From: Muricauda sp. MAR_2010_75
Lineage (GTDB): Bacteria > Bacteroidota > Bacteroidia > Flavobacteriales > Flavobacteriaceae
Length of the DNA: 64,000 nucleotides
Direction: 5' to 3'
Assembly: GCF_000745185.1 (NCBI RefSeq)
Contig: NZ_JQNJ01000001.1
Location: 1,821,501 to 1,885,500 of the forward strand
Positions 1 to 64,000 of this stretch are shown piece after piece (positions within the stretch are counted from its first letter, which is position 1; every line of letters starts with the position of its first letter). The notes beneath the pieces are model-generated. The model worked only from the letters and a program-made list of their open reading frames with translations. It was not told where the DNA came from and did no database searches. The position numbers were made by a program, and so were the translations under genes.

Positions 1-2
1 TT

Positions 3-245
3 ATCAAAAGAGACTCTAGAAATTCTGAAGATTTTGGAGAAATAAAACCGGGATACAGGGCAGACTTGGTATTACTTGATGCCAACCCAATAAATGATTT
101 GGAAACCTTACGGTCTCCCAACATGATAATGGTAAGGGGCAAGATCTACACTCGTGACTTTTTACAACAGCAATTGGACAATCTGGCCAACAAGGGTTCA
201 ATGTCTGTGTACAAACCAAGTCTGTTGGATATACATTCACATTGA
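3..245 (+). CDS. Amidohydrolase family protein, C-terminal end (5' cut by window)
   Basis: Open frame running in from the left edge with no start inside the window; about 80 residues remain. The visible part reads GEIKPGYRADLVLLDANP followed by NDLETLRSPNMIMVRGKIY, which is the typical last beta-strand block of imidazolonepropionase/dihydroorotase-like amidohydrolases (the composite domain that closes over the metal site). The metal-binding residues lie outside the window, so substrate cannot be told. It is followed 40 bases later by the end of a convergent gene, so it is the last gene of its transcript. The family call is fairly safe; the specific function is unknown. Confidence 0.7.
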   Translation: MKRDSRNSEDFGEIKPGYRADLVLLDANPINDLETLRSPNMIMVRGKIYTRDFLQQQLDNLANKGSMSVYKPSLLDIHSH

Positions 246-285
246 TATTGATTCTTTTTGAAAGAATCTTGATCTTGGATTTTAG

Positions 286-1155
286 TCAATTCAACAATGC
301 GTAAGAAACATTGGCAACCACCACTTTTTTGGATTGTTCCCATGAAGACATACTCGATTTTCTTTCATATCCGACATATTCCTGAATGTCCCGAACAGAA
401 AAGGCGGTTATTTGTTGGTCAATATCTTTATCGCTCAATTTTTTTGAATTTTCCTCCGAAGTGATCCATTCAAAAACCAAAAAGAAAGGTTCTGTCAACA
501 CGATTTGATATTCACGGAGGTCAATAACTAATCCACCCTTTTTTTTAGTGGAGCTAACAAGGATGTTTTTTTGATAGACATCATGGTGCGGCTTGCCATC
601 TTTGACATTCATGATTCTTACCCTTAGATCAAAGGTGGGTAGGCGATTGTTGTGGATGAACAATTGTGCATGTTTAAGAAATATTTTTTGAGATTTCTTA
701 TTGAGGAGTATGGCCATGGCAGAACCCCCATCTGGTCTGGAAATGTATTTGCCGTCCCAGTATATTCCCAAAAAGCCATAGTTGGGCTTGGTGAGACCAT
801 CAATTATGGTTGGAAGCTTCTGTTTTTTGAATGACACCACTACTTCATCAAGATTCGTATTTTGAGCTTCAAGGGTAATGCTATCCTTGTCTCCAAGGAC
901 AAGGACACTTATTTTTTTTCTTTGGTAACCAAGGGCTGAAAAAACCAAGGAATCCTTGATGTTATCATTCGGAATTTCCAAATTAAAAACACCGTTTTCG
1001 AATGAAGCAGTACCTATAAGAGTATTCTCAATTCCGATATTTACATAGGGTATCGGCCGACTGTCCTTGCCGTCCAAAACTATACCACTTACAACGAATT
1101 GGGAGTAAGAGTGCATTATGGCAAGATAGAGCAATCCACAAACAAGTGATTTCAA
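286..1155 (-). CDS. Secreted protein with N-terminal CarboxypepD_reg-like domain
   Basis: 289 residues. A hydrophobic signal peptide (residues 1-19, ending SYSQ) is followed by a carboxypeptidase-regulatory-like beta-sandwich (about 21-95: SGIVLDGKDSRPIPYVNIGI, then GTASFENGVFNLEI and SALGYQRKKI). This module is common at the N-terminus of Bacteroidota outer-membrane and surface proteins. The rest (about 100-289) is not recognised and contains no TonB plug. The start is a TTG at 1155: the frame is closed by a stop at 1183-1185 and contains no ATG before residue 14, and only the TTG start leaves an intact signal peptide. It lies 16 bases after the serine hydrolase gene on the same strand, probably in one transcript. 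Function unknown, likely envelope-associated. Confidence 0.75.
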   Translation of the reverse strand: MKSLVCGLLYLAIMHSYSQFVVSGIVLDGKDSRPIPYVNIGIENTLIGTASFENGVFNLEIPNDNIKDSLVFSALGYQRKKISVLVLGDKDSITLEAQNTNLDEVVVSFKKQKLPTIIDGLTKPNYGFLGIYWDGKYISRPDGGSAMAILLNKKSQKIFLKHAQLFIHNNRLPTFDLRVRIMNVKDGKPHHDVYQKNILVSSTKKKGGLVIDLREYQIVLTEPFFLVFEWITSEENSKKLSDKDIDQQITAFSVRDIQEYVGYERKSSMSSWEQSKKVVVANVSYALLN

Positions 1156-1171
1156 AATGCAATGGTTAAGA

Positions 1172-2692
1172 TTAGTATTCTTTTATGTAAACAACATCCT
1201 CTTGAACGAGACTCTTGACCTTTCCATCCTTAATGTTGAATTTGAAAACTGACCCGTTTTCCAGTATGTCAACTCTCATGGAGTTTTCTAAAGTGTAAGG
1301 TTCTACAGTCTTGCTTTTTATAAGACCATGGGTTACCTGAAACCCTTTACTATCACTAAACGCTATTTGAATTGAACCCAACTCTTCGCTAGTGTAAGTA
1401 CCAACATACATTTGATTGGGCAATTCCAATTTCCATTGACGTTCAGAGCGTTTTTCTTTCTCTTTTGCCATGGATTCAAAATTTTCCATGGCCATTTGTG
1501 AGTAAGCCGCTAATTGGTTTTCGTATTTTTCATCAATACCCTCAGGATGTAAGAAATAATCAATGGCATAAGAAGAGAGCAGATAAGAAGTGACAATGCC
1601 AATGCCACTCCCTTCATTCACCATTACCGCCACCCCAATATCATTTTCAGGCTGGAGCCAAACTTCTGAATGGTAACCGGGAAATCCACCAAAATGATGT
1701 ATAATGGTATCTTTCTCAATATTAACACCCAAATTCCATCCATAGCCATAGCCATATCTATCGATATCAATATAGGTCAGCTCCTGAAAAGCCTGTGGTG
1801 TATGGCTAAGCTTGATCAAATGAGCCGGAATGGCTTGTTTGCCATTGATTTTCCCTTCGTTCAATTGAACAATCAACCATTTGGCCATATCCTTTACCGT
1901 GCTATAGTTTCCCCCTGCGGCATGAAGCATTTTGTCATTCTTTTTAATTTCCAATTTCTCCAAAGCACCAGAAATGTTGGATTGATAATGAGGTTGTGCA
2001 ACAGGGATTTGGTGATTCATTAATGCACTCAAGGAAGTAAAGGTTTCATCCATACCAATTGGTTTCAATACTTCGTCAGTGACAACCTCTTTCCAATCTT
2101 GCCCCAGCTCTCTTTCAATGATAAGTTCCAGAATATTATACCCAAGATTATCGTAGTCAAAATTTCCCAAACCAACAGCGTTGGTTGTTGTGAATTTGGA
2201 AAGCAGTTTCAACAAAACCCCATGTGTGTAATTCCCATAATAGGCCTTGCGATCAGCAAGGTAGTCATTTGAAATACCTGATGTATGGGACAAAAGGTGC
2301 CGAATGTTTATACTGTCCGCATAAGGAACCCCCTCAAATTTGATGTCATTAAAGTACTGGGTCAGTCGCTTGTCCAAATCCAATTTGCCCTTCTCGTGCA
2401 GCAGCAAAGCGGCCATTGCTGTAAATGATTTTGTAATTGAGGATAAATAGAATTCAGTGCCTTCGGCAACCTTTTCTAGGTTCTCAACATCTGCAAAACC
2501 TTTGTATTTTTCGTATATAATTTTATCATTTTTCACAACAACAATGCCCATTCCAAACTGACTGTTGAAAGTGCTGTCCAGCCTTTCTATCATTGAATCC
2601 ATGGCAAGTGATAGATGCTTTGTATCTCCACGTTGGGGATAGGAAAAAGTTGAATTGATTAGAAAAAAAAGGAGTAGAAAACAGTTTTTCAT
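1172..2692 (-). CDS. Serine hydrolase, class C beta-lactamase/D-alanyl-D-alanine peptidase-like
   Basis: 506 residues, signal peptide 1-18. The beta-lactamase-type domain (about 30-390) has the SxxK motif S85-I-T-K88 (nucleophile S85), the YxN motif Y180-D-N182 in FDYDNLGYN, and HHFGGFPGYHSE where the third active-site motif is expected. The C-terminal 110 residues form a separate beta-rich domain, as in many Bacteroidota members of this family. Such exported enzymes act on peptides or esters, and few are true beta-lactamases, so antibiotic resistance should not be assumed. First gene of a two-gene minus-strand transcript. The upstream 400-base region is shared with the divergent AraC-type regulator gene. 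Confidence 0.85.
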   Translation of the reverse strand: MKNCFLLLFFLINSTFSYPQRGDTKHLSLAMDSMIERLDSTFNSQFGMGIVVVKNDKIIYEKYKGFADVENLEKVAEGTEFYLSSITKSFTAMAALLLHEKGKLDLDKRLTQYFNDIKFEGVPYADSINIRHLLSHTSGISNDYLADRKAYYGNYTHGVLLKLLSKFTTTNAVGLGNFDYDNLGYNILELIIERELGQDWKEVVTDEVLKPIGMDETFTSLSALMNHQIPVAQPHYQSNISGALEKLEIKKNDKMLHAAGGNYSTVKDMAKWLIVQLNEGKINGKQAIPAHLIKLSHTPQAFQELTYIDIDRYGYGYGWNLGVNIEKDTIIHHFGGFPGYHSEVWLQPENDIGVAVMVNEGSGIGIVTSYLLSSYAIDYFLHPEGIDEKYENQLAAYSQMAMENFESMAKEKEKRSERQWKLELPNQMYVGTYTSEELGSIQIAFSDSKGFQVTHGLIKSKTVEPYTLENSMRVDILENGSVFKFNIKDGKVKSLVQEDVVYIKEY

Positions 2693-3091
2693 GATTTAAG
2701 AGATTTGATTGATGAACAAACTCGAAAAACGGGAAAATTTGATTTAATGACTTGTCAAATATTGCGTATTTACAACTTATTTCTGCGTTTTATGTTCTAG
2801 AGAAATTTTAAGGTAATAGTTTCCTGTGGTCATTGCTGAGAATGTATATACCATATGGGTTATATAGCCTTGCCCATGAAAAGGAATCCTTTGTCTTGTC
2901 AAAAGACCAATAGATTTTCCATTGTTTGAATGAAACTTGGGGAGCTGTAAAACCAAACTACGGATAGTTTAGGGATAAATAATATAGCTTAGATTTGACC
3001 GGATTTATCTTCTTATGCTAACTTTAGAAGTAAATAGCCTTCTCATTTATTCAGAGGTGCTTGCCATTTTAAATTTCGAATAACAACAATC
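2693..3091. other. Divergent intergenic region
   Basis: 399 bases between the serine hydrolase gene (minus) and the AraC-type regulator gene (plus). It contains no credible gene. A Bacteroidetes-like minus-7 box TAGATTTG lies at 2990-2997 with a weak TTA at 2969-2971 (18-base gap) pointing at the regulator gene. I found no matching box for the minus strand. Being a divergent spacer next to a regulator, it is a natural place for regulator binding, but no operator repeat is evident by eye. Confidence 0.4.
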
Positions 3092-4051
3092 ATGCTTTTT
3101 GATTCTATCATAATAGACTTTTTGTTCTTCGGAATAGCCTTCCAAGGTTTTTTTCTAGCCGCTCTGCTATACTATAAACTTAAGGATTGGAAGGTGGCCG
3201 CCTATTACCTTGTTTTTAGTGTTGTATTGATTACTTGGGTACTTTTTTGGCTCGGAGAAAAGGGCCTGATTGGTTCTGTATGGAGCAACAATTCGCCTGA
3301 TTTCAGCATATTGCTGGGACCATTGCTTTTGGCTTCCATGGACATGAAAAAAGTAAAAAAACTTACCCATATTGCATTCATTGTCTTTGGGGTTTACTTA
3401 ATTAGTGGACTTTTAATAACAGATTTCTTCCAAAAGACGGGGAACTATGTAGGCGTGGTTTCGATATTCCTAAACTCAGTTTTTTTGGTCTTTGCCTCAA
3501 AGGGAATCGGGTCCCTGGGTTCTAGACTGATGTCCTATGCACTTATGGCCTTTATTGTTTATATGGTTGTCTTTTGGCTATTGTCATACTTGGGATTTTT
3601 GACCTGGATTGTTGATTATGGTACTGCACTTATCATATCCTGCTTCTTCTATGTCTCTGGGCACCAATATCTTATTAAATCAAAATTTCGCACAAGAGCT
3701 CAAAAGCAAACACCCGAACACAATATTATTTTAGAAAGAACCCTTCTATATTTGAAAAAGAGCCAAAAATATTTGGATTCTGATTATCGAATCATTGATT
3801 TGGCACGTGATCTAAATATTTCCGATGCGCAATTGTCAGAAGTGATTCGATGCAGTGAGTACGATAATTTTAAATCATTGATAAATCATTTCAGGGTAGA
3901 TCATTCAAAAAAACTTTTAAGAAATTCAGATTTAAAAGTCTTGGCAGTGGCCATGGAAAGTGGTTTTAACAACAAGGTTTCTTTTAATAATAATTTTAAA
4001 AAGTATACAGGCACCTCACCTGCATTGTACCGTGAAAAGATTAAAAGGTAA
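3092..4051 (+). CDS. Membrane-anchored AraC-family transcriptional regulator
   Basis: 319 residues. The N-terminal two thirds is strongly hydrophobic with about six or seven membrane segments between residues 8 and 195; no periplasmic sensor domain is visible. The C-terminal 105 residues form an AraC/XylS-type double helix-turn-helix (LDSDYRIIDLARDLNISDAQ, then ESGFNNKVSFNNNFKKYTG, the classic second helix signature). The architecture (membrane sensor joined directly to HTH_18) is common in Flavobacteriia. The following genes encode a cytochrome c and a DUF5916 outer-membrane protein on the same strand, and the divergent gene is a serine hydrolase; these are plausible targets, not proven ones. 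Confidence 0.85.
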   Translation: MLFDSIIIDFLFFGIAFQGFFLAALLYYKLKDWKVAAYYLVFSVVLITWVLFWLGEKGLIGSVWSNNSPDFSILLGPLLLASMDMKKVKKLTHIAFIVFGVYLISGLLITDFFQKTGNYVGVVSIFLNSVFLVFASKGIGSLGSRLMSYALMAFIVYMVVFWLLSYLGFLTWIVDYGTALIISCFFYVSGHQYLIKSKFRTRAQKQTPEHNIILERTLLYLKKSQKYLDSDYRIIDLARDLNISDAQLSEVIRCSEYDNFKSLINHFRVDHSKKLLRNSDLKVLAVAMESGFNNKVSFNNNFKKYTGTSPALYREKIKR

Positions 4052-4136
4052 AACTATCCCTTTTCTTTACCCATAAGTTAAACTTCTCCTTTGTTTTGTT
4101 GATTTCCATACTTTACTTGGGCAAAAACTTTTCCAA

Positions 4137-4667
4137 ATGCGTTACCTGTTGGCATGTTTTTGCTTGTTTTTCTCGGTTCTTTCAGTGTCCCAAGAGTTCC
4201 CTTCCATTCCCGAGGAAATGATTCCAACAGATGATGTCTCTCTGAAAAACGGCAAGAAACTTTTTGAAAAACATTGCACTCAGTGCCATAACATATTTGA
4301 AGAGCAAATAGGACCTCCATTGGCCTATGTCTATCGTTTTTATGATTATGCATGGTTGCATGGCTTTATTACAAATTCCCAACAAATGGTGGCACAGGGT
4401 GATGCGTTGGCAATCGATATATTCAATGCTTATGATAAGACCATTATGCCTGTCCATGAATTTTCCGAAGATGAAGTCTGGAACCTCATGGGTTATATAA
4501 AAAAAGTCTCCGAAACCAAGGATTATGATGAGTATTTCAATTTTGGATCAAATCAGGATGAAGAATTAATTGCACATAAAAAATTCTCAAAGGTCTGGTG
4601 GGGTCTTGGGGTTTTGGCATTACTCTCAATCCTGGTCTTATTCTTTGAATATAAGATGAGAAAATAA
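4137..4667 (+). CDS. Membrane-anchored monoheme cytochrome c
   Basis: 176 residues. Signal peptide (1-18, ending SVSQ), then one class I cytochrome c domain (about 35-130) with heme motif C47-T-Q-C50-H51 and probable distal ligand M104 in KTIMPVHEF. A single transmembrane helix near 153-172 is followed by a short basic tail (EYKMRK), so the heme domain faces the periplasm and is tethered to the inner membrane at its C-terminus. Its redox partner is not visible; the only close neighbour is the DUF5916 gene 15 bases downstream, which suggests a shared transcript. Role in electron transfer is inferred from the domain. Confidence 0.85.
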   Translation: MRYLLACFCLFFSVLSVSQEFPSIPEEMIPTDDVSLKNGKKLFEKHCTQCHNIFEEQIGPPLAYVYRFYDYAWLHGFITNSQQMVAQGDALAIDIFNAYDKTIMPVHEFSEDEVWNLMGYIKKVSETKDYDEYFNFGSNQDEELIAHKKFSKVWWGLGVLALLSILVLFFEYKMRK

Positions 4668-4682
4668 AACCGTATTAATGCT

Positions 4683-6830
4683 ATGAGTTTGCTTTTAGGC
4701 TTGTTTCTTTTTTTTGGTTTTCAACAAAACTGTTGTTTTACCTTGAACCCATCTAAGAACGAAAAAATACAAGTAGATGGCATTTTGGATACATTGGTCT
4801 ACGATAAAATGCCACATATTGAAAACCTCTCTGTTAAGTTTCCCTTAACCGACAAAGCACCAAAAGATAGAACGGAGGTTTGGCTTAAGTATGATGAGGA
4901 AAACATATATCTTTTTATAAAATGCCATTTTGACTCTAATCCCGTAGTTCAATTGCAAAAAAGAGACGCCCCGGTGTTGGAAAGTGATGGCGTGGGGATT
5001 GTCCTTGATCCTTTGAACAAAAAGACGAATGGTTATCTATTCTGGGTCAACGCTTTTAATGCAAGATCTGATGGATTGGTGGCACAAGGGTCGGTGGATC
5101 TGTCATGGGATCAAAAATGGATTTCTGGAACTAAACGATATTCCAATCATTATGATGTTGAGATAGCCATACCTTTTAGATCCATAAAATTTGATAAAGA
5201 CCTTAACAATTGGGGCTTTAATATCATTAGGGCCATAAATTCTAAAAATGAAATCCATTCTTTGTCCGCCATGCCCATCCAGTTCAGCGAATGGGATTTG
5301 GGATATGTGAAAACCATGGAATTCGGTGGGAACCTACCACAGGAAGGGCATAATTTTTCATTAAACCCTTATCTAGCCACAAATTACAGGCACAATGATG
5401 ACGACAACTATGATTTTGATCTGGGTCTGGACGGTAAATTTACGGTAGCGTCAACGCTTAATGTGGATTTTACCGCCAATCCTGATTTCTCACAAGTTGA
5501 GGTTGATAGACAGGTGGTCAACCTAACCAGGTTCAGTGTTTTTTTTCCAGAAAGACGACCATTCTTTCTAGAAAATGCTGATGTTTTCAATGAATTTGGA
5601 ATTTTTCCAGACCAACCCTTCTTTTCAAGGCGGATAGGCCTTGATCCAGAGGGAAATCCAATTCCCATTTATGGCGGTATAAGGCTTACGGGAAACCTCA
5701 ACCCAAAATTTAGAATAGGATTTATGGATGTCCATTCCAAAAGTAGCGTTAGTGAGACGGGTCAAAATTATATGGCACTTACGGTTAACCATCGAATAAT
5801 GAAAAGGTCTTTGTTCAAGGCAATTTTCCTAAATAGGCAGGAAATGAATGGAGATTCGGAGGACCCGTATGGTAGAAATCTTGGAGGTGAATTTTACTAT
5901 TCAAATGATTCCGGAACAATTTCAGGATGGGCCGGTTACATCCATTCTTTTAAAAAGACAATAAACAAAGAAAATTTCACGTATTACGGATTACTTGGTA
6001 TATCGGGCAGATCTATGAGATCCACAACATACTTCCAGTCCATGAAAAAGGATTATTACGCGGATATGGGATTTATAGGTCGGCTGATACAGTTCAACCC
6101 TGTTACTGGAGAAGAGGTGCGCCTAAGCTATAAAAGCCTTACCAATAGTAGTTCGTACACATGGTACAAGACAAAGGAAGGCTCAAAATTAGTTTCTTTG
6201 GGCTTCAATGTTTTTAACAGCGTTTATCTTGACTCAAACGATAGTTTTAATGAGTGGAACTCGGAAGTGACACTTTCCGCAAATTGGAGAAACACTTCTA
6301 CGTTGGGTTTAACACTATCCCATGCGGATGTTAACTTACTTGTGCCCTTTAGCATCTCTCCAGAGGAACCATTGCCCATAGGAGGTTACCGCTTTAATAA
6401 CATGGACCTTGGGTACAAATCCAATAGGAACAGTAAATTTTTGATTGATTTGTCTGCAGCAGCCGGAAGCTTTTATAACGGGAAGATCACCTCCGGAAAT
6501 GTGAAAGTTGGATATAGACTCCAACCCTATGGCAATATTAATTTGGCCTATGAAAAGAATATTTTGGACTTTCCAAACCAATTTGGTGATTCAAATCTGG
6601 ATTTGTTGATAAATGAAATTAATTTAAGCCTAACCAATAAGCTCTTCATAAATAGTGTACTACAACTAAATACACAACAAGACATATTCAGTGGATATGC
6701 AAGGCTTCAATACAGATATTCACCTTTGTCGGATTTTTTTCTTGTCTTTTCCAAAGTAACTGGCATTGAAGACAACCCACTCAATGAGCATTTTATAGCC
6801 CTCAAGTTTACTCATTGGTTCTCGCTTTGA
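4683..6830 (+). CDS. DUF5916 outer-membrane protein with N-terminal CBM9-like domain (copy 1)
   Basis: 715 residues with a hydrophobic leader. Residues about 25-220 form a carbohydrate-binding-module-9-like beta-sandwich (IQVDGILDTLVYDKMP, EVWLKYDEENIYLFIKCHFD, GVGIVLDPLNKKTNGYLFWV). The rest is a DUF5916 region, a beta-rich C-terminal probably forming an outer-membrane barrel, with the family core NPDFSQVEVDRQVVNLTRF, FFPERRPFFLEN and PFFSRRIGL. It ends in an aromatic-rich strand closing on W-F-S-L, as outer-membrane barrels do. The substrate of the family is not established; surface handling of polysaccharide or peptide is a guess. A related gene lies at 11824-14016 on the other strand. Confidence 0.85.
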   Translation: MSLLLGLFLFFGFQQNCCFTLNPSKNEKIQVDGILDTLVYDKMPHIENLSVKFPLTDKAPKDRTEVWLKYDEENIYLFIKCHFDSNPVVQLQKRDAPVLESDGVGIVLDPLNKKTNGYLFWVNAFNARSDGLVAQGSVDLSWDQKWISGTKRYSNHYDVEIAIPFRSIKFDKDLNNWGFNIIRAINSKNEIHSLSAMPIQFSEWDLGYVKTMEFGGNLPQEGHNFSLNPYLATNYRHNDDDNYDFDLGLDGKFTVASTLNVDFTANPDFSQVEVDRQVVNLTRFSVFFPERRPFFLENADVFNEFGIFPDQPFFSRRIGLDPEGNPIPIYGGIRLTGNLNPKFRIGFMDVHSKSSVSETGQNYMALTVNHRIMKRSLFKAIFLNRQEMNGDSEDPYGRNLGGEFYYSNDSGTISGWAGYIHSFKKTINKENFTYYGLLGISGRSMRSTTYFQSMKKDYYADMGFIGRLIQFNPVTGEEVRLSYKSLTNSSSYTWYKTKEGSKLVSLGFNVFNSVYLDSNDSFNEWNSEVTLSANWRNTSTLGLTLSHADVNLLVPFSISPEEPLPIGGYRFNNMDLGYKSNRNSKFLIDLSAAAGSFYNGKITSGNVKVGYRLQPYGNINLAYEKNILDFPNQFGDSNLDLLINEINLSLTNKLFINSVLQLNTQQDIFSGYARLQYRYSPLSDFFLVFSKVTGIEDNPLNEHFIALKFTHWFSL

Positions 6831-7034
6831 TTTAATTGAAATTTCTGAAGCATTTCCCCCATATTTAGTTAGAAAACAAAAAAATCTATCAAAATGTTTT
6901 CTGTAGGATAATTTTGTTAGCATGGTAGTTAAACAGGTTCACTGTCGCTGTGTTCCTTTACTATTAACCTTTTGAGTTTTAACCGATACATTTTATTATT
7001 GAAGATAAAGAGTCATTGGAGAGGCTTTAAAAAA

Positions 7035-7748
7035 TCATGGATTGAAGTTTTTAATTTTTGACAAAAACCTTTCTTTGTAGCTTTTGCCTATGGTAAGTTC
7101 TTTTTCGCCAACTTCCACAGAGTCCACGCCGTATTTTATTATTTTCTCCAATGAGATGATGTAGGACTTATGGATTCGTACAAACCTTTGGTAGGGCAAG
7201 ACTTTCTGGAGGTGTGAAAGTCTCTCATAAACCACCAATATTTTATCATCCACCTGATGAATCTTTACATAATTGCTCAGGCCCTCAATAAATACTATAT
7301 CGCTGTACATGACCTTTACATTTTTTCTGCCTGATTTGAAATATGTGTAGGTCTGTTCCGCAACATTGCTACCCGTGCCCAAGCTTTTCTCTGCTTCAAT
7401 CCTTTTTTTGACCTTGTTAACAGCCTTTAAAAACCTTTCAAACGAATAAGGCTTCAGTAAATAGTCGGCAACGCTCAATTCAAAACCTTCAACAGCAAAT
7501 TCCCTGTAAGCCGTTGTGATGATTGTTTCTGGTGTTTTTTCCAAGGTCTTTAAAAAGGCAAGACCTGAGAGCTTGGGCATTTCAATATCCAGGAAAATGA
7601 TATCCACCTCTTTGTTTTCGAGTATTTCAATAGCTTCGATGGCATTATCGCAAATACCCATGAGAACAAGACCGGGCGTATCGTCCAAATACCCGCGAAT
7701 GATATTTTGCGCTATGGGCTCATCATCAATAATCAAACACTTAAGCAT
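7035..7748 (-). CDS. LytTR-type response regulator
   Basis: 237 residues. Receiver domain 1-120 with acidic pocket D8/D9, phosphoacceptor D54 in FLDIEMP and conserved K99 in LLKP. A LytTR DNA-binding domain occupies about 135-237 (FIEGLSNYVKIH, RFVRIHKSYIISLEKI). The start codon overlaps the end of the kinase gene by 8 bases, so the pair is translationally coupled. It is the output half of a LytS/LytT-like two-component system; targets are unknown, but the pair lies between two DUF5916 genes and next to the SMP-30-like operon. Confidence 0.92.
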   Translation of the reverse strand: MLKCLIIDDEPIAQNIIRGYLDDTPGLVLMGICDNAIEAIEILENKEVDIIFLDIEMPKLSGLAFLKTLEKTPETIITTAYREFAVEGFELSVADYLLKPYSFERFLKAVNKVKKRIEAEKSLGTGSNVAEQTYTYFKSGRKNVKVMYSDIVFIEGLSNYVKIHQVDDKILVVYERLSHLQKVLPYQRFVRIHKSYIISLEKIIKYGVDSVEVGEKELTIGKSYKERFLSKIKNFNP

Positions 7749-8793
7749 CTGTTTTTGGGTTAAAGTTAATTTCCATATGCACAGAAAATGTATCTTGATT
7801 CTCCTCTATTTTAAGCAGGTGTCTGTTTTCAAACAACAATTCTAGTCGCCTACTTATATTTTTAAGGCCTAGCCCGTCAATATTGTTCTCCTTTTTCATA
7901 CCGGATGGCATACTATTGGAAATATGAAACCTCAGTATATCTACTTGGGTGAATAAATCAATGTTTATCCATCCTTTTTTTACTTCGTTTTGTATACCAT
8001 GCTTAAAGGCGTTTTCCACCAAAGGGATTAAAAGCAGTGGCGGTATTTGTATGTTCTTGGTGTCACCTTTAACAACGAAGGAGATATCCAACCGTTTCCC
8101 AAAGCGTTCCTGTTCCAAAGAAATAATATTCTTTATAAGCTGTATTTCCTTTTCTAGTGGTACTTTGCCCATTCCAGACTCATATAAGGTATAGCTCAAA
8201 ATATCCGATAACTTTAAGATCAGGCCCGGCGTTTTTTTTGAGCTTTCAAGGGCCAAGCCATAAATACTGTTCAAGGTATTGAACAAGAAATGGGGATTTA
8301 TCTGCGATTTTAAAAACTTAAGCTCTGCGTCTCTCTTTTCCTCCCTGAGCATTTCCGTTTCCTTACGTTGTTTAAACCAATCCGAGAATAATTTAAAGCC
8401 GGTTGTAAATGCAACGGGAGATACAATTATTAGTGCATTTTGAGCCAATCTGGGCAGGTCGTAGACCCGATCTCTCGAGGCATCGACCCACTGGGGAAAA
8501 TAATTTGGGTACCCCCAATACAATACAAAATAGCGGTGGGCAATGGCCAAAATCGCTATGACCAAGAGCAACACACCAAAATAGCCCAGGATTTTATTGT
8601 TGTAAAGAATCTTTGGAATTAAAACAAACCAGTTTATATAGACTGCAACCAATCTTGAAGGCAGGAAAAGCAATTCAAAAATAATGGCCTCCTGTATGGA
8701 TTGCCGATATCCCCACTCGGAAACCGCAAAGGCCAACATAATGACCACCCAGAATAGGATGTGGTATAAAATATATTTAAAGTTCACCTCCAC
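7741..8793 (-). CDS. LytS/YehU-type sensor histidine kinase
   Basis: 350 residues. Four hydrophobic segments (about 8-26, 35-60, 70-90, 117-135) form a membrane domain without an obvious extracellular sensor. A His_kinase (PF06580-type) domain follows with the phosphoacceptor H168 in QINPHFLFNTLNSI and an ATP-binding part with N-box LVENAFKHGI and GLGLKNISRRL. The start is GTG at 8793 (another GTG two codons later); there is no ATG before the upstream in-frame stop. Cognate regulator is the overlapping downstream gene. Confidence 0.9.
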   Translation of the reverse strand: MEVNFKYILYHILFWVVIMLAFAVSEWGYRQSIQEAIIFELLFLPSRLVAVYINWFVLIPKILYNNKILGYFGVLLLVIAILAIAHRYFVLYWGYPNYFPQWVDASRDRVYDLPRLAQNALIIVSPVAFTTGFKLFSDWFKQRKETEMLREEKRDAELKFLKSQINPHFLFNTLNSIYGLALESSKKTPGLILKLSDILSYTLYESGMGKVPLEKEIQLIKNIISLEQERFGKRLDISFVVKGDTKNIQIPPLLLIPLVENAFKHGIQNEVKKGWINIDLFTQVDILRFHISNSMPSGMKKENNIDGLGLKNISRRLELLFENRHLLKIEENQDTFSVHMEINFNPKTDA

Positions 8794-8990
8794 TTGATAA
8801 GAGTTTAAACTTAACTCTTTTTGTCACCATGCTTGATACTTTTTATGCGAACACCCCTATAAATTATCTAAAATACTTTGCATAAGAAAGTGTGTCGTAT
8901 ACATAAAATATCAATCAACATATATAATAGATAAATCTGACCTCCTTGATCCAACTACATTTATAAGAATCAATAAGACAATGTTCTCCA

Positions 8991-10001
8991 ATGAAAAAGT
9001 ATGCATTCGTATTTGGTGTTTACCTACTGGGAATGGTTCCGAGCCTTGCCCAAGATACTTTTGAACCGTACAATAAAAGCCACATTGCATTCACGGTTCC
9101 TGAAAAGGATTTGATTCCAGAAAGTATTGCTTACGACCCCACAGGCGGGAACTTCTTTATTGGTAGCACAAGAAAGGGCAAGGTTGTAAAGCTCCATAAA
9201 AATGGTGAGCTCAGTGATTTTGTAACCGCAGATCAGTATGGCATGTGGATGGTCATCGGCATAAAAATAGACGTTGAACGTAGGATTTTATGGGTATGCA
9301 GCTCTGGCGGGGACAATTTTGAGGGCTATACCTTAAAGGATGATGTGGAAGGTCGTCCTGCAGGAGTTTTCAAGTTTGATTTGGACAAGGGCATCTTGCT
9401 TGGAAAGTTTGTTTTCGATTTGCCTGGGGAGGTTCATTTTTTCAACGATATCGCCATTGCTCCCAATGGTGATGTTTATGTGACCCATATGTTTAAGGAT
9501 CATGCCTTGTATCGAATCAAGAATGGCAGTGGAATTTTAGAAAAAGTGTACGAATCAAATATGATAAAATACCCAAATGGCATTGCTTTTTCTGAGAACG
9601 GAGAAAAATTATATGTAGCCCATTCCGAAGGTATTGCTCTCATTAATATAAACTCTGGTCAGATAAGTCCGCTGGAAGTGCCAGATGGTTTAAATATATC
9701 CAGAAGAGAAAGTATTGACGGCCTGTACTATTATAAAAACTCACTCGTAGGTGTGCAACCTGACATCAATACAGTGACTAGGTTGTTCCTCGATGAAAGC
9801 GGGAGAAAAATTATTAAATCCGAACCGCTGGAAATAGAACATCCTATGATGGATACCCCAACAACGGGAGAACTCGTAAAAAATGTATTTTACTATATCG
9901 CAAATGCCCAATTCGGAAGATATAATGAAAATGGGCTGTTCCCCATGCACAAATTATACGAACCTGTCATACTGAAAGTACATTTGGATGATGAGTATTA
10001 A
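8991..10001 (+). CDS. Secreted SMP-30/gluconolactonase-like beta-propeller protein
   Basis: 336 residues, signal peptide 1-20 (PSLAQ). The remainder shows propeller-blade strands typical of SMP-30/LRE and NHL-like proteins: LIPESIAYDPTGGNFFIG, FNDIAIAPNGDVYVT, YPNGIAFSENGEKLYVA, RRESIDGLYYYKNSLVG. The E (ESIAYD), N (FNDIAI) and D positions where SMP-30 proteins bind a metal are present in order, so a lactonase or binding role is possible but unproven. First gene of a compact four-gene operon, with the next gene overlapping by 14 bases. Confidence 0.75.
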   Translation: MKKYAFVFGVYLLGMVPSLAQDTFEPYNKSHIAFTVPEKDLIPESIAYDPTGGNFFIGSTRKGKVVKLHKNGELSDFVTADQYGMWMVIGIKIDVERRILWVCSSGGDNFEGYTLKDDVEGRPAGVFKFDLDKGILLGKFVFDLPGEVHFFNDIAIAPNGDVYVTHMFKDHALYRIKNGSGILEKVYESNMIKYPNGIAFSENGEKLYVAHSEGIALININSGQISPLEVPDGLNISRRESIDGLYYYKNSLVGVQPDINTVTRLFLDESGRKIIKSEPLEIEHPMMDTPTTGELVKNVFYYIANAQFGRYNENGLFPMHKLYEPVILKVHLDDEY

Positions 10002-10545
10002 GAACCCCATGTTGGGAATGGTTTTGATAATGATCCTTTCATGCACAAAATCAGTAAAAAAAGAACCCCTGGAAAACGCCCATCAATTTTTTGAAAAACT
10101 TTCAAAAAATAAAGGTTTATGGGTGCACCTTCCAAGTGATACGACCATTGCAATGCAATCGTTCATTATGAAGTTTGAATTACAGGAAGGCGACACTTTA
10201 AGGGGAGAAATTTTAGGCTTTACAAAAACCGGGGACACCATTTCCTTTTGGAATATTAAAGAATATCGTGTTGCAGAAAAGGACACCATCATTTTTAATC
10301 AACAAGGTGAATATGGCAGTGCAAGGGGCACCTCCTATTTCCCTGATTCTCTGACGCGGGAGTCACGTTTTATAATGACCTATTCCAATGGAGCACCCCA
10401 GATGCATAAGAACACCCATATTTTCTTAAATGATTCCACCCTACTTACCAAAAGCCAAATTTTTGATAAGCAGTCCCAAAAGTGGGTCAAACAACCAGAT
10501 GCGATTTGGACGTTTAATCACCCAACAAAAAAAGAACAATCATGA
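9988..10545 (+). CDS. Hypothetical lipoprotein
   Basis: 185 residues from the first of two consecutive ATGs (9988 and 9991). A short leader ends in a lipobox-like I-L-S-C at residues 16-19, so the protein is probably lipid-anchored. The mature part is beta-rich with evenly spaced strands (GDTLRGEILGFTKTGDTISF, KDTIIFNQQGEYGSARGT), like lipocalin-like or DUF6265-like folds, but I do not recognise a family. It overlaps both neighbours (14 and 4 bases), so it is translated as part of the same operon as the propeller and ankyrin genes. Confidence 0.65.
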   Translation: MMSIKNPMLGMVLIMILSCTKSVKKEPLENAHQFFEKLSKNKGLWVHLPSDTTIAMQSFIMKFELQEGDTLRGEILGFTKTGDTISFWNIKEYRVAEKDTIIFNQQGEYGSARGTSYFPDSLTRESRFIMTYSNGAPQMHKNTHIFLNDSTLLTKSQIFDKQSQKWVKQPDAIWTFNHPTKKEQS

Positions 10546-11411
10546 AGACTTCAGAAAACATGTCAAAAGGCAGGAGGACGGTCATAAGAACATCCGCTTT
10601 GGGATTGGTGGGCCTATCATTGTCCCCGTTGGCCTCGGCAGGTGAGAAAACCCAAAGTCAACATTTCGGCACAACTACTGAGATTGTTCCCAAACACTTT
10701 CCCAACATCGATCCCGAAATCGTATCGGAGGTAGTGGGGAAATCGCATTCCAATCTAGAACGTGTAAAGGAGCTTGTGGATAAAAGACCAGAGCTTGCTC
10801 GATCTGTTTGGGAATGGCGTTTTGGGGATTTCGAGTCGGCCATTGGGGCAGCTTCCCACGTTGGACGTAGGGACATTGTGCAATACCTAATCCAAAAAGG
10901 GGCCAGGCCCACCATTTTTACCTTCGCGATGATGGGTGTCCATGATGTTGTAAAATCAATGGTCGAATTTTACCCGGGCATACAAAGAACCATGGGCCCA
11001 CATGGCATAAGCTTATTGGACCATGCATATTACGGGGAGCGAATGAACGATAAAATGACCTACACAGAAATGGATAATCTCAAAAAAACCATTGATTATT
11101 TGGAATCCTTGGGGGATGCCGGTGGAGAAACCTATATGGACGAAACCAAGCAAGAACAAAAAAAGTTTTTAGGGGACTACAAATATGGTGAGGGCGAAAA
11201 AGATGGGTTCACAATTTCACTTAATATGAGGGATAAAATGACCTTGGGTCCAATTGGGGGCTTCGGTGGCGCATTACTTAAAACAAAGGACAATTTGTAT
11301 ATTTATAATGGTTCTCCTTCCGTCACCGTAACTTTCACGGCTCAAGACAATACGGTTACTTCTTTGACGCTCCGCACACCCGATACAACAGTCAACGCAA
11401 CAAAAATTTAG
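10542..11411 (+). CDS. Tat-exported protein with ankyrin-like repeats
   Basis: 289 residues. The N-terminus has a twin-arginine-type signal (SKGRRTVIRTSALGLVG, then a hydrophobic stretch and A-S-A-G), so export of a folded protein is predicted. Residues about 55-170 resemble ankyrin repeats (FESAIGAASHVGRRDIVQYLIQKGARP, DVVKSMVEFYPG, LLDHAYYGER). The C-terminal 100 residues are beta-rich (FLGDYKYGEGEKDGFTISLN) and resemble the small domain added to serine hydrolases in this phylum. ATGA overlap with the upstream stop shows tight coupling. Role unknown; possible scaffold or inhibitor in the periplasm. Confidence 0.7.
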   Translation: MKTSENMSKGRRTVIRTSALGLVGLSLSPLASAGEKTQSQHFGTTTEIVPKHFPNIDPEIVSEVVGKSHSNLERVKELVDKRPELARSVWEWRFGDFESAIGAASHVGRRDIVQYLIQKGARPTIFTFAMMGVHDVVKSMVEFYPGIQRTMGPHGISLLDHAYYGERMNDKMTYTEMDNLKKTIDYLESLGDAGGETYMDETKQEQKKFLGDYKYGEGEKDGFTISLNMRDKMTLGPIGGFGGALLKTKDNLYIYNGSPSVTVTFTAQDNTVTSLTLRTPDTTVNATKI

Positions 11412-11416
11412 ATGTC

Positions 11417-11827
11417 ATGAATTCAAAAAACATTTTCCGAATTGTATTGGCGATTATTGGCGGCGAAATTGCCCTGATCATCTTCGCGACCATAGCCCAA
11501 GAAGTTCTTTTTGATGGAATCAGCTATAATTCTTCGCCCATTAGCGAGATTGCACTTGGCGGATTGGCGACCTTCATTGCGGCAATTTTGGCCGGCATTG
11601 TTGCCAGATTGATCATCCGTAATAAGATCAATACCGTACCATGGGGCATTACCGTGCTTGTTACGGTGGAAATGACCTACCTTATTTTAACCGGCAAAAC
11701 AGGTGACCCCATCTGGTTTGATATATTGGCAGGTGCTTCACTGATTATTGGGATTTGGCTTGGCTTCAATTATCCCAGGTTTTTGTCCAAAAGCAGGGTA
11801 ACATCCGTTAAAGAACATTCCCATTAA
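11417..11827 (+). CDS. Small four-helix membrane protein
   Basis: 136 residues with four hydrophobic segments (about 5-30, 43-67, 76-94, 103-120) and little else; no catalytic motif is visible. It follows the ankyrin-like gene by 5 bases as the last gene of the operon. Its stop codon overlaps the convergent DUF5916 gene by 4 bases. No family recognised with confidence. Confidence 0.65.
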   Translation: MNSKNIFRIVLAIIGGEIALIIFATIAQEVLFDGISYNSSPISEIALGGLATFIAAILAGIVARLIIRNKINTVPWGITVLVTVEMTYLILTGKTGDPIWFDILAGASLIIGIWLGFNYPRFLSKSRVTSVKEHSH

Positions 11828-14016
11828 AGCCAGTAGGTGAATTTTAACACTATACCCCGGTTCTTGATTGCCAAGCTTTCTGGGAAATAGTTTTCGGTAT
11901 AGACCACAAAAAGATCGGACATGGGCAAAAAGCGCCACTGAAACCGACTATTGATATTAATGTTGTCCTGTTGGGTGTTGTATTGAAGGAAAGTGGTCCA
12001 GAACATGGTATTTGAAAACGATATTTCCGAGGTAAGCCCAAAAAGGTGCAATTGTGCACTGTCCAGATTTGAAGGCAACCGTACATCATTAAAATTATAA
12101 CGCAAGATAAAATTGCCCCAAGGCTGGAAACGAATATTGGTCTCCGCCTCAATGTACAATCTGTTGCCACTATAAAAGCTCCCATATTCTGCACCCAAGC
12201 TTCCAGAAAATTGTTTCCTTGGATCCAGACGACCCCAAAAACCGACCCTATCGTATGAATAGTAGCCTTTCGAAAAAGGAATGTTACCCACAATAAAGGA
12301 ATCAAAAGGCAAATCGTTCTTCTCGTTCACATAACTCAACTCCAATGCATTCTGATTCTTAAAATCAAAAAAGTAATAGAAGCCCGCTATTGATGAGTTC
12401 AGTGATCCATCCATGTTCAAAAAGGCCCGAGTGGAAACGCGTGGCCCGTGAAGGTTGTATTTTGAAGTCTTATGTCCCGGGAGGAAATTATATACGAAAA
12501 GATGCGACAATTGATAATATCCCAGCTTCACAAATACCTCGTTCTCAGCATCAAAGTTGTTCAGTCTTGGCACAAAGCCCACATCTGTGATGTAATTTTC
12601 ACCTACCCTGTCCCCAGACAACCGGGTCAATATATTTTTATTGTTGAACCGAACGGTGGCAGTATAGTAATATTCCTCCTCGAACTCGCCGGGATTGAAA
12701 GATTTGTGCATTCCCAAATTGGCACTCCATTTTCCCGTTTCATCCAAAAAATTATACTCCAATGCCAAAACTCTATTATAAGCAGCCTGTGTAGAGTCTG
12801 AATTTTGAGTGGTTCGCTGTCGATTCACCAAAAGTGCATCCAAGGTTGATCTTTTGCCAAAACGCTGTGAAAAAGAAGAAACAAAGTAATTCTGGGCATT
12901 TGCATTGTCCGTTTTTCCCGTTTGCACATCCATTACCCCCACCCGAAGCTTATTGGATAGGTTCCCGGATATTCGCGCTCCGTATTGAATGGGCGTGGGC
13001 TGTCCATTGGCAAGTCCGATTCTTCTGGAAAAGAAAGGGGTGATGTCTTCCTTTCCAAAAGAGGTGAACAGATCACTGTTCTCTAGAAAAAAGCCTCTTC
13101 TTTCCGGAAAGAATAGCGCAAAGCGGGTAAGGTTGGTTATTTGTTGATCCACATCCACAGTGGAAAAATCAGGATTAAGGGTCAGGTCTAAATTCAAGGA
13201 TGAAGAAATGGCCAACTTTGCATCCAAACCCACTTCAAAACTGTACTGCTCCGTACCTTGCAACTCATGGTCCCTAGCAATTCCTCCAGCCATATAGGGC
13301 AAAAGGTTAATGTTTCCTTTTTTGGCCTTAGGCGGATTTGAATCCCATAACAGCTCTCCGGTATATCCCAGATTAATCGTATTTAAATTCAGGGGCACCC
13401 TGTTCCACGAAGAGTAGTAGTTGTTCTTCATGTCATTTCTCACAAAGTTCAAACCCCAGACCCTGTTGGAAGTATCGTACCTCAATGTTCTAAAGGGTAT
13501 GGCCATTTCAACATACCAAACATTATTGCCCAAAGAAATCTCAGAGAACCATTTATTGTCCCAATTTTCATTGATATATGATTCATTGCCCTCCACACTG
13601 ATCAATCCTTCAAATTGAGCTCCACCCGCATTTACGCCAAAGAAAAAACCATTGGTCCTTTGATTGAAGGGGTCTAGAACAATGCCAATGCCATCACTGC
13701 CAAAATGTTCATCATCTTGGTCCCGTTTTAACGTTCGAATTATATGTTGATTGTTCTTTTCATGGCATGTGATGCCTACATATAAAAACACATCATCATA
13801 GGCCATGCGAACCTCGGTTTGCGAATCAGCTTCACCAGTGTCCTTTGGCCATTGATTGAGAAAAGGCGTAGTTTTTTCCAAATTTTGCCAAACAGACTCA
13901 TCCAAAGCACCATCGATTGTAATTTTGGAGTCGATTCTTTTTAGGTTGAACTGCTGTTGTCCATTTAGGTGCAATGATGAAATAAGCAACAAAATGTATA
14001 CTAACCTGAAGGTCAT
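11824..14016 (-). CDS. DUF5916 outer-membrane protein with N-terminal CBM9-like domain (copy 2)
   Basis: 730 residues, signal peptide 1-19 (LHLNGQQ). CBM9-like domain at about 22-215 (KITIDGALDESVWQNLEK, GIGIVLDPFNQRTNGFFFGV). The DUF5916 core NPDFSTVDVDQQITNLTRF, FFPERRGFFLENSDLF and PFFSRRIGL is shared almost word for word with the gene at 4683-6830, as are the closing strands (FLQYNTQQDN, WRFLPMSDLFVVYTENY). It ends in the barrel-type tail F-T-Y-W-L. The two are clear paralogs but too diverged to be a recent duplication. Transcribed alone on the minus strand and facing the SMP-30-like operon. Confidence 0.85.
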   Translation of the reverse strand: MTFRLVYILLLISSLHLNGQQQFNLKRIDSKITIDGALDESVWQNLEKTTPFLNQWPKDTGEADSQTEVRMAYDDVFLYVGITCHEKNNQHIIRTLKRDQDDEHFGSDGIGIVLDPFNQRTNGFFFGVNAGGAQFEGLISVEGNESYINENWDNKWFSEISLGNNVWYVEMAIPFRTLRYDTSNRVWGLNFVRNDMKNNYYSSWNRVPLNLNTINLGYTGELLWDSNPPKAKKGNINLLPYMAGGIARDHELQGTEQYSFEVGLDAKLAISSSLNLDLTLNPDFSTVDVDQQITNLTRFALFFPERRGFFLENSDLFTSFGKEDITPFFSRRIGLANGQPTPIQYGARISGNLSNKLRVGVMDVQTGKTDNANAQNYFVSSFSQRFGKRSTLDALLVNRQRTTQNSDSTQAAYNRVLALEYNFLDETGKWSANLGMHKSFNPGEFEEEYYYTATVRFNNKNILTRLSGDRVGENYITDVGFVPRLNNFDAENEVFVKLGYYQLSHLFVYNFLPGHKTSKYNLHGPRVSTRAFLNMDGSLNSSIAGFYYFFDFKNQNALELSYVNEKNDLPFDSFIVGNIPFSKGYYSYDRVGFWGRLDPRKQFSGSLGAEYGSFYSGNRLYIEAETNIRFQPWGNFILRYNFNDVRLPSNLDSAQLHLFGLTSEISFSNTMFWTTFLQYNTQQDNININSRFQWRFLPMSDLFVVYTENYFPESLAIKNRGIVLKFTYWL

Positions 14017-14424
14017 GAAAAGACTTTTATCATTAAGACCTTGAAGATGAATACATTTAACAATATAATTTTGGTTTTTACACGAACCAACTTGTTTTTT
14101 ATGTGTTCTTAAGCTTTTGGTACATTATAAAATATTTGGTGGCCCATGGCCGCCTGTGACTGGAGGTATTTTTGATGTGACCAAAGTCAAATCAATAATA
14201 AAAGTTCACAAATCGTCAACATTTTGAAATCAAAAAGTGGTAGTCCCAGTAAAACTGAGGCTCGGAGAAAAAAGTTCGGTTCTTGCAGGAGCTACTATAC
14301 TTCACTTGGAGAACACCTTCATCAAGACTGATGAACAAATAACAATTTCTGATGTTATTTGAATATATTTACTACAAAGGATTTTCCCTTTGTTGTGAAG
14401 AACCCATCCTAAAACGTGATTGCT
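14017..14424. other. Divergent intergenic region upstream of the dikinase-like gene
   Basis: About 400 bases between divergent genes. I found no open frame with coding character and no good TTG-N17-TAnnTTTG promoter on either strand. It is moderately AT-rich with short imperfect inverted pieces (for example around 14335-14362, TGATGAACAAAT versus TGATGTTATTTG). It should hold both promoters, but nothing can be placed with confidence. Confidence 0.3.
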
Positions 14425-17334
14425 ATGGAACGTTTTTGCAAGATTGTTTTATGCTTTGTTTTGGCGCTGCCATATCCAATTCAGGCTCAAAAAGTCGAGA
14501 CAAATGACATTGCCGCACTAATCCAGAAATATAAAAATGACATTCGAGGCCCCTATAGGGATATCCGTTGGTTCTGTGCCGATGGAAGTATTCGCGCTCC
14601 CAAGGACCCCTGTCCCGATGAGATTGGCCCCGGGGTTCAGCATGCCCGTTATAAAGAGGAGGTCGTGGCTTTGGGGAAATCCAATCACATATATCTGGGC
14701 CAGATTTTGGCATATACTGATCAAGAACCCTTTTGGGATGCCGAAAATGATCACTCCCGACTGAAACAGTACCAACTTGACAAATACCTGAAGAGCGTAG
14801 ACAACGGTTGGATCAATCAAAAAGGGCAATTTTACCGGGGAGCCATCCAAGCGGAAGACGAGGAAGCATGGGGCATCGAATTTTACAAATGGCTCTTGGC
14901 GAAAAATGAGGTTTTGAAGAATGAGTATTTTCTGGTGCGTCAATCCCTTAAGGATATTCCCCACAATGGGGATGACAATGTGGCCCAACAGATGCGGAGC
15001 GAATCCAAAGTGATATCTGATCTGTACCTGCCTTTTATGGATTTACGAGTGAAGATCCACAGCCAACCGGAAGAAAGCGATGTTCAAAAAGTGGTGCGGT
15101 TCAAGCAAGCGAACAGCACTAAGTTGACTGCGGATATTTCCAAAAAATTGGATGAGTTGGTGGCCACCATGAAGGAATTTCATAAGCCTGTGGACATTTC
15201 TGCGCTTCCCAAAATGGCTCCCTTGACTAAAGGAACTGATTTAGGGAAAAAAATTGAAAGTTTTGCTTCCAATTCAGCATTAATGGGCAGTCCAAAATTA
15301 TTATTGGAACAAGCTTCGCAGCTCTTGTTCGATATCCGTGCCGGTATTTTGGAGGAGAAAAGACCTATGGCAAGGCTCCAGTTGCTGGATGTTTCCCTGA
15401 AATTGGAAGAAATTGTATTCAAAAGTTCGCCCGACTATCAAGCTGAAACCTTGAAGGAACTCCTGCATAAAATCTGTTACTTAGGCATGGCCGTTACCGG
15501 TTCGGGCTACTTGGAGCAATGGGAATGGGACCAACTGTCAAGTGATCTTACCAATTATGAAGCTCAGGAGCGGTCACTGGGTGAATTAACCGAAATATTA
15601 AACCGGGCAAGGTCTGCGGTGGAGTGGAGTGCCGCCATGGTCAAGGCCAATTACGATGGTATCGTAAAGGAATATGTTGCTTTTGAACCGCTCACTGCTG
15701 GTTTTGTAGATGATAAGATTCGTGGGTCGGTGGCACTACATTTGGGGCAAAGTGTGGGGGAGCTGGGGAATCTCATTTCCACAGAATCCCAATTGACGAA
15801 CAAAGTGATGGACTTACAGAACCAAAGTACGATACGAGGATTAAACCCTGGATATGCGTTTGGAGAATTAGTGGTTGTGGGCGGCAGTTCGGATGACATA
15901 GAAGTTTCATCGGACAAAATCTATGTGTTTCAACGTCCTCCATCCGATTTAAAACCCGTTGCCGGTATTGCTACTGTAGCCGAAGGAAATATGGTTTCCC
16001 ATGTGCAGCTGTTGGCCCGAAACTTGGGAATTCCCAATGCAGCATTATCTGACCAAAATCTACAAGACCTTCAAAAGTACGATGGCACAAGGGTGTTTTA
16101 TGCGGTTTCCAAAAAGGGAAACATCATCCTTAAACCCGAAAACCAAATGACTTCGGAGGAATTGACGCTTTTCGCCAAAAAGGAACGTAAAGAAGAACGC
16201 ATTGAGGTGCCAATTGCGCAGATACGGTTGGATGAAAACAAGGTTTTGGATATGCGAACCGTGGTCGCGGATGATTCCGGGAAATTGTGTGGTCCCAAAG
16301 CTGCAAATTTGGGTCAGCTCAAAAAAATGTTCCCGGAGAATGTGGTGGAAGGTTTGGTGATCCCCTTCGGAATTTTCAGGACACACATGGACCAAAACAT
16401 GCCTGGTCAAGAGGGTTCGTACTGGCAGTTTTTGACTAAAATGTTCCAAGAGGCCAATCGCATGTTGGCTTCGGGCATATCCGAAAAAGAGGTGGAAAAC
16501 TATCAATTACGCCAATTGGAAACCTTACGGGAAGCCATTAAAAAAATGCCCTTGCAAGACACTTTTATAACGCAATTGGAAGAAGGTTTCAAAGAAGTTT
16601 TGGGTTCCGAACTGGGAAATGTTCCCGTTTTCCTTCGCAGTGATACTAACATGGAGGATCTAAAGGATTTCACGGGTGCAGGATTGAACCTTACCATTTT
16701 CAATTCGGTGGATAAAACCAAAATCTTGGAAGGCATCAAAGACGTTTGGGCCTCTCCGTATACCGAACGAAGTTTTAAATGGCGTCAAAAATATTTATTG
16801 AACCCGGAGAATGTGTTTCCGTCCATTTTGGTGATTCCGAGTGTGGATGTGGACTATTCTGGCGTTTTGATTACCAAGGGAATCAGTTCGGGAACGGAGA
16901 ACGACCTTACCGTGGCATTTAGCCGAGGTGCCGGTGGCGCGGTTGATGGTCAGGCTGCGGAACAATACCTCATTAAAGATGAAGGAGGCTATACCTTGTT
17001 GGCACCTGCCCGTGAACGTTTCTACAACAGTCTGCCCAAAACGGGAGGCACGGAGAAGAAGAAGGCCACTTTTCAAGACCGTGTGCTTAACGAACGGAAC
17101 ATCAATGAAATTCGGGATTTGGCCCATACCATTCGAGAGCGGGTTCCCAAAGAAACCGATTCGGATTACCAAGGGGCTTACGATGTGGAGTTGGGCTTTA
17201 GGGACAATAAGCTGTGGTTGTTCCAGATTAGGCCATTTGTGGAGAATAAAAGGGCATTGGGTTCCACGTATTTGGAATCCATCACCCCAAAGATTGACCT
17301 TGCCAGACGTATTTCACTATCTAAAAAATTGTAG
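14425..17334 (+). CDS. Secreted PEP synthase/glucan-water-dikinase-like ATP-dependent phosphotransferase
   Basis: 969 residues from ATG 14425 (a GTG lies three codons upstream). Signal peptide 1-21 ends YPIQAQ. Residues about 25-430 are a mostly helical region I do not recognise. A PEP-utilising mobile (phosphohistidine) domain follows, with probable phosphohistidine H526 in NMVSHVQLLARNLGIPNA. After it comes a PPDK_N-type ATP-grasp domain: GPKAANLGQL (K near 625), FLRSDTNMEDLKDFTGAGL, and the closing DVELGFRDNKLWLFQIRPF. This order, mobile domain before ATP-binding domain, is that of alpha-glucan water dikinases rather than PEP synthase. No PEP/pyruvate-binding barrel is present. An exported ATP user is unusual. 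The stop is directly followed by the ATG of the next gene. Confidence 0.8.
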   Translation: MERFCKIVLCFVLALPYPIQAQKVETNDIAALIQKYKNDIRGPYRDIRWFCADGSIRAPKDPCPDEIGPGVQHARYKEEVVALGKSNHIYLGQILAYTDQEPFWDAENDHSRLKQYQLDKYLKSVDNGWINQKGQFYRGAIQAEDEEAWGIEFYKWLLAKNEVLKNEYFLVRQSLKDIPHNGDDNVAQQMRSESKVISDLYLPFMDLRVKIHSQPEESDVQKVVRFKQANSTKLTADISKKLDELVATMKEFHKPVDISALPKMAPLTKGTDLGKKIESFASNSALMGSPKLLLEQASQLLFDIRAGILEEKRPMARLQLLDVSLKLEEIVFKSSPDYQAETLKELLHKICYLGMAVTGSGYLEQWEWDQLSSDLTNYEAQERSLGELTEILNRARSAVEWSAAMVKANYDGIVKEYVAFEPLTAGFVDDKIRGSVALHLGQSVGELGNLISTESQLTNKVMDLQNQSTIRGLNPGYAFGELVVVGGSSDDIEVSSDKIYVFQRPPSDLKPVAGIATVAEGNMVSHVQLLARNLGIPNAALSDQNLQDLQKYDGTRVFYAVSKKGNIILKPENQMTSEELTLFAKKERKEERIEVPIAQIRLDENKVLDMRTVVADDSGKLCGPKAANLGQLKKMFPENVVEGLVIPFGIFRTHMDQNMPGQEGSYWQFLTKMFQEANRMLASGISEKEVENYQLRQLETLREAIKKMPLQDTFITQLEEGFKEVLGSELGNVPVFLRSDTNMEDLKDFTGAGLNLTIFNSVDKTKILEGIKDVWASPYTERSFKWRQKYLLNPENVFPSILVIPSVDVDYSGVLITKGISSGTENDLTVAFSRGAGGAVDGQAAEQYLIKDEGGYTLLAPARERFYNSLPKTGGTEKKKATFQDRVLNERNINEIRDLAHTIRERVPKETDSDYQGAYDVELGFRDNKLWLFQIRPFVENKRALGSTYLESITPKIDLARRISLSKKL

Positions 17335-18600
17335 ATGAGAAAGATACTTGCTTTAGGAATTTTAGGTTTGATGGGATTAGGATTCACTGAATTTGTGGAA
17401 TACCCCATCGATGGGTATGAACGCACCGGAATAAAGCGACTCAAACGGCTGGAAATGATCAAGAATGGGGAGTTGAAGGAAACCTCTTCTCCACTTCCCG
17501 AAGGTGCCAAAAAATCGTGGGAGGATATCCAATTGAACTTACTCACTAGAAAAGACGATAGCGTGGGAAGCTTTTTTACGGTGGATGAATCCTTTCAAAA
17601 GGAAATTGGAACACTGTTTCGAGGTTTGGACAAAAGTTATTCCCTGACCATTTTGGATATTTCGGATCCCGATAGCGTCCGGTATGCCGAACGGAACAAG
17701 ACCTTGGGGTATCAGCCGGGTAGTGTGGGTAAATTAGCCGTGCTTGTGGCACTTTTTGAACAATTGGCCAAAATTTACCCCGATTCCTTTGAGCTTCGCA
17801 CTCAATTGCTGAAAAACAAAGTGGTAAGAGCTGGGGTGTGGGGCTTGACTGATGAGCATACCATTCCTATTTTCAATGTGGAGAAGAACACTTTGGTCAA
17901 ACGCCAGGTGATTGCCAGTGATGTATTCAGTTTGTATGAATGGGCGGACCACATGCTTTCGGTGAGCAACAACGGAGCGGCCAGTGTCGTTTGGCGGGAG
18001 GCGCTTTTGATGACTGCGTTCGGGGTGAAATATCCTGAACTGACCGAAGAGGAGGCCACAGCCTATTTCAAGGAAACCCCAAAAAAGGAGTTGACCGATT
18101 TGGCCAATGATGTGGTCAATCTTCCACTTCGTGATTTGGGAATCACTGCTGATGAATGGAGGTTGGGCAGTTTTTTCACGAATGGGGCCAACACCTACGT
18201 GGGAGACAAGGGAGGTAGCATTGGCACGCCTTACGGACTCATGAAGTTTTTGGTGCAGTTGGAGCAGGGCAAAGTAATCGATGAGGCGAGTAGTCTGGAG
18301 ATGAAACGCTTGATGTACATGACTGATCGGCGGATTCGTTACGCGCAATCCCCTGCATTGAAAGAGGCAGCCGTTTATTTTAAATCGGGGAGCCTATATA
18401 AATGTGACCGCAGCAAAGGGGAGGAATGCGGAAAGTATATGGGCAATGTGCAAAACTTTATGAACTCCGTAATCATTGTAGAGCATCCTGATAATTGCAG
18501 GTATATGGTGGTACTGATGACCAATGTGCTACGGAAAAATTCAGCTTCGGACCATATGTATTTGGCCTCAGCCATCGACAAAATCGTTAGGAAGGGCTGA
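17335..18600 (+). CDS. Exported class A beta-lactamase-like serine hydrolase
   Basis: 421 residues with a hydrophobic N-terminus (1-20). The class A-type transpeptidase/beta-lactamase motifs are in order: S130-V-G-K133 (nucleophile S130), S211-N-N213 in place of SDN, and K350-S-G352 in FKSGSLYKC. A clear omega-loop ExxLN glutamate is not visible, so efficient beta-lactam hydrolysis is doubtful; an amidase, esterase or peptidoglycan-related role is more likely. Two cysteines in KCDRSKGEECGKY may form a disulfide. Starts immediately after the dikinase-like gene's stop with no spacer, so the two are one operon. The 3' end overlaps the convergent transporter gene by 14 bases. Confidence 0.8.
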   Translation: MRKILALGILGLMGLGFTEFVEYPIDGYERTGIKRLKRLEMIKNGELKETSSPLPEGAKKSWEDIQLNLLTRKDDSVGSFFTVDESFQKEIGTLFRGLDKSYSLTILDISDPDSVRYAERNKTLGYQPGSVGKLAVLVALFEQLAKIYPDSFELRTQLLKNKVVRAGVWGLTDEHTIPIFNVEKNTLVKRQVIASDVFSLYEWADHMLSVSNNGAASVVWREALLMTAFGVKYPELTEEEATAYFKETPKKELTDLANDVVNLPLRDLGITADEWRLGSFFTNGANTYVGDKGGSIGTPYGLMKFLVQLEQGKVIDEASSLEMKRLMYMTDRRIRYAQSPALKEAAVYFKSGSLYKCDRSKGEECGKYMGNVQNFMNSVIIVEHPDNCRYMVVLMTNVLRKNSASDHMYLASAIDKIVRKG

Positions 18601-21388
18601 TTTCTTCGAATGCTTTAAGGGCAAAATCTTTGATTTTTTGGTTTTCATCGGTTGTAAACCGTTCCAAGAGGGGTTTAAAGCGACTGTCTTTTTGTTTTCC
18701 GATAAGGTATATTACGGCCAGTTTTAGGTTTATATCGGGTACATTTAGCAATTGCTCAAAACACTCCATCTCGCTCGGGATGCTATGTTTGATTTTTTGG
18801 ATGGCTTCTTCCGAAGAAAAATCCATGGTGGCTTCCTCAATAATCGGTAGTAACTTTTGTTTGAGGTTGCCCGTAAGCAGGTTGTCCAAAAACTCAATGG
18901 CTTTGTTACGCGATTCTTCCTTTGGGCTCAAAAGCCCCAAATAGGCATTTTGCACATCTTCCTGCACATATTTTAATCCCAAGAGTTTAAATATCCGCTC
19001 CAAGCCTGAATCCAGTCTTCGTTCCAATAACTCCAATAAGGACGAGCGGGCATCCCTTTCCTCAGCGTCAATGTTTGCTCCCGATTTTTTCCGGTTTCGG
19101 TAGGAGATAATAATCTGGGTATGCATGGCCGAAAGCGTTTGGTGGTACAATTTGCACTCCTCAAAAATCTTAGACACTATTTTAAACCGATTGAACCGTA
19201 AAGTAGGTCGTTCTTTTCGGATATCGCTAAGGGCCCGGACCACTTCCAATCGAATACTAAGGTCAACATCATCAAAAAGCTGAAACAGGGAGTGGACAGC
19301 TTCTTTGGACATAAAGGACTTTATCACTAAGGGTACAAAACGGCAAATTTCAAGATTTATAGTCCGATTTTTTACATGTGACACCAAAATGGGCAGAATT
19401 CCAGGGCCATAGTTGTTCAGCGCCTCAATTACCAAAGGGCGCATTGGTTTATGGGGAAGTAAGTGCAATAAGTTGTTGATGAACATGGGCCGCATGCTGA
19501 TACCGGCGGCGATGATGGCAGCTTCTTTTAGACTGCCATCTTTACTGCCAAGGTTCTCCATGATCACGGGATAGTGCTGTGGATATCCTGCGGCACCTAT
19601 GGTTTTCAACACAAGTGAATTTATGGGAATCTCTTTTTGCGCCAACCGCTTTTCCAGTCTTTCGGCCAAACCATGCCTGGATTTTAAGGCCATGTTTCCG
19701 GCACTTTCCCGTGCCAAACAATAAAGGGCCGTATCCCGAATCAGTGGGCTATCCGCGTCCAGAAACTGGTCAAAAACATATTCCCCATGTTGGTCCGCGT
19801 GAAGCAACAAATACTCAAAAGTGGCCAAGGTCAATTCTTCATCTTCATACCCCAAAAGCTCATTAATGTTTACGACCATGGTGGCACTGTTCAGAAAATA
19901 GAGGTTACGCATGGCTGCAGCTTTTACCTTTAGGGAGGGATGTTGCAATAATCTCAGAACATCATCAGAAAACCTCCTGTCATTGATTTCCATCAATTTG
20001 TTCAGCATAAAAAGGAGCTGCTCTTCGCTTCCACCTGAAAAAACGTTCTTCATTCCCTCGACCACGGATACTTTCTTCACCTTTGCGGATGAAGCAATGG
20101 CTGTTTTGGCCGCAGCATTTTCCAAATTTTTTTTGAAGGTGGCGTAGTATTCTTTGCGCAAAACCCCTACAAAAAATATCCAAACTAGAACCGAACCAAT
20201 AATCAATAGGGTGATGCTCGTGGTCCCAAGATCAAGTCCATTGACAAAGAAGATGAGCAGTAAGCCTGCAACACCGGTGGCAATGCTGTCCACCACCACA
20301 TCGATAAAGGATTTTGTCCGGTTTTTCAGCTCGAAGGGCAATGGGAGAGCCAGTAATTCCGAAGCGCTTTTATTGATGGATTGTTTCAGCACCCCATCCA
20401 TGGCCTTGATGGCCACAATTGCAGAAAGTTCGGGCAGTATCAAGAAAAAAACAGCGCCAAAAAGAATGCCCAAAGGCAATAAAATCAAGGAAAAACCAAC
20501 CCCCCAGATACCCACTATGCGATGGGTGAGGAAAAGCTGCACCGCAAGCGACAATAAATTGAAGGTGGAGAACCAAAAAGCGAGAAATGAGGTAAGTTCC
20601 TCTGGATCTTCAATGGATTTGGCAGCAAAATCACTGAAGAGGTAATCCACCAATTTGGCCACCAAGACCCCAACGGCCACGGTCAAGGCCATATAGGTAA
20701 GGTGACGGGATTTTTTGATCAATTTATAGGGGTGGCCATCCGTCAATGCAATTCGTTTTTTCTGTTTAAACTCATCCAATTTGTTCACCCGAAGCTTCCA
20801 AATAAACCTGAGTAACGGAAAACAGCCAAATAACAAGAGAGCGGCAATAAAAATCATGGCCTCATTTCCAAGAAGTGGTGCAAAAATGGAGGTGAGGTAA
20901 CCTCCAAAAATTCCACCTAGAATAGCTCCTGAACCTATAAAACCGAAAAGTCGTTTTGCATCCCTGACATTGAAAACCAAATTGGCCAAGACCCAAAATT
21001 GGGAGGCAGACAATACGGCGTAAATTGCCACCCAGATGTAGAAAAAGAAGAGCAAATAAATATTCATCAGCCCCAATTTCAAGAGACCTCCCAAAACCAA
21101 TAGGACCGCAATTGAGGTTGTCAATGTGGTTTTTATAATATGATTCAGCCCAAACTTGGTCAGAACTCGTGTGTAGAACAGAGAGCTTAAGACAGCGGTG
21201 ACCGCCACCAGCACATAGGCCACGGAAAGTTTTTCGGCACCTAGTTCAGAAAGAAAAAGTGCATTGATGGTCGGCTTTATGATCAACAGCACCGAGATTA
21301 CCAGAAAGATGTAACAAAACATAAAAAGGGAAATTTTGTATTCCCCTTTTCTAATGTCAAAAAAATTGTTTGCTAATCTGTAGATCAT
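18587..21388 (-). CDS. ATP/ADP translocase (TLC/NTT)-like transporter fused to HEAT repeats
   Basis: 933 residues. The N-terminal half (about 20-420) has around 12 membrane segments and resembles the TLC/NTT-type nucleotide transporters and related MFS proteins (COG3202-like): GEYKISLFMFCYIFLVIS, LIIKPTINALFLSELGAEKL, GFIGSGAILGGIFGGYLTS, DGVLKQSINKSASELLALPL. The C-terminal half (about 440-933) is an array of HEAT-type helical pairs (LLQHPSLKVKAAAMRNLYFL, DEELTLATFEYLLLHADQHG, DVDLSIRLEVVRALSDIRKE). Substrate cannot be read from sequence; nucleotide transport is a family-based inference. Second gene after a class A-type serine hydrolase (23-base gap) and convergent with the dikinase operon. 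Confidence 0.8.
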   Translation of the reverse strand: MIYRLANNFFDIRKGEYKISLFMFCYIFLVISVLLIIKPTINALFLSELGAEKLSVAYVLVAVTAVLSSLFYTRVLTKFGLNHIIKTTLTTSIAVLLVLGGLLKLGLMNIYLLFFFYIWVAIYAVLSASQFWVLANLVFNVRDAKRLFGFIGSGAILGGIFGGYLTSIFAPLLGNEAMIFIAALLLFGCFPLLRFIWKLRVNKLDEFKQKKRIALTDGHPYKLIKKSRHLTYMALTVAVGVLVAKLVDYLFSDFAAKSIEDPEELTSFLAFWFSTFNLLSLAVQLFLTHRIVGIWGVGFSLILLPLGILFGAVFFLILPELSAIVAIKAMDGVLKQSINKSASELLALPLPFELKNRTKSFIDVVVDSIATGVAGLLLIFFVNGLDLGTTSITLLIIGSVLVWIFFVGVLRKEYYATFKKNLENAAAKTAIASSAKVKKVSVVEGMKNVFSGGSEEQLLFMLNKLMEINDRRFSDDVLRLLQHPSLKVKAAAMRNLYFLNSATMVVNINELLGYEDEELTLATFEYLLLHADQHGEYVFDQFLDADSPLIRDTALYCLARESAGNMALKSRHGLAERLEKRLAQKEIPINSLVLKTIGAAGYPQHYPVIMENLGSKDGSLKEAAIIAAGISMRPMFINNLLHLLPHKPMRPLVIEALNNYGPGILPILVSHVKNRTINLEICRFVPLVIKSFMSKEAVHSLFQLFDDVDLSIRLEVVRALSDIRKERPTLRFNRFKIVSKIFEECKLYHQTLSAMHTQIIISYRNRKKSGANIDAEERDARSSLLELLERRLDSGLERIFKLLGLKYVQEDVQNAYLGLLSPKEESRNKAIEFLDNLLTGNLKQKLLPIIEEATMDFSSEEAIQKIKHSIPSEMECFEQLLNVPDINLKLAVIYLIGKQKDSRFKPLLERFTTDENQKIKDFALKAFEEISPS

Positions 21389-21411
21389 TGGTCCGAGATG
21401 CTATCCAATGT

Positions 21412-22314
21412 CTAAATTTCGGTTTTTTTCAAAACTTTTTCCACTGGTTTTACCAGATTTCGGATGATTTGCTCCCCATCGGGATCATCAATAAGGGCCA
21501 CTAAAATGTATCTACGATTTGAATCTCTTCCCCAAACCAAAATGGAGTCGGAGTGGTAGGTTTTCCAAGACCCAGATTTCCGAAAAAGGCGTGCGGTTGG
21601 TGCTATTTTTTCCAGTGTATTCACAAATTTGTGATGAAGCTCCGGATTTTCCATGATGTTCAACATCTGCTTGGATCTTTTTTCATTGACAAGCTTTCCA
21701 TTGGCGAGCAAGTAATAAAAGCGGCACACCTGGGTAACCGAAGCAGCATGACTGAGCTGTTTCAACGGTTCCCTATTGGTATCGCCTCCACCACCATAAC
21801 GTTTTCCTACCCATAAGCCCCCACCATTGCCCTCATCATAAAAAGCATATTTGGGGTCTGTCATCACCGATTCAATTTTGGCGTAGCCAATTCGGTCAAT
21901 CATACGGGTTGAAGCGGCATTGTCCGATTTACTGATCATCAGCCGCATATCTTTTTTTACTTCAGAAGTTTCTATAAGTTCGCCCTTTTCAATGGCATCC
22001 ATCGCAGAAAGTAGAATGGCAATTTTTGGGAGACTGGCAGCGTACATCATATGGTTGCCATTGATTCGCGCAAACTTGACTTTTTCAGGATTGCTCAAAT
22101 CCACAATGCCAATGGCCATTTTCTTTTGGGAAATTAAATCAGACCAGATTTGATTGCTAAGAATCTCTTCCTCAAGATTGGCTTGGAGGGAAGTATCCAC
22201 CAATTTTGTCAGTGGCTTAATTTTTTCGTTTGCAAGGGTCAATGGCAGGGTTTGTTGCCCTTGACTGGACAAGCAAAAGGCGAAAACGAGAATGGTAAGT
22301 AGGATATTCCTCAT
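21412..22314 (-). CDS. Exported class A beta-lactamase-like serine hydrolase (second copy)
   Basis: 300 residues, signal peptide 1-20 (LSSQGQQ). Motifs: S94-L-P-K97, S130-D131-N132 in ISKSDNAAS, and K246-S-G248 in FRKSGSW, all at class A-like spacing. A glycine-rich stretch lies where the omega loop would be (EGNGGGLWVGKRYGGGGDT), and the usual ExxLN is missing, so it is probably not a true beta-lactamase. It is related to, but shorter than, the gene at 17335-18600. First gene of the minus-strand operon that continues into the translocase-HEAT gene; a strong Bacteroidetes-type promoter sits just upstream. Confidence 0.82.
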   Translation of the reverse strand: MRNILLTILVFAFCLSSQGQQTLPLTLANEKIKPLTKLVDTSLQANLEEEILSNQIWSDLISQKKMAIGIVDLSNPEKVKFARINGNHMMYAASLPKIAILLSAMDAIEKGELIETSEVKKDMRLMISKSDNAASTRMIDRIGYAKIESVMTDPKYAFYDEGNGGGLWVGKRYGGGGDTNREPLKQLSHAASVTQVCRFYYLLANGKLVNEKRSKQMLNIMENPELHHKFVNTLEKIAPTARLFRKSGSWKTYHSDSILVWGRDSNRRYILVALIDDPDGEQIIRNLVKPVEKVLKKTEI

Positions 22315-22656
22315 TAAAATATGCCAAATAAAAATTAGTCAAAAGTATATAATCCAATAACGCACAACATGTTAAAAATATTTTTTTTGCTAGAATGAAA
22401 TCATGAGTAATTATGCGCATTATCAGCATAATTTGAAATTAAAATGTTAAAGGATGGCCTTCCCAACTTATTTTAAGCTTTAAATGACTGTCAAAAACCG
22501 AACAAAGGTTTATAGGTTATCACTTGTTTTACATTAACTCCATCAAATTTAACCTTTAGTCGATTGGATTTTGTGGTTGGGGTTTACTCCCATAAATTCA
22601 TTGCACAAAGAAATTACAGTCAACTTGCCACACGATTAAAACTTAACTAATATAAA
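22315..22656. other. Divergent intergenic region
   Basis: 342 bases between divergent genes. The minus-strand promoter at 22340-22367 is the clearest element. No equally good plus-strand promoter for the beta-barrel gene was found. A short palindrome-like stretch (ATGCGCATTATCAGCATAAT region near 22414-22433) has no assignable role. No gene is evident. Confidence 0.4.
22340..22367 (-). promoter_or_regulatory. Bacteroidetes-type promoter for the serine hydrolase/translocase operon
   Basis: On the minus strand this reads TTG, 17 bases, TACTTTTG, a full match to the flavobacterial sigma-A consensus (TTG-N17-19-TAnnTTTG). Transcription would start near 22333, leaving a leader of about 20 bases before the ATG at 22314. 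Confidence 0.6.
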
Positions 22657-23250
22657 ATGAAAGGAATTTTACCAATTCTACTGATAGCTATCAGCGTTCA
22701 AGTATCGGCCCAAAAAAAGTTTAGCTTGGACATCAACTATCCTTTGGAACTCAGTGACGGAAATTCAGCACTGGATGGAATTGCGAATGCTAGATTAAAA
22801 TACCGCTTCTTGAACAATGAATCAGTCAGTCTTGGAGGGTCCTATTCCATGGATTTGATGCAAGGGTCGCTCTACACATATTATTCGCCAGACTCAGAAA
22901 AGAGAACTTATTATACCCATCATTTAAATGTTTTTATAGAACATACCTTAAGTGCGGCCAATAAATTTCGTTTGGCTTTGGGGCTTGGTTATACTACTCA
23001 AACCTTTTATGTTACTACCGGGAGAGATGAGTTTACTCCGAATGTTGAGTTTCCCTCGGGTGTTTCCACCACAAGAGATTCCGTAAACGGATTCAATATA
23101 AACTTTGGCGCAAGTTACGACCTTACAAATAGTTTGTTTATTCAAACTTATTTTCAATATATCAGGTTGTTTGTTGAAAACACTTTGTTTGAAGAAACTA
23201 TTGGGTTCAATGTCAATCGACTCAAGTTCGGTATTGGATATAAGTTTTAA
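22657..23250 (+). CDS. Small outer-membrane beta-barrel protein
   Basis: 197 residues, signal peptide 1-18 (SVQVSAQ). The mature part consists of alternating amphipathic strands (KYRFLNNESVSLGGSYSMDL, HHLNVFIEHTLSAANKFRLALGLGY, NINFGASYDLTNSLFIQTYFQY) and ends in RLKFGIGYKF, a classic C-terminal barrel strand. Size suggests 8 strands, as in OmpW/OmpA-barrel-like families. Transcribed alone. Transport or structural role unknown. Confidence 0.75.
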   Translation: MKGILPILLIAISVQVSAQKKFSLDINYPLELSDGNSALDGIANARLKYRFLNNESVSLGGSYSMDLMQGSLYTYYSPDSEKRTYYTHHLNVFIEHTLSAANKFRLALGLGYTTQTFYVTTGRDEFTPNVEFPSGVSTTRDSVNGFNINFGASYDLTNSLFIQTYFQYIRLFVENTLFEETIGFNVNRLKFGIGYKF

Positions 23251-23331
23251 AGGTTACCGACAAAGAATAAGTCCAACCATTTGATAATTCACTTTTCGCA
23301 TTCTTCCTTACCTTAGTGCAAAACTTGCTGT

Positions 23332-23772
23332 ATGGAGACCAAAATCAAAAATGTATTTAAGGAAGGGGCCATTTCTCCAGATTTTATAGCCAATTCCATT
23401 GCAAAACACCAATCCAAGACGCAAATTGGTGCGCATGATATCTTTCTGGGCCAAGTACGGGCCGATGAAATAGAAGGAAAAACCGTTTCAGCCATCGAGT
23501 ATACCGCCTATGAAAGCATGGCCAACCTAAAATGCCACGAACTCAGGGAAGATGCCTTTTCAAGGTTCAACATCACCTGTATGCATATCTATCAAAGCTT
23601 GGGAAGGGTAAAGGCAGGGGAAATTTGCCTTTTTGTGTTTGTTTCATCGCCTCACAGACGAGTGGCTTTTGAAGCCATTGAATTTGTGGTGGAAGAATTC
23701 AAAGCTTCGGTACCGATTTTTGGCAAGGAACTTTTTGAAGATGATTCCTATCAATGGAAAGTCAATACATAG
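23332..23772 (+). CDS. moaE: Molybdopterin synthase catalytic subunit MoaE
   Basis: 146 residues, normal length for MoaE. The large subunit of molybdopterin synthase converts cyclic pyranopterin monophosphate to molybdopterin using sulfur carried on MoaD. Seen here: GQVRADEIEGK (R43), AYESMA, FVFVSSPHRRVAFEA (H108, R109) and the catalytic lysine region EEFKASVPIFGKE with K124 and K132 at the spacing of the two active lysines of the E. coli enzyme, ending QWK. moaC follows 3 bases after the stop; moaA, moaB, moaD and moeA are not in the window. Confidence 0.93.
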   Translation: METKIKNVFKEGAISPDFIANSIAKHQSKTQIGAHDIFLGQVRADEIEGKTVSAIEYTAYESMANLKCHELREDAFSRFNITCMHIYQSLGRVKAGEICLFVFVSSPHRRVAFEAIEFVVEEFKASVPIFGKELFEDDSYQWKVNT

Positions 23773-23775
23773 CCT

Positions 23776-24204
23776 ATGGTAGATATTACACAAAAGCAAT
23801 CCACCCATAGAACAGCAGTAGCCCAAGCGGTGGTCAAGGTCAGTGATATGGCCACCATCGAAGCCGTTAAAAATGGAGCCGTACCCAAAGGTGATGTGCT
23901 TTCCATGAGCAAGGCAGCTGGTTTTTTAGGAGTAAAGAAGACCTCGGATTTGTTGCCCGATTGTCATCCACTGCCTGTGGAATATTGCGGCATTGAATAC
24001 GAAATGCAGGGCCTGGAAATCAAAATCCTGATTACCGTTAAGACGTTTTACAAGACCGGGGTGGAAGTCGAGGCTATGCATGGGGCCAGTGTGGTTGCCC
24101 TAACTATGTATGATATGCTCAAGCCCATTGACAAGGGTGTGGAGATACACCACATAAAGTTGCTCAAAAAAACTGGGGGCAAATCTGATATTGGAATGCA
24201 ATAA
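23776..24204 (+). CDS. moaC: Cyclic pyranopterin monophosphate synthase MoaC
   Basis: 142 residues. MoaC closes the pyranopterin ring after MoaA in molybdenum cofactor synthesis. Family blocks: MVDITQKQSTHRTAVA at the N-terminus, VKKTSDLLPDCHPLPV (H64), KTGVEVEAM and the catalytic MYDMLKPIDKG with D113 and K116, ending GGKSDIG. Starts four bases after moaE's stop, so the two form an operon. The cofactor could serve the isoquinoline-oxidoreductase-like enzyme encoded at 42351-44546. Confidence 0.94.
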   Translation: MVDITQKQSTHRTAVAQAVVKVSDMATIEAVKNGAVPKGDVLSMSKAAGFLGVKKTSDLLPDCHPLPVEYCGIEYEMQGLEIKILITVKTFYKTGVEVEAMHGASVVALTMYDMLKPIDKGVEIHHIKLLKKTGGKSDIGMQ

Positions 24205-24276
24205 TTTTTTCATTTTTTTTTTGCAGCAAATACTTTTATTCTAATTTTAGATTAATCAGACGATAATCCCATTGCT

Positions 24277-24591
24277 ATGAATAACCTCAGACGTGTAATT
24301 GTCGATTATAAAAAATTGACCCCCGAAGTGCTAAAGTTGCTGGTGGATAAATATCCCGATGGCTATGGCGATAATGATGTCATCAACTTTAGAAACCTAA
24401 GAGGTGAGTTGATTGAAGCTGTTGAGGTTTCTACAGACGACACCAAATACCTGGTAAAGATCAGCTCCAAGTTGGAGCACACCATGGCCAATTTTGACGA
24501 TGATGACGACGATGATGACCTTGATACTGAGGATTTGGGCAAACTCCCAGATGACGATGATGAGGACTTTTCAGACTCGGAAGAGGAATAA
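24277..24591 (+). CDS. Small protein with Asp/Glu-rich tail
   Basis: 104 residues. The first 75 form a mixed alpha/beta segment (RVIVDYKKLTPEVLKLLVDKYPDGYGDNDVINF) that I take as a conserved flavobacterial protein of unknown function, sometimes labelled DNA primase in databases without support. The tail from about residue 73 is nearly all acidic (FDDDDDDDDLDTEDLG, DDDDEDFSDSEEE). A possible promoter is TTG 24221-24223, 18 bases, TAATTTTA 24242-24249. A role as an acidic nucleic-acid mimic or partner-binding tail is a guess. Confidence 0.7.
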   Translation: MNNLRRVIVDYKKLTPEVLKLLVDKYPDGYGDNDVINFRNLRGELIEAVEVSTDDTKYLVKISSKLEHTMANFDDDDDDDDLDTEDLGKLPDDDDEDFSDSEEE

Positions 24592-24592
24592 C

Positions 24593-25540
24593 CTACCCCT
24601 CTTTTTTCAAATTACTAAGCATTTCCGATGTGGTTTGATCTAGATCAAACTCAGGTTTCCAGCCCCAATCGTTTTTGGCTTGTGTATCGTCAATGCTGCT
24701 AGGCCAAGAATCCGCTATTTTCTGTCTAAAATCAGGGGCATAGCTGATTTTAAAACCAGGAATATGTTTTTTGATGCTTTTGGCTACATCATCCGGAGTG
24801 AAGCTCATACTTCCCAAATTGTAGGAAGAGCGAACTGTAAGTTGTTCGGCAGGACTTTCCATAAGTTGAATGGTAGCGCGAATAGCATCGTCCATATACA
24901 TCATGGGCAATTTGGTGTCTTTATCCAAAAAAGATTGATATGCTCCTTTTTTTAGCGCTTCGTGATAAATCTCAACGGCATAATCCGTGGTGCCGCCACC
25001 GGGCATGGTCTTCCAACTGATCAAACCGGGATAACGCACGCTTCGCACATCCACCCCAAATTTTTTAAAATAATATTCGCACCAACGTTCCCCGGATTGT
25101 TTGCTTATCCCATAAACCGTACTGGGTTCCATGATGGTACTTTGAGCGGTGTTTTCTTTGGGTGTGTTCGGCCCAAAAACAGCAATGCTGGAGGGCCAAA
25201 ATATTTTGGTGATTTTACTTTCCTTGGCCAAATTCAATACATTGAACAAGGAATTCATGTTCAGGTTCCAGGCGCGCATGGGGAATTTTTCCGCAGTGGC
25301 ACTGAGCATGGCGGCCATTAAATACACTTCATCAATCTCATAATGCATGACCACATCCTCTATGGCGGCATAATTGGTGGCATCCAACAACTCAAACGGG
25401 CCAGAGGCCATCAAAGCATCGCTTCCCTCTCTAATGTCACTGGCAACCACTTTTTCAGAGCCGTACTTGTTCCGTAGTTCAATGGTAAGTTCAGTTCCAA
25501 TTTGGCCACATGCGCCAATAATGAGAATGGGTTTTTGCAT
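24593..25540 (-). CDS. L-threonine 3-dehydrogenase, short-chain (epimerase-like) type
   Basis: 315 residues, the usual length. Catalyses NAD-dependent oxidation of L-threonine to 2-amino-3-ketobutyrate. The N-terminal Rossmann fold has G9-A-C-G12-Q-I-G15, and the extended-SDR catalytic pair is Y143-G-I-S-K147 with S118 nearby (WPSSIAVFG). MPGGGTTDYAVEIYHEALK and MYMDDAIRATIQLM are characteristic of the bacterial epimerase-like threonine dehydrogenases first studied in Flavobacterium. The partner glycine C-acetyltransferase is not in the window. A minus-7-like box CAAAGATA (TATCTTTG on the minus strand) lies at 25569-25576, with no good minus-33. Confidence 0.88.
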   Translation of the reverse strand: MQKPILIIGACGQIGTELTIELRNKYGSEKVVASDIREGSDALMASGPFELLDATNYAAIEDVVMHYEIDEVYLMAAMLSATAEKFPMRAWNLNMNSLFNVLNLAKESKITKIFWPSSIAVFGPNTPKENTAQSTIMEPSTVYGISKQSGERWCEYYFKKFGVDVRSVRYPGLISWKTMPGGGTTDYAVEIYHEALKKGAYQSFLDKDTKLPMMYMDDAIRATIQLMESPAEQLTVRSSYNLGSMSFTPDDVAKSIKKHIPGFKISYAPDFRQKIADSWPSSIDDTQAKNDWGWKPEFDLDQTTSEMLSNLKKEG

Positions 25541-25603
25541 TTAAATTGAAGTTAATTGCGTTTATGGGCAAAGATACCCTTTATTAAATTTGTACATTCG
25601 CCT

Positions 25604-26101
25604 ATGCGAAAATTGTTAGGCTTACTGGTTATTTTTTTGATTCTTTTAGGGTGTAAAAAAAATAAGGATAATGCTCAGGAAACCCAAAATACGGAGCTTG
25701 GTTTTCAGTATCAAAAAATGCCCCCGAAGCTTGCCATAAACCCCGAAGCCACCAAAATAGTGGAGACGTGGAAGGAGTTCATGAATTTTGCCGCAAGTAT
25801 GGACGTGCTCTACAAGGCCACGAACAATGAAGACCTTATATTGGCCATTGATGATCTCATTGAAAAGGAAAAACAACTGGCAGAGGGCACCTATCCTGAA
25901 TTGTTTGATGTCTTTCAGGTAAAGAGCAGGCAAAGGGTTTTAAAGACGTATATCTACAAGGTCAAGGCCAGTGTTTTGGAAAACCAGGAAACCACAGAAC
26001 CCACCATTGAAATGCTTGAAGCGTACAATGCCATGCGTAAACAATTCAACGTGATTGTAAACAGTCAACTGGATAAAAAATTGATATTGGATGAAGAATA
26101 G
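25604..26101 (+). CDS. Hypothetical lipoprotein
   Basis: 165 residues from the ATG at 25604. This start is chosen because the leader KLLGLLVIFLILLGC then has a proper lipobox (cysteine at residue 18); a longer frame begins at 25556. The mature part is helical and charged (KIVETWKEFMNFAASMDVLY, LIEKEKQLAEGTYPELFDVF) with no known domain. It overlaps the next gene by 11 bases, so they are coupled. Function unknown. Confidence 0.7.
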   Translation: MRKLLGLLVIFLILLGCKKNKDNAQETQNTELGFQYQKMPPKLAINPEATKIVETWKEFMNFAASMDVLYKATNNEDLILAIDDLIEKEKQLAEGTYPELFDVFQVKSRQRVLKTYIYKVKASVLENQETTEPTIEMLEAYNAMRKQFNVIVNSQLDKKLILDEE

Positions 26102-26591
26102 GGTTTTACTTGTTTTAGGACTTTTTTGGGCTCTTGGGGCGATGGCTCAAGATACTGAAAAGGAAAAAATAAGCATGGTTTTGGATGGCTGGCATTTGGC
26201 CGCGGCCAATGCTGATTTTGAGGCCTACTTTGGGAAGATGACCAATGATGCCGTTTTTATTGGAACCGATGCGACGGAGAATTGGCAGAACAACGAATTC
26301 AAGGCATTTTCCAAGCCTTATTTTGATGGGGGCAAAACTTGGAGTTTTACTTCGGTACAACGGAATATCTACATCAACAAAACCAAAGATTTTGCATGGT
26401 TTGATGAATTGCTGGATACCCAGATGAAGATTTGCAGGGGGTCAGGAGTACTCAAAAAAGAAAATGGGCAATGGAAAATTGCCCATTATGTACTTTCAAT
26501 TGCAGTGCCCAATGAAAATGTGGGCGAACTTATTCAAATCAAGGAAAAGAGCGATGATGAATTGCTCCTTGCGTTGAAAAAGAAACAGTGA
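26091..26591 (+). CDS. Secreted SnoaL/DUF4440-like (NTF2-fold) protein
   Basis: 166 residues, signal peptide 1-19 (LGAMAQ). NTF2-like fold features: helix MVLDGWHLAAANADFEAYFGKMTNDAVFIGTD, then strand pairs WSFTSVQRNIYINKTKDFAWFDELLD and GVLKKENGQWKIAHYVLSIAVP. This is the pattern of DUF4440/SnoaL-like proteins that usually bind small ligands; no catalytic residue is obvious. Overlaps the upstream lipoprotein gene by 11 bases. It ends three bases before the convergent TPR gene. Confidence 0.75.
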   Translation: MKNRVLLVLGLFWALGAMAQDTEKEKISMVLDGWHLAAANADFEAYFGKMTNDAVFIGTDATENWQNNEFKAFSKPYFDGGKTWSFTSVQRNIYINKTKDFAWFDELLDTQMKICRGSGVLKKENGQWKIAHYVLSIAVPNENVGELIQIKEKSDDELLLALKKKQ

Positions 26592-26594
26592 TTC

Positions 26595-27299
26595 TTATTT
26601 TTCCCCACCCTCTCCCTCAGGTTTTTCCTTGCGGGATTGCAAAGCTTGTTTGCTCAAACTGGCCAAGTTAAAATTAGGGTCGATTTTTAATGCTTCATCT
26701 ATGGAAGCAATGGCACCATCAATATTATTCTTGTCCATATTGTACGTGACCAATCCCTTCAAGTGATAAAAAGCGGCTTTTAAGGCAACTTCGTAAGGTT
26801 GTTGCCTTTCATAAAAGGCATATTTCATGTCATCTTGGGAATTGGCAATTCCATATTCAATATTGGACATTGCTCCTGCATTGTCACCCGTCTGGATTTT
26901 TAAATCGGCCAATTCATAGGCCAAGTACGCTGAAGGGTCTCTTTTGTACAAAATCTCAAAGTGCTCCAATGCCCTTTTAGGTTGGTTCAGGGCCTTCAAG
27001 GAAACCGCCTTTACCTGAACGGCAAGATCGGAATCTGCTTCGTTTTTCTCAATACCTATAGTGTTCAAGGCCTGCATGTGTTGGCTGTTGTTCATATAAA
27101 CAAAGGCCAAGGTGTCTTGACGTTCTTTGGAAGGGGAAAGCACATTCAAGTGTGTCAATGCCCCAATAACGCCTGTAACGTCGCCTTGCATGCGCATTTC
27201 TTGGTAATAGGCCTTGTAGTGCTCTAAAAGTTCGTTTTTGGTCTGGGAAATTCCACTAAAGCCGATAAGCATCAGCAATACGAATAGTGTCTTTTTCAT
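26595..27299 (-). CDS. Secreted tetratricopeptide-repeat protein
   Basis: 234 residues, signal peptide 1-18 (SGISQ). Residues about 20-225 are TPR-type helical repeats (LAVQVKAVSLKALNQPKRALEHFEILY, AYLAYELADLKIQTGDNAGAMSNIEYG, AAFYHLKGLVTYNMDKNNIDGAIASIDEALKIDPNFNLA), presumably a periplasmic scaffold. The C-terminus is a charged G/E/K tail. A minus-7 box CAAAACTA (TAGTTTTG on the minus strand) at 27320-27327 is placed well for the ATG at 27299. Partner unknown. Confidence 0.8.
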   Translation of the reverse strand: MKKTLFVLLMLIGFSGISQTKNELLEHYKAYYQEMRMQGDVTGVIGALTHLNVLSPSKERQDTLAFVYMNNSQHMQALNTIGIEKNEADSDLAVQVKAVSLKALNQPKRALEHFEILYKRDPSAYLAYELADLKIQTGDNAGAMSNIEYGIANSQDDMKYAFYERQQPYEVALKAAFYHLKGLVTYNMDKNNIDGAIASIDEALKIDPNFNLASLSKQALQSRKEKPEGEGGEK

Positions 27300-27368
27300 T
27301 CATCTTCAATTTAGTGCGCCAAAACTAAAAAAATTATTTATATCATCCTGTTAATAATCCCATAAGTA

Positions 27369-28178
27369 TCAGGATATAATGGAGGTGGTGAATGCATACC
27401 CTTTGTCCAAAAAATTCTGACTTATGATTACTTTGGCCTTGCTTTTGGATAAATCGGTGGCGTAGTTGGGTGTAGGAAGCCCCCTTTTTGTTGCTTCGGA
27501 AAGGTAATAATCGCTCTTGTTGGGATGAAACGGATTTACACCGTTAAAGATTTCACCCCAATATTGGTTTTCCAAAATTGTAAGAATCATGTGGATACAA
27601 TCTTCCAGATGGATGAGATTGACTGGGTCGTTGCCGTTGGTAAGATGTGTTTTTTTGGACAACATTGTCACAGGGTGGCGATCAGGACCAATGAGGCCGC
27701 CAAATCGGATGATGGTGCAAGAGAGTTCAGAGTCATTCCAAAAAAGTTGTTCACTCTCGATCAACTGTTTCCCAGATTCGGTAGTAGGTTTTGGAGGTGT
27801 CAGTTCGTTGATTTCCCCTTCCAAATCACCATACACTGAAGTGCTGCTTACAAAAATCACCTTGGTCAACCCATTTTTTTTGATTTCGGAATGCAACAAC
27901 ACCATTTTATCCACAAAGCTTTCGGTGTTCTTACCCCGTAATCGAGGTGGAACGTTGATGATCAATACATCAATATGGGATAAAAAGTCTTGAATAGCGC
28001 CTTGGATGGCAGTGGGTGTCAATGTTATTTGAAAAGGCCGTATTCCTTCTTTTTGGAGTTGTTTCAGCTTGTCTTCAGAGGTGGTGGTTCCGAAGACCTC
28101 GTATGAATCCTGAACAATTCGTTTTGCCAAGGGCATCCCCAGCCACCCACAACCCAATACACCAATTTTTTCACTCAA
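27369..28178 (-). CDS. NAD(P)-dependent SDR/epimerase-family protein (YeeZ-like)
   Basis: 269 residues. Rossmann motif G8-C-G10-W-L-G13 at the extreme N-terminus, VIFVSSTSVYGDLEG and IIRFGGLIGPDRHP as in atypical SDRs related to E. coli YeeZ. The usual YxxxK pair is not present in standard form, so catalytic activity is uncertain. The start is a TTG at 28178; no ATG is available without entering the upstream gene far, and the TTG places the glycine motif correctly. It overlaps the peptidase stop by 8 bases, showing coupling. Confidence 0.75.
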   Translation of the reverse strand: MSEKIGVLGCGWLGMPLAKRIVQDSYEVFGTTTSEDKLKQLQKEGIRPFQITLTPTAIQGAIQDFLSHIDVLIINVPPRLRGKNTESFVDKMVLLHSEIKKNGLTKVIFVSSTSVYGDLEGEINELTPPKPTTESGKQLIESEQLFWNDSELSCTIIRFGGLIGPDRHPVTMLSKKTHLTNGNDPVNLIHLEDCIHMILTILENQYWGEIFNGVNPFHPNKSDYYLSEATKRGLPTPNYATDLSKSKAKVIISQNFLDKGYAFTTSIIS

Positions 28179-30450
28179 ACTTTATGGTTTTTATGGTCAA
28201 TATAGCATCATTTAGAACAAAAGGCATGGGGATACTGGTTTTTGGTCTTTTGGGAATGCTAAAATCTTTATGGGAGAGGAGGTCATTGGATGCTTCGTAA
28301 AAAGACAATTCCAATACTGAATCTTTTGGGAAACTTAGTTCCAGTTCGGTATATTCATTATTTGTGATGTAATGGGTGACCAATCTGTTCCTCCGTTTTT
28401 GTAAAAAGTCCTCGGATAATGGAATGCGGTTTACTTTAGCGATGTTCAGAGGGACCGAATTGGTATATACATCCAAGCGATTGACATTCCGTTTTGGGGT
28501 GACACAGACCTCAAGAATACGATTTTCACCAATAATGGTGTCCTTTACGGTGTCTATCCAAGGAAGTGTAATATCTTTTTTTGGAGCCTCGGCAATATAG
28601 GTAAGCTTTGTGGCATATTTACTGGATAAGGTTTTGTACTCATCAGGCCCAGGTTCCCTTTTTTGGTCCCCTAAAAATTGGTTGTTCCATCCAATCGGAC
28701 TATGATCATAGGTTGCCCAAATGGCAGAGTTTTCATCGGCATTGTACACATAGAGCAAGCTACTGGGTTTGGGTCGTTCCTCATTAAAGTCGGAGCTGAT
28801 ATGGCTCGAAATACCGAACGCAAAGAACAGGAACAAAGACAAATAAGCAAGAGTATTCTTATTCTTTAGTTTGCTGAAAAAGGGCAGTGCCAAAAAGAAC
28901 AACAAGGTTGTGAACAGAGTGGTGGCAATCATCATTTTCAATCCCAGCCCTACGGGAAACATTTTTATGAACGGGGAATACATAAAAATGGCAGGCAGTG
29001 CCAAAAACACCAACAAAAAAGGATTGGGTTCTTCTTGGTTGATGGTGACCATAAAAGCGGCCAACAATCCAAACAAAGGAATTACGAAAAAGCTGGCACC
29101 GGGCAAATAGTAGGCCACTAGCCCAGAGATGATCAGCCAAACAAAAGTTGGGGCGACCAACAGGTTAGGTGTGCTGGTTTTTCGGAACTGATGGTACATC
29201 CAGAAACAGACAGCCAAGGAAAATAGCACATAGACCACAATGTAGGTATGTCCGTTGTAGGTGAACCCATGTAGCATGTCTTTAAAACCAGGATACCACC
29301 AGGTGATAATGTTCCAACAGAAATAGCCAACAATACCATTGATGGCCAGTGTGAGCAATAAGGGGACAAAACCTTTGAAAGTATCCTTTAGTTGGAGTTT
29401 TTTCTTCCGAAATCCATCAAAAAGCAGCAACACAAAGAGCAAAACCACAATACCGAACATGGGCCAAATCCAATCAAATGGATAGGAAACCAGCCTAAAA
29501 AATGGCAGGTTAAAATATATGTAGTCATCCAAGCTTTTCAAATTGCCTAGATTTGTATCTGAAAAATAGTGCAAGAGGGGCATCAAATAACTGCCTTGGT
29601 GTGCTAAGGAAGTTCTGTCCAACCGTTCATAATTGTCCAAAGCGGTATGATAATCGAAATGATCATCGATAAAAGCAAAATTGAAACCCTCAATATCGCC
29701 ATCCTCCCTAAAAACGGTCAAATCTGTGTCATTGGGCAGCATTTTGTAAATACTATAGGCCAAGGAATTGGCCACTGGATATATTGGATTGGCCTCTGTG
29801 AATTCTTTGATCAATTTCCCATTTCCACGATTGGTCTCAATGAGCATGTAGCTGGGCCCTCCACTACCGCGAGCTTCAAAATTTAGGACGAGCCCCACAT
29901 CTTTGGCCCAAGGATGGTTGTTCACAAAAAGGTCAGCACCGTTGAGTCCCAATTCCTCTGCATCGGTAATAAGGATGATGATATCATTTTTAGGGGTCTT
30001 GTTTTCAGCCAAAAACGCTCTGACGCCCTCTAAGATGGTAGCTACGCCACTTCCGGCATCACTTGCCCCGTAGGAAGAGTGTGGGTTACTATCGTAATGT
30101 GAAAGCAATAAAAGTGCTTTTCCATCATCTGAGCCTTTTATTCGGGCCAAGATATTGGTGGCTTTGCTCAAATTGCCCCAATCGCCAGCCGTATATCCTT
30201 CTTGAGTAATGGTTTCCAGTCCCATTTTTTTGAGTTCCGCAATGATGTAAGCTCTAACCCGGGCGTGGCCTGAAAATCCTACAGCGTGGGGTTCAATGGA
30301 GATATTTTTAACATGGAACAACGCCCTATCCGTGGAAAAGTGCTCCTGAACCGTATCCTCATCTGGGGAATAGGAGGGCATCAAGGATTTGTAACTCCAA
30401 TACACTGCAAAAAATAGGAGTAGGAGAGCGAGGGTTTTTGAGAATTTCAT
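28171..30450 (-). CDS. Membrane-bound M28-family zinc aminopeptidase
   Basis: 759 residues. One N-terminal membrane helix (5-20), then an M28 peptidase domain (about 40-330) with metal ligands H118 (LLSHYDS), D131 (ASDAGSG), E165/E166 (TDAEELGLNGA), E192 (NFEARG) and H268 (DYHTALDNYERLD). Next come about nine membrane helices (350-620) and a C-terminal soluble domain (630-759). This layout matches Pff1-like vacuolar/membrane M28 proteins. The peptidase domain is predicted to face the periplasm. Followed by an overlapping SDR gene. Confidence 0.87.
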   Translation of the reverse strand: MKFSKTLALLLLFFAVYWSYKSLMPSYSPDEDTVQEHFSTDRALFHVKNISIEPHAVGFSGHARVRAYIIAELKKMGLETITQEGYTAGDWGNLSKATNILARIKGSDDGKALLLLSHYDSNPHSSYGASDAGSGVATILEGVRAFLAENKTPKNDIIILITDAEELGLNGADLFVNNHPWAKDVGLVLNFEARGSGGPSYMLIETNRGNGKLIKEFTEANPIYPVANSLAYSIYKMLPNDTDLTVFREDGDIEGFNFAFIDDHFDYHTALDNYERLDRTSLAHQGSYLMPLLHYFSDTNLGNLKSLDDYIYFNLPFFRLVSYPFDWIWPMFGIVVLLFVLLLFDGFRKKKLQLKDTFKGFVPLLLTLAINGIVGYFCWNIITWWYPGFKDMLHGFTYNGHTYIVVYVLFSLAVCFWMYHQFRKTSTPNLLVAPTFVWLIISGLVAYYLPGASFFVIPLFGLLAAFMVTINQEEPNPFLLVFLALPAIFMYSPFIKMFPVGLGLKMMIATTLFTTLLFFLALPFFSKLKNKNTLAYLSLFLFFAFGISSHISSDFNEERPKPSSLLYVYNADENSAIWATYDHSPIGWNNQFLGDQKREPGPDEYKTLSSKYATKLTYIAEAPKKDITLPWIDTVKDTIIGENRILEVCVTPKRNVNRLDVYTNSVPLNIAKVNRIPLSEDFLQKRRNRLVTHYITNNEYTELELSFPKDSVLELSFYEASNDLLSHKDFSIPKRPKTSIPMPFVLNDAILTIKTIKFE

Positions 30451-30572
30451 GATTTGGTCTTGTTGGTATATAAATGTATGAATTTATGAAAGGTTCGTAC
30501 ATTTTAACGTTAAAAATTAGACAATTCTCTAAAAAAGTTTATATTTATTGTTCAACTCTAAATATTAACCTT

Positions 30573-31043
30573 ATGGCTATCAAAAGTTTTCAAGGCGTGC
30601 GTTCCAAAGAGGAGTCCAAGAAAAAATACAATGCTCCTATTTTGGTAGAGGACTATATGACCAAAAAGTTGGTTACGTTTACTCCTGAACAGTCCATTTT
30701 GGAAGTTATGGAAGCTTTTGCCAAGTACCATATTTCCGGTGGGCCCGTGTTGGATGGCAATGGGTTTTTGGTTGGAATTGTATCTGAAGCGGACTGTATG
30801 AAACAGATTTCGGAGAGCAGGTACTTTAATCAACCCATTTTGGACAAAAGCGTAGAGCGTTTCATGACCAAAAACGTGGAGACCATTCCCCATGATATGA
30901 GTATTTTTGATGCTGCAGGGGTTTTTGACAGGCACAACAGAAGGCGTTTGCCTGTAATGAAAAACGATATCCTTGTAGGGCAGATCAGTCGCAAGGATAT
31001 TGTGATAGCAGCATTAAAACTCTGTTCCCATAATTGGAAGTAG
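30573..31043 (+). CDS. Tandem CBS-domain protein
   Basis: 156 residues from ATG 30573; a longer frame begins at 30474, but its extra 33 residues look like translated leader. Two CBS domains (about 25-80 and 88-147): VEDYMTKKLVTFTPEQSILEVMEAF, GGPVLDGNGFLVGIVSEADC; VERFMTKNVETIPHDMSIFD, RRRLPVMKNDILVGQISRKD. Stand-alone CBS pairs bind adenine nucleotides or SAM and regulate partners; no partner gene is adjacent. Cytosolic. Function otherwise unknown. Confidence 0.85.
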   Translation: MAIKSFQGVRSKEESKKKYNAPILVEDYMTKKLVTFTPEQSILEVMEAFAKYHISGGPVLDGNGFLVGIVSEADCMKQISESRYFNQPILDKSVERFMTKNVETIPHDMSIFDAAGVFDRHNRRRLPVMKNDILVGQISRKDIVIAALKLCSHNWK

Positions 31044-31053
31044 TTTTTTTCTG

Positions 31054-31407
31054 TTATTCCCGTTTCACAATCATATAATAATCATTGTCCAGCGGTAAAT
31101 ATCCAAGATCATATACAAAATAGTAAGTGCTGCCTTTTTTGGTGGTGTATAGGTTGGTGATGTACTCAAAATCGAAGCCTTTGTCCATCAACCGCATTTT
31201 TGTGGTGGTGGTTTTGCCATCTTTTAAAGGAAAACTGTCCAAAATGCGATAGTTCTTTCTGAGTTTGTTGTTGATGTTCCGGACCAGGTTTTTGCTGTCT
31301 TTATTGAGACGGTTGTTGTAAGCATTGCGGCAATGGTCCGAGCAGTATTTTTGGTCCACCCGTCCCAGCAGTTTTGCGCCACATTCCAAACATTGTCTTT
31401 CGGCCAT
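31054..31407 (-). CDS. Small zinc-ribbon protein
   Basis: 117 residues. The N-terminus has a four-cysteine ribbon, C6-x2-C9 and C22-x3-C26 (RQCLECGAKLLGR, QKYCSDHCRNAYNNRLN), resembling DUF2116-type ribbons. The C-terminal 60 residues are basic and beta-rich (MRLMDKGFDFEYITNLYTTKKGSTYYFVYDLGY). It appears to be a conserved flavobacterial protein of unknown function; nucleic-acid binding is plausible. It lies 9 bases after the pentapeptide-repeat gene, and its 3' end faces the CBS gene 10 bases away. Confidence 0.75.
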   Translation of the reverse strand: MAERQCLECGAKLLGRVDQKYCSDHCRNAYNNRLNKDSKNLVRNINNKLRKNYRILDSFPLKDGKTTTTKMRLMDKGFDFEYITNLYTTKKGSTYYFVYDLGYLPLDNDYYMIVKRE

Positions 31408-31416
31408 GATATAAGA

Positions 31417-31989
31417 TTAGGTGACCACAATATCATATTTTTTTAGCAAACCGATCAACCCATCTTTGCTGAACTTGCTTTTTTTGAGGTGATTGACGGA
31501 CGGGTCGATATTGAAATTCACAGCTGAGCTGAAATCAGCTTGCTCCAAATCCGTATCGTCAAAAGTAGCATCCTTTAAATCCGATCCTGAAAAGGAGCAC
31601 CCTTTTAATTTTGTTTGTGTGAAATCAACCTGATGCAATTTGCAATCCTCAAAAGGGGTTTGGGGGAGGTCCATTCCATAAAATGAGGCTACCGAAAGAT
31701 TGCACCCTTTAAAATGGAAAGTAGATAACAAAGGATTGCTCGTTTCAAACTGTAGCCCAACCATCTTACATTCCACAAAAGTGACATTGTTAAAGATGGT
31801 ATGGGCAATGTTGGTGTTGGTGAAATCACATCCTTCAAAAGAACATTCCACAAAATTTTGATTGTCAAGAAATCCTTTGCCAAACGTACAATCCACAAAA
31901 TGACAGTTCTCATAATCGCCCTTGGGCAATTTGTTCTGTATGTAATCCTGTTTTACAAATTCTTGGTCTATCCAAAAGGACTCAGCCAT
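31417..31989 (-). CDS. Pentapeptide-repeat protein (Qnr/McbG-like fold)
   Basis: 190 residues made almost entirely of five-residue repeats with central F/L (CHFVDCTFGKGFLDNQNFVE, CDFTNTNIAHTIFNNVTF, then after a break near TSNPLLST, FEDCKLHQVDFTQTKLKGCS, DLKDATFDDTDLEQADFSS). The right-handed quadrilateral helix split in two by a short linker is typical of Qnr-like DNA mimics that shield DNA gyrase. Length is close to, but less than, the usual Qnr length of about 218. Sequence alone does not show quinolone resistance. TAATG overlap with the upstream gene indicates an operon. Confidence 0.85.
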   Translation of the reverse strand: MAESFWIDQEFVKQDYIQNKLPKGDYENCHFVDCTFGKGFLDNQNFVECSFEGCDFTNTNIAHTIFNNVTFVECKMVGLQFETSNPLLSTFHFKGCNLSVASFYGMDLPQTPFEDCKLHQVDFTQTKLKGCSFSGSDLKDATFDDTDLEQADFSSAVNFNIDPSVNHLKKSKFSKDGLIGLLKKYDIVVT

Positions 31990-34900
31990 TACTCATCGGT
32001 TAATATTATAGCTGGAATTTCCAAGGACTTGAACATTTGGTTGTACTCCTCCATACCACTGCCCACTATGGCATTCTTTTCATCTTCATAGGTTTTCCAT
32101 TGGGCCAATAGGTCTTTAAGCCGCTCTTTGGCACCGTCGGTCACCTTGGGGTCCGCCACATCCACAAACCCTTTTAAATGCATGAATTCCGCATTGAGCT
32201 GGTTCTTGAAATTGATGACGTCCTGAAAGGTCTTTTGCTGGGGCTGAATCAGCTTTTCTTCCCACGTAGTGATGCGCTCCAGTAATTTTTTGCCGTTTTT
32301 CAGCAATTCCTTGGCGTCTTCACGGTCTTTGAGCAAATTTTCATACTGTTTTAACTGGGTCTTGGCACCGCGCATTTGGTTTACAGCCTGGTGCATGCCC
32401 TTTAAGGTTGCTTCAATCGTTGTCAATACGGATTGCTGCTCTGCGTAGTCGGCAGGACTTGCTTCTATGCTGGGATTTGCCAAAACAACGGCATTGGTCT
32501 CCACAGTTTCACCCTCCATAGAAAGGCGAAGTGTGTATGTGCCTGGAGCCACTCGAGAACCTGCATAATCTCCATACACAAACACTTGGTCTACCGAAGG
32601 GATGGCATCTTTTGTAAAGTCCCACGTAAATCGGTTGTATCCTTTTTTGGAAGGCAAAACATCAGGTTTTGGAGGTCCGCCAGGCCAAGTCTTGAAGTCT
32701 TCTGGCTTTTGATTGGTAATGGTTTTAATGACTTTTCCTCCTGAAAGTACTTCCAGTTTCAGTTCTGTGGAATCCAATTTTTTAGGTAAATAATAGTCAA
32801 ACGTAACTCCAGATTTTGGGTTTTGACCCAATCCCGGAACAGGTTTATCGGAACTACCTCCAAAAATTCGGTAGGTGTCTTTTGGGGTAACGATACTGAA
32901 AGTTCGCTCTTGTGTAAGGCTACTCTGAATGGCACCCAAATCATCCAAAATCCAAAAAGAGCGTCCCGCAGTGGCCGCCACAAGATCATTGTCGTAAATG
33001 ACCAAATCATTAATGGGGACAATGGGAAGATTCAACTGTAGAGGTTGCCATAATTGTCCATCATTTAAGGAAACATACAATCCAGTTTCTGTACCGGCAT
33101 AAAGCAATCCTTTTTGTTTTTTGTCCTCCCGAACAACTCTTGGAAAAGTGTGTTTTCCTTCAATACCATTAGTGATTTTGGTCCACGTTTGGCCATAATC
33201 CGAAGTTTTGAAAACATAAGGGGTCAAATCCATGAACTTGTACCGCATAGCCACCATATAGGCTGTGGCAGGGTCATGTGGGGAAACCTCAATACTATTG
33301 ATAATACTTTCTTGAAGATTGGGCGGCGTAATATTTTCCCAATTTTCGCCACCATCTTTGGTGATATGCACCAATCCGTCATCTGAACCTGCATAGAGCA
33401 CACCCCTTTCATGTGGAGATTCCACCAAATACATGAGCGTATTGTAGTTTTCGCCTCCTGCGGCTTCATTGGTGTAGGGACCACCTCCAGGGCCTTGTTT
33501 GCTTTTATCATTTCGGGTTAAATCTGGACTGACCACCTCCCAGCTAATACCACCATCTTGAGTTTTGAAGACCACATTTCCGGCGTGGTAAATGGTATTG
33601 TGGTCATGTGGCGAACTGATGATGGGCGCGTTCCAATTGTACCGGAATTTAAATTCTTTTGGCACCTTGCTCAGGCCTAGCTCAGGGTATTCCTTAATGG
33701 GTTTTAGCTCACGGGAAGCTCTCACCCATTTTTCAATGATGCCTTGGTAACAACCGCCATACACCACTTCGGGATTGTCTGGGTCAAAGGCCAAATAAGC
33801 ACTTTCACAACCTGCAACATCGTACCAATCTTTCCAGTCGATGCCATCATCATTGGTTCTACTGGCAATGCCGATGGCTGAGTTGTCCTGTTGACCCCCG
33901 TACACATTATAGGGCACCAAATTATCCGTGATTACCCGATAAAACTGTGATGTAGCCTGATTTTGTTGTGTACTCCAACTTTTGCCACCGTTATTGGAAA
34001 TGTTGGACCCACCGTCGTTGGAGTTGATCATTACTTGGTTGTTTTCTGGATGTATCCACAAATCGTGGTTATCACCGTGCGGCGTTGGAACAGGGGTGAA
34101 GGTCTTACCGCCATCTATGGACTTGGTCACAGGGGCGTTAAGTACGTAAACGATATTTTCGTCTTGGGTGTCGGCAAAGATTTCCATGTAATACCAAGAA
34201 CGTGCAATATTGATGCGGTCTTTGCTCGTTTGTTGCCAAGTTTTACCAGCATCAACACTTTTGTAGACGCCGCCTTTTTCACCTTCCGCTTCAAGTACAG
34301 CGTAAACCACATCGGAATTGGCTCTTGAGACAGAAATTCCCGATTTGCCGAATTCCTTGGGAAGCCCCTTCTCCAGTTTTTTCCACGTTGTACCACCATC
34401 GGTGGATTTGTACAGACCGGAGGAAGCACCACCGGATTCCATGGTCCAAGGATATCTTCGGTGTTGCCACATAGCCGCATAAAGAATCAAAGGGTTGTTC
34501 ATATCCATGGAAAGGGAGGAAGCTCCAGTGTTTTCATCCACAAAAAGTACTTGCTCCCATGTTTCTCCACCGTTGGTGGACCGATAAATACCGCGTTGTT
34601 CCGATGGACCGTATTGGGCACCTTGGGCAGCAACAAATAAAATATTGGGGTTGGTGGGGTCTATGATAACATCCGAAATATGACGAGTTTCATCCAACCC
34701 AATGTGTTTCCATGTTTTTCCAGCATCGGTAGATTTGTAAACGCCATCTCCCATACTGGTCATAACGCCACGGGCAGGGTGTTCTCCCATACCGACCAAC
34801 ACCAAATTAGGGTTGCTTTCTGATACAGCGATATCCCCAACCGTTCCGGTTTTCAGCTGTCCATCTGAAATATTGTTCCAATTGAGTCCGTCATCCGTGG

Positions 34901-35144
34901 TTTTCCAGATGCCACCTCCGGTGGTCCCCATGTAATAGGTATGGAGCTGACCCACAACTCCGGTGGAAGTGACGCTTCGCCCTCCACGAAAGGGACCGAT
35001 GTTTCGCCATTTTATCCCTGGAAATAGGGAGTCATTGACGATTCTTGTAGAGGTTTCGGATTTGTTTTTTCGCCTTTGGGCATGTGAGGGAGCAATGGCC
35101 AATAAAATGGCACATAGAAGTAGTAGTTTGATTTTCACGAGCAT
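31989..35144 (-). CDS. Secreted Asp-box (BNR)/sortilin-like beta-propeller protein
   Basis: 1051 residues, signal peptide 1-22. About ten Asp-box motifs (S/T-x-D/N-x-G-x-T-W): [90 protein letters not shown]. Together they indicate two seven-bladed or one ten-bladed propeller as in Vps10/sortilin and xyloglucanase-like proteins. A FlgD-like beta domain ([19 protein letters not shown]) and a helical tail follow. No catalytic aspartates can be assigned with confidence, so glycosidase labels often given to this family are unproven. A minus-7 box CAAAACTA lies at 35176-35183. Confidence 0.85.
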
Positions 35145-35217
35145 TGAATTAGTTAGTCTGTTAAAGATACTAATTCAAAACTATTCTGTGTACCCCTTGA
35201 ACGCGCTTAAAATTTAT

Positions 35218-35709
35218 TTACTTGACCCGTTTATACGCAAAAAGTACTTCTTCGGATGAATCTTTTGATTCAATAAGAACCCACATGTTTAGTTGGTCCT
35301 CGCTCACTTTCTCTATGGTGAAACCCTCAAAATAGGCTTTGTTCTTTTCGATTTTCACCAATCGGAAATCCACAGTTTCATTTTTCTCCTCCCAGCCTCT
35401 CAAATTCTTGTCAAAATGCTTCAGTTGCAAGATGATGGAATTGTCCACCTCTTGAATATGTCCTACTTCATAAAAAGAAACTTGATTATCGGCCACCAAC
35501 CGGAAGACGAACATCATGGAACCGCCCATGGGTTCACTCCAAATTTCTTCGGCCAGACCGCCAAAAGCCTCACCTTGCCAATGTCCTGAAATCCAGGAAA
35601 CATCTTCCAATGTGGCATTGGGTGAAGTTTGTCCTTCGGACAACTGCAAGGTTTCTTGTGCGGAAATCATTCCTACCTGAAACAGCAAAATGATCAGTAT
35701 TGTTCTCAT
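35218..35709 (-). CDS. Secreted DUF6265-like protein
   Basis: 163 residues, signal peptide 1-17 (GMISAQ). The mature part matches the DUF6265 pattern of a lipocalin-like barrel: WISGHWQGEAFGGLAEEIWS, GGSMMFVFRLV, FYEVGHIQEVDNSIILQLKHF. The family has no established function; small-molecule binding is a guess from the fold. It lies 37 bases after the SIMPL gene on the same strand. Confidence 0.75.
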   Translation of the reverse strand: MRTILIILLFQVGMISAQETLQLSEGQTSPNATLEDVSWISGHWQGEAFGGLAEEIWSEPMGGSMMFVFRLVADNQVSFYEVGHIQEVDNSIILQLKHFDKNLRGWEEKNETVDFRLVKIEKNKAYFEGFTIEKVSEDQLNMWVLIESKDSSEEVLFAYKRVK

Positions 35710-35746
35710 GGTATCAGTTGTTTAGTAAAAGACGATTTGAACCAGA

Positions 35747-36448
35747 TTAATTGGACAACGCAAACTTTACATTGACCGTGGTCTCCACCTTGATTTTTTC
35801 AAAATCAATGTCCAACGGTTGAGCTTGGCCCATATCCGCAGAAACCGCTTTCATTTCCATCATAGGAGCTTGATTGTATCTCGGGTAATACGGCTGTGAG
35901 TTGTCCATAATATGAATGGCCAAACCTACCTTCTGTCCAAGCGGTTTGGTAAGGGCGTCCGCTTTTTGTTTGGCTTTTTTCACGGCTCTCGCTTTCAACT
36001 CCAGTTCCAATTCATCCATTTTGGAATATTCGGTTTTTTCCAAAAAGGCATTGGCAATATCCAATTGTTCCAGGGCGACCATGACCTCGGCGGCCTGCTT
36101 TCCGCTATAGACCAAAAGGGAGTATTGTTTGCTCTTGAGCACTTCTTTTCCGCGTAGAAAATACTTTTCAAAATTGCTGCTGAGGTCCTTTATCACCAAT
36201 TGTTTATCCAAATCGATTCCCAAAGCTTTTAGCCGTTGTGCCATCTTGTTTTCTTGTTCCTCAACAGAAACACGTCCCTTGGAATCCTTTTCCTGAATGG
36301 TGATGTTGAGGTAGATTTTATCGGGGGTTACCAAGGTGTCCACTTGCGCGGAAGTTTCCAGATAGGGAACATCCAAAAAGCTTTTGGATTGTGCAAATAG
36401 GGCCGTTGAAAATAGAAGCGTGATTATAGGAATGATTACTTTTTTCAT
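35747..36448 (-). CDS. SIMPL-domain (DUF541) periplasmic protein
   Basis: 233 residues, signal peptide 1-19 (TALFAQ). A SIMPL/DUF541 domain covers the mature part: LETSAQVDTLVTPDKIYLNITIQ, KQYSLLVYSGKQAAEVMVALEQLDIANAFLEKTEYSKMDELELELKARAVKKAKQKADALTKPLGQK, and VETTVNVKFAL at the end. Members form oligomeric rings in the periplasm; the biological role in Bacteroidota is unclear. A candidate promoter lies upstream: CAA at 36492-36494 and TAAAGGTA at 36465-36472, reading TTG-N19-TACCTTTA on the minus strand. Confidence 0.85.
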   Translation of the reverse strand: MKKVIIPIITLLFSTALFAQSKSFLDVPYLETSAQVDTLVTPDKIYLNITIQEKDSKGRVSVEEQENKMAQRLKALGIDLDKQLVIKDLSSNFEKYFLRGKEVLKSKQYSLLVYSGKQAAEVMVALEQLDIANAFLEKTEYSKMDELELELKARAVKKAKQKADALTKPLGQKVGLAIHIMDNSQPYYPRYNQAPMMEMKAVSADMGQAQPLDIDFEKIKVETTVNVKFALSN

Positions 36449-36575
36449 GATTTTATTTTTTGATTAAAGGTATATACTTCCCCCTTGGAAGCAAAACCTG
36501 TGCCGTTTTATTTACATGAAAAGTCCAGACGTTCAAAAACCTATAGTTTCTTCAATTTTTGAGTACATTGTAGGA

Positions 36576-37712
36576 ATGAAATTTGTTTTGGCTCCAGATA
36601 AGTATAAGGGTTCGTTGACCGGACATGAGTTCTGCGACGCGGTGGAAAGCGGTATCAAAAAGGTCTTTCCCCAAGCGGAAATACTAAAAAGACCCTTGGC
36701 CGATGGTGGTGATGGTACTATTGAGGTGGTGGCCCATTATCTCAATGCCCATTCCGTTTCTTTGGAGGTCACAGACCCCTTGTTCCGAAAAATAAAAACC
36801 GATTATCTGCTTTCCAATGACAAGAAAACGGCCTTTATTGAAATGTCAGAGGCCTCGGGATATAAATTATTGACCAAGGCAGAAATGAACTGTATGCACA
36901 CCACCTCTTTGGGAACGGGAGAAATGATAGTGGACGCTTTGGAAAAGGGTGCCCAAAACATTGTTCTTGGAATTGGAGGAAGCGCCACCAACGATGGGGG
37001 TATGGGCATGGCAACGGCTTTGGGCTACGAGTTTTTGGATGCGAATGGGGAAAGCTTGGAACCTGTGGGAAAGAATTTGTCTCGCGTGCAAGAAATCCGA
37101 AGTGAAAATGTGCATAAAAAACTGAATGGAGTGAATATTCAGGTGGCCTGTGATGTCAACAATCCATTGTACGGGGAAAATGGCGCAGCCAAAATATATG
37201 GTCCCCAAAAAGGAGCTTCCCCCGAGGAAGTGGAACAACTGGATAAAGGTTTGGAACATTTCGCTCAGGTTCTTCAATCCACATTTGGGATTGATGTGCA
37301 ACAAATTCCGGGTGCCGGAGCCGCGGGTGGCATGGGTACCGGAGCAGTGGTTTTTTTAAAAGCCAAATTGGTCTCTGGTGTGGATTTGGTGATGCAATTG
37401 GCCAATTTTGATGAAGCTTTAACCGATACGGATTGGATCATTACCGGCGAAGGGCAACTGGATGGGCAAACCTTTTCTGGAAAAACAATTGCAGGAGTCA
37501 TTCAATCAGCAAAAATGAAAGGAGTTCCCATAGCGGCGTTTTGTGGTTCGGTAAATGTGACTATTGAAGAAATGCAAAAAATGGGCTTGGATTATGCCGT
37601 TTCTATCTTAAATCAAGTAGGAAATTTGGACGAAGCCAAGGCGAAAAGTTTCAAAAATTTGGAACTGGCCAGTTATAATTTTGCCCGTGTGTTGAAGCAA
37701 AGCAAAGCTTGA
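36576..37712 (+). CDS. Glycerate kinase (GarK/GlxK family)
   Basis: 378 residues from ATG 36576; a frame extending back to 36516 adds 20 unlikely residues, whereas MKFVLAPDKYKGSLTG is the standard family start. Phosphorylates D-glycerate with ATP. Motifs: LADGGDGTIEVV, LGTGEMIVDAL, GIGGSATNDGGMGMATALG, GAGAAGGMGTGAVVFL, WIITGEGQLDGQTFSGKTIAGV. No other glycerate or glyoxylate genes are adjacent, so it seems a stand-alone housekeeping enzyme. Confidence 0.93.
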   Translation: MKFVLAPDKYKGSLTGHEFCDAVESGIKKVFPQAEILKRPLADGGDGTIEVVAHYLNAHSVSLEVTDPLFRKIKTDYLLSNDKKTAFIEMSEASGYKLLTKAEMNCMHTTSLGTGEMIVDALEKGAQNIVLGIGGSATNDGGMGMATALGYEFLDANGESLEPVGKNLSRVQEIRSENVHKKLNGVNIQVACDVNNPLYGENGAAKIYGPQKGASPEEVEQLDKGLEHFAQVLQSTFGIDVQQIPGAGAAGGMGTGAVVFLKAKLVSGVDLVMQLANFDEALTDTDWIITGEGQLDGQTFSGKTIAGVIQSAKMKGVPIAAFCGSVNVTIEEMQKMGLDYAVSILNQVGNLDEAKAKSFKNLELASYNFARVLKQSKA

Positions 37713-37725
37713 TTGGTAGCTTACC

Positions 37726-38328
37726 TTATTTAGATGCTCCCCGTTTCATTTTAAACTGCAAGGCGGTTTTCACCGTTTTCCATTCACTGTCCAAAATGGA
37801 AAAAACCACCGTGTCTCGAAGATTTTGTTGTTCATCAATCCGATGATTTCTAAGAATTCCATCCTGTTTGGCCCCTAGCCGTAATATGGCATTTCTGGAG
37901 GGGAAGTTGTGGTAATGGGTTCTAAACTCAACCGCAATACAGTTTAGAGTTTCAAAGGCATACTTCAGCAAAAGGTATTTGCATTCGGTATTGATACCTG
38001 TGCGCTGTGCGCGTTGTGCATACCAAGTCGACCCAATTTCCACCCTTCTGTTTTTGGAGTCCGAATTCATGTAACGTGTACTGCCAATAATTTTATTGGT
38101 TTTTTTGTCAATCACCGTAAAGGGCAAAGAATGGCCAGTTTGCTGTTCCAAAAGGGCCGTGTCCATATAGGAATTCATATTTGGCGGTGAAGGAACTGTG
38201 GTGTACCACAATTCCCAAAGTTTACCATCGGAAGCGGCAAAGACCAAGTCCACTTTATGTGATTTCTGCATGGGCTCAAGCCGCACTAGCTCCCCTTCAA
38301 GGGTAATAGGAAGTAGCCAAGGTTTCAT
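37726..38328 (-). CDS. GNAT-family N-acetyltransferase (RimJ/RimL-like)
   Basis: 200 residues from ATG 38328; an upstream in-frame ATG at 38412 would add 28 residues that overlap the promoter and terminator region. GNAT pattern: LEGELVRLEPMQKSHKVDLV, PFTVIDKKTNKIIGSTRYMN, RRVEIGSTWYAQRAQRTGINTECKYLLLKYAFETLNCIAVEFRTHYHNFPSRNAILRLGAKQDGILRNH, as in RimJ/RimL-like acetyltransferases. Substrate unknown. A minus-7 box CAAATATA (TATATTTG on the minus strand) at 38347-38354 fits this start. Its 3' end lies 13 bases from the glycerate kinase stop. Confidence 0.87.
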   Translation of the reverse strand: MKPWLLPITLEGELVRLEPMQKSHKVDLVFAASDGKLWELWYTTVPSPPNMNSYMDTALLEQQTGHSLPFTVIDKKTNKIIGSTRYMNSDSKNRRVEIGSTWYAQRAQRTGINTECKYLLLKYAFETLNCIAVEFRTHYHNFPSRNAILRLGAKQDGILRNHRIDEQQNLRDTVVFSILDSEWKTVKTALQFKMKRGASK

Positions 38329-38380
38329 AGGTTGTGTTTTGTGGTTCAAATATAATTGTAAATGGTTCGATTTGGGCAAT

Positions 38381-38405
38381 AAAAAAAGCCGGGATTTCTC
38401 CCGAC
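38381..38405 (-). terminator. Rho-independent terminator after the 38451-38915 gene
   Basis: On the minus strand a hairpin CGGGA / loop GAAA / TCCCG is followed by GC and a run of seven T. It lies 46 bases after the stop at 38451, and also just upstream of the GNAT gene, separating the two transcripts. Confidence 0.75.
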
Positions 38406-38450
38406 CCTCCAATCAATCAAAAAACGAACTTTGATTGAATTTGGTTGATG

Positions 38451-38915
38451 TTATGGTGTGGCTGTAAATTCTTCGATGATAAAGAAATCCTTGTTTTTGT
38501 CTTTGATGTAGTACATATCATCCAAGACATTGTAGCGCATTTTTCGGTCATCTACTCTAATTTCAAAGCCTTCATCCGTAGGTGACATTTCAAAAGCGTT
38601 TTTATCGGAACCTTTATACTTTAACATCGTATAACTGTCATAAGCAGTGTCCATATCATAATCAATTGCGATTAATTTTGTAACGAATGCAGGAACTGAT
38701 TTTCGGTCTTGATTGACCATTCCTTTATCTTTTTTATTCAGTTTCATAGCATAATTTCTGTGCTCCATCACTTTTACGCTAAATTCTTTTTCTTTTCCAT
38801 TTTCCGATACGGTATAGGTTTTAAGTTCTTGAGTGGCATTCATGACCCCGTCTTGCCCATATCCTACAAAGGCGGTGAGGGTTAAGAATGAAAATAGTGT
38901 CAATATAGTTTTCAT
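38451..38915 (-). CDS. Secreted hypothetical protein
   Basis: 154 residues from ATG 38915; this start gives a clear signal peptide (KTILTLFSFLTLTAFVGYGQ), whereas a longer frame begins at 38990. The mature protein is beta-rich and charged (KTYTVSENGKEKEFSVKVMEHRNYAM, SPTDEGFEIRVDDRKMRYNV). No family recognised. Lies 47 bases after the dps gene and may be co-transcribed with it. A terminator follows. Confidence 0.75.
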   Translation of the reverse strand: MKTILTLFSFLTLTAFVGYGQDGVMNATQELKTYTVSENGKEKEFSVKVMEHRNYAMKLNKKDKGMVNQDRKSVPAFVTKLIAIDYDMDTAYDSYTMLKYKGSDKNAFEMSPTDEGFEIRVDDRKMRYNVLDDMYYIKDKNKDFFIIEEFTATP

Positions 38916-38962
38916 AGTGTGTTTTTTAAGGTTTATAAATAGTTTTGTTTTTGGATTGCTTC

Positions 38963-39457
38963 CTATTTTAGATAGGAGGTGAACATCCAATGTTTTTTTT
39001 CGAGTTCGGTAATGAAATCGGTCAGCATTTTTTCAGTGGCCACATCACCGGTGTCCAATGAGGCATTTACTCCGTCCAGTAGACTGTCGTGGATAATTTC
39101 ATAATCCTTAAGTACCTCTCGTACCATTTCCAGGGCAGACAAATTCTTTTCCTGTTCCTTGATTTTTGAAAGTTCCAATGTTCTCTTTAGCGAGAAATTG
39201 CTCTGAACCCCAAAAACACGGATTCGTTCAGCCACAACATCAATATTTTCCTTCACGGTATTGTATTCATTTTCAAATTCCTCGTGAAGCTCATAAAAGT
39301 CCGGGCCTTCTACATTCCAATGAAAGTTTCTGAGCTTGTTGTAGAAAACCTGATAATTGGCCAATACGGTGTTCAGGGCCACCACGATTTCTGCGGTTTC
39401 CAAATAGGTAAATCCAATTTTTTTAAATGTTTTATTTTTTGCTTTTACAGCTTCCAT
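38963..39457 (-). CDS. dps: Dps/ferritin-like DNA-protection protein
   Basis: 164 residues, usual Dps length. Four-helix-bundle protein that oxidises iron with peroxide at an inter-subunit site. The ferroxidase signature is plain: NFHWNVEGPDFYELHEEFENEY, followed by DVVAERIRVFGV, giving the expected His, His, Asp/Glu ligands (H45, H57, E61 and nearby). The N-terminal basic stretch (KAKNKTFKK) could contact DNA. No promoter matching the consensus was found just upstream, which fits a stress-controlled gene but proves nothing. Confidence 0.9.
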   Translation of the reverse strand: MEAVKAKNKTFKKIGFTYLETAEIVVALNTVLANYQVFYNKLRNFHWNVEGPDFYELHEEFENEYNTVKENIDVVAERIRVFGVQSNFSLKRTLELSKIKEQEKNLSALEMVREVLKDYEIIHDSLLDGVNASLDTGDVATEKMLTDFITELEKKHWMFTSYLK

Positions 39458-39603
39458 CTTTGTTATGTTTTTTCGTTCATAATTAATATACCTATCATTT
39501 AGAGCAAGTATTGATTCATTCGATGGAAATATTGATGCAAAACAATTTTAGAGGGTTTTTGGCTAGTCAAAAAACCTACGCAATTGGTGAGGAAAAGTCC
39601 AGT

Positions 39604-39891
39604 TTACGAATTGTTGATACTTTGGACAATGAACGTGTTGTTTAAGGAAAGATACATGTCTGAAGAAATATCGGTCACGTATTCCTTGGTACAATTGAAT
39701 ACTTTTTGGGGTTCTTGATTTTTTGGGTCATGTTCCTGAATGTAGATCACATCCTCAATGTCATACATTCGTTTTCCAAGACTAAATCGTTTAATGACCT
39801 TGTATTTATTGATACTTCGGATGGGCATTGAGCTATTTTGGTTTTTAACTGGGACACCTATGGGTAGGATAAAGTCACATCGCAGACGCAT
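39604..39891 (-). CDS. Possible small protein, uncertain
   Basis: 95 codons from ATG 39891 in an otherwise gene-free stretch. The second half (KRMYDIEDVIYIQEHDPKNQEPQKVFNCTKEYVTDIS) looks like an ordinary soluble protein, but there is no known domain, signal peptide or operon partner. It could be a real small gene or chance; its codon choice does not look clearly abnormal. Kept with low confidence. Confidence 0.35.
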   Translation of the reverse strand: MRLRCDFILPIGVPVKNQNSSMPIRSINKYKVIKRFSLGKRMYDIEDVIYIQEHDPKNQEPQKVFNCTKEYVTDISSDMYLSLNNTFIVQSINNS

Positions 39892-39914
39892 TTTTTGAAT
39901 TGCCGGGGTTGCAT

Positions 39915-39943
39915 TTGTGAATTAGGACTATTTAATAACTTTA
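39915..39943 (+). promoter_or_regulatory. Candidate promoter of the membrane LytTR gene
   Basis: TTG (39915-39917), 18 bases, TAACTTTA (39936-39943), one base off the TAnnTTTG consensus. The leader to the ATG at 39991 would be about 40 bases. Confidence 0.45.
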
Positions 39944-39990
39944 TGCTGATGGTAAAGGAGTAAATTAAATGCTATTGCCATCTTGTTCTC

Positions 39991-40752
39991 ATGAAAACCA
40001 AGAACTTTTTAGGAATACTCACAATCATTGCCACCCTTCTTGCCGTGTTGATCCATTGGCGGGAATATTCCTCCCGGGATCAGATACCCCTCTGGTCCGT
40101 TTTTGCATGGCAATTGGTCATTTGGATGGCGTGGGTGCTTGGGTTTTACCTATTGAAGAGCGTAAGCAAGAAGACACTTTCCAAAAAGTATGGCAAATGG
40201 ATTGGGTTTTTTGTAGGGCTAGTGTGGATTGCCTGCCATTTTGGATGGTTTTTTACGATCAGCGCAAACTTTAGCCCCTATCTGGATTTTCCCGAATCTC
40301 GATTTGGGGTTTATCGCTATTTCTTTATTTTTTGGACACTGATAGATTTTGGATTGCTTTGGTTTGTGATCGATAAATTATGGTCAAGACAGGAGCCTAG
40401 GGATGAGCCTGAAAATCCTATTTTGTTGGAGCTCACCCGAGGCGGCAAGACGTATTTTGTTGAACCCCAGCAGATACATTCCCTGACTTCGGAAAACTAT
40501 TACACTAAAATCTCTACTACTTTAGGTGATTTTGTGATGCGAAAGCCGCTCAAGGAATTCCACCACATTCTGCCCGCCAAAATGTTCCGAAAAATTCATC
40601 GGTCCACCATTGTCAATGTCAATTATGTTTCTGAATTGGCGGGCAATACATCCCAAGGGTACGAACTGATTTTAAAGGATGGCAGTGCCCACAAAGTAAG
40701 TCGTAGCTTCTCAAAGGAGATTTTACATTTTTTCAAGGAACGGACGCACTAG
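39991..40752 (+). CDS. Membrane LytTR-type transcriptional regulator
   Basis: 253 residues. Four hydrophobic segments in residues 5-130 form an N-terminal membrane domain, and a LytTR DNA-binding domain occupies about 147-250 (GGKTYFVEPQQIHSLTSENYYTKIST, MFRKIHRSTIVNVNYVSEL). There is no receiver domain, so this is a one-component membrane regulator rather than a two-component response regulator. It precedes, in the same direction, the FG-GAP/ASPIC and molybdoenzyme genes, which are possible targets. Confidence 0.87.
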   Translation: MKTKNFLGILTIIATLLAVLIHWREYSSRDQIPLWSVFAWQLVIWMAWVLGFYLLKSVSKKTLSKKYGKWIGFFVGLVWIACHFGWFFTISANFSPYLDFPESRFGVYRYFFIFWTLIDFGLLWFVIDKLWSRQEPRDEPENPILLELTRGGKTYFVEPQQIHSLTSENYYTKISTTLGDFVMRKPLKEFHHILPAKMFRKIHRSTIVNVNYVSELAGNTSQGYELILKDGSAHKVSRSFSKEILHFFKERTH

Positions 40753-40796
40753 CACCATTCACTATCAAAATTCTTACCGTTCGCTGCAAATGCCTA

Positions 40797-40824
40797 TTGG
40801 CATCACTTTTATTGGATAGTTTAG
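40797..40824 (+). promoter_or_regulatory. Candidate promoter of the FG-GAP/molybdoenzyme operon
   Basis: TTG (40797-40799), exactly 17 bases, TAGTTTAG (40817-40824), one mismatch to TAnnTTTG. The predicted leader is about 30 bases before ATG 40859. Confidence 0.45.
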
Positions 40825-40858
40825 GGTAGGGATTTCTCCCATCAAATACCCTGAATAA

Positions 40859-42358
40859 ATGAAATACGCACTGCTGTTTTTATTACTGATGTGTACATTT
40901 TGTATATCCACTGCCCAAGAGGTGCAATTCAAGAAATTGCACCTGGAGGGTCTTCCGCAAGGCTCAAGAGGAGTGTCCATTGCCGATTTGGATGGGAATG
41001 GTTATCTGGATTTGGTCATTGCCAATCAAGTGGATTCTACCCAACTTTTGGGCAATACCATTTATCTCAATCAAGGAAATCAGTTTAGTGGAAAAGCTAT
41101 TTCAGACAACAATATTCAGGCTTGGAGCGAATCTGTCCACACTGTGGATGTGGATAATGACCACGACCTGGATATCTTTTTTACAACACAGTTTGGGACT
41201 CAAAACCTCCTGTATCTGAATGATGGAGAGGGCAGTTTCACACCAATGGAAGCTGGGGACTTAACCAACGATATAACCAATTCTCCCGGAGCGTGCTGGT
41301 GCGATTTTGATTTGGATGGCGATATGGATGTGTTCGTGGTGAATCGTGATGGCGAACCCGATAATTTATATGTCAATACTGGGAAAGGCATGTTCACCCG
41401 ACTGTCCAAAGGGCCATGGCTCTCTAATAAAGGTGATGGACGGTCATGTGCTTGGGGAGATATCAATGGAGATGGGATATGGGACCTTTATGTGGCCAAT
41501 TTTGTGGTGAAGGACCAACAAGGCCAAGTGACTCAAAAACATAGAAACTATCTCTATTTGGGAACAGCACAAGGTGGATTTGTGGAGGAAACCAATGGCG
41601 TGCACGTTGAAGAGGAGAACGCCACTTATGGCATTTCGTTGGTGGATTATGATTATGATGGTGATTTGGATGTCTATGTCTCCAATGTTTCTGTATCCGA
41701 TGAGAATGCACTCTATGAAAATTCAGGAAAGGGGCAGTTTACAAAATCAAATAAAGAAATGGCCTATGAAATCCATCGTCCATCAAAGGGGCAGACATGG
41801 GGTGATTTTAATAATGATGGTTGGTTAGACCTCTATGTGGCCAATGGTACGGAAGGTTATCCAGAGATTCAGAATTTCCTCTTTTTGGGTAGAAAGGATT
41901 TTTCCATGCAACGCGTATATAACACATTGCCCGCCATTGAAGGCCATATTTCGGCGGGAACAGTTTCGGGAGATTTGGATAGGGATGGTGATTTGGACCT
42001 CTATGTATGCAATTGGGGAGGGGAGGCAGAACACAACGATTGCTACATCAACCTTAATCCAATAAAAAATTGGGTTGTCTTCCAATTGCATGGAGAAGAA
42101 TCAAATACCTACGGCATTGGAAGTTGGGCCAAACTAACTTTGGATGATGGAACAGTCTTGACACGCTATTTCATTCGCGAAACGGGTTATGGTAGTGAAA
42201 ACGCATCTGAGATTCATTTTGGCCTGGATGATTCGAAAATCCAAAAAATCCAGATTGAGTGGCCTTCAGGTATACAACAAACGGCAACAAATTTGGAAGC
42301 CAATCACATTTATGAAGTTGTCGAAGGGAAAGAAATCAAAAAACGAAATCATGAATAA
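40859..42358 (+). CDS. Secreted FG-GAP/VCBS repeat protein with ASPIC/UnbV domain (CRTAC1-like)
   Basis: 499 residues, signal peptide 1-19 (CISTAQ). Several FG-GAP blades carry calcium-loop signatures D-x-D-x-D-G-x-x-D-L: ADLDGNGYLDLVIAN, CDFDLDGDMDVFVVN, DYDYDGDLDVYVSN, DFNNDGWLDLYVAN, DLDRDGDLDLYVCN, making a beta-propeller. The C-terminus is an ASPIC/UnbV domain (ETGYGSENASEIHFGL, IEWPSGIQQTATNLEANHIYEV). Function unknown; surface calcium-dependent adhesion or binding is the usual inference. Its last 8 bases overlap the molybdoenzyme gene. Confidence 0.87.
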   Translation: MKYALLFLLLMCTFCISTAQEVQFKKLHLEGLPQGSRGVSIADLDGNGYLDLVIANQVDSTQLLGNTIYLNQGNQFSGKAISDNNIQAWSESVHTVDVDNDHDLDIFFTTQFGTQNLLYLNDGEGSFTPMEAGDLTNDITNSPGACWCDFDLDGDMDVFVVNRDGEPDNLYVNTGKGMFTRLSKGPWLSNKGDGRSCAWGDINGDGIWDLYVANFVVKDQQGQVTQKHRNYLYLGTAQGGFVEETNGVHVEEENATYGISLVDYDYDGDLDVYVSNVSVSDENALYENSGKGQFTKSNKEMAYEIHRPSKGQTWGDFNNDGWLDLYVANGTEGYPEIQNFLFLGRKDFSMQRVYNTLPAIEGHISAGTVSGDLDRDGDLDLYVCNWGGEAEHNDCYINLNPIKNWVVFQLHGEESNTYGIGSWAKLTLDDGTVLTRYFIRETGYGSENASEIHFGLDDSKIQKIQIEWPSGIQQTATNLEANHIYEVVEGKEIKKRNHE

Positions 42359-44546
42359 CACATTGAACAGAAGAAATTTTATGCAGTTGACCGCATCGGC
42401 AAGTGGTGCTTTGGTATTGGGGTTGCATTTTCATTCCTGTATGCCCAATGAGCCTGCGGTTAATTATCCACTATTACCCCTCATCGAAATTGATACAGAG
42501 GGTTGGGTGACCCTCATCGCCAAAAACCCCGAAATAGGACAAGGGATTAAAACAGCTTTACCTATGATTCTGGCCGAGGAGCTGGGAGCGGATTGGAACA
42601 AGGTAAAGGTGGTTCAAGGCGATTACAACAAAATGTATGACGAACAATGGGCCGGTGGCAGCTATGCTGTGATTCTAAATTGGGATATGATGCGTACTGC
42701 GGGAGCCAAGGTTAGAAACGTTCTTATTGATGTTGCTGCCAATAGGATACAAAAACCAGCGATTGAATTCAAAACACAAGATGGTAAGGTAACCCATATA
42801 GAAACCGGAAATAGTATTCCCTTTGGGGAATTGGTGGCAGAAGCTTCGCAAATGGAGCTACCAGAGGAGGTGACCTTCAAACCTTCAGATGCCTACACTA
42901 TTGTGGGTCAAAGCCTTCCTCATGTAGATTCGAAGGAATTGGTGGATGGCAGTGCTAAATTTTCCATCGATATTAAACTTCCGGGAATGGTATATGCCAC
43001 AGTGGTAAAAAACCCTGTACATGAGGGTAGTGTTGAAAGTTTTGATGATACCGCAACTGGGGCTATGGAGGGAGTCGTGGATGTGATAGCGTTACATAAT
43101 GCAGAGTACGGAGGGAGGTTGTTGGGCCCCAACAGTCCCAATTTTGTGAATGGAGTGGCTGTTATTGCCCGTACCACTTGGACAGCATTCAAAGCTGCGG
43201 AAAAACTGAACATAAAATGGGACAATTCCTATTCCAGAAAAGAAAACTCGGAAGAACTATTAAACCGATTTAGAGAACAACTGGACCATACTACCATGGT
43301 ACGGAAAGATGGAGATTTTAATACCGTAAAAAAGAATGCGGTTTCAGTATGGGAACAAACCTATGAACTCCCTTTTTTGGCCCATGTGACCATGGAGCCC
43401 ATGAACTGCACGGTCGATTTTAGGGAAGACCTTTGTGAAGTATGGGCACCGACCCAAAATCCAGAGGCTTTGGAACAAGGACTGATTAAACTTTTTGGTT
43501 TAAAACCAGAACAAATTAAAATTCATCTGCCACGCATTGGTGGTGGATTTGGAAGAAGATACTATGTGGATTACGCCATGGATGCCGCAGTGCTTTCAAA
43601 AAAAATGGGAAAACCTGTGAAACTGACTTGGACAAGGGAGGAAGACATTAAACACGATTGGTATCGCCCGGCAAGTGTCCAAAAATTGACCGCAGCAATG
43701 GATGGAAATGGAAAAGTAGTGGGATGGCAACATATTTTGGCCAATGCCTCAAGGGTTACATCTTTGGGCAGGGAGGGAGACGCCGCCGGAACCGAAATTG
43801 ATGAATATGAATTTCCTGCCGGATTTGTTACTGATCTTCAATTTGAATACGGCCATGTATTGAGCGATGTTCCACTGGGGCAGTGGCGTGCGGTTGCCCA
43901 GTCGGCCAACGTATTTACAACACAAAGTTTTTTGAACGAGCTGGCTGTTTTGAACCAAAAAGACCCCATTGATTATTTTCTTGATTTTGTAGGTCCAGCT
44001 CGCATGGTTCCCGTTGTTGGGGACTATGAATACGATGTTGGCCGTTTGATTGCCGCAGTGGAGCAAGTCAGAAAAAACAGTCGTTGGGATGAACCCTTGC
44101 CCAAGGGCCAAGGGAGAGGTTTTGCTGCAGCCAAGAATTCTGGTTCATTTATAGCAGAAGTGGTCACCGTTGAGGTCACTGAAGACGGGGATTTAAAAAT
44201 TTTACGTGTGGATGCTGTGGTGGATTGTGGTATAGTGGTCAATCCATCTGGAGCTAAGGCGCAGGTGGTTGGAGGAATCTTAGAAGGGCTTTGCGCAGCA
44301 CTGTATGGTGAAATTACCATTCTGGATGGTGCCACAGAACAATCTAATTTTCATGATTACCCTTGGATGCGTATGAAGGAGGTCCCAGAAATGCACGTGG
44401 ATTTCATTGCAAATGACCTGCCACCAAGAGGATTGGGAGAACCCCCATTGCCTCCTGCCGCTCCAGCTTTGACGAATGCCATTTATGATGCATCGGGGAT
44501 TCGCATCCGAAAGCTTCCCATTCAAAATCAATTAAAAAATAGTTAG
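42351..44546 (+). CDS. Isoquinoline 1-oxidoreductase-like molybdopterin subunit (xanthine dehydrogenase family), Tat-exported
   Basis: 731 residues from ATG 42351, which overlaps the previous stop; a longer frame from 42189 only repeats that gene's other frame. Twin-arginine signal RRNFMQLTASASGALVLG near the N-terminus. Large-subunit motifs of the xanthine oxidase/IorB type: IGGGFGRRYYVDYAMDAA, MEPMNCTVDF, GQWRAVAQSANVFTTQSFLNELA, GAKAQVVGGILEGLCAALYG, and the cofactor glutamate in LPPRGLGEPPLPPAAPALTN. It would hydroxylate an N-heterocycle or oxidise an aldehyde in the periplasm. The matching small [2Fe-2S] subunit (IorA) is not adjacent. Cofactor genes moaE/moaC lie 18 kb away. Confidence 0.88.
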   Translation: MNNTLNRRNFMQLTASASGALVLGLHFHSCMPNEPAVNYPLLPLIEIDTEGWVTLIAKNPEIGQGIKTALPMILAEELGADWNKVKVVQGDYNKMYDEQWAGGSYAVILNWDMMRTAGAKVRNVLIDVAANRIQKPAIEFKTQDGKVTHIETGNSIPFGELVAEASQMELPEEVTFKPSDAYTIVGQSLPHVDSKELVDGSAKFSIDIKLPGMVYATVVKNPVHEGSVESFDDTATGAMEGVVDVIALHNAEYGGRLLGPNSPNFVNGVAVIARTTWTAFKAAEKLNIKWDNSYSRKENSEELLNRFREQLDHTTMVRKDGDFNTVKKNAVSVWEQTYELPFLAHVTMEPMNCTVDFREDLCEVWAPTQNPEALEQGLIKLFGLKPEQIKIHLPRIGGGFGRRYYVDYAMDAAVLSKKMGKPVKLTWTREEDIKHDWYRPASVQKLTAAMDGNGKVVGWQHILANASRVTSLGREGDAAGTEIDEYEFPAGFVTDLQFEYGHVLSDVPLGQWRAVAQSANVFTTQSFLNELAVLNQKDPIDYFLDFVGPARMVPVVGDYEYDVGRLIAAVEQVRKNSRWDEPLPKGQGRGFAAAKNSGSFIAEVVTVEVTEDGDLKILRVDAVVDCGIVVNPSGAKAQVVGGILEGLCAALYGEITILDGATEQSNFHDYPWMRMKEVPEMHVDFIANDLPPRGLGEPPLPPAAPALTNAIYDASGIRIRKLPIQNQLKNS

Positions 44547-44619
44547 TTATTAGGCACCTATATCTTTTTCCAATCATTTACATCCGATTACAAACGAAAA
44601 CAAATGTTTTAAAACCGAT

Positions 44620-44646
44620 TTGTGGTTTTTGTTGATTCTATGTTTG
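44620..44646 (+). promoter_or_regulatory. Promoter of ssb
   Basis: TTG (44620-44622), 16 bases, TATGTTTG (44639-44646), a full match to the Bacteroidetes minus-7 consensus. Transcription would begin near 44653, giving a leader of about 50 bases. Confidence 0.55.
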
Positions 44647-44702
44647 CCCTGTCGAATTACAAGTTCGATGGTGTTAACTGTTTAATCCTTAAATCTATTA
44701 TT

Positions 44703-45035
44703 ATGAATTCACTTAAAAACAAAGTACAGTTGATTGGAAACTTGGGAAATGACCCAGAAATCATTACTATGGAAAACGGCAATAAACTGGCCAAATTTTC
44801 AATCGCTACCAATGAAACCTACAAAAACTCGGAAGGCGAAAAAGTAACCGATACCCAATGGCATAACGTTGTAGCTTGGGGGAAACTGGCTGAAATCGCG
44901 GAAAATTACCTTACCAAAGGCAAAGAAGTGATGATTGAAGGCAAGTTAATGTCCCGTTCCTATGAGACCAAAGAAGGAGAAAAGCGCTATATCACGGAAG
45001 TTAAGTGCAACGAAATGTTGATGTTGGGGAAATAG
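44703..45035 (+). CDS. ssb: Single-stranded DNA-binding protein, short form
   Basis: 110 residues from ATG 44703; the frame reaches back to 44622, but MNSLKNKVQLIGNLGNDPEI is the standard start. One OB fold (VQLIGNLGNDPEI, LAKFSIATNETY, TQWHNVVAWGKLAEIAENYLTKGKEVMIEGKL, YITEVKCNEMLML). It stops at the end of the OB fold: the linker and acidic C-terminal tail that recruits partner proteins in E. coli SSB are absent. Probably a secondary SSB beside a longer one elsewhere. It has its own promoter and terminator. Confidence 0.92.
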   Translation: MNSLKNKVQLIGNLGNDPEIITMENGNKLAKFSIATNETYKNSEGEKVTDTQWHNVVAWGKLAEIAENYLTKGKEVMIEGKLMSRSYETKEGEKRYITEVKCNEMLMLGK

Positions 45036-45053
45036 CATCCCATACAGATTATC

Positions 45054-45086
45054 GGAAAAGGGGGCAATTTGTCCCCTTTCTTTTTG
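45054..45086 (+). terminator. Rho-independent terminator after ssb
   Basis: Stem AAAGGGG (45057-45063) pairs with CCCCTTT (45073-45079), extended by a C-G and a G-T pair, then CTTTTTGTTT. It begins about 20 bases after the ssb stop. Confidence 0.8.
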
Positions 45087-45166
45087 TTTGATCTGTTTTT
45101 GCAATAATTTAATATAGAACAAGGTAACTATTGGGGTGGTTGTTCGTCTAATGAAGAGAGATTGCT

Positions 45167-45589
45167 ATGAAAACCGTTAAAGCCCTTATATTGATTTTTG
45201 TCCTTGGCTCCGGACCCATCTCTTTGGCCCAAGAGCTTGATACCACTGTGTATGATCTTCAATTTTATGAAAGGTTGGCACAACGCGATGCAGCCTATGA
45301 ACGAGAACTTCGGTTTTCCAATGAAAAAGACGAACAGGACTATTGGGACGATCAGAAGAACTTTGAGCAATTGCTCCTACAAAAAAATCCCAAGGCCTAT
45401 CAGGTGTATATCAGCAACAAGGGACCATCCTATATCCAACATATCCAACAATGCCAAAAGGAATGTATGCATGGCGATTTATACAGAAGAGAAGTTTCCT
45501 CTTTTCTGTTGGAAGCCTCCAGAGATTCCTTGTATGGGCGGTCACTCTCCGTTACAAATTCCAGGAAAAATCTAAGCGATTTTAAATAA
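45167..45589 (+). CDS. Secreted small protein, first of two tandem paralogs
   Basis: 140 residues, signal peptide about 1-18 (GPISLAQ). The mature part shares a clear pattern with the next gene: FYERLAQRDAAYERELRFSN, DEQDYWDDQKNFEQLL, KAYQVYIS and the cysteine motif C-x3-C-x-H (QCQKECMHGDL). No known domain. The tail lacks the histidine-rich stretch of its neighbour. Function unknown; the paired cysteines and histidine suggest metal binding or a disulfide. Confidence 0.7.
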   Translation: MKTVKALILIFVLGSGPISLAQELDTTVYDLQFYERLAQRDAAYERELRFSNEKDEQDYWDDQKNFEQLLLQKNPKAYQVYISNKGPSYIQHIQQCQKECMHGDLYRREVSSFLLEASRDSLYGRSLSVTNSRKNLSDFK

Positions 45590-45710
45590 ATATTGCACTT
45601 TAGAATTAGCTGTCAATTAGGGTATTTTCATTTCAAGTTGTTATAAAACTGAACGCACGATTATCTCGTAGGTAATCATGAAAAGGAAATTTGAATTAAA
45701 ATTTTACAAG

Positions 45711-46154
45711 ATGAAGTATTTCGGTTTTTTAATAGCCCTGTTCACTTTTACATGTACAACGCAGTCATTTGCTCAAGAAGGAGGAAAAGAAAATGCAGCG
45801 CAAGATAAACTCTCGTATTACGAGCAACGGGCCAAGGAAGATGCAGCGTATGAGCAGTCCTTAGCTATGGAGAATGAAAGTGACGAGGAAGACTTTTGGG
45901 GTGACCAAAAGCAGTATGAGAAAGATTTAAAAAAACGGGATAAGGAAGCGTACAAAGCCTATATGAAAGGGAAAAGGGATGCATATGCAGAACATGCAAG
46001 GCACTGTAGCCATCGTTGTTACCATAGTGATCACTACTATCACCATGCGTCTTTTTATTACAGCTACCAAGAATACCATTATCCTAGCAGGAGAAGTACC
46101 ATAAGAACAGGTATACGTGTTGGAACCCCAAGCCTTAGGGTCGGAATTTTCTAG
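45711..46154 (+). CDS. Secreted His/Tyr-rich small protein, second of two tandem paralogs
   Basis: 147 residues from ATG 45711, chosen because the signal peptide (MKYFGFLIALF to SFAQEGG) then starts normally; ATG 45678 with a weak AGG before it is the alternative (158 residues). It mirrors the preceding gene: YYEQRAKEDAAYEQSLAMEN, DEEDFWGDQKQYEKDL, KEAYKAYMKGKRDAYAEH, then C-x3-C-x-H (HCSHRCYHSDH). A run rich in H, Y and S follows (HYYHHASFYYSYQEYHY). This tail looks like a metal-binding or aggregation-prone segment. A strong bidirectional terminator follows. Confidence 0.72.
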   Translation: MKYFGFLIALFTFTCTTQSFAQEGGKENAAQDKLSYYEQRAKEDAAYEQSLAMENESDEEDFWGDQKQYEKDLKKRDKEAYKAYMKGKRDAYAEHARHCSHRCYHSDHYYHHASFYYSYQEYHYPSRRSTIRTGIRVGTPSLRVGIF

Positions 46155-46174
46155 ACGAAGACTATCATATCCAT

Positions 46175-46203
46175 AAAAAACGCTCCTTTAAGGAGCGTTT
46201 TTT
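46175..46203. terminator. Bidirectional rho-independent terminator
   Basis: Near-perfect palindrome: AAAAAACGCTCCTT, TA loop, AAGGAGCGTTTTTT. A-run on one side and T-run on the other allow termination of both the plus-strand paralog gene and the convergent minus-strand small gene, whose stop codon it touches. Confidence 0.85.
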
Positions 46204-46363
46204 ATGCAACTTTCTTTAAAAGGTCAAAGCAAGGACATTTTTTGCACCGTTTGCTTTCCCTTTTCTTGTATTTCTCACAGCATTTTGATTTTAGATTGCC
46301 ATGGGATGACAATTCTTTCAGCAATGCTTTTTTGAGTTTCTTTTTTTCCTTCTTCTTTCCCAT
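46202..46363 (-). CDS. Small Lys/Cys-rich protein
   Basis: 53 residues from ATG 46363; a frame extending to 46423 adds 20 hydrophobic residues that do not look native. Very basic N-terminal half (GKKKEKKKLKKALLKELS) and a cysteine cluster (SKCCEKYKKRESKRCKKCPCFDLL: CC, then C-x2-C-x-C). It could bind zinc or a nucleic acid. I do not know a named family. The following terminator overlaps its end. Confidence 0.6.
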   Translation of the reverse strand: MGKKKEKKKLKKALLKELSSHGNLKSKCCEKYKKRESKRCKKCPCFDLLKKVA

Positions 46364-46441
46364 CACAAATAGAGATGGGACAAATCTAACTATTTTAATT
46401 AAATCTAAATAAGAAATTAACACAATTGTAATTCCAATCGG

Positions 46442-47284
46442 TTAAAAATGAAGTGATACCCCCATTGTGCTGGGCCCGAAAGAAAGGTTCCAACTTACAT
46501 TTTTAGGGTTTTGGCTATTGTACTTTTCATTGTATTTGGAATCCAAATATTTGTCGATGGATTCCACAATAAAAATGCTCAACACTGTACTGAAGGCTAC
46601 ATCAGAAACCCAATGAAAATCATCCATGACCCGCACCAATCCCGGAATGGAACCCACGGTATAGAGACCTATTTTCACCCAGGGACTTTTAAATTGTTTC
46701 GCAATGGCATAGGCATTGCTAAAGGCCAACATGGCATGTCCAGATGGAAATGAATCATAGTCATAGACCCTATCCAAGTGAAACGGGTCGAATGTGGAAG
46801 AGCTTGCACCACTTTTTGGTCGTGCCCTCCCAATAATACGTTTGCTTACCTGTTGTAAAAAGCCGCCAGCCGTTGCTGAGGAAATAAGCAGCACCCCGGT
46901 TCGTCGCAATTTTTCATTTTTGGTGAAAAGTCCCGCCAAATAAACTCCGCCAGTCAGCATGTAGTTGTTTTCAGGACTTCCATACTCATGGCCATAATCC
47001 ATTACAAAATCGGGAACATCTTCCCGAAATCCATTTTTCCAATCATTGAGTTGATCGTCTACAGTAAAAAGAAGCAAGGTGCCACCGGCCAAATAGCCAA
47101 AGTTGGCCCAATCGTTTCCTTTCCAATGAAACGGTCGGGAATAGGAATAACAAACCCCGCCAAACATATTGCCAACGTCATACGTAAAGTTGTTCCAAAG
47201 GTTTTTTCCCTTTTCAGTTTGTAGTTCCTGAGCGCCAAGTGGCACAACTACAAGTAGTGCAAGAAGGTATTTCAATAATTTCAT
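46442..47284 (-). CDS. PAP2-family membrane phosphatase
   Basis: 280 residues, signal peptide or first membrane helix 1-17. The three phosphatase motifs are present: KRIIGRARP (K-x6-RP type), YDSFPSGHAML (PSGH) and GLVRVMDDFHWVSDV (R-x5-H-x3-D). These enzymes hydrolyse lipid phosphates, for example undecaprenyl pyrophosphate, phosphatidate or lipid A phosphate; the exact substrate cannot be told. It is the last gene of the tex/HDAC/PAP2 minus-strand run, 30 bases after the HDAC-like gene. Confidence 0.87.
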   Translation of the reverse strand: MKLLKYLLALLVVVPLGAQELQTEKGKNLWNNFTYDVGNMFGGVCYSYSRPFHWKGNDWANFGYLAGGTLLLFTVDDQLNDWKNGFREDVPDFVMDYGHEYGSPENNYMLTGGVYLAGLFTKNEKLRRTGVLLISSATAGGFLQQVSKRIIGRARPKSGASSSTFDPFHLDRVYDYDSFPSGHAMLAFSNAYAIAKQFKSPWVKIGLYTVGSIPGLVRVMDDFHWVSDVAFSTVLSIFIVESIDKYLDSKYNEKYNSQNPKNVSWNLSFGPSTMGVSLHF

Positions 47285-47313
47285 GAAGGTTGAAAACTAA
47301 ATAGTCGATAAAA

Positions 47314-48216
47314 TTACGCATAAATATCCTGTGCCAATCGAAAAGTATTGGCATGCGCTTCTACGATAATCTTTATATCTGGTGAATATCCACCGCCCAT
47401 GCTACATTGCATTGGAATTTGGACATCGAAACATGTTTGTAAAACAAAACGGTCACGTTCCTTGCATCCTTCCAAAGTTAGGGCCAAGGTGCCCAGTTTG
47501 TCCGAAGCCAATACATCCACCCCACTCAGATAAAAGATGAAATCTGGTTCCACCTTTTCCAATAATTCCGGAAGGGTCTTTTTAAGGATGGAAAGATATT
47601 CCTGATCTGTGGTGCCTTTGTCCAAAGCAACATCCAAGTCCGAAGTTTCCTTTTTAAACGGATAATTACCCTTGCCGTGCATGGAAAATGTAAAAACAGA
47701 ATGGTCGGTCTTAAAGATTTCCGCGGTACCATTGCCTTGGTGCACATCCAAATCAATTATTAAAATGGTGTTTGCCAAACCTTTACCTTGAAGGTAACGG
47801 GCGCCGATGGCTTGGTCATTCAACATACAAAACGCCTCGCCACGATTGGAATAGGCATGATGCGTACCCCCGGCAATGTTCATGGCAATGCCGTGCTCCA
47901 AAGCAAACTCGCACCCCTTGATGGTTCCATCAGCAATGATGCGCTCCCGTTGCACCAATTCCTTGCTTAAGGGAAACCCAATTTTTCGGGCTGCACTTGG
48001 CGTGAGTTCAAGATTCACCAGGTTATGATAGTAATTGGCATCATGGGCCTCCAAAATATGGGAATCATCAGGAAAGTCTGGTTGGAAAAAATTCGCTGCA
48101 GCACAGGTGCCCTCATGAAGCAATTGCTGGGGCAGCAAATCATACTTCATCATGGGGAATCGGTGCCCATTGGGTAAATGATGTTTGTAAATGGAATGGT
48201 AGGCTATTTTAAGCAT
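47314..48216 (-). CDS. Histone-deacetylase-family zinc hydrolase
   Basis: 300 residues. HDAC/acetoin-utilisation-like fold: GGTHHAYSNRGEAFCMLND with the H119-H120 pair, LIIDLDVHQGNGT with zinc ligands D157 and H159, and a third ligand near D241 in YLSGVDVLASDKLGTLAL. Bacterial members deacetylate small molecules such as polyamines or protein lysines; substrate unknown. It overlaps the end of tex by 8 bases, so translation is coupled. Confidence 0.9.
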   Translation of the reverse strand: MLKIAYHSIYKHHLPNGHRFPMMKYDLLPQQLLHEGTCAAANFFQPDFPDDSHILEAHDANYYHNLVNLELTPSAARKIGFPLSKELVQRERIIADGTIKGCEFALEHGIAMNIAGGTHHAYSNRGEAFCMLNDQAIGARYLQGKGLANTILIIDLDVHQGNGTAEIFKTDHSVFTFSMHGKGNYPFKKETSDLDVALDKGTTDQEYLSILKKTLPELLEKVEPDFIFYLSGVDVLASDKLGTLALTLEGCKERDRFVLQTCFDVQIPMQCSMGGGYSPDIKIIVEAHANTFRLAQDIYA

Positions 48217-50341
48217 CTTGTTTATGCAATGCTAACTGAATTCGTTTTCGAGGTACATCAACATCAAGAACCTTGACCACTACCTGCTGGTGAAGGCTTA
48301 CATGTTCGTTGACATCTTTTACAAAGGTATCCGATAGGTTGGAAATGTGGATAAGGCCACTTTCCTTGATTCCAATATCCACAAAACACCCAAAATTGGT
48401 AATGTTGTTGACAATGCCCGGCAATAATTGCCCTTGATGCAAGTCCGTTATTTCCTTTATATTTTGATTGAACGTAAACACCTTTGCTTTTTCCCTACGG
48501 TCTAATCCCGGCTTTTCCAATTCACCTAAAATGTCTTTCAAAGTTGGAAGGCCGATGGTTTCCGTGCAATAGGATTTTAGGTCAATCCGTTGCAATACTG
48601 ATTTGTTGCCCACAATTTCTTTTAAAGGCACACCTTGGTCTTTCACCATCTTTTTTACGATATCATAACTCTCTGGATGGACAGCAGAGTCATCCAAGGG
48701 ATTCTCACCGTCTTTGATACGCAAAAATCCTGCACTTTGTTCAAAAGCCTTTCCCCCGAGTCGAGGGACCTTTTTAATCTGCTCCCTGCTTACAAAAGCT
48801 CCATTTTCGTTTCGAAAAGCAACGATATTCTCGGCCAATTTTGGTCCAATTCCCGATACGTAACTCAAAAGGGGAACACTTGCCGTATTGATGTTCACTC
48901 CAACGGAGTTTACACAACTTTCCACCACCGTGTCCAGTGATGATTTTAATTGGGTCTGGTCCACATCATGCTGGTATTGCCCCACACCAATGGATTTGGC
49001 ATCAATTTTCACCAGTTCGGCCAAAGGGTCCGCCAATCGCCTACCAATCGAAACCGCACCACGAACCGTAACATCATAGTTGGGAAATTCTTCACGCGCA
49101 ATCTTGGAAGCGGAATAAATGGAAGCGCCAGCTTCACTGACCACAAAGACCTCAATGGGATTTTTAAACGAAATGCGTTTTACCAATTGCTCCGTTTCAC
49201 GAGAAGCCGTTCCGTTACCAATGGCGATTGCCTCAATTTTATAGGCGTCGACCAAGGAGCTGATTTTCTTAATGGCTCCTGAGCTATCACGCTGTGGTGG
49301 ATGGGGATATATGGTCTCGTTGTGTTTCAAATCGCCCTGCTCGTCCAAGCAGACTAGTTTACAGCCCGTTCTAAAGCCGGGGTCAATGGCCAAAATACGT
49401 TTTTCGCCCAGGGGTGCACCAAGGAGCAATTGTTTTAAGTTTTTGGAAAACACCTGAATGGCAGCTGCATCCGCTTTTTCTTTGGCTGTTTTTAAAAGTT
49501 CATTGGATAGGGAGGGAAACAAAAGTCGCTTGTAGGCATCCGCAATGGCCATTTCAATTTGTTCGGCACAAGCGTTGTTGGATTTGACAACCCGTTTTTC
49601 AATTGCGTCCAACGCCCTCTCATCATCAATTTCAATTTTAACCCGGATAAACCCCTCTTTTTCGGCACGCATAATGGCCAAAAATCGATGCGAAGGACAA
49701 CGGTTCAATGGTTCACTCCAATCAAAATAATCCCGAAATTTTTGAGCTTTTTCATCCTCCTTCTTGGTCTTTACGACTTTGGTGGTGATTAGGGCATGTC
49801 GTTCCAACTGATTACGAAGCTGATTCCGAATATCTGTACGTTCATTGATCCATTCCGCAATAATATGACGGGCCCCTTCCAATGCATCATCTTCATTAAC
49901 CACATCTTTGGTGAGGTATTTTGAGGCAATGAACTCGATTTCATCGCTTCGTTGCGACATGATGGTTTTGGCCAGCGGCTCCAGACCATTTTTTCGTGCA
50001 GTTTCCGCTTTGGTCTTTTTACTTTTTTTGAAGGGAAGGTATAGGTCTTCCAAAGTGGTGAGGTCGGTACAGTTTTGAAACTTTGCCTGCAACTCGGGTG
50101 TGAGGGCTCCCTGCTCCTCGACTGCCTTGATAATGGCCGCCTTTCTCTTTTCCAGAGCTTCAAACTGCTCTTTCAACTTTACTATTTCACCAATTTGAAC
50201 CTCGTCCAGATTGCCAGTACGTTCTTTTCTGTAACGCGCAATGAAGGGAACGGTACAATCTTCATTTAACAAGGCTACGGTATTTTCAACACTTTTTTCG
50301 GAAAGTTGAGTATGGCTTACAATGTAGGGGACAAGTTGCAT
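48209..50341 (-). CDS. tex: Tex-family RNA-binding transcription accessory protein
   Basis: 710 residues, full-length Tex. Order: N-terminal helical domains (1-320), YqgF/RNase H-like domain starting RILAIDPGFRTGCKLVCLDE, helix-hairpin-helix (YVSGIGPKLAENIVAFRNENGAF, then KVPRLGGKAFEQSAGFLRI), and C-terminal S1 domain (GIVNNITNFGCFVDIGIKESGLIHISNLS). Tex binds RNA/ssDNA and interacts with transcription and translation machinery. It lies 112 bases after metG; that spacer holds a repeat pair. Confidence 0.94.
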   Translation of the reverse strand: MQLVPYIVSHTQLSEKSVENTVALLNEDCTVPFIARYRKERTGNLDEVQIGEIVKLKEQFEALEKRKAAIIKAVEEQGALTPELQAKFQNCTDLTTLEDLYLPFKKSKKTKAETARKNGLEPLAKTIMSQRSDEIEFIASKYLTKDVVNEDDALEGARHIIAEWINERTDIRNQLRNQLERHALITTKVVKTKKEDEKAQKFRDYFDWSEPLNRCPSHRFLAIMRAEKEGFIRVKIEIDDERALDAIEKRVVKSNNACAEQIEMAIADAYKRLLFPSLSNELLKTAKEKADAAAIQVFSKNLKQLLLGAPLGEKRILAIDPGFRTGCKLVCLDEQGDLKHNETIYPHPPQRDSSGAIKKISSLVDAYKIEAIAIGNGTASRETEQLVKRISFKNPIEVFVVSEAGASIYSASKIAREEFPNYDVTVRGAVSIGRRLADPLAELVKIDAKSIGVGQYQHDVDQTQLKSSLDTVVESCVNSVGVNINTASVPLLSYVSGIGPKLAENIVAFRNENGAFVSREQIKKVPRLGGKAFEQSAGFLRIKDGENPLDDSAVHPESYDIVKKMVKDQGVPLKEIVGNKSVLQRIDLKSYCTETIGLPTLKDILGELEKPGLDRREKAKVFTFNQNIKEITDLHQGQLLPGIVNNITNFGCFVDIGIKESGLIHISNLSDTFVKDVNEHVSLHQQVVVKVLDVDVPRKRIQLALHKQDA

Positions 50342-50359
50342 TTTGTTTGTTTAGTAGTT

Positions 50360-50429
50360 GTCACTTCGAGCGCAGTCGAGAAGTCTTACAATCCAAATTT
50401 TTTTAAAGTGGGTCTGGACTGCGCTCAAC
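50360..50429. repeat. Inverted pair of short dispersed repeats (metG-tex spacer)
   Basis: The first unit (50360-50385) begins GTCACTTC and ends GAAGTC, with GAGCGCAGTC at 50368-50377. The exact reverse complement GACTGCGCTC lies at 50417-50426, so the spacer could fold into a 10-base-pair stem with a 39-base loop, besides the small hairpin ACTTC/GAAGT within unit one. Unit one is 23 of 26 bases identical to a segment inside mfd (63568-63593). No terminal T-run, so it is a repeat rather than a plain terminator. Confidence 0.75.
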
Positions 50430-50452
50430 CTTACAGTTTCTTTGGATATCAA

Positions 50453-52549
50453 TTAACTTATAACTTCCCCATTCCCAACACCATCCTCATCTGGATTCAG
50501 GAACACTATTTTTCCGTCTTTGTTTTCCGTCATTAAGATCATGCCCTCACTTTCCACACCGCGTAGCTTTCTTGGGGCCAAATTGACCAAAACGGTCACT
50601 TTTTTGCCCACAATTTCTTCGGGTTCAAAGCTTTTGGCAATCCCTGAAACAATGGTTCGGGTATCCAGACCAGTATCCACTTTCAAAACCAGGAGCTTAT
50701 CGGCCTTCGGCATTTTTTCAGCTTCAACAATGGTGCCCACTCGCATGTCGAGTTTGCTGAAATCATCGTAGGTAATGGTTTCTTTTTGTGGTGTAATCTC
50801 TTTTTCCATTGAATCAGTGTTGTTTGTTGCAGAAGCATTGGTTTTTTTGGTGGCTTCCAGTTTGTCCAATTGCTGTTGAATCTCGGTATCTTCAATTTTT
50901 CGGAAAAGGAGTTCACTTTTGTTGATTAAATGACCGGCAGGTAAAAGTTCATTAGAGGTTGACACATCATTCCAATGAGATGCTGAATCAAGTTCAGCAT
51001 GACGCAGTATTTTTTTAAGCTTTGCTGAAGTGAACGGTAAAAAGGGCTCACTGAGAATGGCAAGACCCGTAGCAATCTGAAGCGCTACGTACATAATGGT
51101 CTTTACCCGTTCCTCATCGGTTTTGATAAGTTTCCAAGGCTCGGCATCAGCTAGATATTTATTCCCCAATCGCGCTAAATTCATCAATTCCTGACTTCCT
51201 TCTCGGAAACGATAGCGCTCCAATGAGTTTGACAGGATTTCAGGGTAGCCTTTTAAGGCTTCCAGTGTTTCTTTATCAACTGCCTCCAATGCATTGGGAC
51301 TTGGCACGATTCCATCATAATATTTATGGGTCAAGACAGTCACACGGTTTACAAAGTTGCCAAAGATGGCCACAAGTTCGTTGTTGTTCCGCGATTGAAA
51401 ATCCTTCCAAGTAAAATCGTTGTCTTTGGTCTCTGGCGCATTGGCCGTGAGCGCATAGCGGAGCACATCTTGCATATCCGGGAATTCCTTCAAATATTCA
51501 TGCAACCAAACTGCCCAGTTTTTGGAGGTGGAAAGTTTGTTGCCTTCCAAGTTCAAAAACTCGTTGGCCGGAACGTTTTCAGGCAAAACAAAATCGCCAT
51601 GCGCCTTAAGCATACTTGGGAAGATGATGCAATGGAAAACAATGTTGTCTTTGCCAATAAAGTGGACCAGTTTGGTGTTTTTGTCCATCCAATATGGTTT
51701 CCAATCCTTTCCTTCCCGCTCTGCCCATTCTTTGGTGGACGAAATATAGCCAATAGGGGCATCAAACCACACGTAGAGAACTTTTCCTTCACCACCTTCC
51801 ACGGGTACGGGAATCCCCCAATCCAAATCGCGTGTAACCGCGCGGGGTTTTAGGCCTTCATCTATCCAAGATTTGCATTGTCCATAAACATTGGGTTTCC
51901 AATCGGATTTGTGACTTTCCAGAATCCATTTCCGTAAAAAGTCTTCGTAACGGTCCAACGGCAAAAACCAATGTTTGGTCTTTTTAAGGACGGGAACGCC
52001 TCCGGTTATGGTGGATTTTGGGTTGATGAGATCCGTTGCATTCAAGGAAGACCCACAATTTTCACACTGATCGCCATAGGCTTCCCCATGACCACACTTG
52101 GGGCAGGTCCCCACTACAAATCTGTCGGCTAGGAACTGCTGTGCCTCTTCGTCATACAATTGTTCGGTTTCTTCTTCAATAAAATCGCCTTGATCGTAAA
52201 GCTTTTTAAAAAAATCTGAAGCCGTTTCATGGTGCACCTTTGCTGAAGTCCTGGAATAGTTGTCAAAAGAGATTCCAAAGTCTGCAAACGACTTTTTTAT
52301 GATGTTGTGGTACTTATCAATAATTTCTTTTGGTGTGACCCCTTCTTTTTTGGCCTTCATGGAGATGGCAACCCCATGCTCATCGCTTCCGCAGACAAAT
52401 GCCACATCGTGCCCCTTTAACCGCAAATAACGAACATAAATGTCCGCAGGAACATAAACACCAGCCAAATGGCCTATGTGGATTGGTCCGTTGGTATAGG
52501 GCAGTGCAGAAGTAATGGTATATCTTGAAGGAGCTGTTGGCTGAGACAT
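50453..52549 (-). CDS. metG: Methionyl-tRNA synthetase
   Basis: 698 residues from ATG 52549 (an upstream in-frame start at 52573 adds eight residues). Charges tRNA-Met. HIGH motif exactly at H24-I-G-H27, zinc knuckle [22 protein letters not shown] equivalent in KLSTSKN, anticodon-binding helical domain, and a C-terminal EMAP-II-like tRNA-binding domain ([20 protein letters not shown]). Between the last two, residues 516-525 ([10 protein letters not shown]) are encoded by a palindromic dispersed repeat inserted in frame. A minus-7-like box CAAAAATA is at 52571-52578. Confidence 0.95.
50976..51004. repeat. Palindromic dispersed repeat inside metG
   Basis: Perfect inverted arms ATGCTGAA (50980-50987) and TTCAGCAT (50993-51000) around a 5-base loop, followed by GACG. 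The same arms, loop (one base different) and GACG occur in the intergenic copy at 61042-61066. In metG it is read in frame as part of the protein. Confidence 0.85.
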
Positions 52550-52621
52550 GTACAAATTTGAATTAAGCCTCAAAAATACTCATTTTACAAGAAGCTTAAA
52601 ACTGGATTTGATTTAAAAAGA

Positions 52622-52678
52622 AAACCTCCAAATTGTGCCTCCCTAAATTGGGGTGAGGTGACGCACTATCAGAGGTTT
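52622..52678 (-). terminator. Structured 3' element/terminator after the DUF1501 gene
   Basis: Outer stem AAACCTC (52622-52628) with GAGGTTT (52672-52678), inner stem GTGC (52635-52638) with GCAC (52663-52666), and a CTC/GAG or CCC/GGG helix inside. On the minus strand the last arm is followed by TCTTTTT, as in a rho-independent terminator. It lies 33 bases after the stop at 52711 and upstream of metG, so it probably ends the DUF1800-DUF1501 transcript; a regulatory role on metG is possible. Confidence 0.55.
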
Positions 52679-52710
52679 CCCGAAATGGATGATATAGATG
52701 TTCCGCTTGT

Positions 52711-54435
52711 TTACATGATCATTACGGATTTGCTCATGCGTTGGTCCGCTACCGATATTCGATAGATGTATTTTCCGGTGGACAAGCTGTCCCGCACACG
52801 TTCCCTAATATTGATTTCGGTGACGCCTTCCAATAGCATTTCATTAAAAACGGTACCTACTTTTTGTCCCAAAATGTTGAAGAGTTCAATATCAACATGG
52901 GCGGCAAATGGCATATCCAAATGGATGTGGGGCATCCGTGGCGATGTAGGTGGATAATAGGGTGTGTGTTCGATGTTATTCACCAATTCTGGATCTGGTG
53001 TCATACCATCTTCACTAGGCGGCGTTTCCGGAAATGTTGGTGGATCGTTATCCATGGCAATGTCATCAAACTCTTCACCGCTACAGTTGAAACCAAGGTC
53101 TATGGCCCTGTATTGGTATCCCAATAAATGTTGCTCAACTGCGGTTCGCGGTACACATAGCCATTCAGCCAATACGGTTCCGTAGAGGTCCCTAAAATCC
53201 ATAGTGTACTCCAAATTTCCTCGACTGTTGGGATTGTCCAAGGATGGGTGGTCTCCCACAAAGGCGCTTCCACTAAGACCTGATCCAAAGAATAGGGTAG
53301 GAGCCGCTTTTCCGTGATCGGTACCGTTGGAACCATTTTCAAAAATTCTACGGCCAAACTCAGAAAAAGTCATACTCAACACCTTATCATCTTGTTCAGT
53401 ACAGGCCAAATCATCATAGAAATTGTTGATGGCTATGGATAGGTTGGACATTAATTGCTCGTGAACAATAGGCTGGTTGCCGTGAGTGTCAAACCCACCC
53501 ATGGAAATCATATAGACTTTAGTGCCAAGACCTCCTTTAATCAATTTAGCCAAAAGCGACAATTGTCTTGCGAAACCATTATCCTGATATTCGACACACC
53601 TCAAGGCATCGCCTCGCTCATAGGCTTCGTGTATTTTTCCGGCATACTCGTAAGTGGTATTGGCCACACCCCTCAAGAAGCGCAATTGATCGCCATACAT
53701 ACAATCATCAAACGGTGCTGTTTCAATGTCGTAAAACAACCCTGTTTCTGCAATTTGCTCCAATTGATCCACGTTATTGGTCACAAAGGCATAATTGGTC
53801 TCTTCTCCTTGGAAAACCAAATTGGACAAGTTTCCAATTTGAATGGCAGCCGGAGCTTCGGGTGGATTGATCAAATAATCGGGGTAGATGTTTTCAAAAT
53901 GCCTACCCATCCAACCTGTGGGCTCACCGGTGAAGCCTGTGGTATTCAAATCGGTATTGGCAAATATATCGGACCCGGTAAAATGGGACAGACTTTGGTT
54001 TTCATACCCTACGCCGTGTACGGCCTTGAATTGACCTTCTCCCCAAAGGGATTCCAGGGAGCTCATGTAGGTAGGGACACCAAAATCATCGGTAAGTTTT
54101 AGGACTTTACTTTCAGGAATGTAAATGTTTGGCCTTGCATTGGCATAAGTATCATATTGTTGTATAGGGATAACTGTACTTAATCCATCATTTCCTCCCG
54201 ACAAGCGGATTAGAATCAAAATATTGTCAGTTTCGGCAGCGGCAATAGCAGCTGTTAAGGGTGATGGGGCAGAAGCCGAAATAAAGTTGCTTCCCAAGAA
54301 CATGGATCCAGAACCGGCAATACCCAAAGCTTGGATAAAGGACCGTCTGCTCCAGTTTTTGTGTTCCAAATCGTGGCCTTCGTGTTCTAGGCCTTTGTAT
54401 GGTGATTTATGGTGGTTGTGGTGATTATCGCACAT
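52711..54435 (-). CDS. DUF1501 protein with Tat signal and T9SS type A sorting domain
   Basis: 574 residues from ATG 54435 (the longer frame from 54495 adds residues without function). His-rich start (CDNHHNHHKSPYKG, HEGHDLEH), then twin-arginine signal WSRRSFIQALGIAGSGSMFLG. The DUF1501 domain (about 65-460) belongs to the alkaline-phosphatase/sulfatase-like superfamily by general knowledge (LILIRLSGGNDGLSTVIP, GFDTHGNQPIVHEQLM, FSEFGRRIFENGSNGTDHGKA). The last 80 residues are a type IX sorting domain (IELFNILGQKVGTVF, GKYIYRISVADQRMSKSVMIM). It lies 10 bases after the DUF1800 gene, the usual partner. Confidence 0.88.
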   Translation of the reverse strand: MCDNHHNHHKSPYKGLEHEGHDLEHKNWSRRSFIQALGIAGSGSMFLGSNFISASAPSPLTAAIAAAETDNILILIRLSGGNDGLSTVIPIQQYDTYANARPNIYIPESKVLKLTDDFGVPTYMSSLESLWGEGQFKAVHGVGYENQSLSHFTGSDIFANTDLNTTGFTGEPTGWMGRHFENIYPDYLINPPEAPAAIQIGNLSNLVFQGEETNYAFVTNNVDQLEQIAETGLFYDIETAPFDDCMYGDQLRFLRGVANTTYEYAGKIHEAYERGDALRCVEYQDNGFARQLSLLAKLIKGGLGTKVYMISMGGFDTHGNQPIVHEQLMSNLSIAINNFYDDLACTEQDDKVLSMTFSEFGRRIFENGSNGTDHGKAAPTLFFGSGLSGSAFVGDHPSLDNPNSRGNLEYTMDFRDLYGTVLAEWLCVPRTAVEQHLLGYQYRAIDLGFNCSGEEFDDIAMDNDPPTFPETPPSEDGMTPDPELVNNIEHTPYYPPTSPRMPHIHLDMPFAAHVDIELFNILGQKVGTVFNEMLLEGVTEINIRERVRDSLSTGKYIYRISVADQRMSKSVMIM

Positions 54436-54445
54436 GATGATGGGG

Positions 54446-55957
54446 TTATTTAAGTTGAAATTCAGGTTCTCTGGACAAATGACGCAAAAGCACATACACT
54501 TGGGTAGGTGCTTCCATGCTCACTGCCAGCATCCATAGGCTTAATCCGCCCGGGATATAATCCGGGGAGTAATAATTCTCCGGCACATCATCAATTTTGA
54601 AGGCGTCCATGGCCTTTTCAAAATCAGCGTCCGTCAACAGGCCTTTTGGTGTAAACTTGTTCACCAAAGCCCTAACCACGATTTCTGGGTTGCTGGTATT
54701 GCTGTCCGCAGCACCAACGGCATCCATGGCCAATGTCCTGAACTGTTCTGGGTCAGCTTGAAAAAAGCGCTCCAAGAACACTTCGGAAGTCAACCATCGC
54801 CCAATAATGAAATTGGAATTGATCCACTGGCGATCACGTTGCCAACCGGCAACATCATAGGGGTCAAAAAGCTCCTGACCAATAAGCCCAGCAGAATCTA
54901 TCAAATTTATAATGGTATTATCATCGTAACTGAATCCCGTTTCTTTGACCAAATGAAAATACAGGTCAAAAGGACTTTTTATGATTACACCAATGGCGGT
55001 ATCATCAAAAAAGTGTTGGCTCTTCAATAATTGACGTATGACCGGGGCGATTTCAAAATTATTGGCAATAAAGGTTTGTGCCATTCCCGCAATGATGTCT
55101 TGGGCATTGCCACCTTCTTCACCCGATGAGTCTGGGTGTACGTAATATTCGTATAGTTTCATGCAGATGAAACCAGCGATCTCATTGGCTCTTTCGTTAA
55201 AGAGAATATCAATTACATCGTCATAGTTCCAATTGCCTGTTTGCCCTAAAATGGTTTTGCTCCCTGTATTAAAATCTTCTGGGTTAAAGGTCACTTGGGT
55301 ACAACCTTCCTCGCCTCGCTCAGTATATCCAGATATAGCCTTTGCGGTTTCTATAATATCATTCTCTGTATACCCATTACCTTCTCCCAAAGTGAAGAGC
55401 TCATAAAGTTCACGCGCGTAGTTTTCGTTAGGGTTGTCTCCCCGGTTACGGACTCCATCCAGATAATAGAGCATGGCACTGGTAAGTCCAATTTCATGGA
55501 CAAAAGTCTTGAAATTTCCAAGGGCATTACGCTGCAGACAGTTTATGTAGTAATACAAGAACGAGTTACAGTTGTAGACATCCAACTCGGTCACAAAATG
55601 GTTGCTCCAAAAGAAACTCAAACGATCTCGGACACTGTTGTCCATGAGAGCGTTCCCATAGGCTGTTGTGAATTCCTCCAATTGGGCACGTCTTATTTCC
55701 CGGGCCAAATCGTCATCGGCGGGATAATTGGAATCGTTCCAATCTGCCCAAGCTGGCGGGGGAATAACTGGAGCCGCAAGGGCTTGGTCTATTAAATTAT
55801 CTACTAAAGTTCCTGCTGTTTGTCCAACGGCAGCGTTAATTGTCTGTACTGAGGCACTGAAACCAAGCCTCCGGTACAAGTGGGCGGCACGCAACTCATC
55901 CAAAGGAATTGTATACGGCGCCAACGTTGAGGAATTACAATTGATGAAGTATTCCAT
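54446..55957 (-). CDS. DUF1800 domain protein
   Basis: 503 residues from ATG 55957; a TTG at 55999 would add 14 residues. The DUF1800 pattern is clear: LRAAHLYRRLGFSAS, MDNSVRDRLSFFWSNHFVTE, RNALGNFKTFVHEIGLTSAMLYYLDGVRNRGDNPNENYARELYELFTLGEGNGYTE and the later IIGRWLTSEVFLERFF. No strong signal peptide is visible, unlike its partner. DUF1800 and DUF1501 genes co-occur in Bacteroidota and Planctomycetota; the joint function is not established. First gene of the two-gene transcript. Confidence 0.87.
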   Translation of the reverse strand: MEYFINCNSSTLAPYTIPLDELRAAHLYRRLGFSASVQTINAAVGQTAGTLVDNLIDQALAAPVIPPPAWADWNDSNYPADDDLAREIRRAQLEEFTTAYGNALMDNSVRDRLSFFWSNHFVTELDVYNCNSFLYYYINCLQRNALGNFKTFVHEIGLTSAMLYYLDGVRNRGDNPNENYARELYELFTLGEGNGYTENDIIETAKAISGYTERGEEGCTQVTFNPEDFNTGSKTILGQTGNWNYDDVIDILFNERANEIAGFICMKLYEYYVHPDSSGEEGGNAQDIIAGMAQTFIANNFEIAPVIRQLLKSQHFFDDTAIGVIIKSPFDLYFHLVKETGFSYDDNTIINLIDSAGLIGQELFDPYDVAGWQRDRQWINSNFIIGRWLTSEVFLERFFQADPEQFRTLAMDAVGAADSNTSNPEIVVRALVNKFTPKGLLTDADFEKAMDAFKIDDVPENYYSPDYIPGGLSLWMLAVSMEAPTQVYVLLRHLSREPEFQLK

Positions 55958-56127
55958 AGCAATGTCTGGCGTTAATTTAGGTACATAGTTTTGGGGCAAC
56001 TATATGTTTAGCTAACGTTGGGCGTGGTTCAATTCAGCCAACAAATTACAATCTAAACGCTTTAATCACTGTGAACTACCAATTTTTTCGATGAACTGCA
56101 TGGTTTTTTTAATATTTTTCCAAATCT

Positions 56128-56487
56128 ATGGGAGAACATAATGAATTTGGAAAGCAAGGTGAAGCACTGGCCGTAGCGTTTTTGTTGAATAGTGGTTATG
56201 AGATTTGTGCTCAAAATTATCGCTATCAAAAGGCTGAAATTGATATCATAGCTAGGCAAGGAAATGTATTGGCCATTGTTGAGGTAAAGTCACGAAAAAT
56301 GGGGTTTTTAGAGGATATTTCCACTACAATCAACTCCAAAAAAAAGAAACTTTTAGTCATGGCCGCCGACCACTATGTCCAAGAAATGGATTTGGACGTT
56401 GAGGTGCGTTTTGATGTAATCACCGTTGTCCAAAAAGGAGCAAGTTTTGAAATTGACCACTTGGAAGATGCTTTTTATTTTTTCTAA
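56128..56487 (+). CDS. YraN-family (UPF0102) endonuclease-like protein
   Basis: 119 residues, standard length. Restriction-endonuclease-like fold: GEHNEFGKQGEALAVAFLLNSGYEI, YRYQKAEIDIIARQGNVLAIVEVKSR with the E-x..-D-x..-E-x-K metal site (D46, E60, K62 region). Predicted Holliday-junction or structure-specific nuclease, though no activity is firmly known. Monocistronic, divergent from the DUF1800 gene. Confidence 0.9.
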   Translation: MGEHNEFGKQGEALAVAFLLNSGYEICAQNYRYQKAEIDIIARQGNVLAIVEVKSRKMGFLEDISTTINSKKKKLLVMAADHYVQEMDLDVEVRFDVITVVQKGASFEIDHLEDAFYFF

Positions 56488-56495
56488 CCATTTGT

Positions 56496-56522
56496 TTGTT
56501 TTGTAACAATATGTTATTTTTG
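56496..56522 (+). promoter_or_regulatory. Promoter of the ACT-domain gene
   Basis: TTG (56496-56498), 16 bases, TATTTTTG (56515-56522). Predicted start about 17 bases before the ATG at 56545. Confidence 0.5.
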
Positions 56523-56544
56523 TACCAAATCAAACCAAACAAGA

Positions 56545-57204
56545 ATGAAAACAATTTCTGCAGTAGTTGAGCATTACATTAAAAAGAAGCCCTTTTTACA
56601 AACGGCTCTTGCCCAAGGCATTATAAACCTCACCTCGCTTTCCCGACAAATAAAGCCCGAAATTGCTGAAGCACTGGGCAAAGATGTAAAGGATGGGGCC
56701 ATTGTCATGGCACTCAAACGCCTCTCAGATGATTTGGAGTTTAGGGCTACACACAGAATTGTAAAGGTGCTCAAGAATATTGGTGAGATTACGGTACGAT
56801 CCAACTTAACGGATTATACCTTTTTGGCTTCGGATACCATTTTGCAGCAACAGGCCCGATTGCTGGAAGAAGTCAATGAAAATCAGGATGTTTTTTATAC
56901 GTCTTCCAGAGGGGTGAACGAAATCAATATTGTGATCAGCAATATTATGGATGGTGTGGTTGAAAAATACTTTAAACACGAACGTTGCACGCAAAAAGCA
57001 GAAGGATTGTCTTCCATAACGGTGAAACTTCCGGCAGAAAACGTATCCGTTCCCGGTATTTACTACTTCATTTTCCAACGCTTGGCCTGGGAGGGCATTG
57101 TGTTATATGAAGTAATTTCTACCACCAATGAGTTTACCATTTTGGTGAACGAGGAACAAGTGGATGTTGCCTTTAAGACCATTAAAGACCTTAAATTGTT
57201 GTAG
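56545..57204 (+). CDS. ACT-domain-containing regulatory protein
   Basis: 219 residues. The N-terminal part is helical (TISAVVEHYIKKKPFLQTALAQGIINLTSLSRQIKPEIAEALGKDV) and looks like a small winged-helix-type domain. From about 75 come two ACT-like beta-alpha-beta units (NINIVISNIMDG-like NEINIVISNIM, and VSVPGIYYFIFQRLAWEGIVLYEVISTTNEFTILVNEEQVDVAFKTIKDL). Database labels of aspartate kinase probably stem from the ACT repeats; no kinase domain is present. It is likely an amino-acid-sensing regulator. Confidence 0.72.
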   Translation: MKTISAVVEHYIKKKPFLQTALAQGIINLTSLSRQIKPEIAEALGKDVKDGAIVMALKRLSDDLEFRATHRIVKVLKNIGEITVRSNLTDYTFLASDTILQQQARLLEEVNENQDVFYTSSRGVNEINIVISNIMDGVVEKYFKHERCTQKAEGLSSITVKLPAENVSVPGIYYFIFQRLAWEGIVLYEVISTTNEFTILVNEEQVDVAFKTIKDLKLL

Positions 57205-57277
57205 TACGTCCTTCTTTTGCAGTGTCTTAAACTAAAATGACAATAAAGCCGTTTTAGAAAAAGACACTTTTGGAAGA

Positions 57278-59254
57278 ATGACCAAAAAAAGAATCTTTTT
57301 CGGATTGTTGGCCCTTTTGGTGCTCTACCTGTGCTATTTGGCCTACATTTTTATCCTTTCTCCAAAGACCAATCTGCAATCCATTTACCTTATTCCGAAG
57401 GATGCTGTTTTTGTCGTGGAATCGGAACAACCAGTGGAAAGCTGGAAGAAAATCAGCGAAAGTGAGGCGTGGCACCACCTTCAAAAGAACGACTACTTTG
57501 CAGAGCTGACCGAGAATATCCAAAAGGTGGATACCGTCTTCCAAAACAACCACAATCTGTTTGAGTTTTTTGATGGACGGTCCCTTTTTATCTCCATTCA
57601 CATGATATCACCCAAGGATTATGGTATTTTTTATGTGTTGGATTTAAAGCGCATCGCCAAATTGCAGCTCCTCAAAAGTTATCTCAACACGCTGCTTAAT
57701 GAAGATTATGTGTTGAGCAAACGCAATTACCACGACCATGAGATTTTGGAGGTGCATGATCGTAAAAGCAAGGAAACCATGCATCTGTCTTTTATCAAAA
57801 ATCAGCTCGTGGCGTCCTACACCCATACCTTGGTAGAAGCTTCCATTGATCAGTACCAAGAACCGGTCATTGGACGTAACCTTAATTTTATTGAAATCAA
57901 CCAAAAGGTGGGGCACGAGGATTTGTTCCGAATGTACGTGCAGTACAATTATATTGATGACTACATCAAACGGTTTACAGACCGGCCGTCGGATTGGGTA
58001 AAGCGGGCCAGTGAAAATTTTCTGTTCTCCGGGTTTTATTTTGATTTGGACAAAAACAGCACTTTGGTCGCCAATGGGTTTACCAATATCAGTTCCGTAA
58101 ACGAAAATTATTTGGAAGCGCTTCAAAAGTCGGGAACCGCGGAGCGAACCGTTCCCTTAATTGCGCCCAAACGTACCGCACTTTATGTAAGTTATGGGTT
58201 TGATAGTTTTGCCGAGTTCTACAAGAATTTTGAAATGGTTCAACAGAACGACCCCAAACAATTTGAAAACTATCAAGCAGGGATTGAGAAGGTGGAAAAG
58301 TTTTTGAAAGTTGATGTAAAGGAAAACTTTGTCAGTTGGATTGGCGATGAGGTGGCCCTATTGCAGATTCAGTCCCATATCTCCAAAGGAAAGAATGATA
58401 TGGCATTGGTCTTAAAGGCCAACGATGTTGAAAAGGCAAAAGAAAATTTGGATTTTGTGTTGGACCAAATCCGAAAGAAGACCCCAGTTAAGTTCAAAGC
58501 GGTCAACTATAAGGACCATGAGATCAATTTTCTATCCATAAAGGGCTTTTTTAAAATTTTATTGGGAAACAGATTTGAGGAATTTGACAAACCCTACTTT
58601 ACCCTAATTAAAGATTATGTCATTTTTAGTGACAACCCCAACACGTTAAAGAGTATAATTGATGATGTAGTGGCGGGCGAAACCCTGTCCACTTCCGAGG
58701 AATTTAGAAAGTTCAATGACCGTTTTGAATCAGAGTCAGCCGTATTCGTTTACAGTAATATTCCCGTGCTCTACAATAATATGTATGCCTTGGCCGATGC
58801 AAGTACGAAACAAAAAATGCGTAAGAACAAAGATTTTATCATCTGCTTTCCCCAAGTTGGATTTCAACTTACCCCTGAGGATAATTTGTTTGAAAGTCGC
58901 TTGGTGCTCAACTATCAAGAAGTGGAGGAGGTAAAGAAAAATGCACAGTTTGAGGACAAGGTTCAAATCCCAAATCCTAACACCCAATATTCCACAGAGA
59001 TCACGGATGCTGTTTTTGACCTCAGACCCATTTATCCCACTGACCTCAATGCAAAATCCTTCAGCAGAAATTACGCCAATGGTTCCTTGCGATTTGAAGT
59101 GGACCTGAAAGATGGGTTAAAACACGGTCGCTATACCGAATACTATGCTGATGGTACCGAAAAAATTACCGGCCGTTTCCGAAATGATGAACAAGTCGGC
59201 ACTTGGCGGTACTATGATGCCGAAGGCAAAATGGTCTTGAGAAAACGATTCTAA
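57278..59254 (+). CDS. DUF3352-like envelope protein with C-terminal MORN-like repeat
   Basis: 658 residues. One N-terminal membrane helix (6-27) anchors a large periplasmic part. Residues about 35-550 resemble DUF3352 (YLIPKDAVFVVESEQPVESWKKI, FFDGRSLFISIHMISPKDYGIFYVLDLKRI, YFTLIKDYVIFSDNPNTLKSIIDD). The end has MORN/YwqK-like repeats (GSLRFEVDLKDGLKHGRYTEYYADGTEKITGRFRNDEQVGTWRYYDAEGK). Function unknown. The start has a good ribosome-binding site (GGAAG just before ATG). It overlaps the convergent VOC gene by 4 bases. Confidence 0.8.
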   Translation: MTKKRIFFGLLALLVLYLCYLAYIFILSPKTNLQSIYLIPKDAVFVVESEQPVESWKKISESEAWHHLQKNDYFAELTENIQKVDTVFQNNHNLFEFFDGRSLFISIHMISPKDYGIFYVLDLKRIAKLQLLKSYLNTLLNEDYVLSKRNYHDHEILEVHDRKSKETMHLSFIKNQLVASYTHTLVEASIDQYQEPVIGRNLNFIEINQKVGHEDLFRMYVQYNYIDDYIKRFTDRPSDWVKRASENFLFSGFYFDLDKNSTLVANGFTNISSVNENYLEALQKSGTAERTVPLIAPKRTALYVSYGFDSFAEFYKNFEMVQQNDPKQFENYQAGIEKVEKFLKVDVKENFVSWIGDEVALLQIQSHISKGKNDMALVLKANDVEKAKENLDFVLDQIRKKTPVKFKAVNYKDHEINFLSIKGFFKILLGNRFEEFDKPYFTLIKDYVIFSDNPNTLKSIIDDVVAGETLSTSEEFRKFNDRFESESAVFVYSNIPVLYNNMYALADASTKQKMRKNKDFIICFPQVGFQLTPEDNLFESRLVLNYQEVEEVKKNAQFEDKVQIPNPNTQYSTEITDAVFDLRPIYPTDLNAKSFSRNYANGSLRFEVDLKDGLKHGRYTEYYADGTEKITGRFRNDEQVGTWRYYDAEGKMVLRKRF

Positions 59255-59754
59255 TCCTTTTTCAATTCCGCCAAGAGGTCATTCAAATCCAAGGATTTAG
59301 TGAACATGTCCAAAGAGCCATCTTCTTTTTTGGGCCATTCTTCCTGGGGTCGGTCCCAATAGAGCTCCACCCCATTTTCATCAGGGTCATTAAGATACAA
59401 TGCTTCGGAAACACCATGGTCGGCCACGCCCGTCAAGGAATAGTTTGCTTCCAATAATCGGTTGAGGATTTCAGCCAAATCCTTCCGGGTAGGATACAAA
59501 ATGGCCGTATGAAAAAGTCCGGCAGCTCGCTGCGGAGCTGGTGGTGCATCTTTGCTGTACCAAGTGTTCAATCCAATATGGTGGTGGTATCCGCCTGCCG
59601 AAATAAAAGCCGCTTGGTCGCCATAAGTTTGGGTAACCTCAAATCCCAAAAGATTACAATAAAAGTCCAAGGCGCGTTGCAAATTGGAAACTTTGAGGTG
59701 CACATGGCCAATTCGGGTTTTGGCCGGAACTGAATATTTGGGTAGTTTATCCAT
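59251..59754 (-). CDS. VOC-family (glyoxalase/extradiol dioxygenase-like) protein
   Basis: 167 residues from ATG 59754; the frame reaches 59805. Opening IGHVHLKVSNLQRALDFYCNLLGFEVTQTY, then ISAGGYHHHIGLNTW and DPDENGVELYWDRP, with metal-type His (HVHLKV; HHHIGLN) and Glu (NGVELYW) of the vicinal-oxygen-chelate fold. It resembles catechol 2,3-dioxygenase-like/CatE-type proteins; a single-domain of this length makes a true extradiol dioxygenase uncertain. It has a strong promoter upstream. Confidence 0.85.
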   Translation of the reverse strand: MDKLPKYSVPAKTRIGHVHLKVSNLQRALDFYCNLLGFEVTQTYGDQAAFISAGGYHHHIGLNTWYSKDAPPAPQRAAGLFHTAILYPTRKDLAEILNRLLEANYSLTGVADHGVSEALYLNDPDENGVELYWDRPQEEWPKKEDGSLDMFTKSLDLNDLLAELKKD

Positions 59755-59772
59755 AATTGAAAAGCTGAAATA

Positions 59773-59799
59773 CAAAGGTAGCCATTGGGACGGTTTCAA
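59773..59799 (-). promoter_or_regulatory. Bacteroidetes-type promoter of the VOC gene
   Basis: Minus strand reads TTG, 16 bases, TACCTTTG, the classic flavobacterial sequence. The leader before ATG 59754 would be about 12-15 bases. Confidence 0.6.
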
Positions 59800-59839
59800 T
59801 AACAATTGTTACCTTCAGTCAATATAAAAGCATATTTCC

Positions 59840-60997
59840 ATGAAGCAATTTTTACGACTTTCATCTCTTCTCTTGTTCGTTTTTGGTTGGAATTCTTTGG
59901 TGGCCCAGGAGGTGTATTTTCCAACTCGATATGAAACATGGAAAACGGCTGAAAAAAATCAGTTTAAATACAATGCATCACAACTGAACACAGCCATTGA
60001 CTTTGCCAAAAACAATGAATATTCCGGTTCCAGAGATTTGCGACAAGCCATTTTGGAAGGATTCAAAAGAGAACCGTTTCATGAAATTTTGGGACCCACC
60101 AAAAAACGAGGCGGTCCTGCAGGAATGATCATTAAGGATGGATATTTGATAGCCTCATGGGGCGATACCAAGCGGGTTGATATGACTTTTAGCGTCACCA
60201 AAAGCTTTTTGTCCACCGTGGCAGCATTGGCCGAAGACCAAGGATTGATTCAAAATGTAAAGGATAAGGTAGGCGATTATGTTTGGGATGGCACGTTTGA
60301 TGGCGCCCACAACTCCAAAATAACGTGGGAGCATTTGTTACAGCAAAACTCGGATTGGTCTGGGGAACTTTGGGGCGGTAAGGATTGGGCCGATCGCCCA
60401 CCAAGTGAAGGAGGCCTGGATGATTGGAAATTCAGAACGCTTAACGAACCCGGTACCGTTATGGAGTACAACGATGTTAGGGTAAATGTATTGGCCTATG
60501 CTTTGACCCATGTTTGGCGAAAGCCTTTACCTATGGTCTTGAAAGAACAGATTATGGACAACATTGGCGCTACACCCACCTGGCGGTGGTATGGGTATGA
60601 CCATGCTTGGACGGTGATAGATGGGTTAAAAATGAAATCCGTAACGGGAGGAGGACACTCGGGAGCAGGACTGTTTATCGCTACCGGGGATATGGCCCGT
60701 TTTGGTTTGTTGTTCCTCAACAATGGAAAATGGAAAGACCAACAATTGATAAGTGAGAGCTGGATCAAAAAAGCGACACAACCTTCGGTGCCCAATGTGA
60801 ATTATGGGTATATGTGGTGGTTGAACCAAAAAGGCCCTCGCCATTGGGAGGACGTACCCGAGCATGTGTTTTATGCAGCCGGATTTGGCGGCAATTTTAT
60901 TGTAGTGGACCAGAAAAGTGGATTGCTTATTGTGACCCGTTGGTTGGAACCTTCACAAATAGGAGCGTTTGTCAAGCAGGTGTATGAGGCATTTTGA
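59840..60997 (+). CDS. Serine hydrolase, class C beta-lactamase-like
   Basis: 385 residues, signal peptide 1-22 (NSLVAQ). SxxK motif S118-V-T-K121 in TFSVTKSFLSTVAAL, a tyrosine motif Y210-N-D212 in MEYNDVRVNVLAY (D replaces the usual N), and GGGHSGAGLFI where the HxG/KTG motif lies. Such proteins are mostly esterases or D-amino-peptidases; a lactamase role is unlikely. Two related but distinct class C and class A hydrolase types occur elsewhere in the window. It is followed by a repeat-rich spacer. Confidence 0.85.
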   Translation: MKQFLRLSSLLLFVFGWNSLVAQEVYFPTRYETWKTAEKNQFKYNASQLNTAIDFAKNNEYSGSRDLRQAILEGFKREPFHEILGPTKKRGGPAGMIIKDGYLIASWGDTKRVDMTFSVTKSFLSTVAALAEDQGLIQNVKDKVGDYVWDGTFDGAHNSKITWEHLLQQNSDWSGELWGGKDWADRPPSEGGLDDWKFRTLNEPGTVMEYNDVRVNVLAYALTHVWRKPLPMVLKEQIMDNIGATPTWRWYGYDHAWTVIDGLKMKSVTGGGHSGAGLFIATGDMARFGLLFLNNGKWKDQQLISESWIKKATQPSVPNVNYGYMWWLNQKGPRHWEDVPEHVFYAAGFGGNFIVVDQKSGLLIVTRWLEPSQIGAFVKQVYEAF

Positions 60998-61001
60998 TTG
61001 G

Positions 61002-61157
61002 TATTCCGTGTTTGAGACGGAATCTCATTCTTTATGATGGGATGCTGAAACAAGTTCAGCATGACGTGTTGCTGTGGAATTCTTATCACCATGCTATGCA
61101 GAAATGACTTGTAGGGATATTGTCATTTCGAACCGAACGAAGTAAGTGTTAGAAATC
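61002..61157. repeat. Cluster of three short palindromic repeats
   Basis: Hairpin ATTCCGT (61003-61009)/ACGGAAT (61017-61023); palindrome ATGCTGAA (61042-61049)/TTCAGCAT (61055-61062) followed by GACG, the same element found inside metG; and a third unit (61122-61157) starting GTCATTTCGAA and ending GAAATC, with arms ATTTC (61125-61129)/GAAAT (61152-61156) like those of the tex and mfd elements. They fill the whole spacer between the serine hydrolase and mfd genes. Confidence 0.75.
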
Positions 61158-61169
61158 CCTTCTTTTGAT

Positions 61170-64000
61170 TTAGTTGGAAGGTACAGTTGCTTGGGAAAAA
61201 GGTTCCAAAACCTGCAACGCCCTTTCCACGCTGGTGACACGGTCAAACACTAATAGCAACCGAAGCCCGTTCCGGGTCTGTTTTTCCTTGAGTTTGGCCT
61301 GTTGGGGATGGCTTTGCACATATTGCAGCACTTGGGTAAAAGCAGGGCTTTGGTAGAAACCGGACTGCTGGTCGGCAATAAAGTACCCGATAAACTTGCC
61401 CTTTTTCAATACCACTTTTTCCAATCCAATATGGGTGGCAATCCATTTTATTCGCACAGAATTGAGCAAGTCTTCGGCCTCTTCAGGGAGTTCGCCAAAG
61501 CGATCCACTAATTCCGCTTCGTATTTTTGAAGCCCTTCCTCATCCTTCACTTCATTGAGTTGTGTATACAGATTGAGGCGTTCGGTTATGTTGTTGATAT
61601 AGTCGTCTGGGAAGAGCAATTCAAAATCAGTGTCCAATTGAAGCTCTTTTACATAGGTTTTTTCCTTTCCGGATTCCACTTCATCATACAAATCTTTGAA
61701 TTCATTCTCTTTGAGTTCTTCAATGGCCTCCGCCAATATTTTTTGATAGGTCTCAAACCCAATTTCGTTGATAAACCCACTCTGCTCGCCACCCAACAAA
61801 TCGCCTGCACCACGGATTTCCAAATCCTTCATGGCTATGTTGAATCCACTTCCCAAATCCGTGAATTGCTCCAAAGCCTCAATACGTTTCCGGGCATCCG
61901 AGGTCATGACTTCGTAAGGCGGGGTTATGAAATAGCAGAAGGCCTTTTTATTACTTCGGCCCACACGGCCACGCATTTGGTGAAGGTCGCTCAACCCAAA
62001 ATTATTGGCATTATGGATAAAAATGGTGTTGGCGTTGGTCACATCCAAACCACTTTCTACAATGGTGGTGGAGACCAACACATCAAACTCCCCATTCATA
62101 AAGGCGAGCATGAGCTGTTCCAATTTTTTGCCCTCCATCTGCCCATGGCCAATACCAATTTTGGCATCGGGCACCAGGCGTTGGATCATCCCGGCTACTT
62201 CCTTGATGTTCTCAATGCGATTATGAATAAAGAACACTTGTCCGCCACGTTGAATTTCATAGGAAATGGCATCCCGGATAATCTCTTCATTGAATCCGAT
62301 GACCTGACTCTCGATAGGGTAGCGGTTGGGTGGTGGGGTGTTGATGACGGATAAGTCACGCGCCGCCATCAAACTAAATTGAAGCGTACGGGGGATGGGT
62401 GTGGCGGTCAAGGTAAGCACATCCACATTTTCCTTGATGGAACGCAGTTTTTCCTTTACCGAAACTCCAAATTTTTGCTCTTCATCCACAATAAGCAGTC
62501 CCAAATCCTTGAACTTCACATTTTTGTTCACCAATTGGTGCGTCCCAATGATGATATCGACTTTGCCACTTGCCAATCCCTCCAAAGTTTCTTTTTTTTC
62601 TTTTGTGGTCCTAAACCGATTGAGGTATTCCACGGTGACCGGCATGTCTTTCAGGCGCTCCTTGAAAGTTCGGTTATGCTGAAAGGCCAAAATGGTGGTG
62701 GGTACCAAAACAGCCACCTGTTTGCCATTGTCCACAGCCTTAAATGCCGCTCGGATGGCAACCTCGGTTTTTCCGAAGCCCACATCCCCACAAATAAGGC
62801 GGTCCATGGGGCGTTCGCTTTCCATGTCCTTTTTTACATCTTGGGTGGATTTTTCCTGATCTAGGGTGTCCTCATAAATGAAAGAAGCCTCCAACTCGTG
62901 CTGGAGATAACTATCTGGTGCATATTGAAACCCTTTTTCCAATCGTCTTTTGGCATACACCTGAATGAGATCAAAAGCAATTTTCTTAACCCGACTCTTG
63001 GTCTTTTGCTTCAACTTTTTCCAAGCGGCGGAACCCAGTTTATAGATTTTGGGTGGAGCACCATCCTTTCCGTTGTATTTAGAAATTTTGTGAAGAGAGT
63101 GGATGCTCACATATAAAATATCACGGTCGCCATAGATTAATTTTATGGCCTCTTGCTTTTTACCCTCCACATCAATTTTTTGCAACCCACCAAACTTCCC
63201 GATTCCATGATCAATGTGGGTCACATAGTCGCCTATTTCCAGTTTGTTGAGTTCCTTCAGGGTGATGGCCTGTTTTTTGGCGTAGCCATTTTTTAAATGG
63301 AATTTATGGTAGCGCTCAAAGATTTGGTGGTCGGTATAGCAAGCCAGTTTTAAGTCATGATCGATGAAGCCTTGGTAGAGCGGAAAAACCAAAGTTTGGT
63401 AATGTACGGTTTGGTCCACTTCATCAAAAATATCATGAAAACGCTTGGCCTGTTGCTCAGTGGAGCAGAAAATATAGTTGGTAAAACCTGCTTCGCGATT
63501 TTCGTTGAGGTTGTCAATGAGCAGATCAAATTTTTTGTTGAAAGAGGGTTGGGGTTTGGTATTGAATGTCACATTGAGCGCAGTCGAGATGTCATTTTTA
63601 GTACTATTGATTTCAACCAATGAAAAATCATCCAAGTGCAATTTCAGCAAAGCTGAATCCACAAAAAGTTCTTTGGGTTCGGCGTGTTTGATTTCCTTGC
63701 TGAGTTTGGTAAAGCTTTCTTCAGCTTTTGCAAAAAACGAATCAATCCGGTCATAAATCAAAGCGGGATTTTTGGCAAAGACTACGGTTTTAGGTGATAT
63801 GTATTTGAGAAAATTTTCTCGAGATTCCTGCAAAAACTTGTTTTCCACATTTGGGATGATGGTGATTTTCTTCACCTTATCCGTGGAAAGCTGTGTTTCT
63901 ACATCAAAGGTTCGGATACTATCCACTTCGTCCCCAAAAAATTCGATACGATAGGGTTCATCATGCGAAAAGGAAAACACGTCCACAATACCCCCGCGAA
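61170..64000 (-). CDS. mfd: Transcription-repair coupling factor Mfd (N-terminus outside window)
   Basis: About 943 residues; the frame runs out of the right edge reading RGGIVDVFSFS, which belongs to the UvrB-like N-terminal part, so roughly 150-170 residues are missing. Mfd displaces stalled RNA polymerase and recruits UvrA. Seen: UvrB-homology module, RNAP-interaction domain (LKELNKLEIGDYVTHIDHGIGKFGG), helicase motif I ICGDVGFGKTEVAIRAAF, DEEQKFG box, motif VI GRVGRSNKKAFCYF, and C-terminal TRCF domain (DDYINNITERLNLYTQLNE). Codons at 63568-63593 derive from a dispersed repeat. Confidence 0.95.
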   Translation of the reverse strand, partial: RGGIVDVFSFSHDEPYRIEFFGDEVDSIRTFDVETQLSTDKVKKITIIPNVENKFLQESRENFLKYISPKTVVFAKNPALIYDRIDSFFAKAEESFTKLSKEIKHAEPKELFVDSALLKLHLDDFSLVEINSTKNDISTALNVTFNTKPQPSFNKKFDLLIDNLNENREAGFTNYIFCSTEQQAKRFHDIFDEVDQTVHYQTLVFPLYQGFIDHDLKLACYTDHQIFERYHKFHLKNGYAKKQAITLKELNKLEIGDYVTHIDHGIGKFGGLQKIDVEGKKQEAIKLIYGDRDILYVSIHSLHKISKYNGKDGAPPKIYKLGSAAWKKLKQKTKSRVKKIAFDLIQVYAKRRLEKGFQYAPDSYLQHELEASFIYEDTLDQEKSTQDVKKDMESERPMDRLICGDVGFGKTEVAIRAAFKAVDNGKQVAVLVPTTILAFQHNRTFKERLKDMPVTVEYLNRFRTTKEKKETLEGLASGKVDIIIGTHQLVNKNVKFKDLGLLIVDEEQKFGVSVKEKLRSIKENVDVLTLTATPIPRTLQFSLMAARDLSVINTPPPNRYPIESQVIGFNEEIIRDAISYEIQRGGQVFFIHNRIENIKEVAGMIQRLVPDAKIGIGHGQMEGKKLEQLMLAFMNGEFDVLVSTTIVESGLDVTNANTIFIHNANNFGLSDLHQMRGRVGRSNKKAFCYFITPPYEVMTSDARKRIEALEQFTDLGSGFNIAMKDLEIRGAGDLLGGEQSGFINEIGFETYQKILAEAIEELKENEFKDLYDEVESGKEKTYVKELQLDTDFELLFPDDYINNITERLNLYTQLNEVKDEEGLQKYEAELVDRFGELPEEAEDLLNSVRIKWIATHIGLEKVVLKKGKFIGYFIADQQSGFYQSPAFTQVLQYVQSHPQQAKLKEKQTRNGLRLLLVFDRVTSVERALQVLEPFSQATVPSN
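63568..63593. repeat. Dispersed repeat inside mfd
   Basis: Begins GTCACATT, contains GAGCGCAGTCGAGA and ends TGTC; 23 of 26 bases equal the intergenic unit at 50360-50385. On the minus strand it is read in frame as DISTALNVT within the UvrB-like region of Mfd, where relatives have variable sequence. Confidence 0.8.

Follow-up and report, generated by a model that had tools for sequence, protein, structure and literature searches.

A four-gene set in the genome of Muricauda sp. MAR_2010_75 looks like an undescribed cell-envelope system and may spend ATP outside the cytoplasm. It lies in a window of 64,000 nucleotides (the whole stretch of DNA analyzed, whose coordinates are used throughout) and encodes a phosphohistidine dikinase (DIK) and two SxxK serine hydrolases (HYA and HYB), all three predicted to be exported, together with a nucleotide-type transporter fused to HEAT repeats (NTT-HEAT, or NTT for short). 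The arrangement of these genes is conserved far beyond chance: DIK, HYA, and HYB form a strictly co-inherited core, to which NTT-HEAT is coupled. A literature search of open-licence PMC papers returned no description of the four-gene system.

The original prediction had described four parts laid out convergently, and the open reading frames bear this out. On the plus strand, DIK (969 aa; 14425..17334, within an open reading frame at 14416-17334 that offers an alternative GTG start at 14416) and HYA (421 aa; 17335..18600) are directly joined, the stop of the former and the start of the latter reading TAGATG with no spacer. On the minus strand, HYB (300 aa; 21412..22314) is separated by a 23-base spacer (21389..21411) from NTT-HEAT, whose whole open reading frame (18587-21388) overlaps HYA tail to tail by 14 bases (18587..18600); such overlaps are frequent among relatives (32 of 51 loci). 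A scan of promoters and terminators gave terminators at the level of shuffled sequence, and 21 promoters versus 15.9 (SD 3.4) in shuffled sequence.

Co-inheritance across 149 family and 345 phylum genomes supports the functional linkage that had been proposed for these parts. Full-length DIK is present in 28 of the 149 genomes of the window's family, and HYB and full-length NTT-HEAT are found in the same 28; HYA adjoins DIK in every one of them (the window and 27/27 others), and one further draft genome of the family carries HYB with a piece of NTT at a contig edge. In the phylum, where two first-look candidates per genome were scored for DIK and NTT, up to five for HYA and up to six for HYB, so that distant extra copies may be missed, DIK, HYA, and HYB occur in exactly the same 11 of 345 genomes (Fisher P 6e-21, uncorrected for kinship), and NTT, a wider family, in 35. 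All four genes are scattered in one of the 11. A conserved neighborhood, set beforehand as a test, was indeed recovered, the order DIK>HYA>NTT<HYB< being kept in 66 of 80 named loci. The genes are also retained, though unlinked, in genomes G143, G108, G144, and G321, and flanking families recur in at most 7 of 40 regions. Co-occurrence and conserved arrangement together lead us to reject a chance neighborhood.

The transporter differs in two genomes: in G325 the sole NTT match is short (441 aa) and unlinked, and the NTT-HEAT of G341, encoded on a different contig, shares only 29% identity with that of the window, which suggests that the DIK/HYA/HYB trio may work without this transporter. Within the order of G341 (80 genomes), HYA was found in five genomes, in four of which HYA and HYB are adjacent with no NTT between them. 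We also compared quick trees of the four proteins, all with some long branches (78 rows, some contigs entered twice, with 72 different NTT rows). A group defined from NTT identity clusters before the other three trees were made is one clade on the NTT tree and is rejected as one clade on the DIK (p-AU 5.6e-8), HYB (4.2e-6), and HYA (1.7e-4) trees. These topologies indicate that NTT alone has been swapped repeatedly within its slot; the alternative is a set of ancestral tandem NTTs followed by differential loss.

By using a combination of Pfam and fold searches, we found that DIK consists of a swivel domain followed by a C-terminal ATP-grasp domain. An approximate signal peptide (14425..14490, plus strand, from the sequence and a rule-of-thumb test on relatives) precedes an N-terminal helical domain (about residues 25-455; 14497..15789), presumed to be the substrate domain. 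The swivel, or phosphohistidine, domain (about residues 460-575; 15802..16149) contains His526 (16000-16002), and the C-terminal end of the protein, with the ATP-grasp domain (about residues 603-942; 16231..17250), gives a PPDK_N match of 96 bits. The catalytic histidine and ATP-grasp residues that mark the phosphohistidine dikinase superfamily (H526 and K625, R738, D745, D920, E922, Q934, and R936) are kept in all of 106 homologs, which share 41-90% identity. Whole-model fold searches returned the ATP-grasp and swivel domains only, the N-terminal domain being barely probed by such searches, so that it may still have a known fold. This domain carries conserved cysteines, C51 and C63, of which both are present in 100 of the 106 homologs, both are missing in six, and a single one is found in none. 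The six proteins without the pair may reflect one loss event. A non-cytoplasmic dikinase had been predicted, and the cysteine pair and the signal-peptide rule of thumb, passed by 66 of 70 DIKs, agree with this as far as sequence allows.

DIK does not fall into any of the three dikinase families for which membership was checked. Alpha-glucan water dikinase (GWD), which phosphorylates alpha-glucan and yields AMP and Pi, has the same order of swivel and C-terminal ATP-grasp domains and a similar histidine motif, and the GWD1_pHisD profile gives weak matches in 6 of 20 DIK relatives at E<=1 (best 0.011). However, DIK is exported, bacterial, and built on another N-terminal domain, and membership was rejected as Pfam found no carbohydrate-binding module in DIK or its relatives, in contrast to the N-terminal starch-binding CBM45/CBM20 of GWD. 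PEP synthase and PPDK likewise combine ATP-grasp and phosphohistidine domains, but in a different order; PEP-utilizers_C is absent from DIK and its relatives in Pfam searches, and matches to the NCBIfam PEPS models fall largely within the ATP-grasp part and score far under cut-off, which excludes DIK from this group. Among small-molecule dikinases, we know of no export signal or partner hydrolases for rifampin phosphotransferase (RPH), HpeHI, or phenylphosphate synthase. Membership in RPH was rejected on a score of 51 bits in the ATP-grasp part only, versus an equivalog cut-off of 999 bits, and on the reversed domain order, RPH having ATP-grasp first, then the RIF domain, and the swivel at the C-terminus (the last according to PMC12167813).

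HYA and HYB both match Beta-lactamase2 (PF13354) over cut-off (33 and 70 vs. 22 bits), confirming that the two hydrolases belong to the same family. They share with other class A-like SxxK enzymes of PF13354 the SxxK, SxN, and KSG motifs (S130-x-x-K133, S211-N-N213, and K350-S-G in HYA; S94-x-x-K97, S130-x-N132, and K246-S-G in HYB), invariant in 17/17 HYA and 15/15 HYB sequences. Unlike those enzymes, they are two diverged paralogs seen only alongside DIK (345 genomes of the phylum, E<=1e-10). At E182, HYB keeps an acidic residue (E in 12 and D in 3 of 15), which may or may not be the counterpart of Glu166, the general base in the omega loop of class A beta-lactamases, and searches of solved structures with the HYA and HYB profiles gave no match. 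The conserved YPIDG motif of HYA lies close to the mature start and may serve as a docking peptide. In one genome (G138) the HYB match reads across one TAA. The signal-peptide rule of thumb is passed by 79/79 HYA and 59/65 HYB sequences, so that export of both, as of DIK, is well supported at the level of sequence.

NTT-HEAT comprises a 12-helix transporter domain (residues 1-430; 20099..21388, minus strand) and C-terminal HEAT repeats (about residues 440-933; 18587..20071, minus strand). In Arabidopsis NTT1 (AtNTT1), the charged residues K155, E245, and K527 are important for ATP/ADP exchange, and we take E385 to be so too. Three of these residues could be mapped to the window's protein, K155 having no reliable alignment: E245 and K527 are replaced by A121 and T371, and E385 conservatively by D248. 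The cargo may therefore not be ATP, and the outward supply of ATP originally suggested for the transporter loses support from this comparison. Its identity as an ATP/ADP-translocase-like protein fared better, although in part. The three best matches of its predicted fold, a model of middling confidence (pTM 0.46), are ATP/ADP translocases (9j3m, 9j3l, and 9j3n), with drug exporters ranking behind, and the TLC profile (PF03219) matches 16 of 18 relatives at E<=1 (best 1.4e-14); the window's own protein has no TLC match in Pfam, where HEAT_2 scores over and MFS_1 under cut-off. Thus, of the two marks of the NTT family, the profile is found in relatives and the fold in the window's protein. A TLC search of the window's own genome gave no match, with a control that likewise gave no signal anywhere. 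Twelve transmembrane helices and loop charge place the HEAT domain probably in the cytoplasm, which led us to reject contact between this domain and the dikinase as unlikely. Similar fusions of an NTT transporter to C-terminal HEAT repeats are described as broadly conserved and of unknown function (Major et al. 2017, PMC5381601, in its available part), and their association with an exported dikinase and two SxxK hydrolases was not found in that part.

TerC genes lie inside or directly beside the DIK operon in six genomes; in loci L180 and L189, left out of this count, TerC is encoded on the opposite strand at a distance of some kilobases, and the window's genome has two TerC genes, both elsewhere. 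The TerC family is reported to metalate exported Mn enzymes (PMC10550928); in contrast to the TerC/MeeF-MeeY exoenzyme metalation covered there, TerC would be an accessory to the DIK cassette.

Taken as one envelope system, the four proteins could act as follows. NTT would carry nucleotide over the inner membrane, ATP moving out and spent AMP or ADP and phosphate moving back. In the periplasm, DIK carrying Mn or Mg would transfer phosphate from ATP to His526 of its swivel domain and hand it on to a hydroxyl of the substrate bound by its N-terminal domain, with release of AMP and phosphate. As diverged SxxK acyl-enzymes, HYA and HYB would expose the acceptor or process the phosphorylated product. 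Related dikinases act via a swivel histidine and yield AMP (PMC12167813). The known substrates of such dikinases make a hydroxylated compound the most likely substrate, such as a glycan of the envelope or outside the cell. We give about even chances to the general reading, in which periplasmic DIK phosphorylates a hydroxyl substrate, NTT moves nucleotide, and the hydrolases process the substrate. More tentatively, and with the balance somewhat against it, we propose that in free-living bacteria ATP exported by NTT powers an exported, co-translocationally metalated DIK, which works with two dedicated SxxK enzymes and phosphorylates a substrate in the envelope or outside the cell.

Nucleotide is normally not expected in the periplasm, and the same parts could serve other ends. 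Most of the named hosts belong to marine or saline genera, as would suit scavenging of nucleotides or phosphorylated compounds from sea water, with NTT importing, DIK using outside ATP or running backward, and the hydrolases freeing bound material. Yet the forward dikinase residue set of DIK is complete, the two SxxK enzymes have no obvious part in nucleotide uptake, and next to the cassette, where most flanking ORFs are unannotated, no additional family recurs across most regions. We therefore consider scavenging unlikely, even though the characterized parasite NTTs take up nucleotides (PMC5381601). A role in detoxification or resistance, in which DIK, like rifampin phosphotransferase, would phosphorylate an incoming toxin while acyl or lactam bonds would be opened by the beta-lactamase-like proteins, also seems improbable: DIK, HYA, and HYB are highly conserved (column identity averaging 67-69%), which suggests one fixed substrate, and the best fold matches of the transporter are nucleotide carriers, ahead of drug exporters.

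DIK might also serve as a sensor or scaffold, binding extracytoplasmic nucleotide without forming a product and leaving the work to the hydrolases. This fits the unexpectedness of periplasmic ATP and the occurrence of exported dikinase-like proteins with other domains elsewhere in Bacteroidota, but the catalytic residues checked are invariant over the 106 homologs, unlike those of pseudo-enzymes, and we regard it as quite improbable. Finally, the genes might be neighbors by history, without joint function. Close relatives do share some flanking genes, but the co-occurrence across genera, the retention of unlinked genes, the otherwise variable flanks, and the exchange of NTT within its slot leave this reading very little probability.

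The periplasm is taught as an ATP-free compartment. If the proposed system is real, a conserved exported dikinase with intact catalytic residues, accompanied by a nucleotide-type transporter, would challenge this picture. It would also provide the first testable context for NTT-HEAT proteins, and one pathway would link two otherwise unassigned enzymes of the penicillin-recognizing fold and, in some genomes, the TerC metalation protein.

The four open reading frames of the original prediction were borne out at their positions in the window. DIK, an exported phosphohistidine dikinase (14425–17334, plus strand, 969 aa), directly abuts hydrolase A (HYA; 17335–18600, plus strand, 421 aa) at a TAGATG junction, and hydrolase B (HYB; 21412–22314, minus strand, 300 aa), like HYA an exported SxxK serine hydrolase (PF13354), is separated by a 23-base spacer from NTT-HEAT (NTT; 18587–21388, minus strand, 933 aa), an ATP/ADP-translocase-like transporter with C-terminal HEAT repeats. 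At their 3′ ends the convergent HYA and NTT genes share 14 bases, and an overlap here is also frequent in relatives (32 of the 51 named loci with all three reading frames placed). The host genome is a single contig of 4.42 Mb; the window is close to Flagellimonas/Muricauda (Flavobacteriaceae), DIK being 90% identical to that of F. amoyensis. The minus-strand gene upstream (11824–14016; CBM9-like and DUF5916 domains) stands beside DIK in none of the 39 other compared regions, and a plus-strand gene at 24277–24591 encodes a small protein with long aspartate/glutamate runs at its end.

The window's family was sampled with one genome per genus (149 genomes); DIK matches at E ≤ 1e-3 were found in 42 and a full-length orthologue (51–100% identity) in 28. 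HYA followed DIK on the same strand in all 27 other family regions, and the complete order DIK>HYA>NTT<HYB< (arrows giving gene direction) was present in 22, four of which carry between HYA and NTT a gene for TerC, a family reported to metalate exported enzymes; two full-order regions (L042, L052) have other reading frames there. An insertion of ~7 kb breaks the order in G075, and a contig end hides it in G116. NTT lies 2.0 Mb away on the same contig in G108, in G143 one contig carries HYB at 3.58 Mb and its three partners at 0.29 Mb, and the two operons, DIK/HYA and NTT/HYB, are on separate contigs in G144. Of 353 named loci, the best 80 all have DIK>HYA>; 66 show the full order, and within the sequence available the other 14 have DIK>HYA> only (10) or lack HYB (3) or NTT (1), some by contig end. 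Beyond the four genes, the highest recurrence of any family was 7 of 40 compared regions; the four-gene set is therefore a discrete cassette.

NTT matches at E ≤ 1e-10 were obtained in 32 of the 149 family genomes: the 28 DIK genomes, where NTT is full-length and scores above 1100 bits, three with weak matches (frames of 436–441 aa), and the draft G146, with a contig-edge piece. HYB matched in 29 genomes, namely the 28 with DIK and G146, where HYB and the NTT piece adjoin at the contig end and DIK was not found. Across the phylum, DIK, HYA and HYB matched in the identical 11 of 345 genomes (10 of 155 genera, six families) and NTT in 35, including all 11; in G321 the four genes are present but apart. 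Fisher values for co-occurrence are extreme, with kinship ignored. In the order of G341, HYA was found in 5 of 80 genomes, three of them new to the analysis: G505 and G489 show HYA>HYB<, and G499 HYA>NTT<HYB< at a contig edge, its NTT being 41% identical to the window's. G341 and G325 have DIK>HYA>HYB<. DIK, HYA and HYB are thus the strict core, with NTT as a frequent partner. By source name, DIK has relatives in Salinibacter, Aliifodinibius, Lewinellaceae and Saprospiraceae as well, and further in Calditrichota, KSB1, Poribacteria and Gemmatimonadota. Two loci from genomes of G341's genus (L202 7671–11837, from G337, and L109) contain a long and a short NTT gene in tandem; the trio was not found in G337.

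Across 78 loci encoding the complete protein set (some contigs entering twice), pairwise identities correlated with those of DIK at 0.94 for HYA, 0.86 for HYB and 0.73 for NTT, and NTT identity was bimodal at a given DIK identity. One NTT type (31 loci, four being second copies of a contig) forms a clade on the NTT tree, yet takes six changes on the DIK tree, where a single clade is rejected (p-AU 5.6e-8), as it is by the HYB (4.2e-6) and HYA (1.7e-4) trees. It follows that on several occasions, in the same slot and orientation, either NTT alone was replaced or one copy of an ancestral pair was lost. Such repeated change is an argument that an NTT-HEAT is required at this slot.

The TLC profile matched 16 of 18 NTT relatives at E ≤ 1 (best 1.4e-14), and a profile of the membrane part matched NTT1 of Arabidopsis (E 5e-15) and Chlamydia (E 5e-12), with no further hit up to E 0.01. 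The three best matches of the predicted fold, from a middling model (pTM 0.46), were ATP/ADP translocases, followed by other MFS carriers. From its twelve helices and the ten basic residues in loop 6–7, the HEAT part is predicted to sit in the cytoplasm. Arabidopsis NTT1 residues E245, K527 and E385, the last being a further position where mutation impairs the transporter, correspond to A121, T371 and D248 in the window's NTT. Mutation of K155, E245 or K527 impairs Arabidopsis NTT1 (PMC3306366). With these changes at E245, K527 and E385, the cargo may differ from ATP/ADP.

By a rule of thumb for signal peptides, 66 of 70 DIK, 79 of 79 HYA and 59 of 65 HYB proteins from named loci passed, as did 219 of 239 database DIKs (228 with a hydrophobic stretch). 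The only cysteines kept across DIK are C51, C63 and C622 (84/106); C51 and C63 are both present in 100 of 106 and both absent from six, neither ever occurring alone, as expected of a disulphide, and the six may reflect one common loss. The HYA pair C357/C365 is found in 16 of 17, L057 lacking both. Directly after the HYA signal peptide, residues 23–41 (window about 17401–17457) hold YPIDG, invariant in 17/17, and an xTGIKRL-like stretch, a possible docking segment. In 126 scanned sources (the window's included, and negative), six distinct genomes have a TerC gene at the operon as a fifth member of the module, just after HYA in L032/L138 (L032 12202–13152), L034/L159 (L034 5930–6868), L035/L143, L036 (6400–7341) and L147, and ~190 bases before DIK in L103 (5697–6659), from another family. 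Two TerC genes lie elsewhere in the window's genome; in Bacillus, TerC proteins metalate exported enzymes with Mn (PMC10550928). Two other swivel plus ATP-grasp proteins of the window's family, one of 628 aa (L029 937–2823) and one that exceeds 1112 aa and has a long C-terminal part (L030 1–3336, minus strand), have a signal-peptide-like start and, by eye, keep the dikinase motifs; export of dikinases may be a more general theme.

NTT-HEAT fusions have been described, with function unknown (PMC5381601), and our literature search of open-licence papers found none on the combination of dikinase, two hydrolases and NTT-HEAT. We rate the four-gene system as new in kind, every part falling within a known superfamily. 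Dikinases produce AMP and phosphate. As NTT1 performs a counter-exchange involving ATP, ADP and phosphate (PMC3306366), the two reactions could form a closed cycle. The best reading of the cassette is a periplasmic phosphotransfer pathway in which NTT would feed phosphotransfer by DIK.
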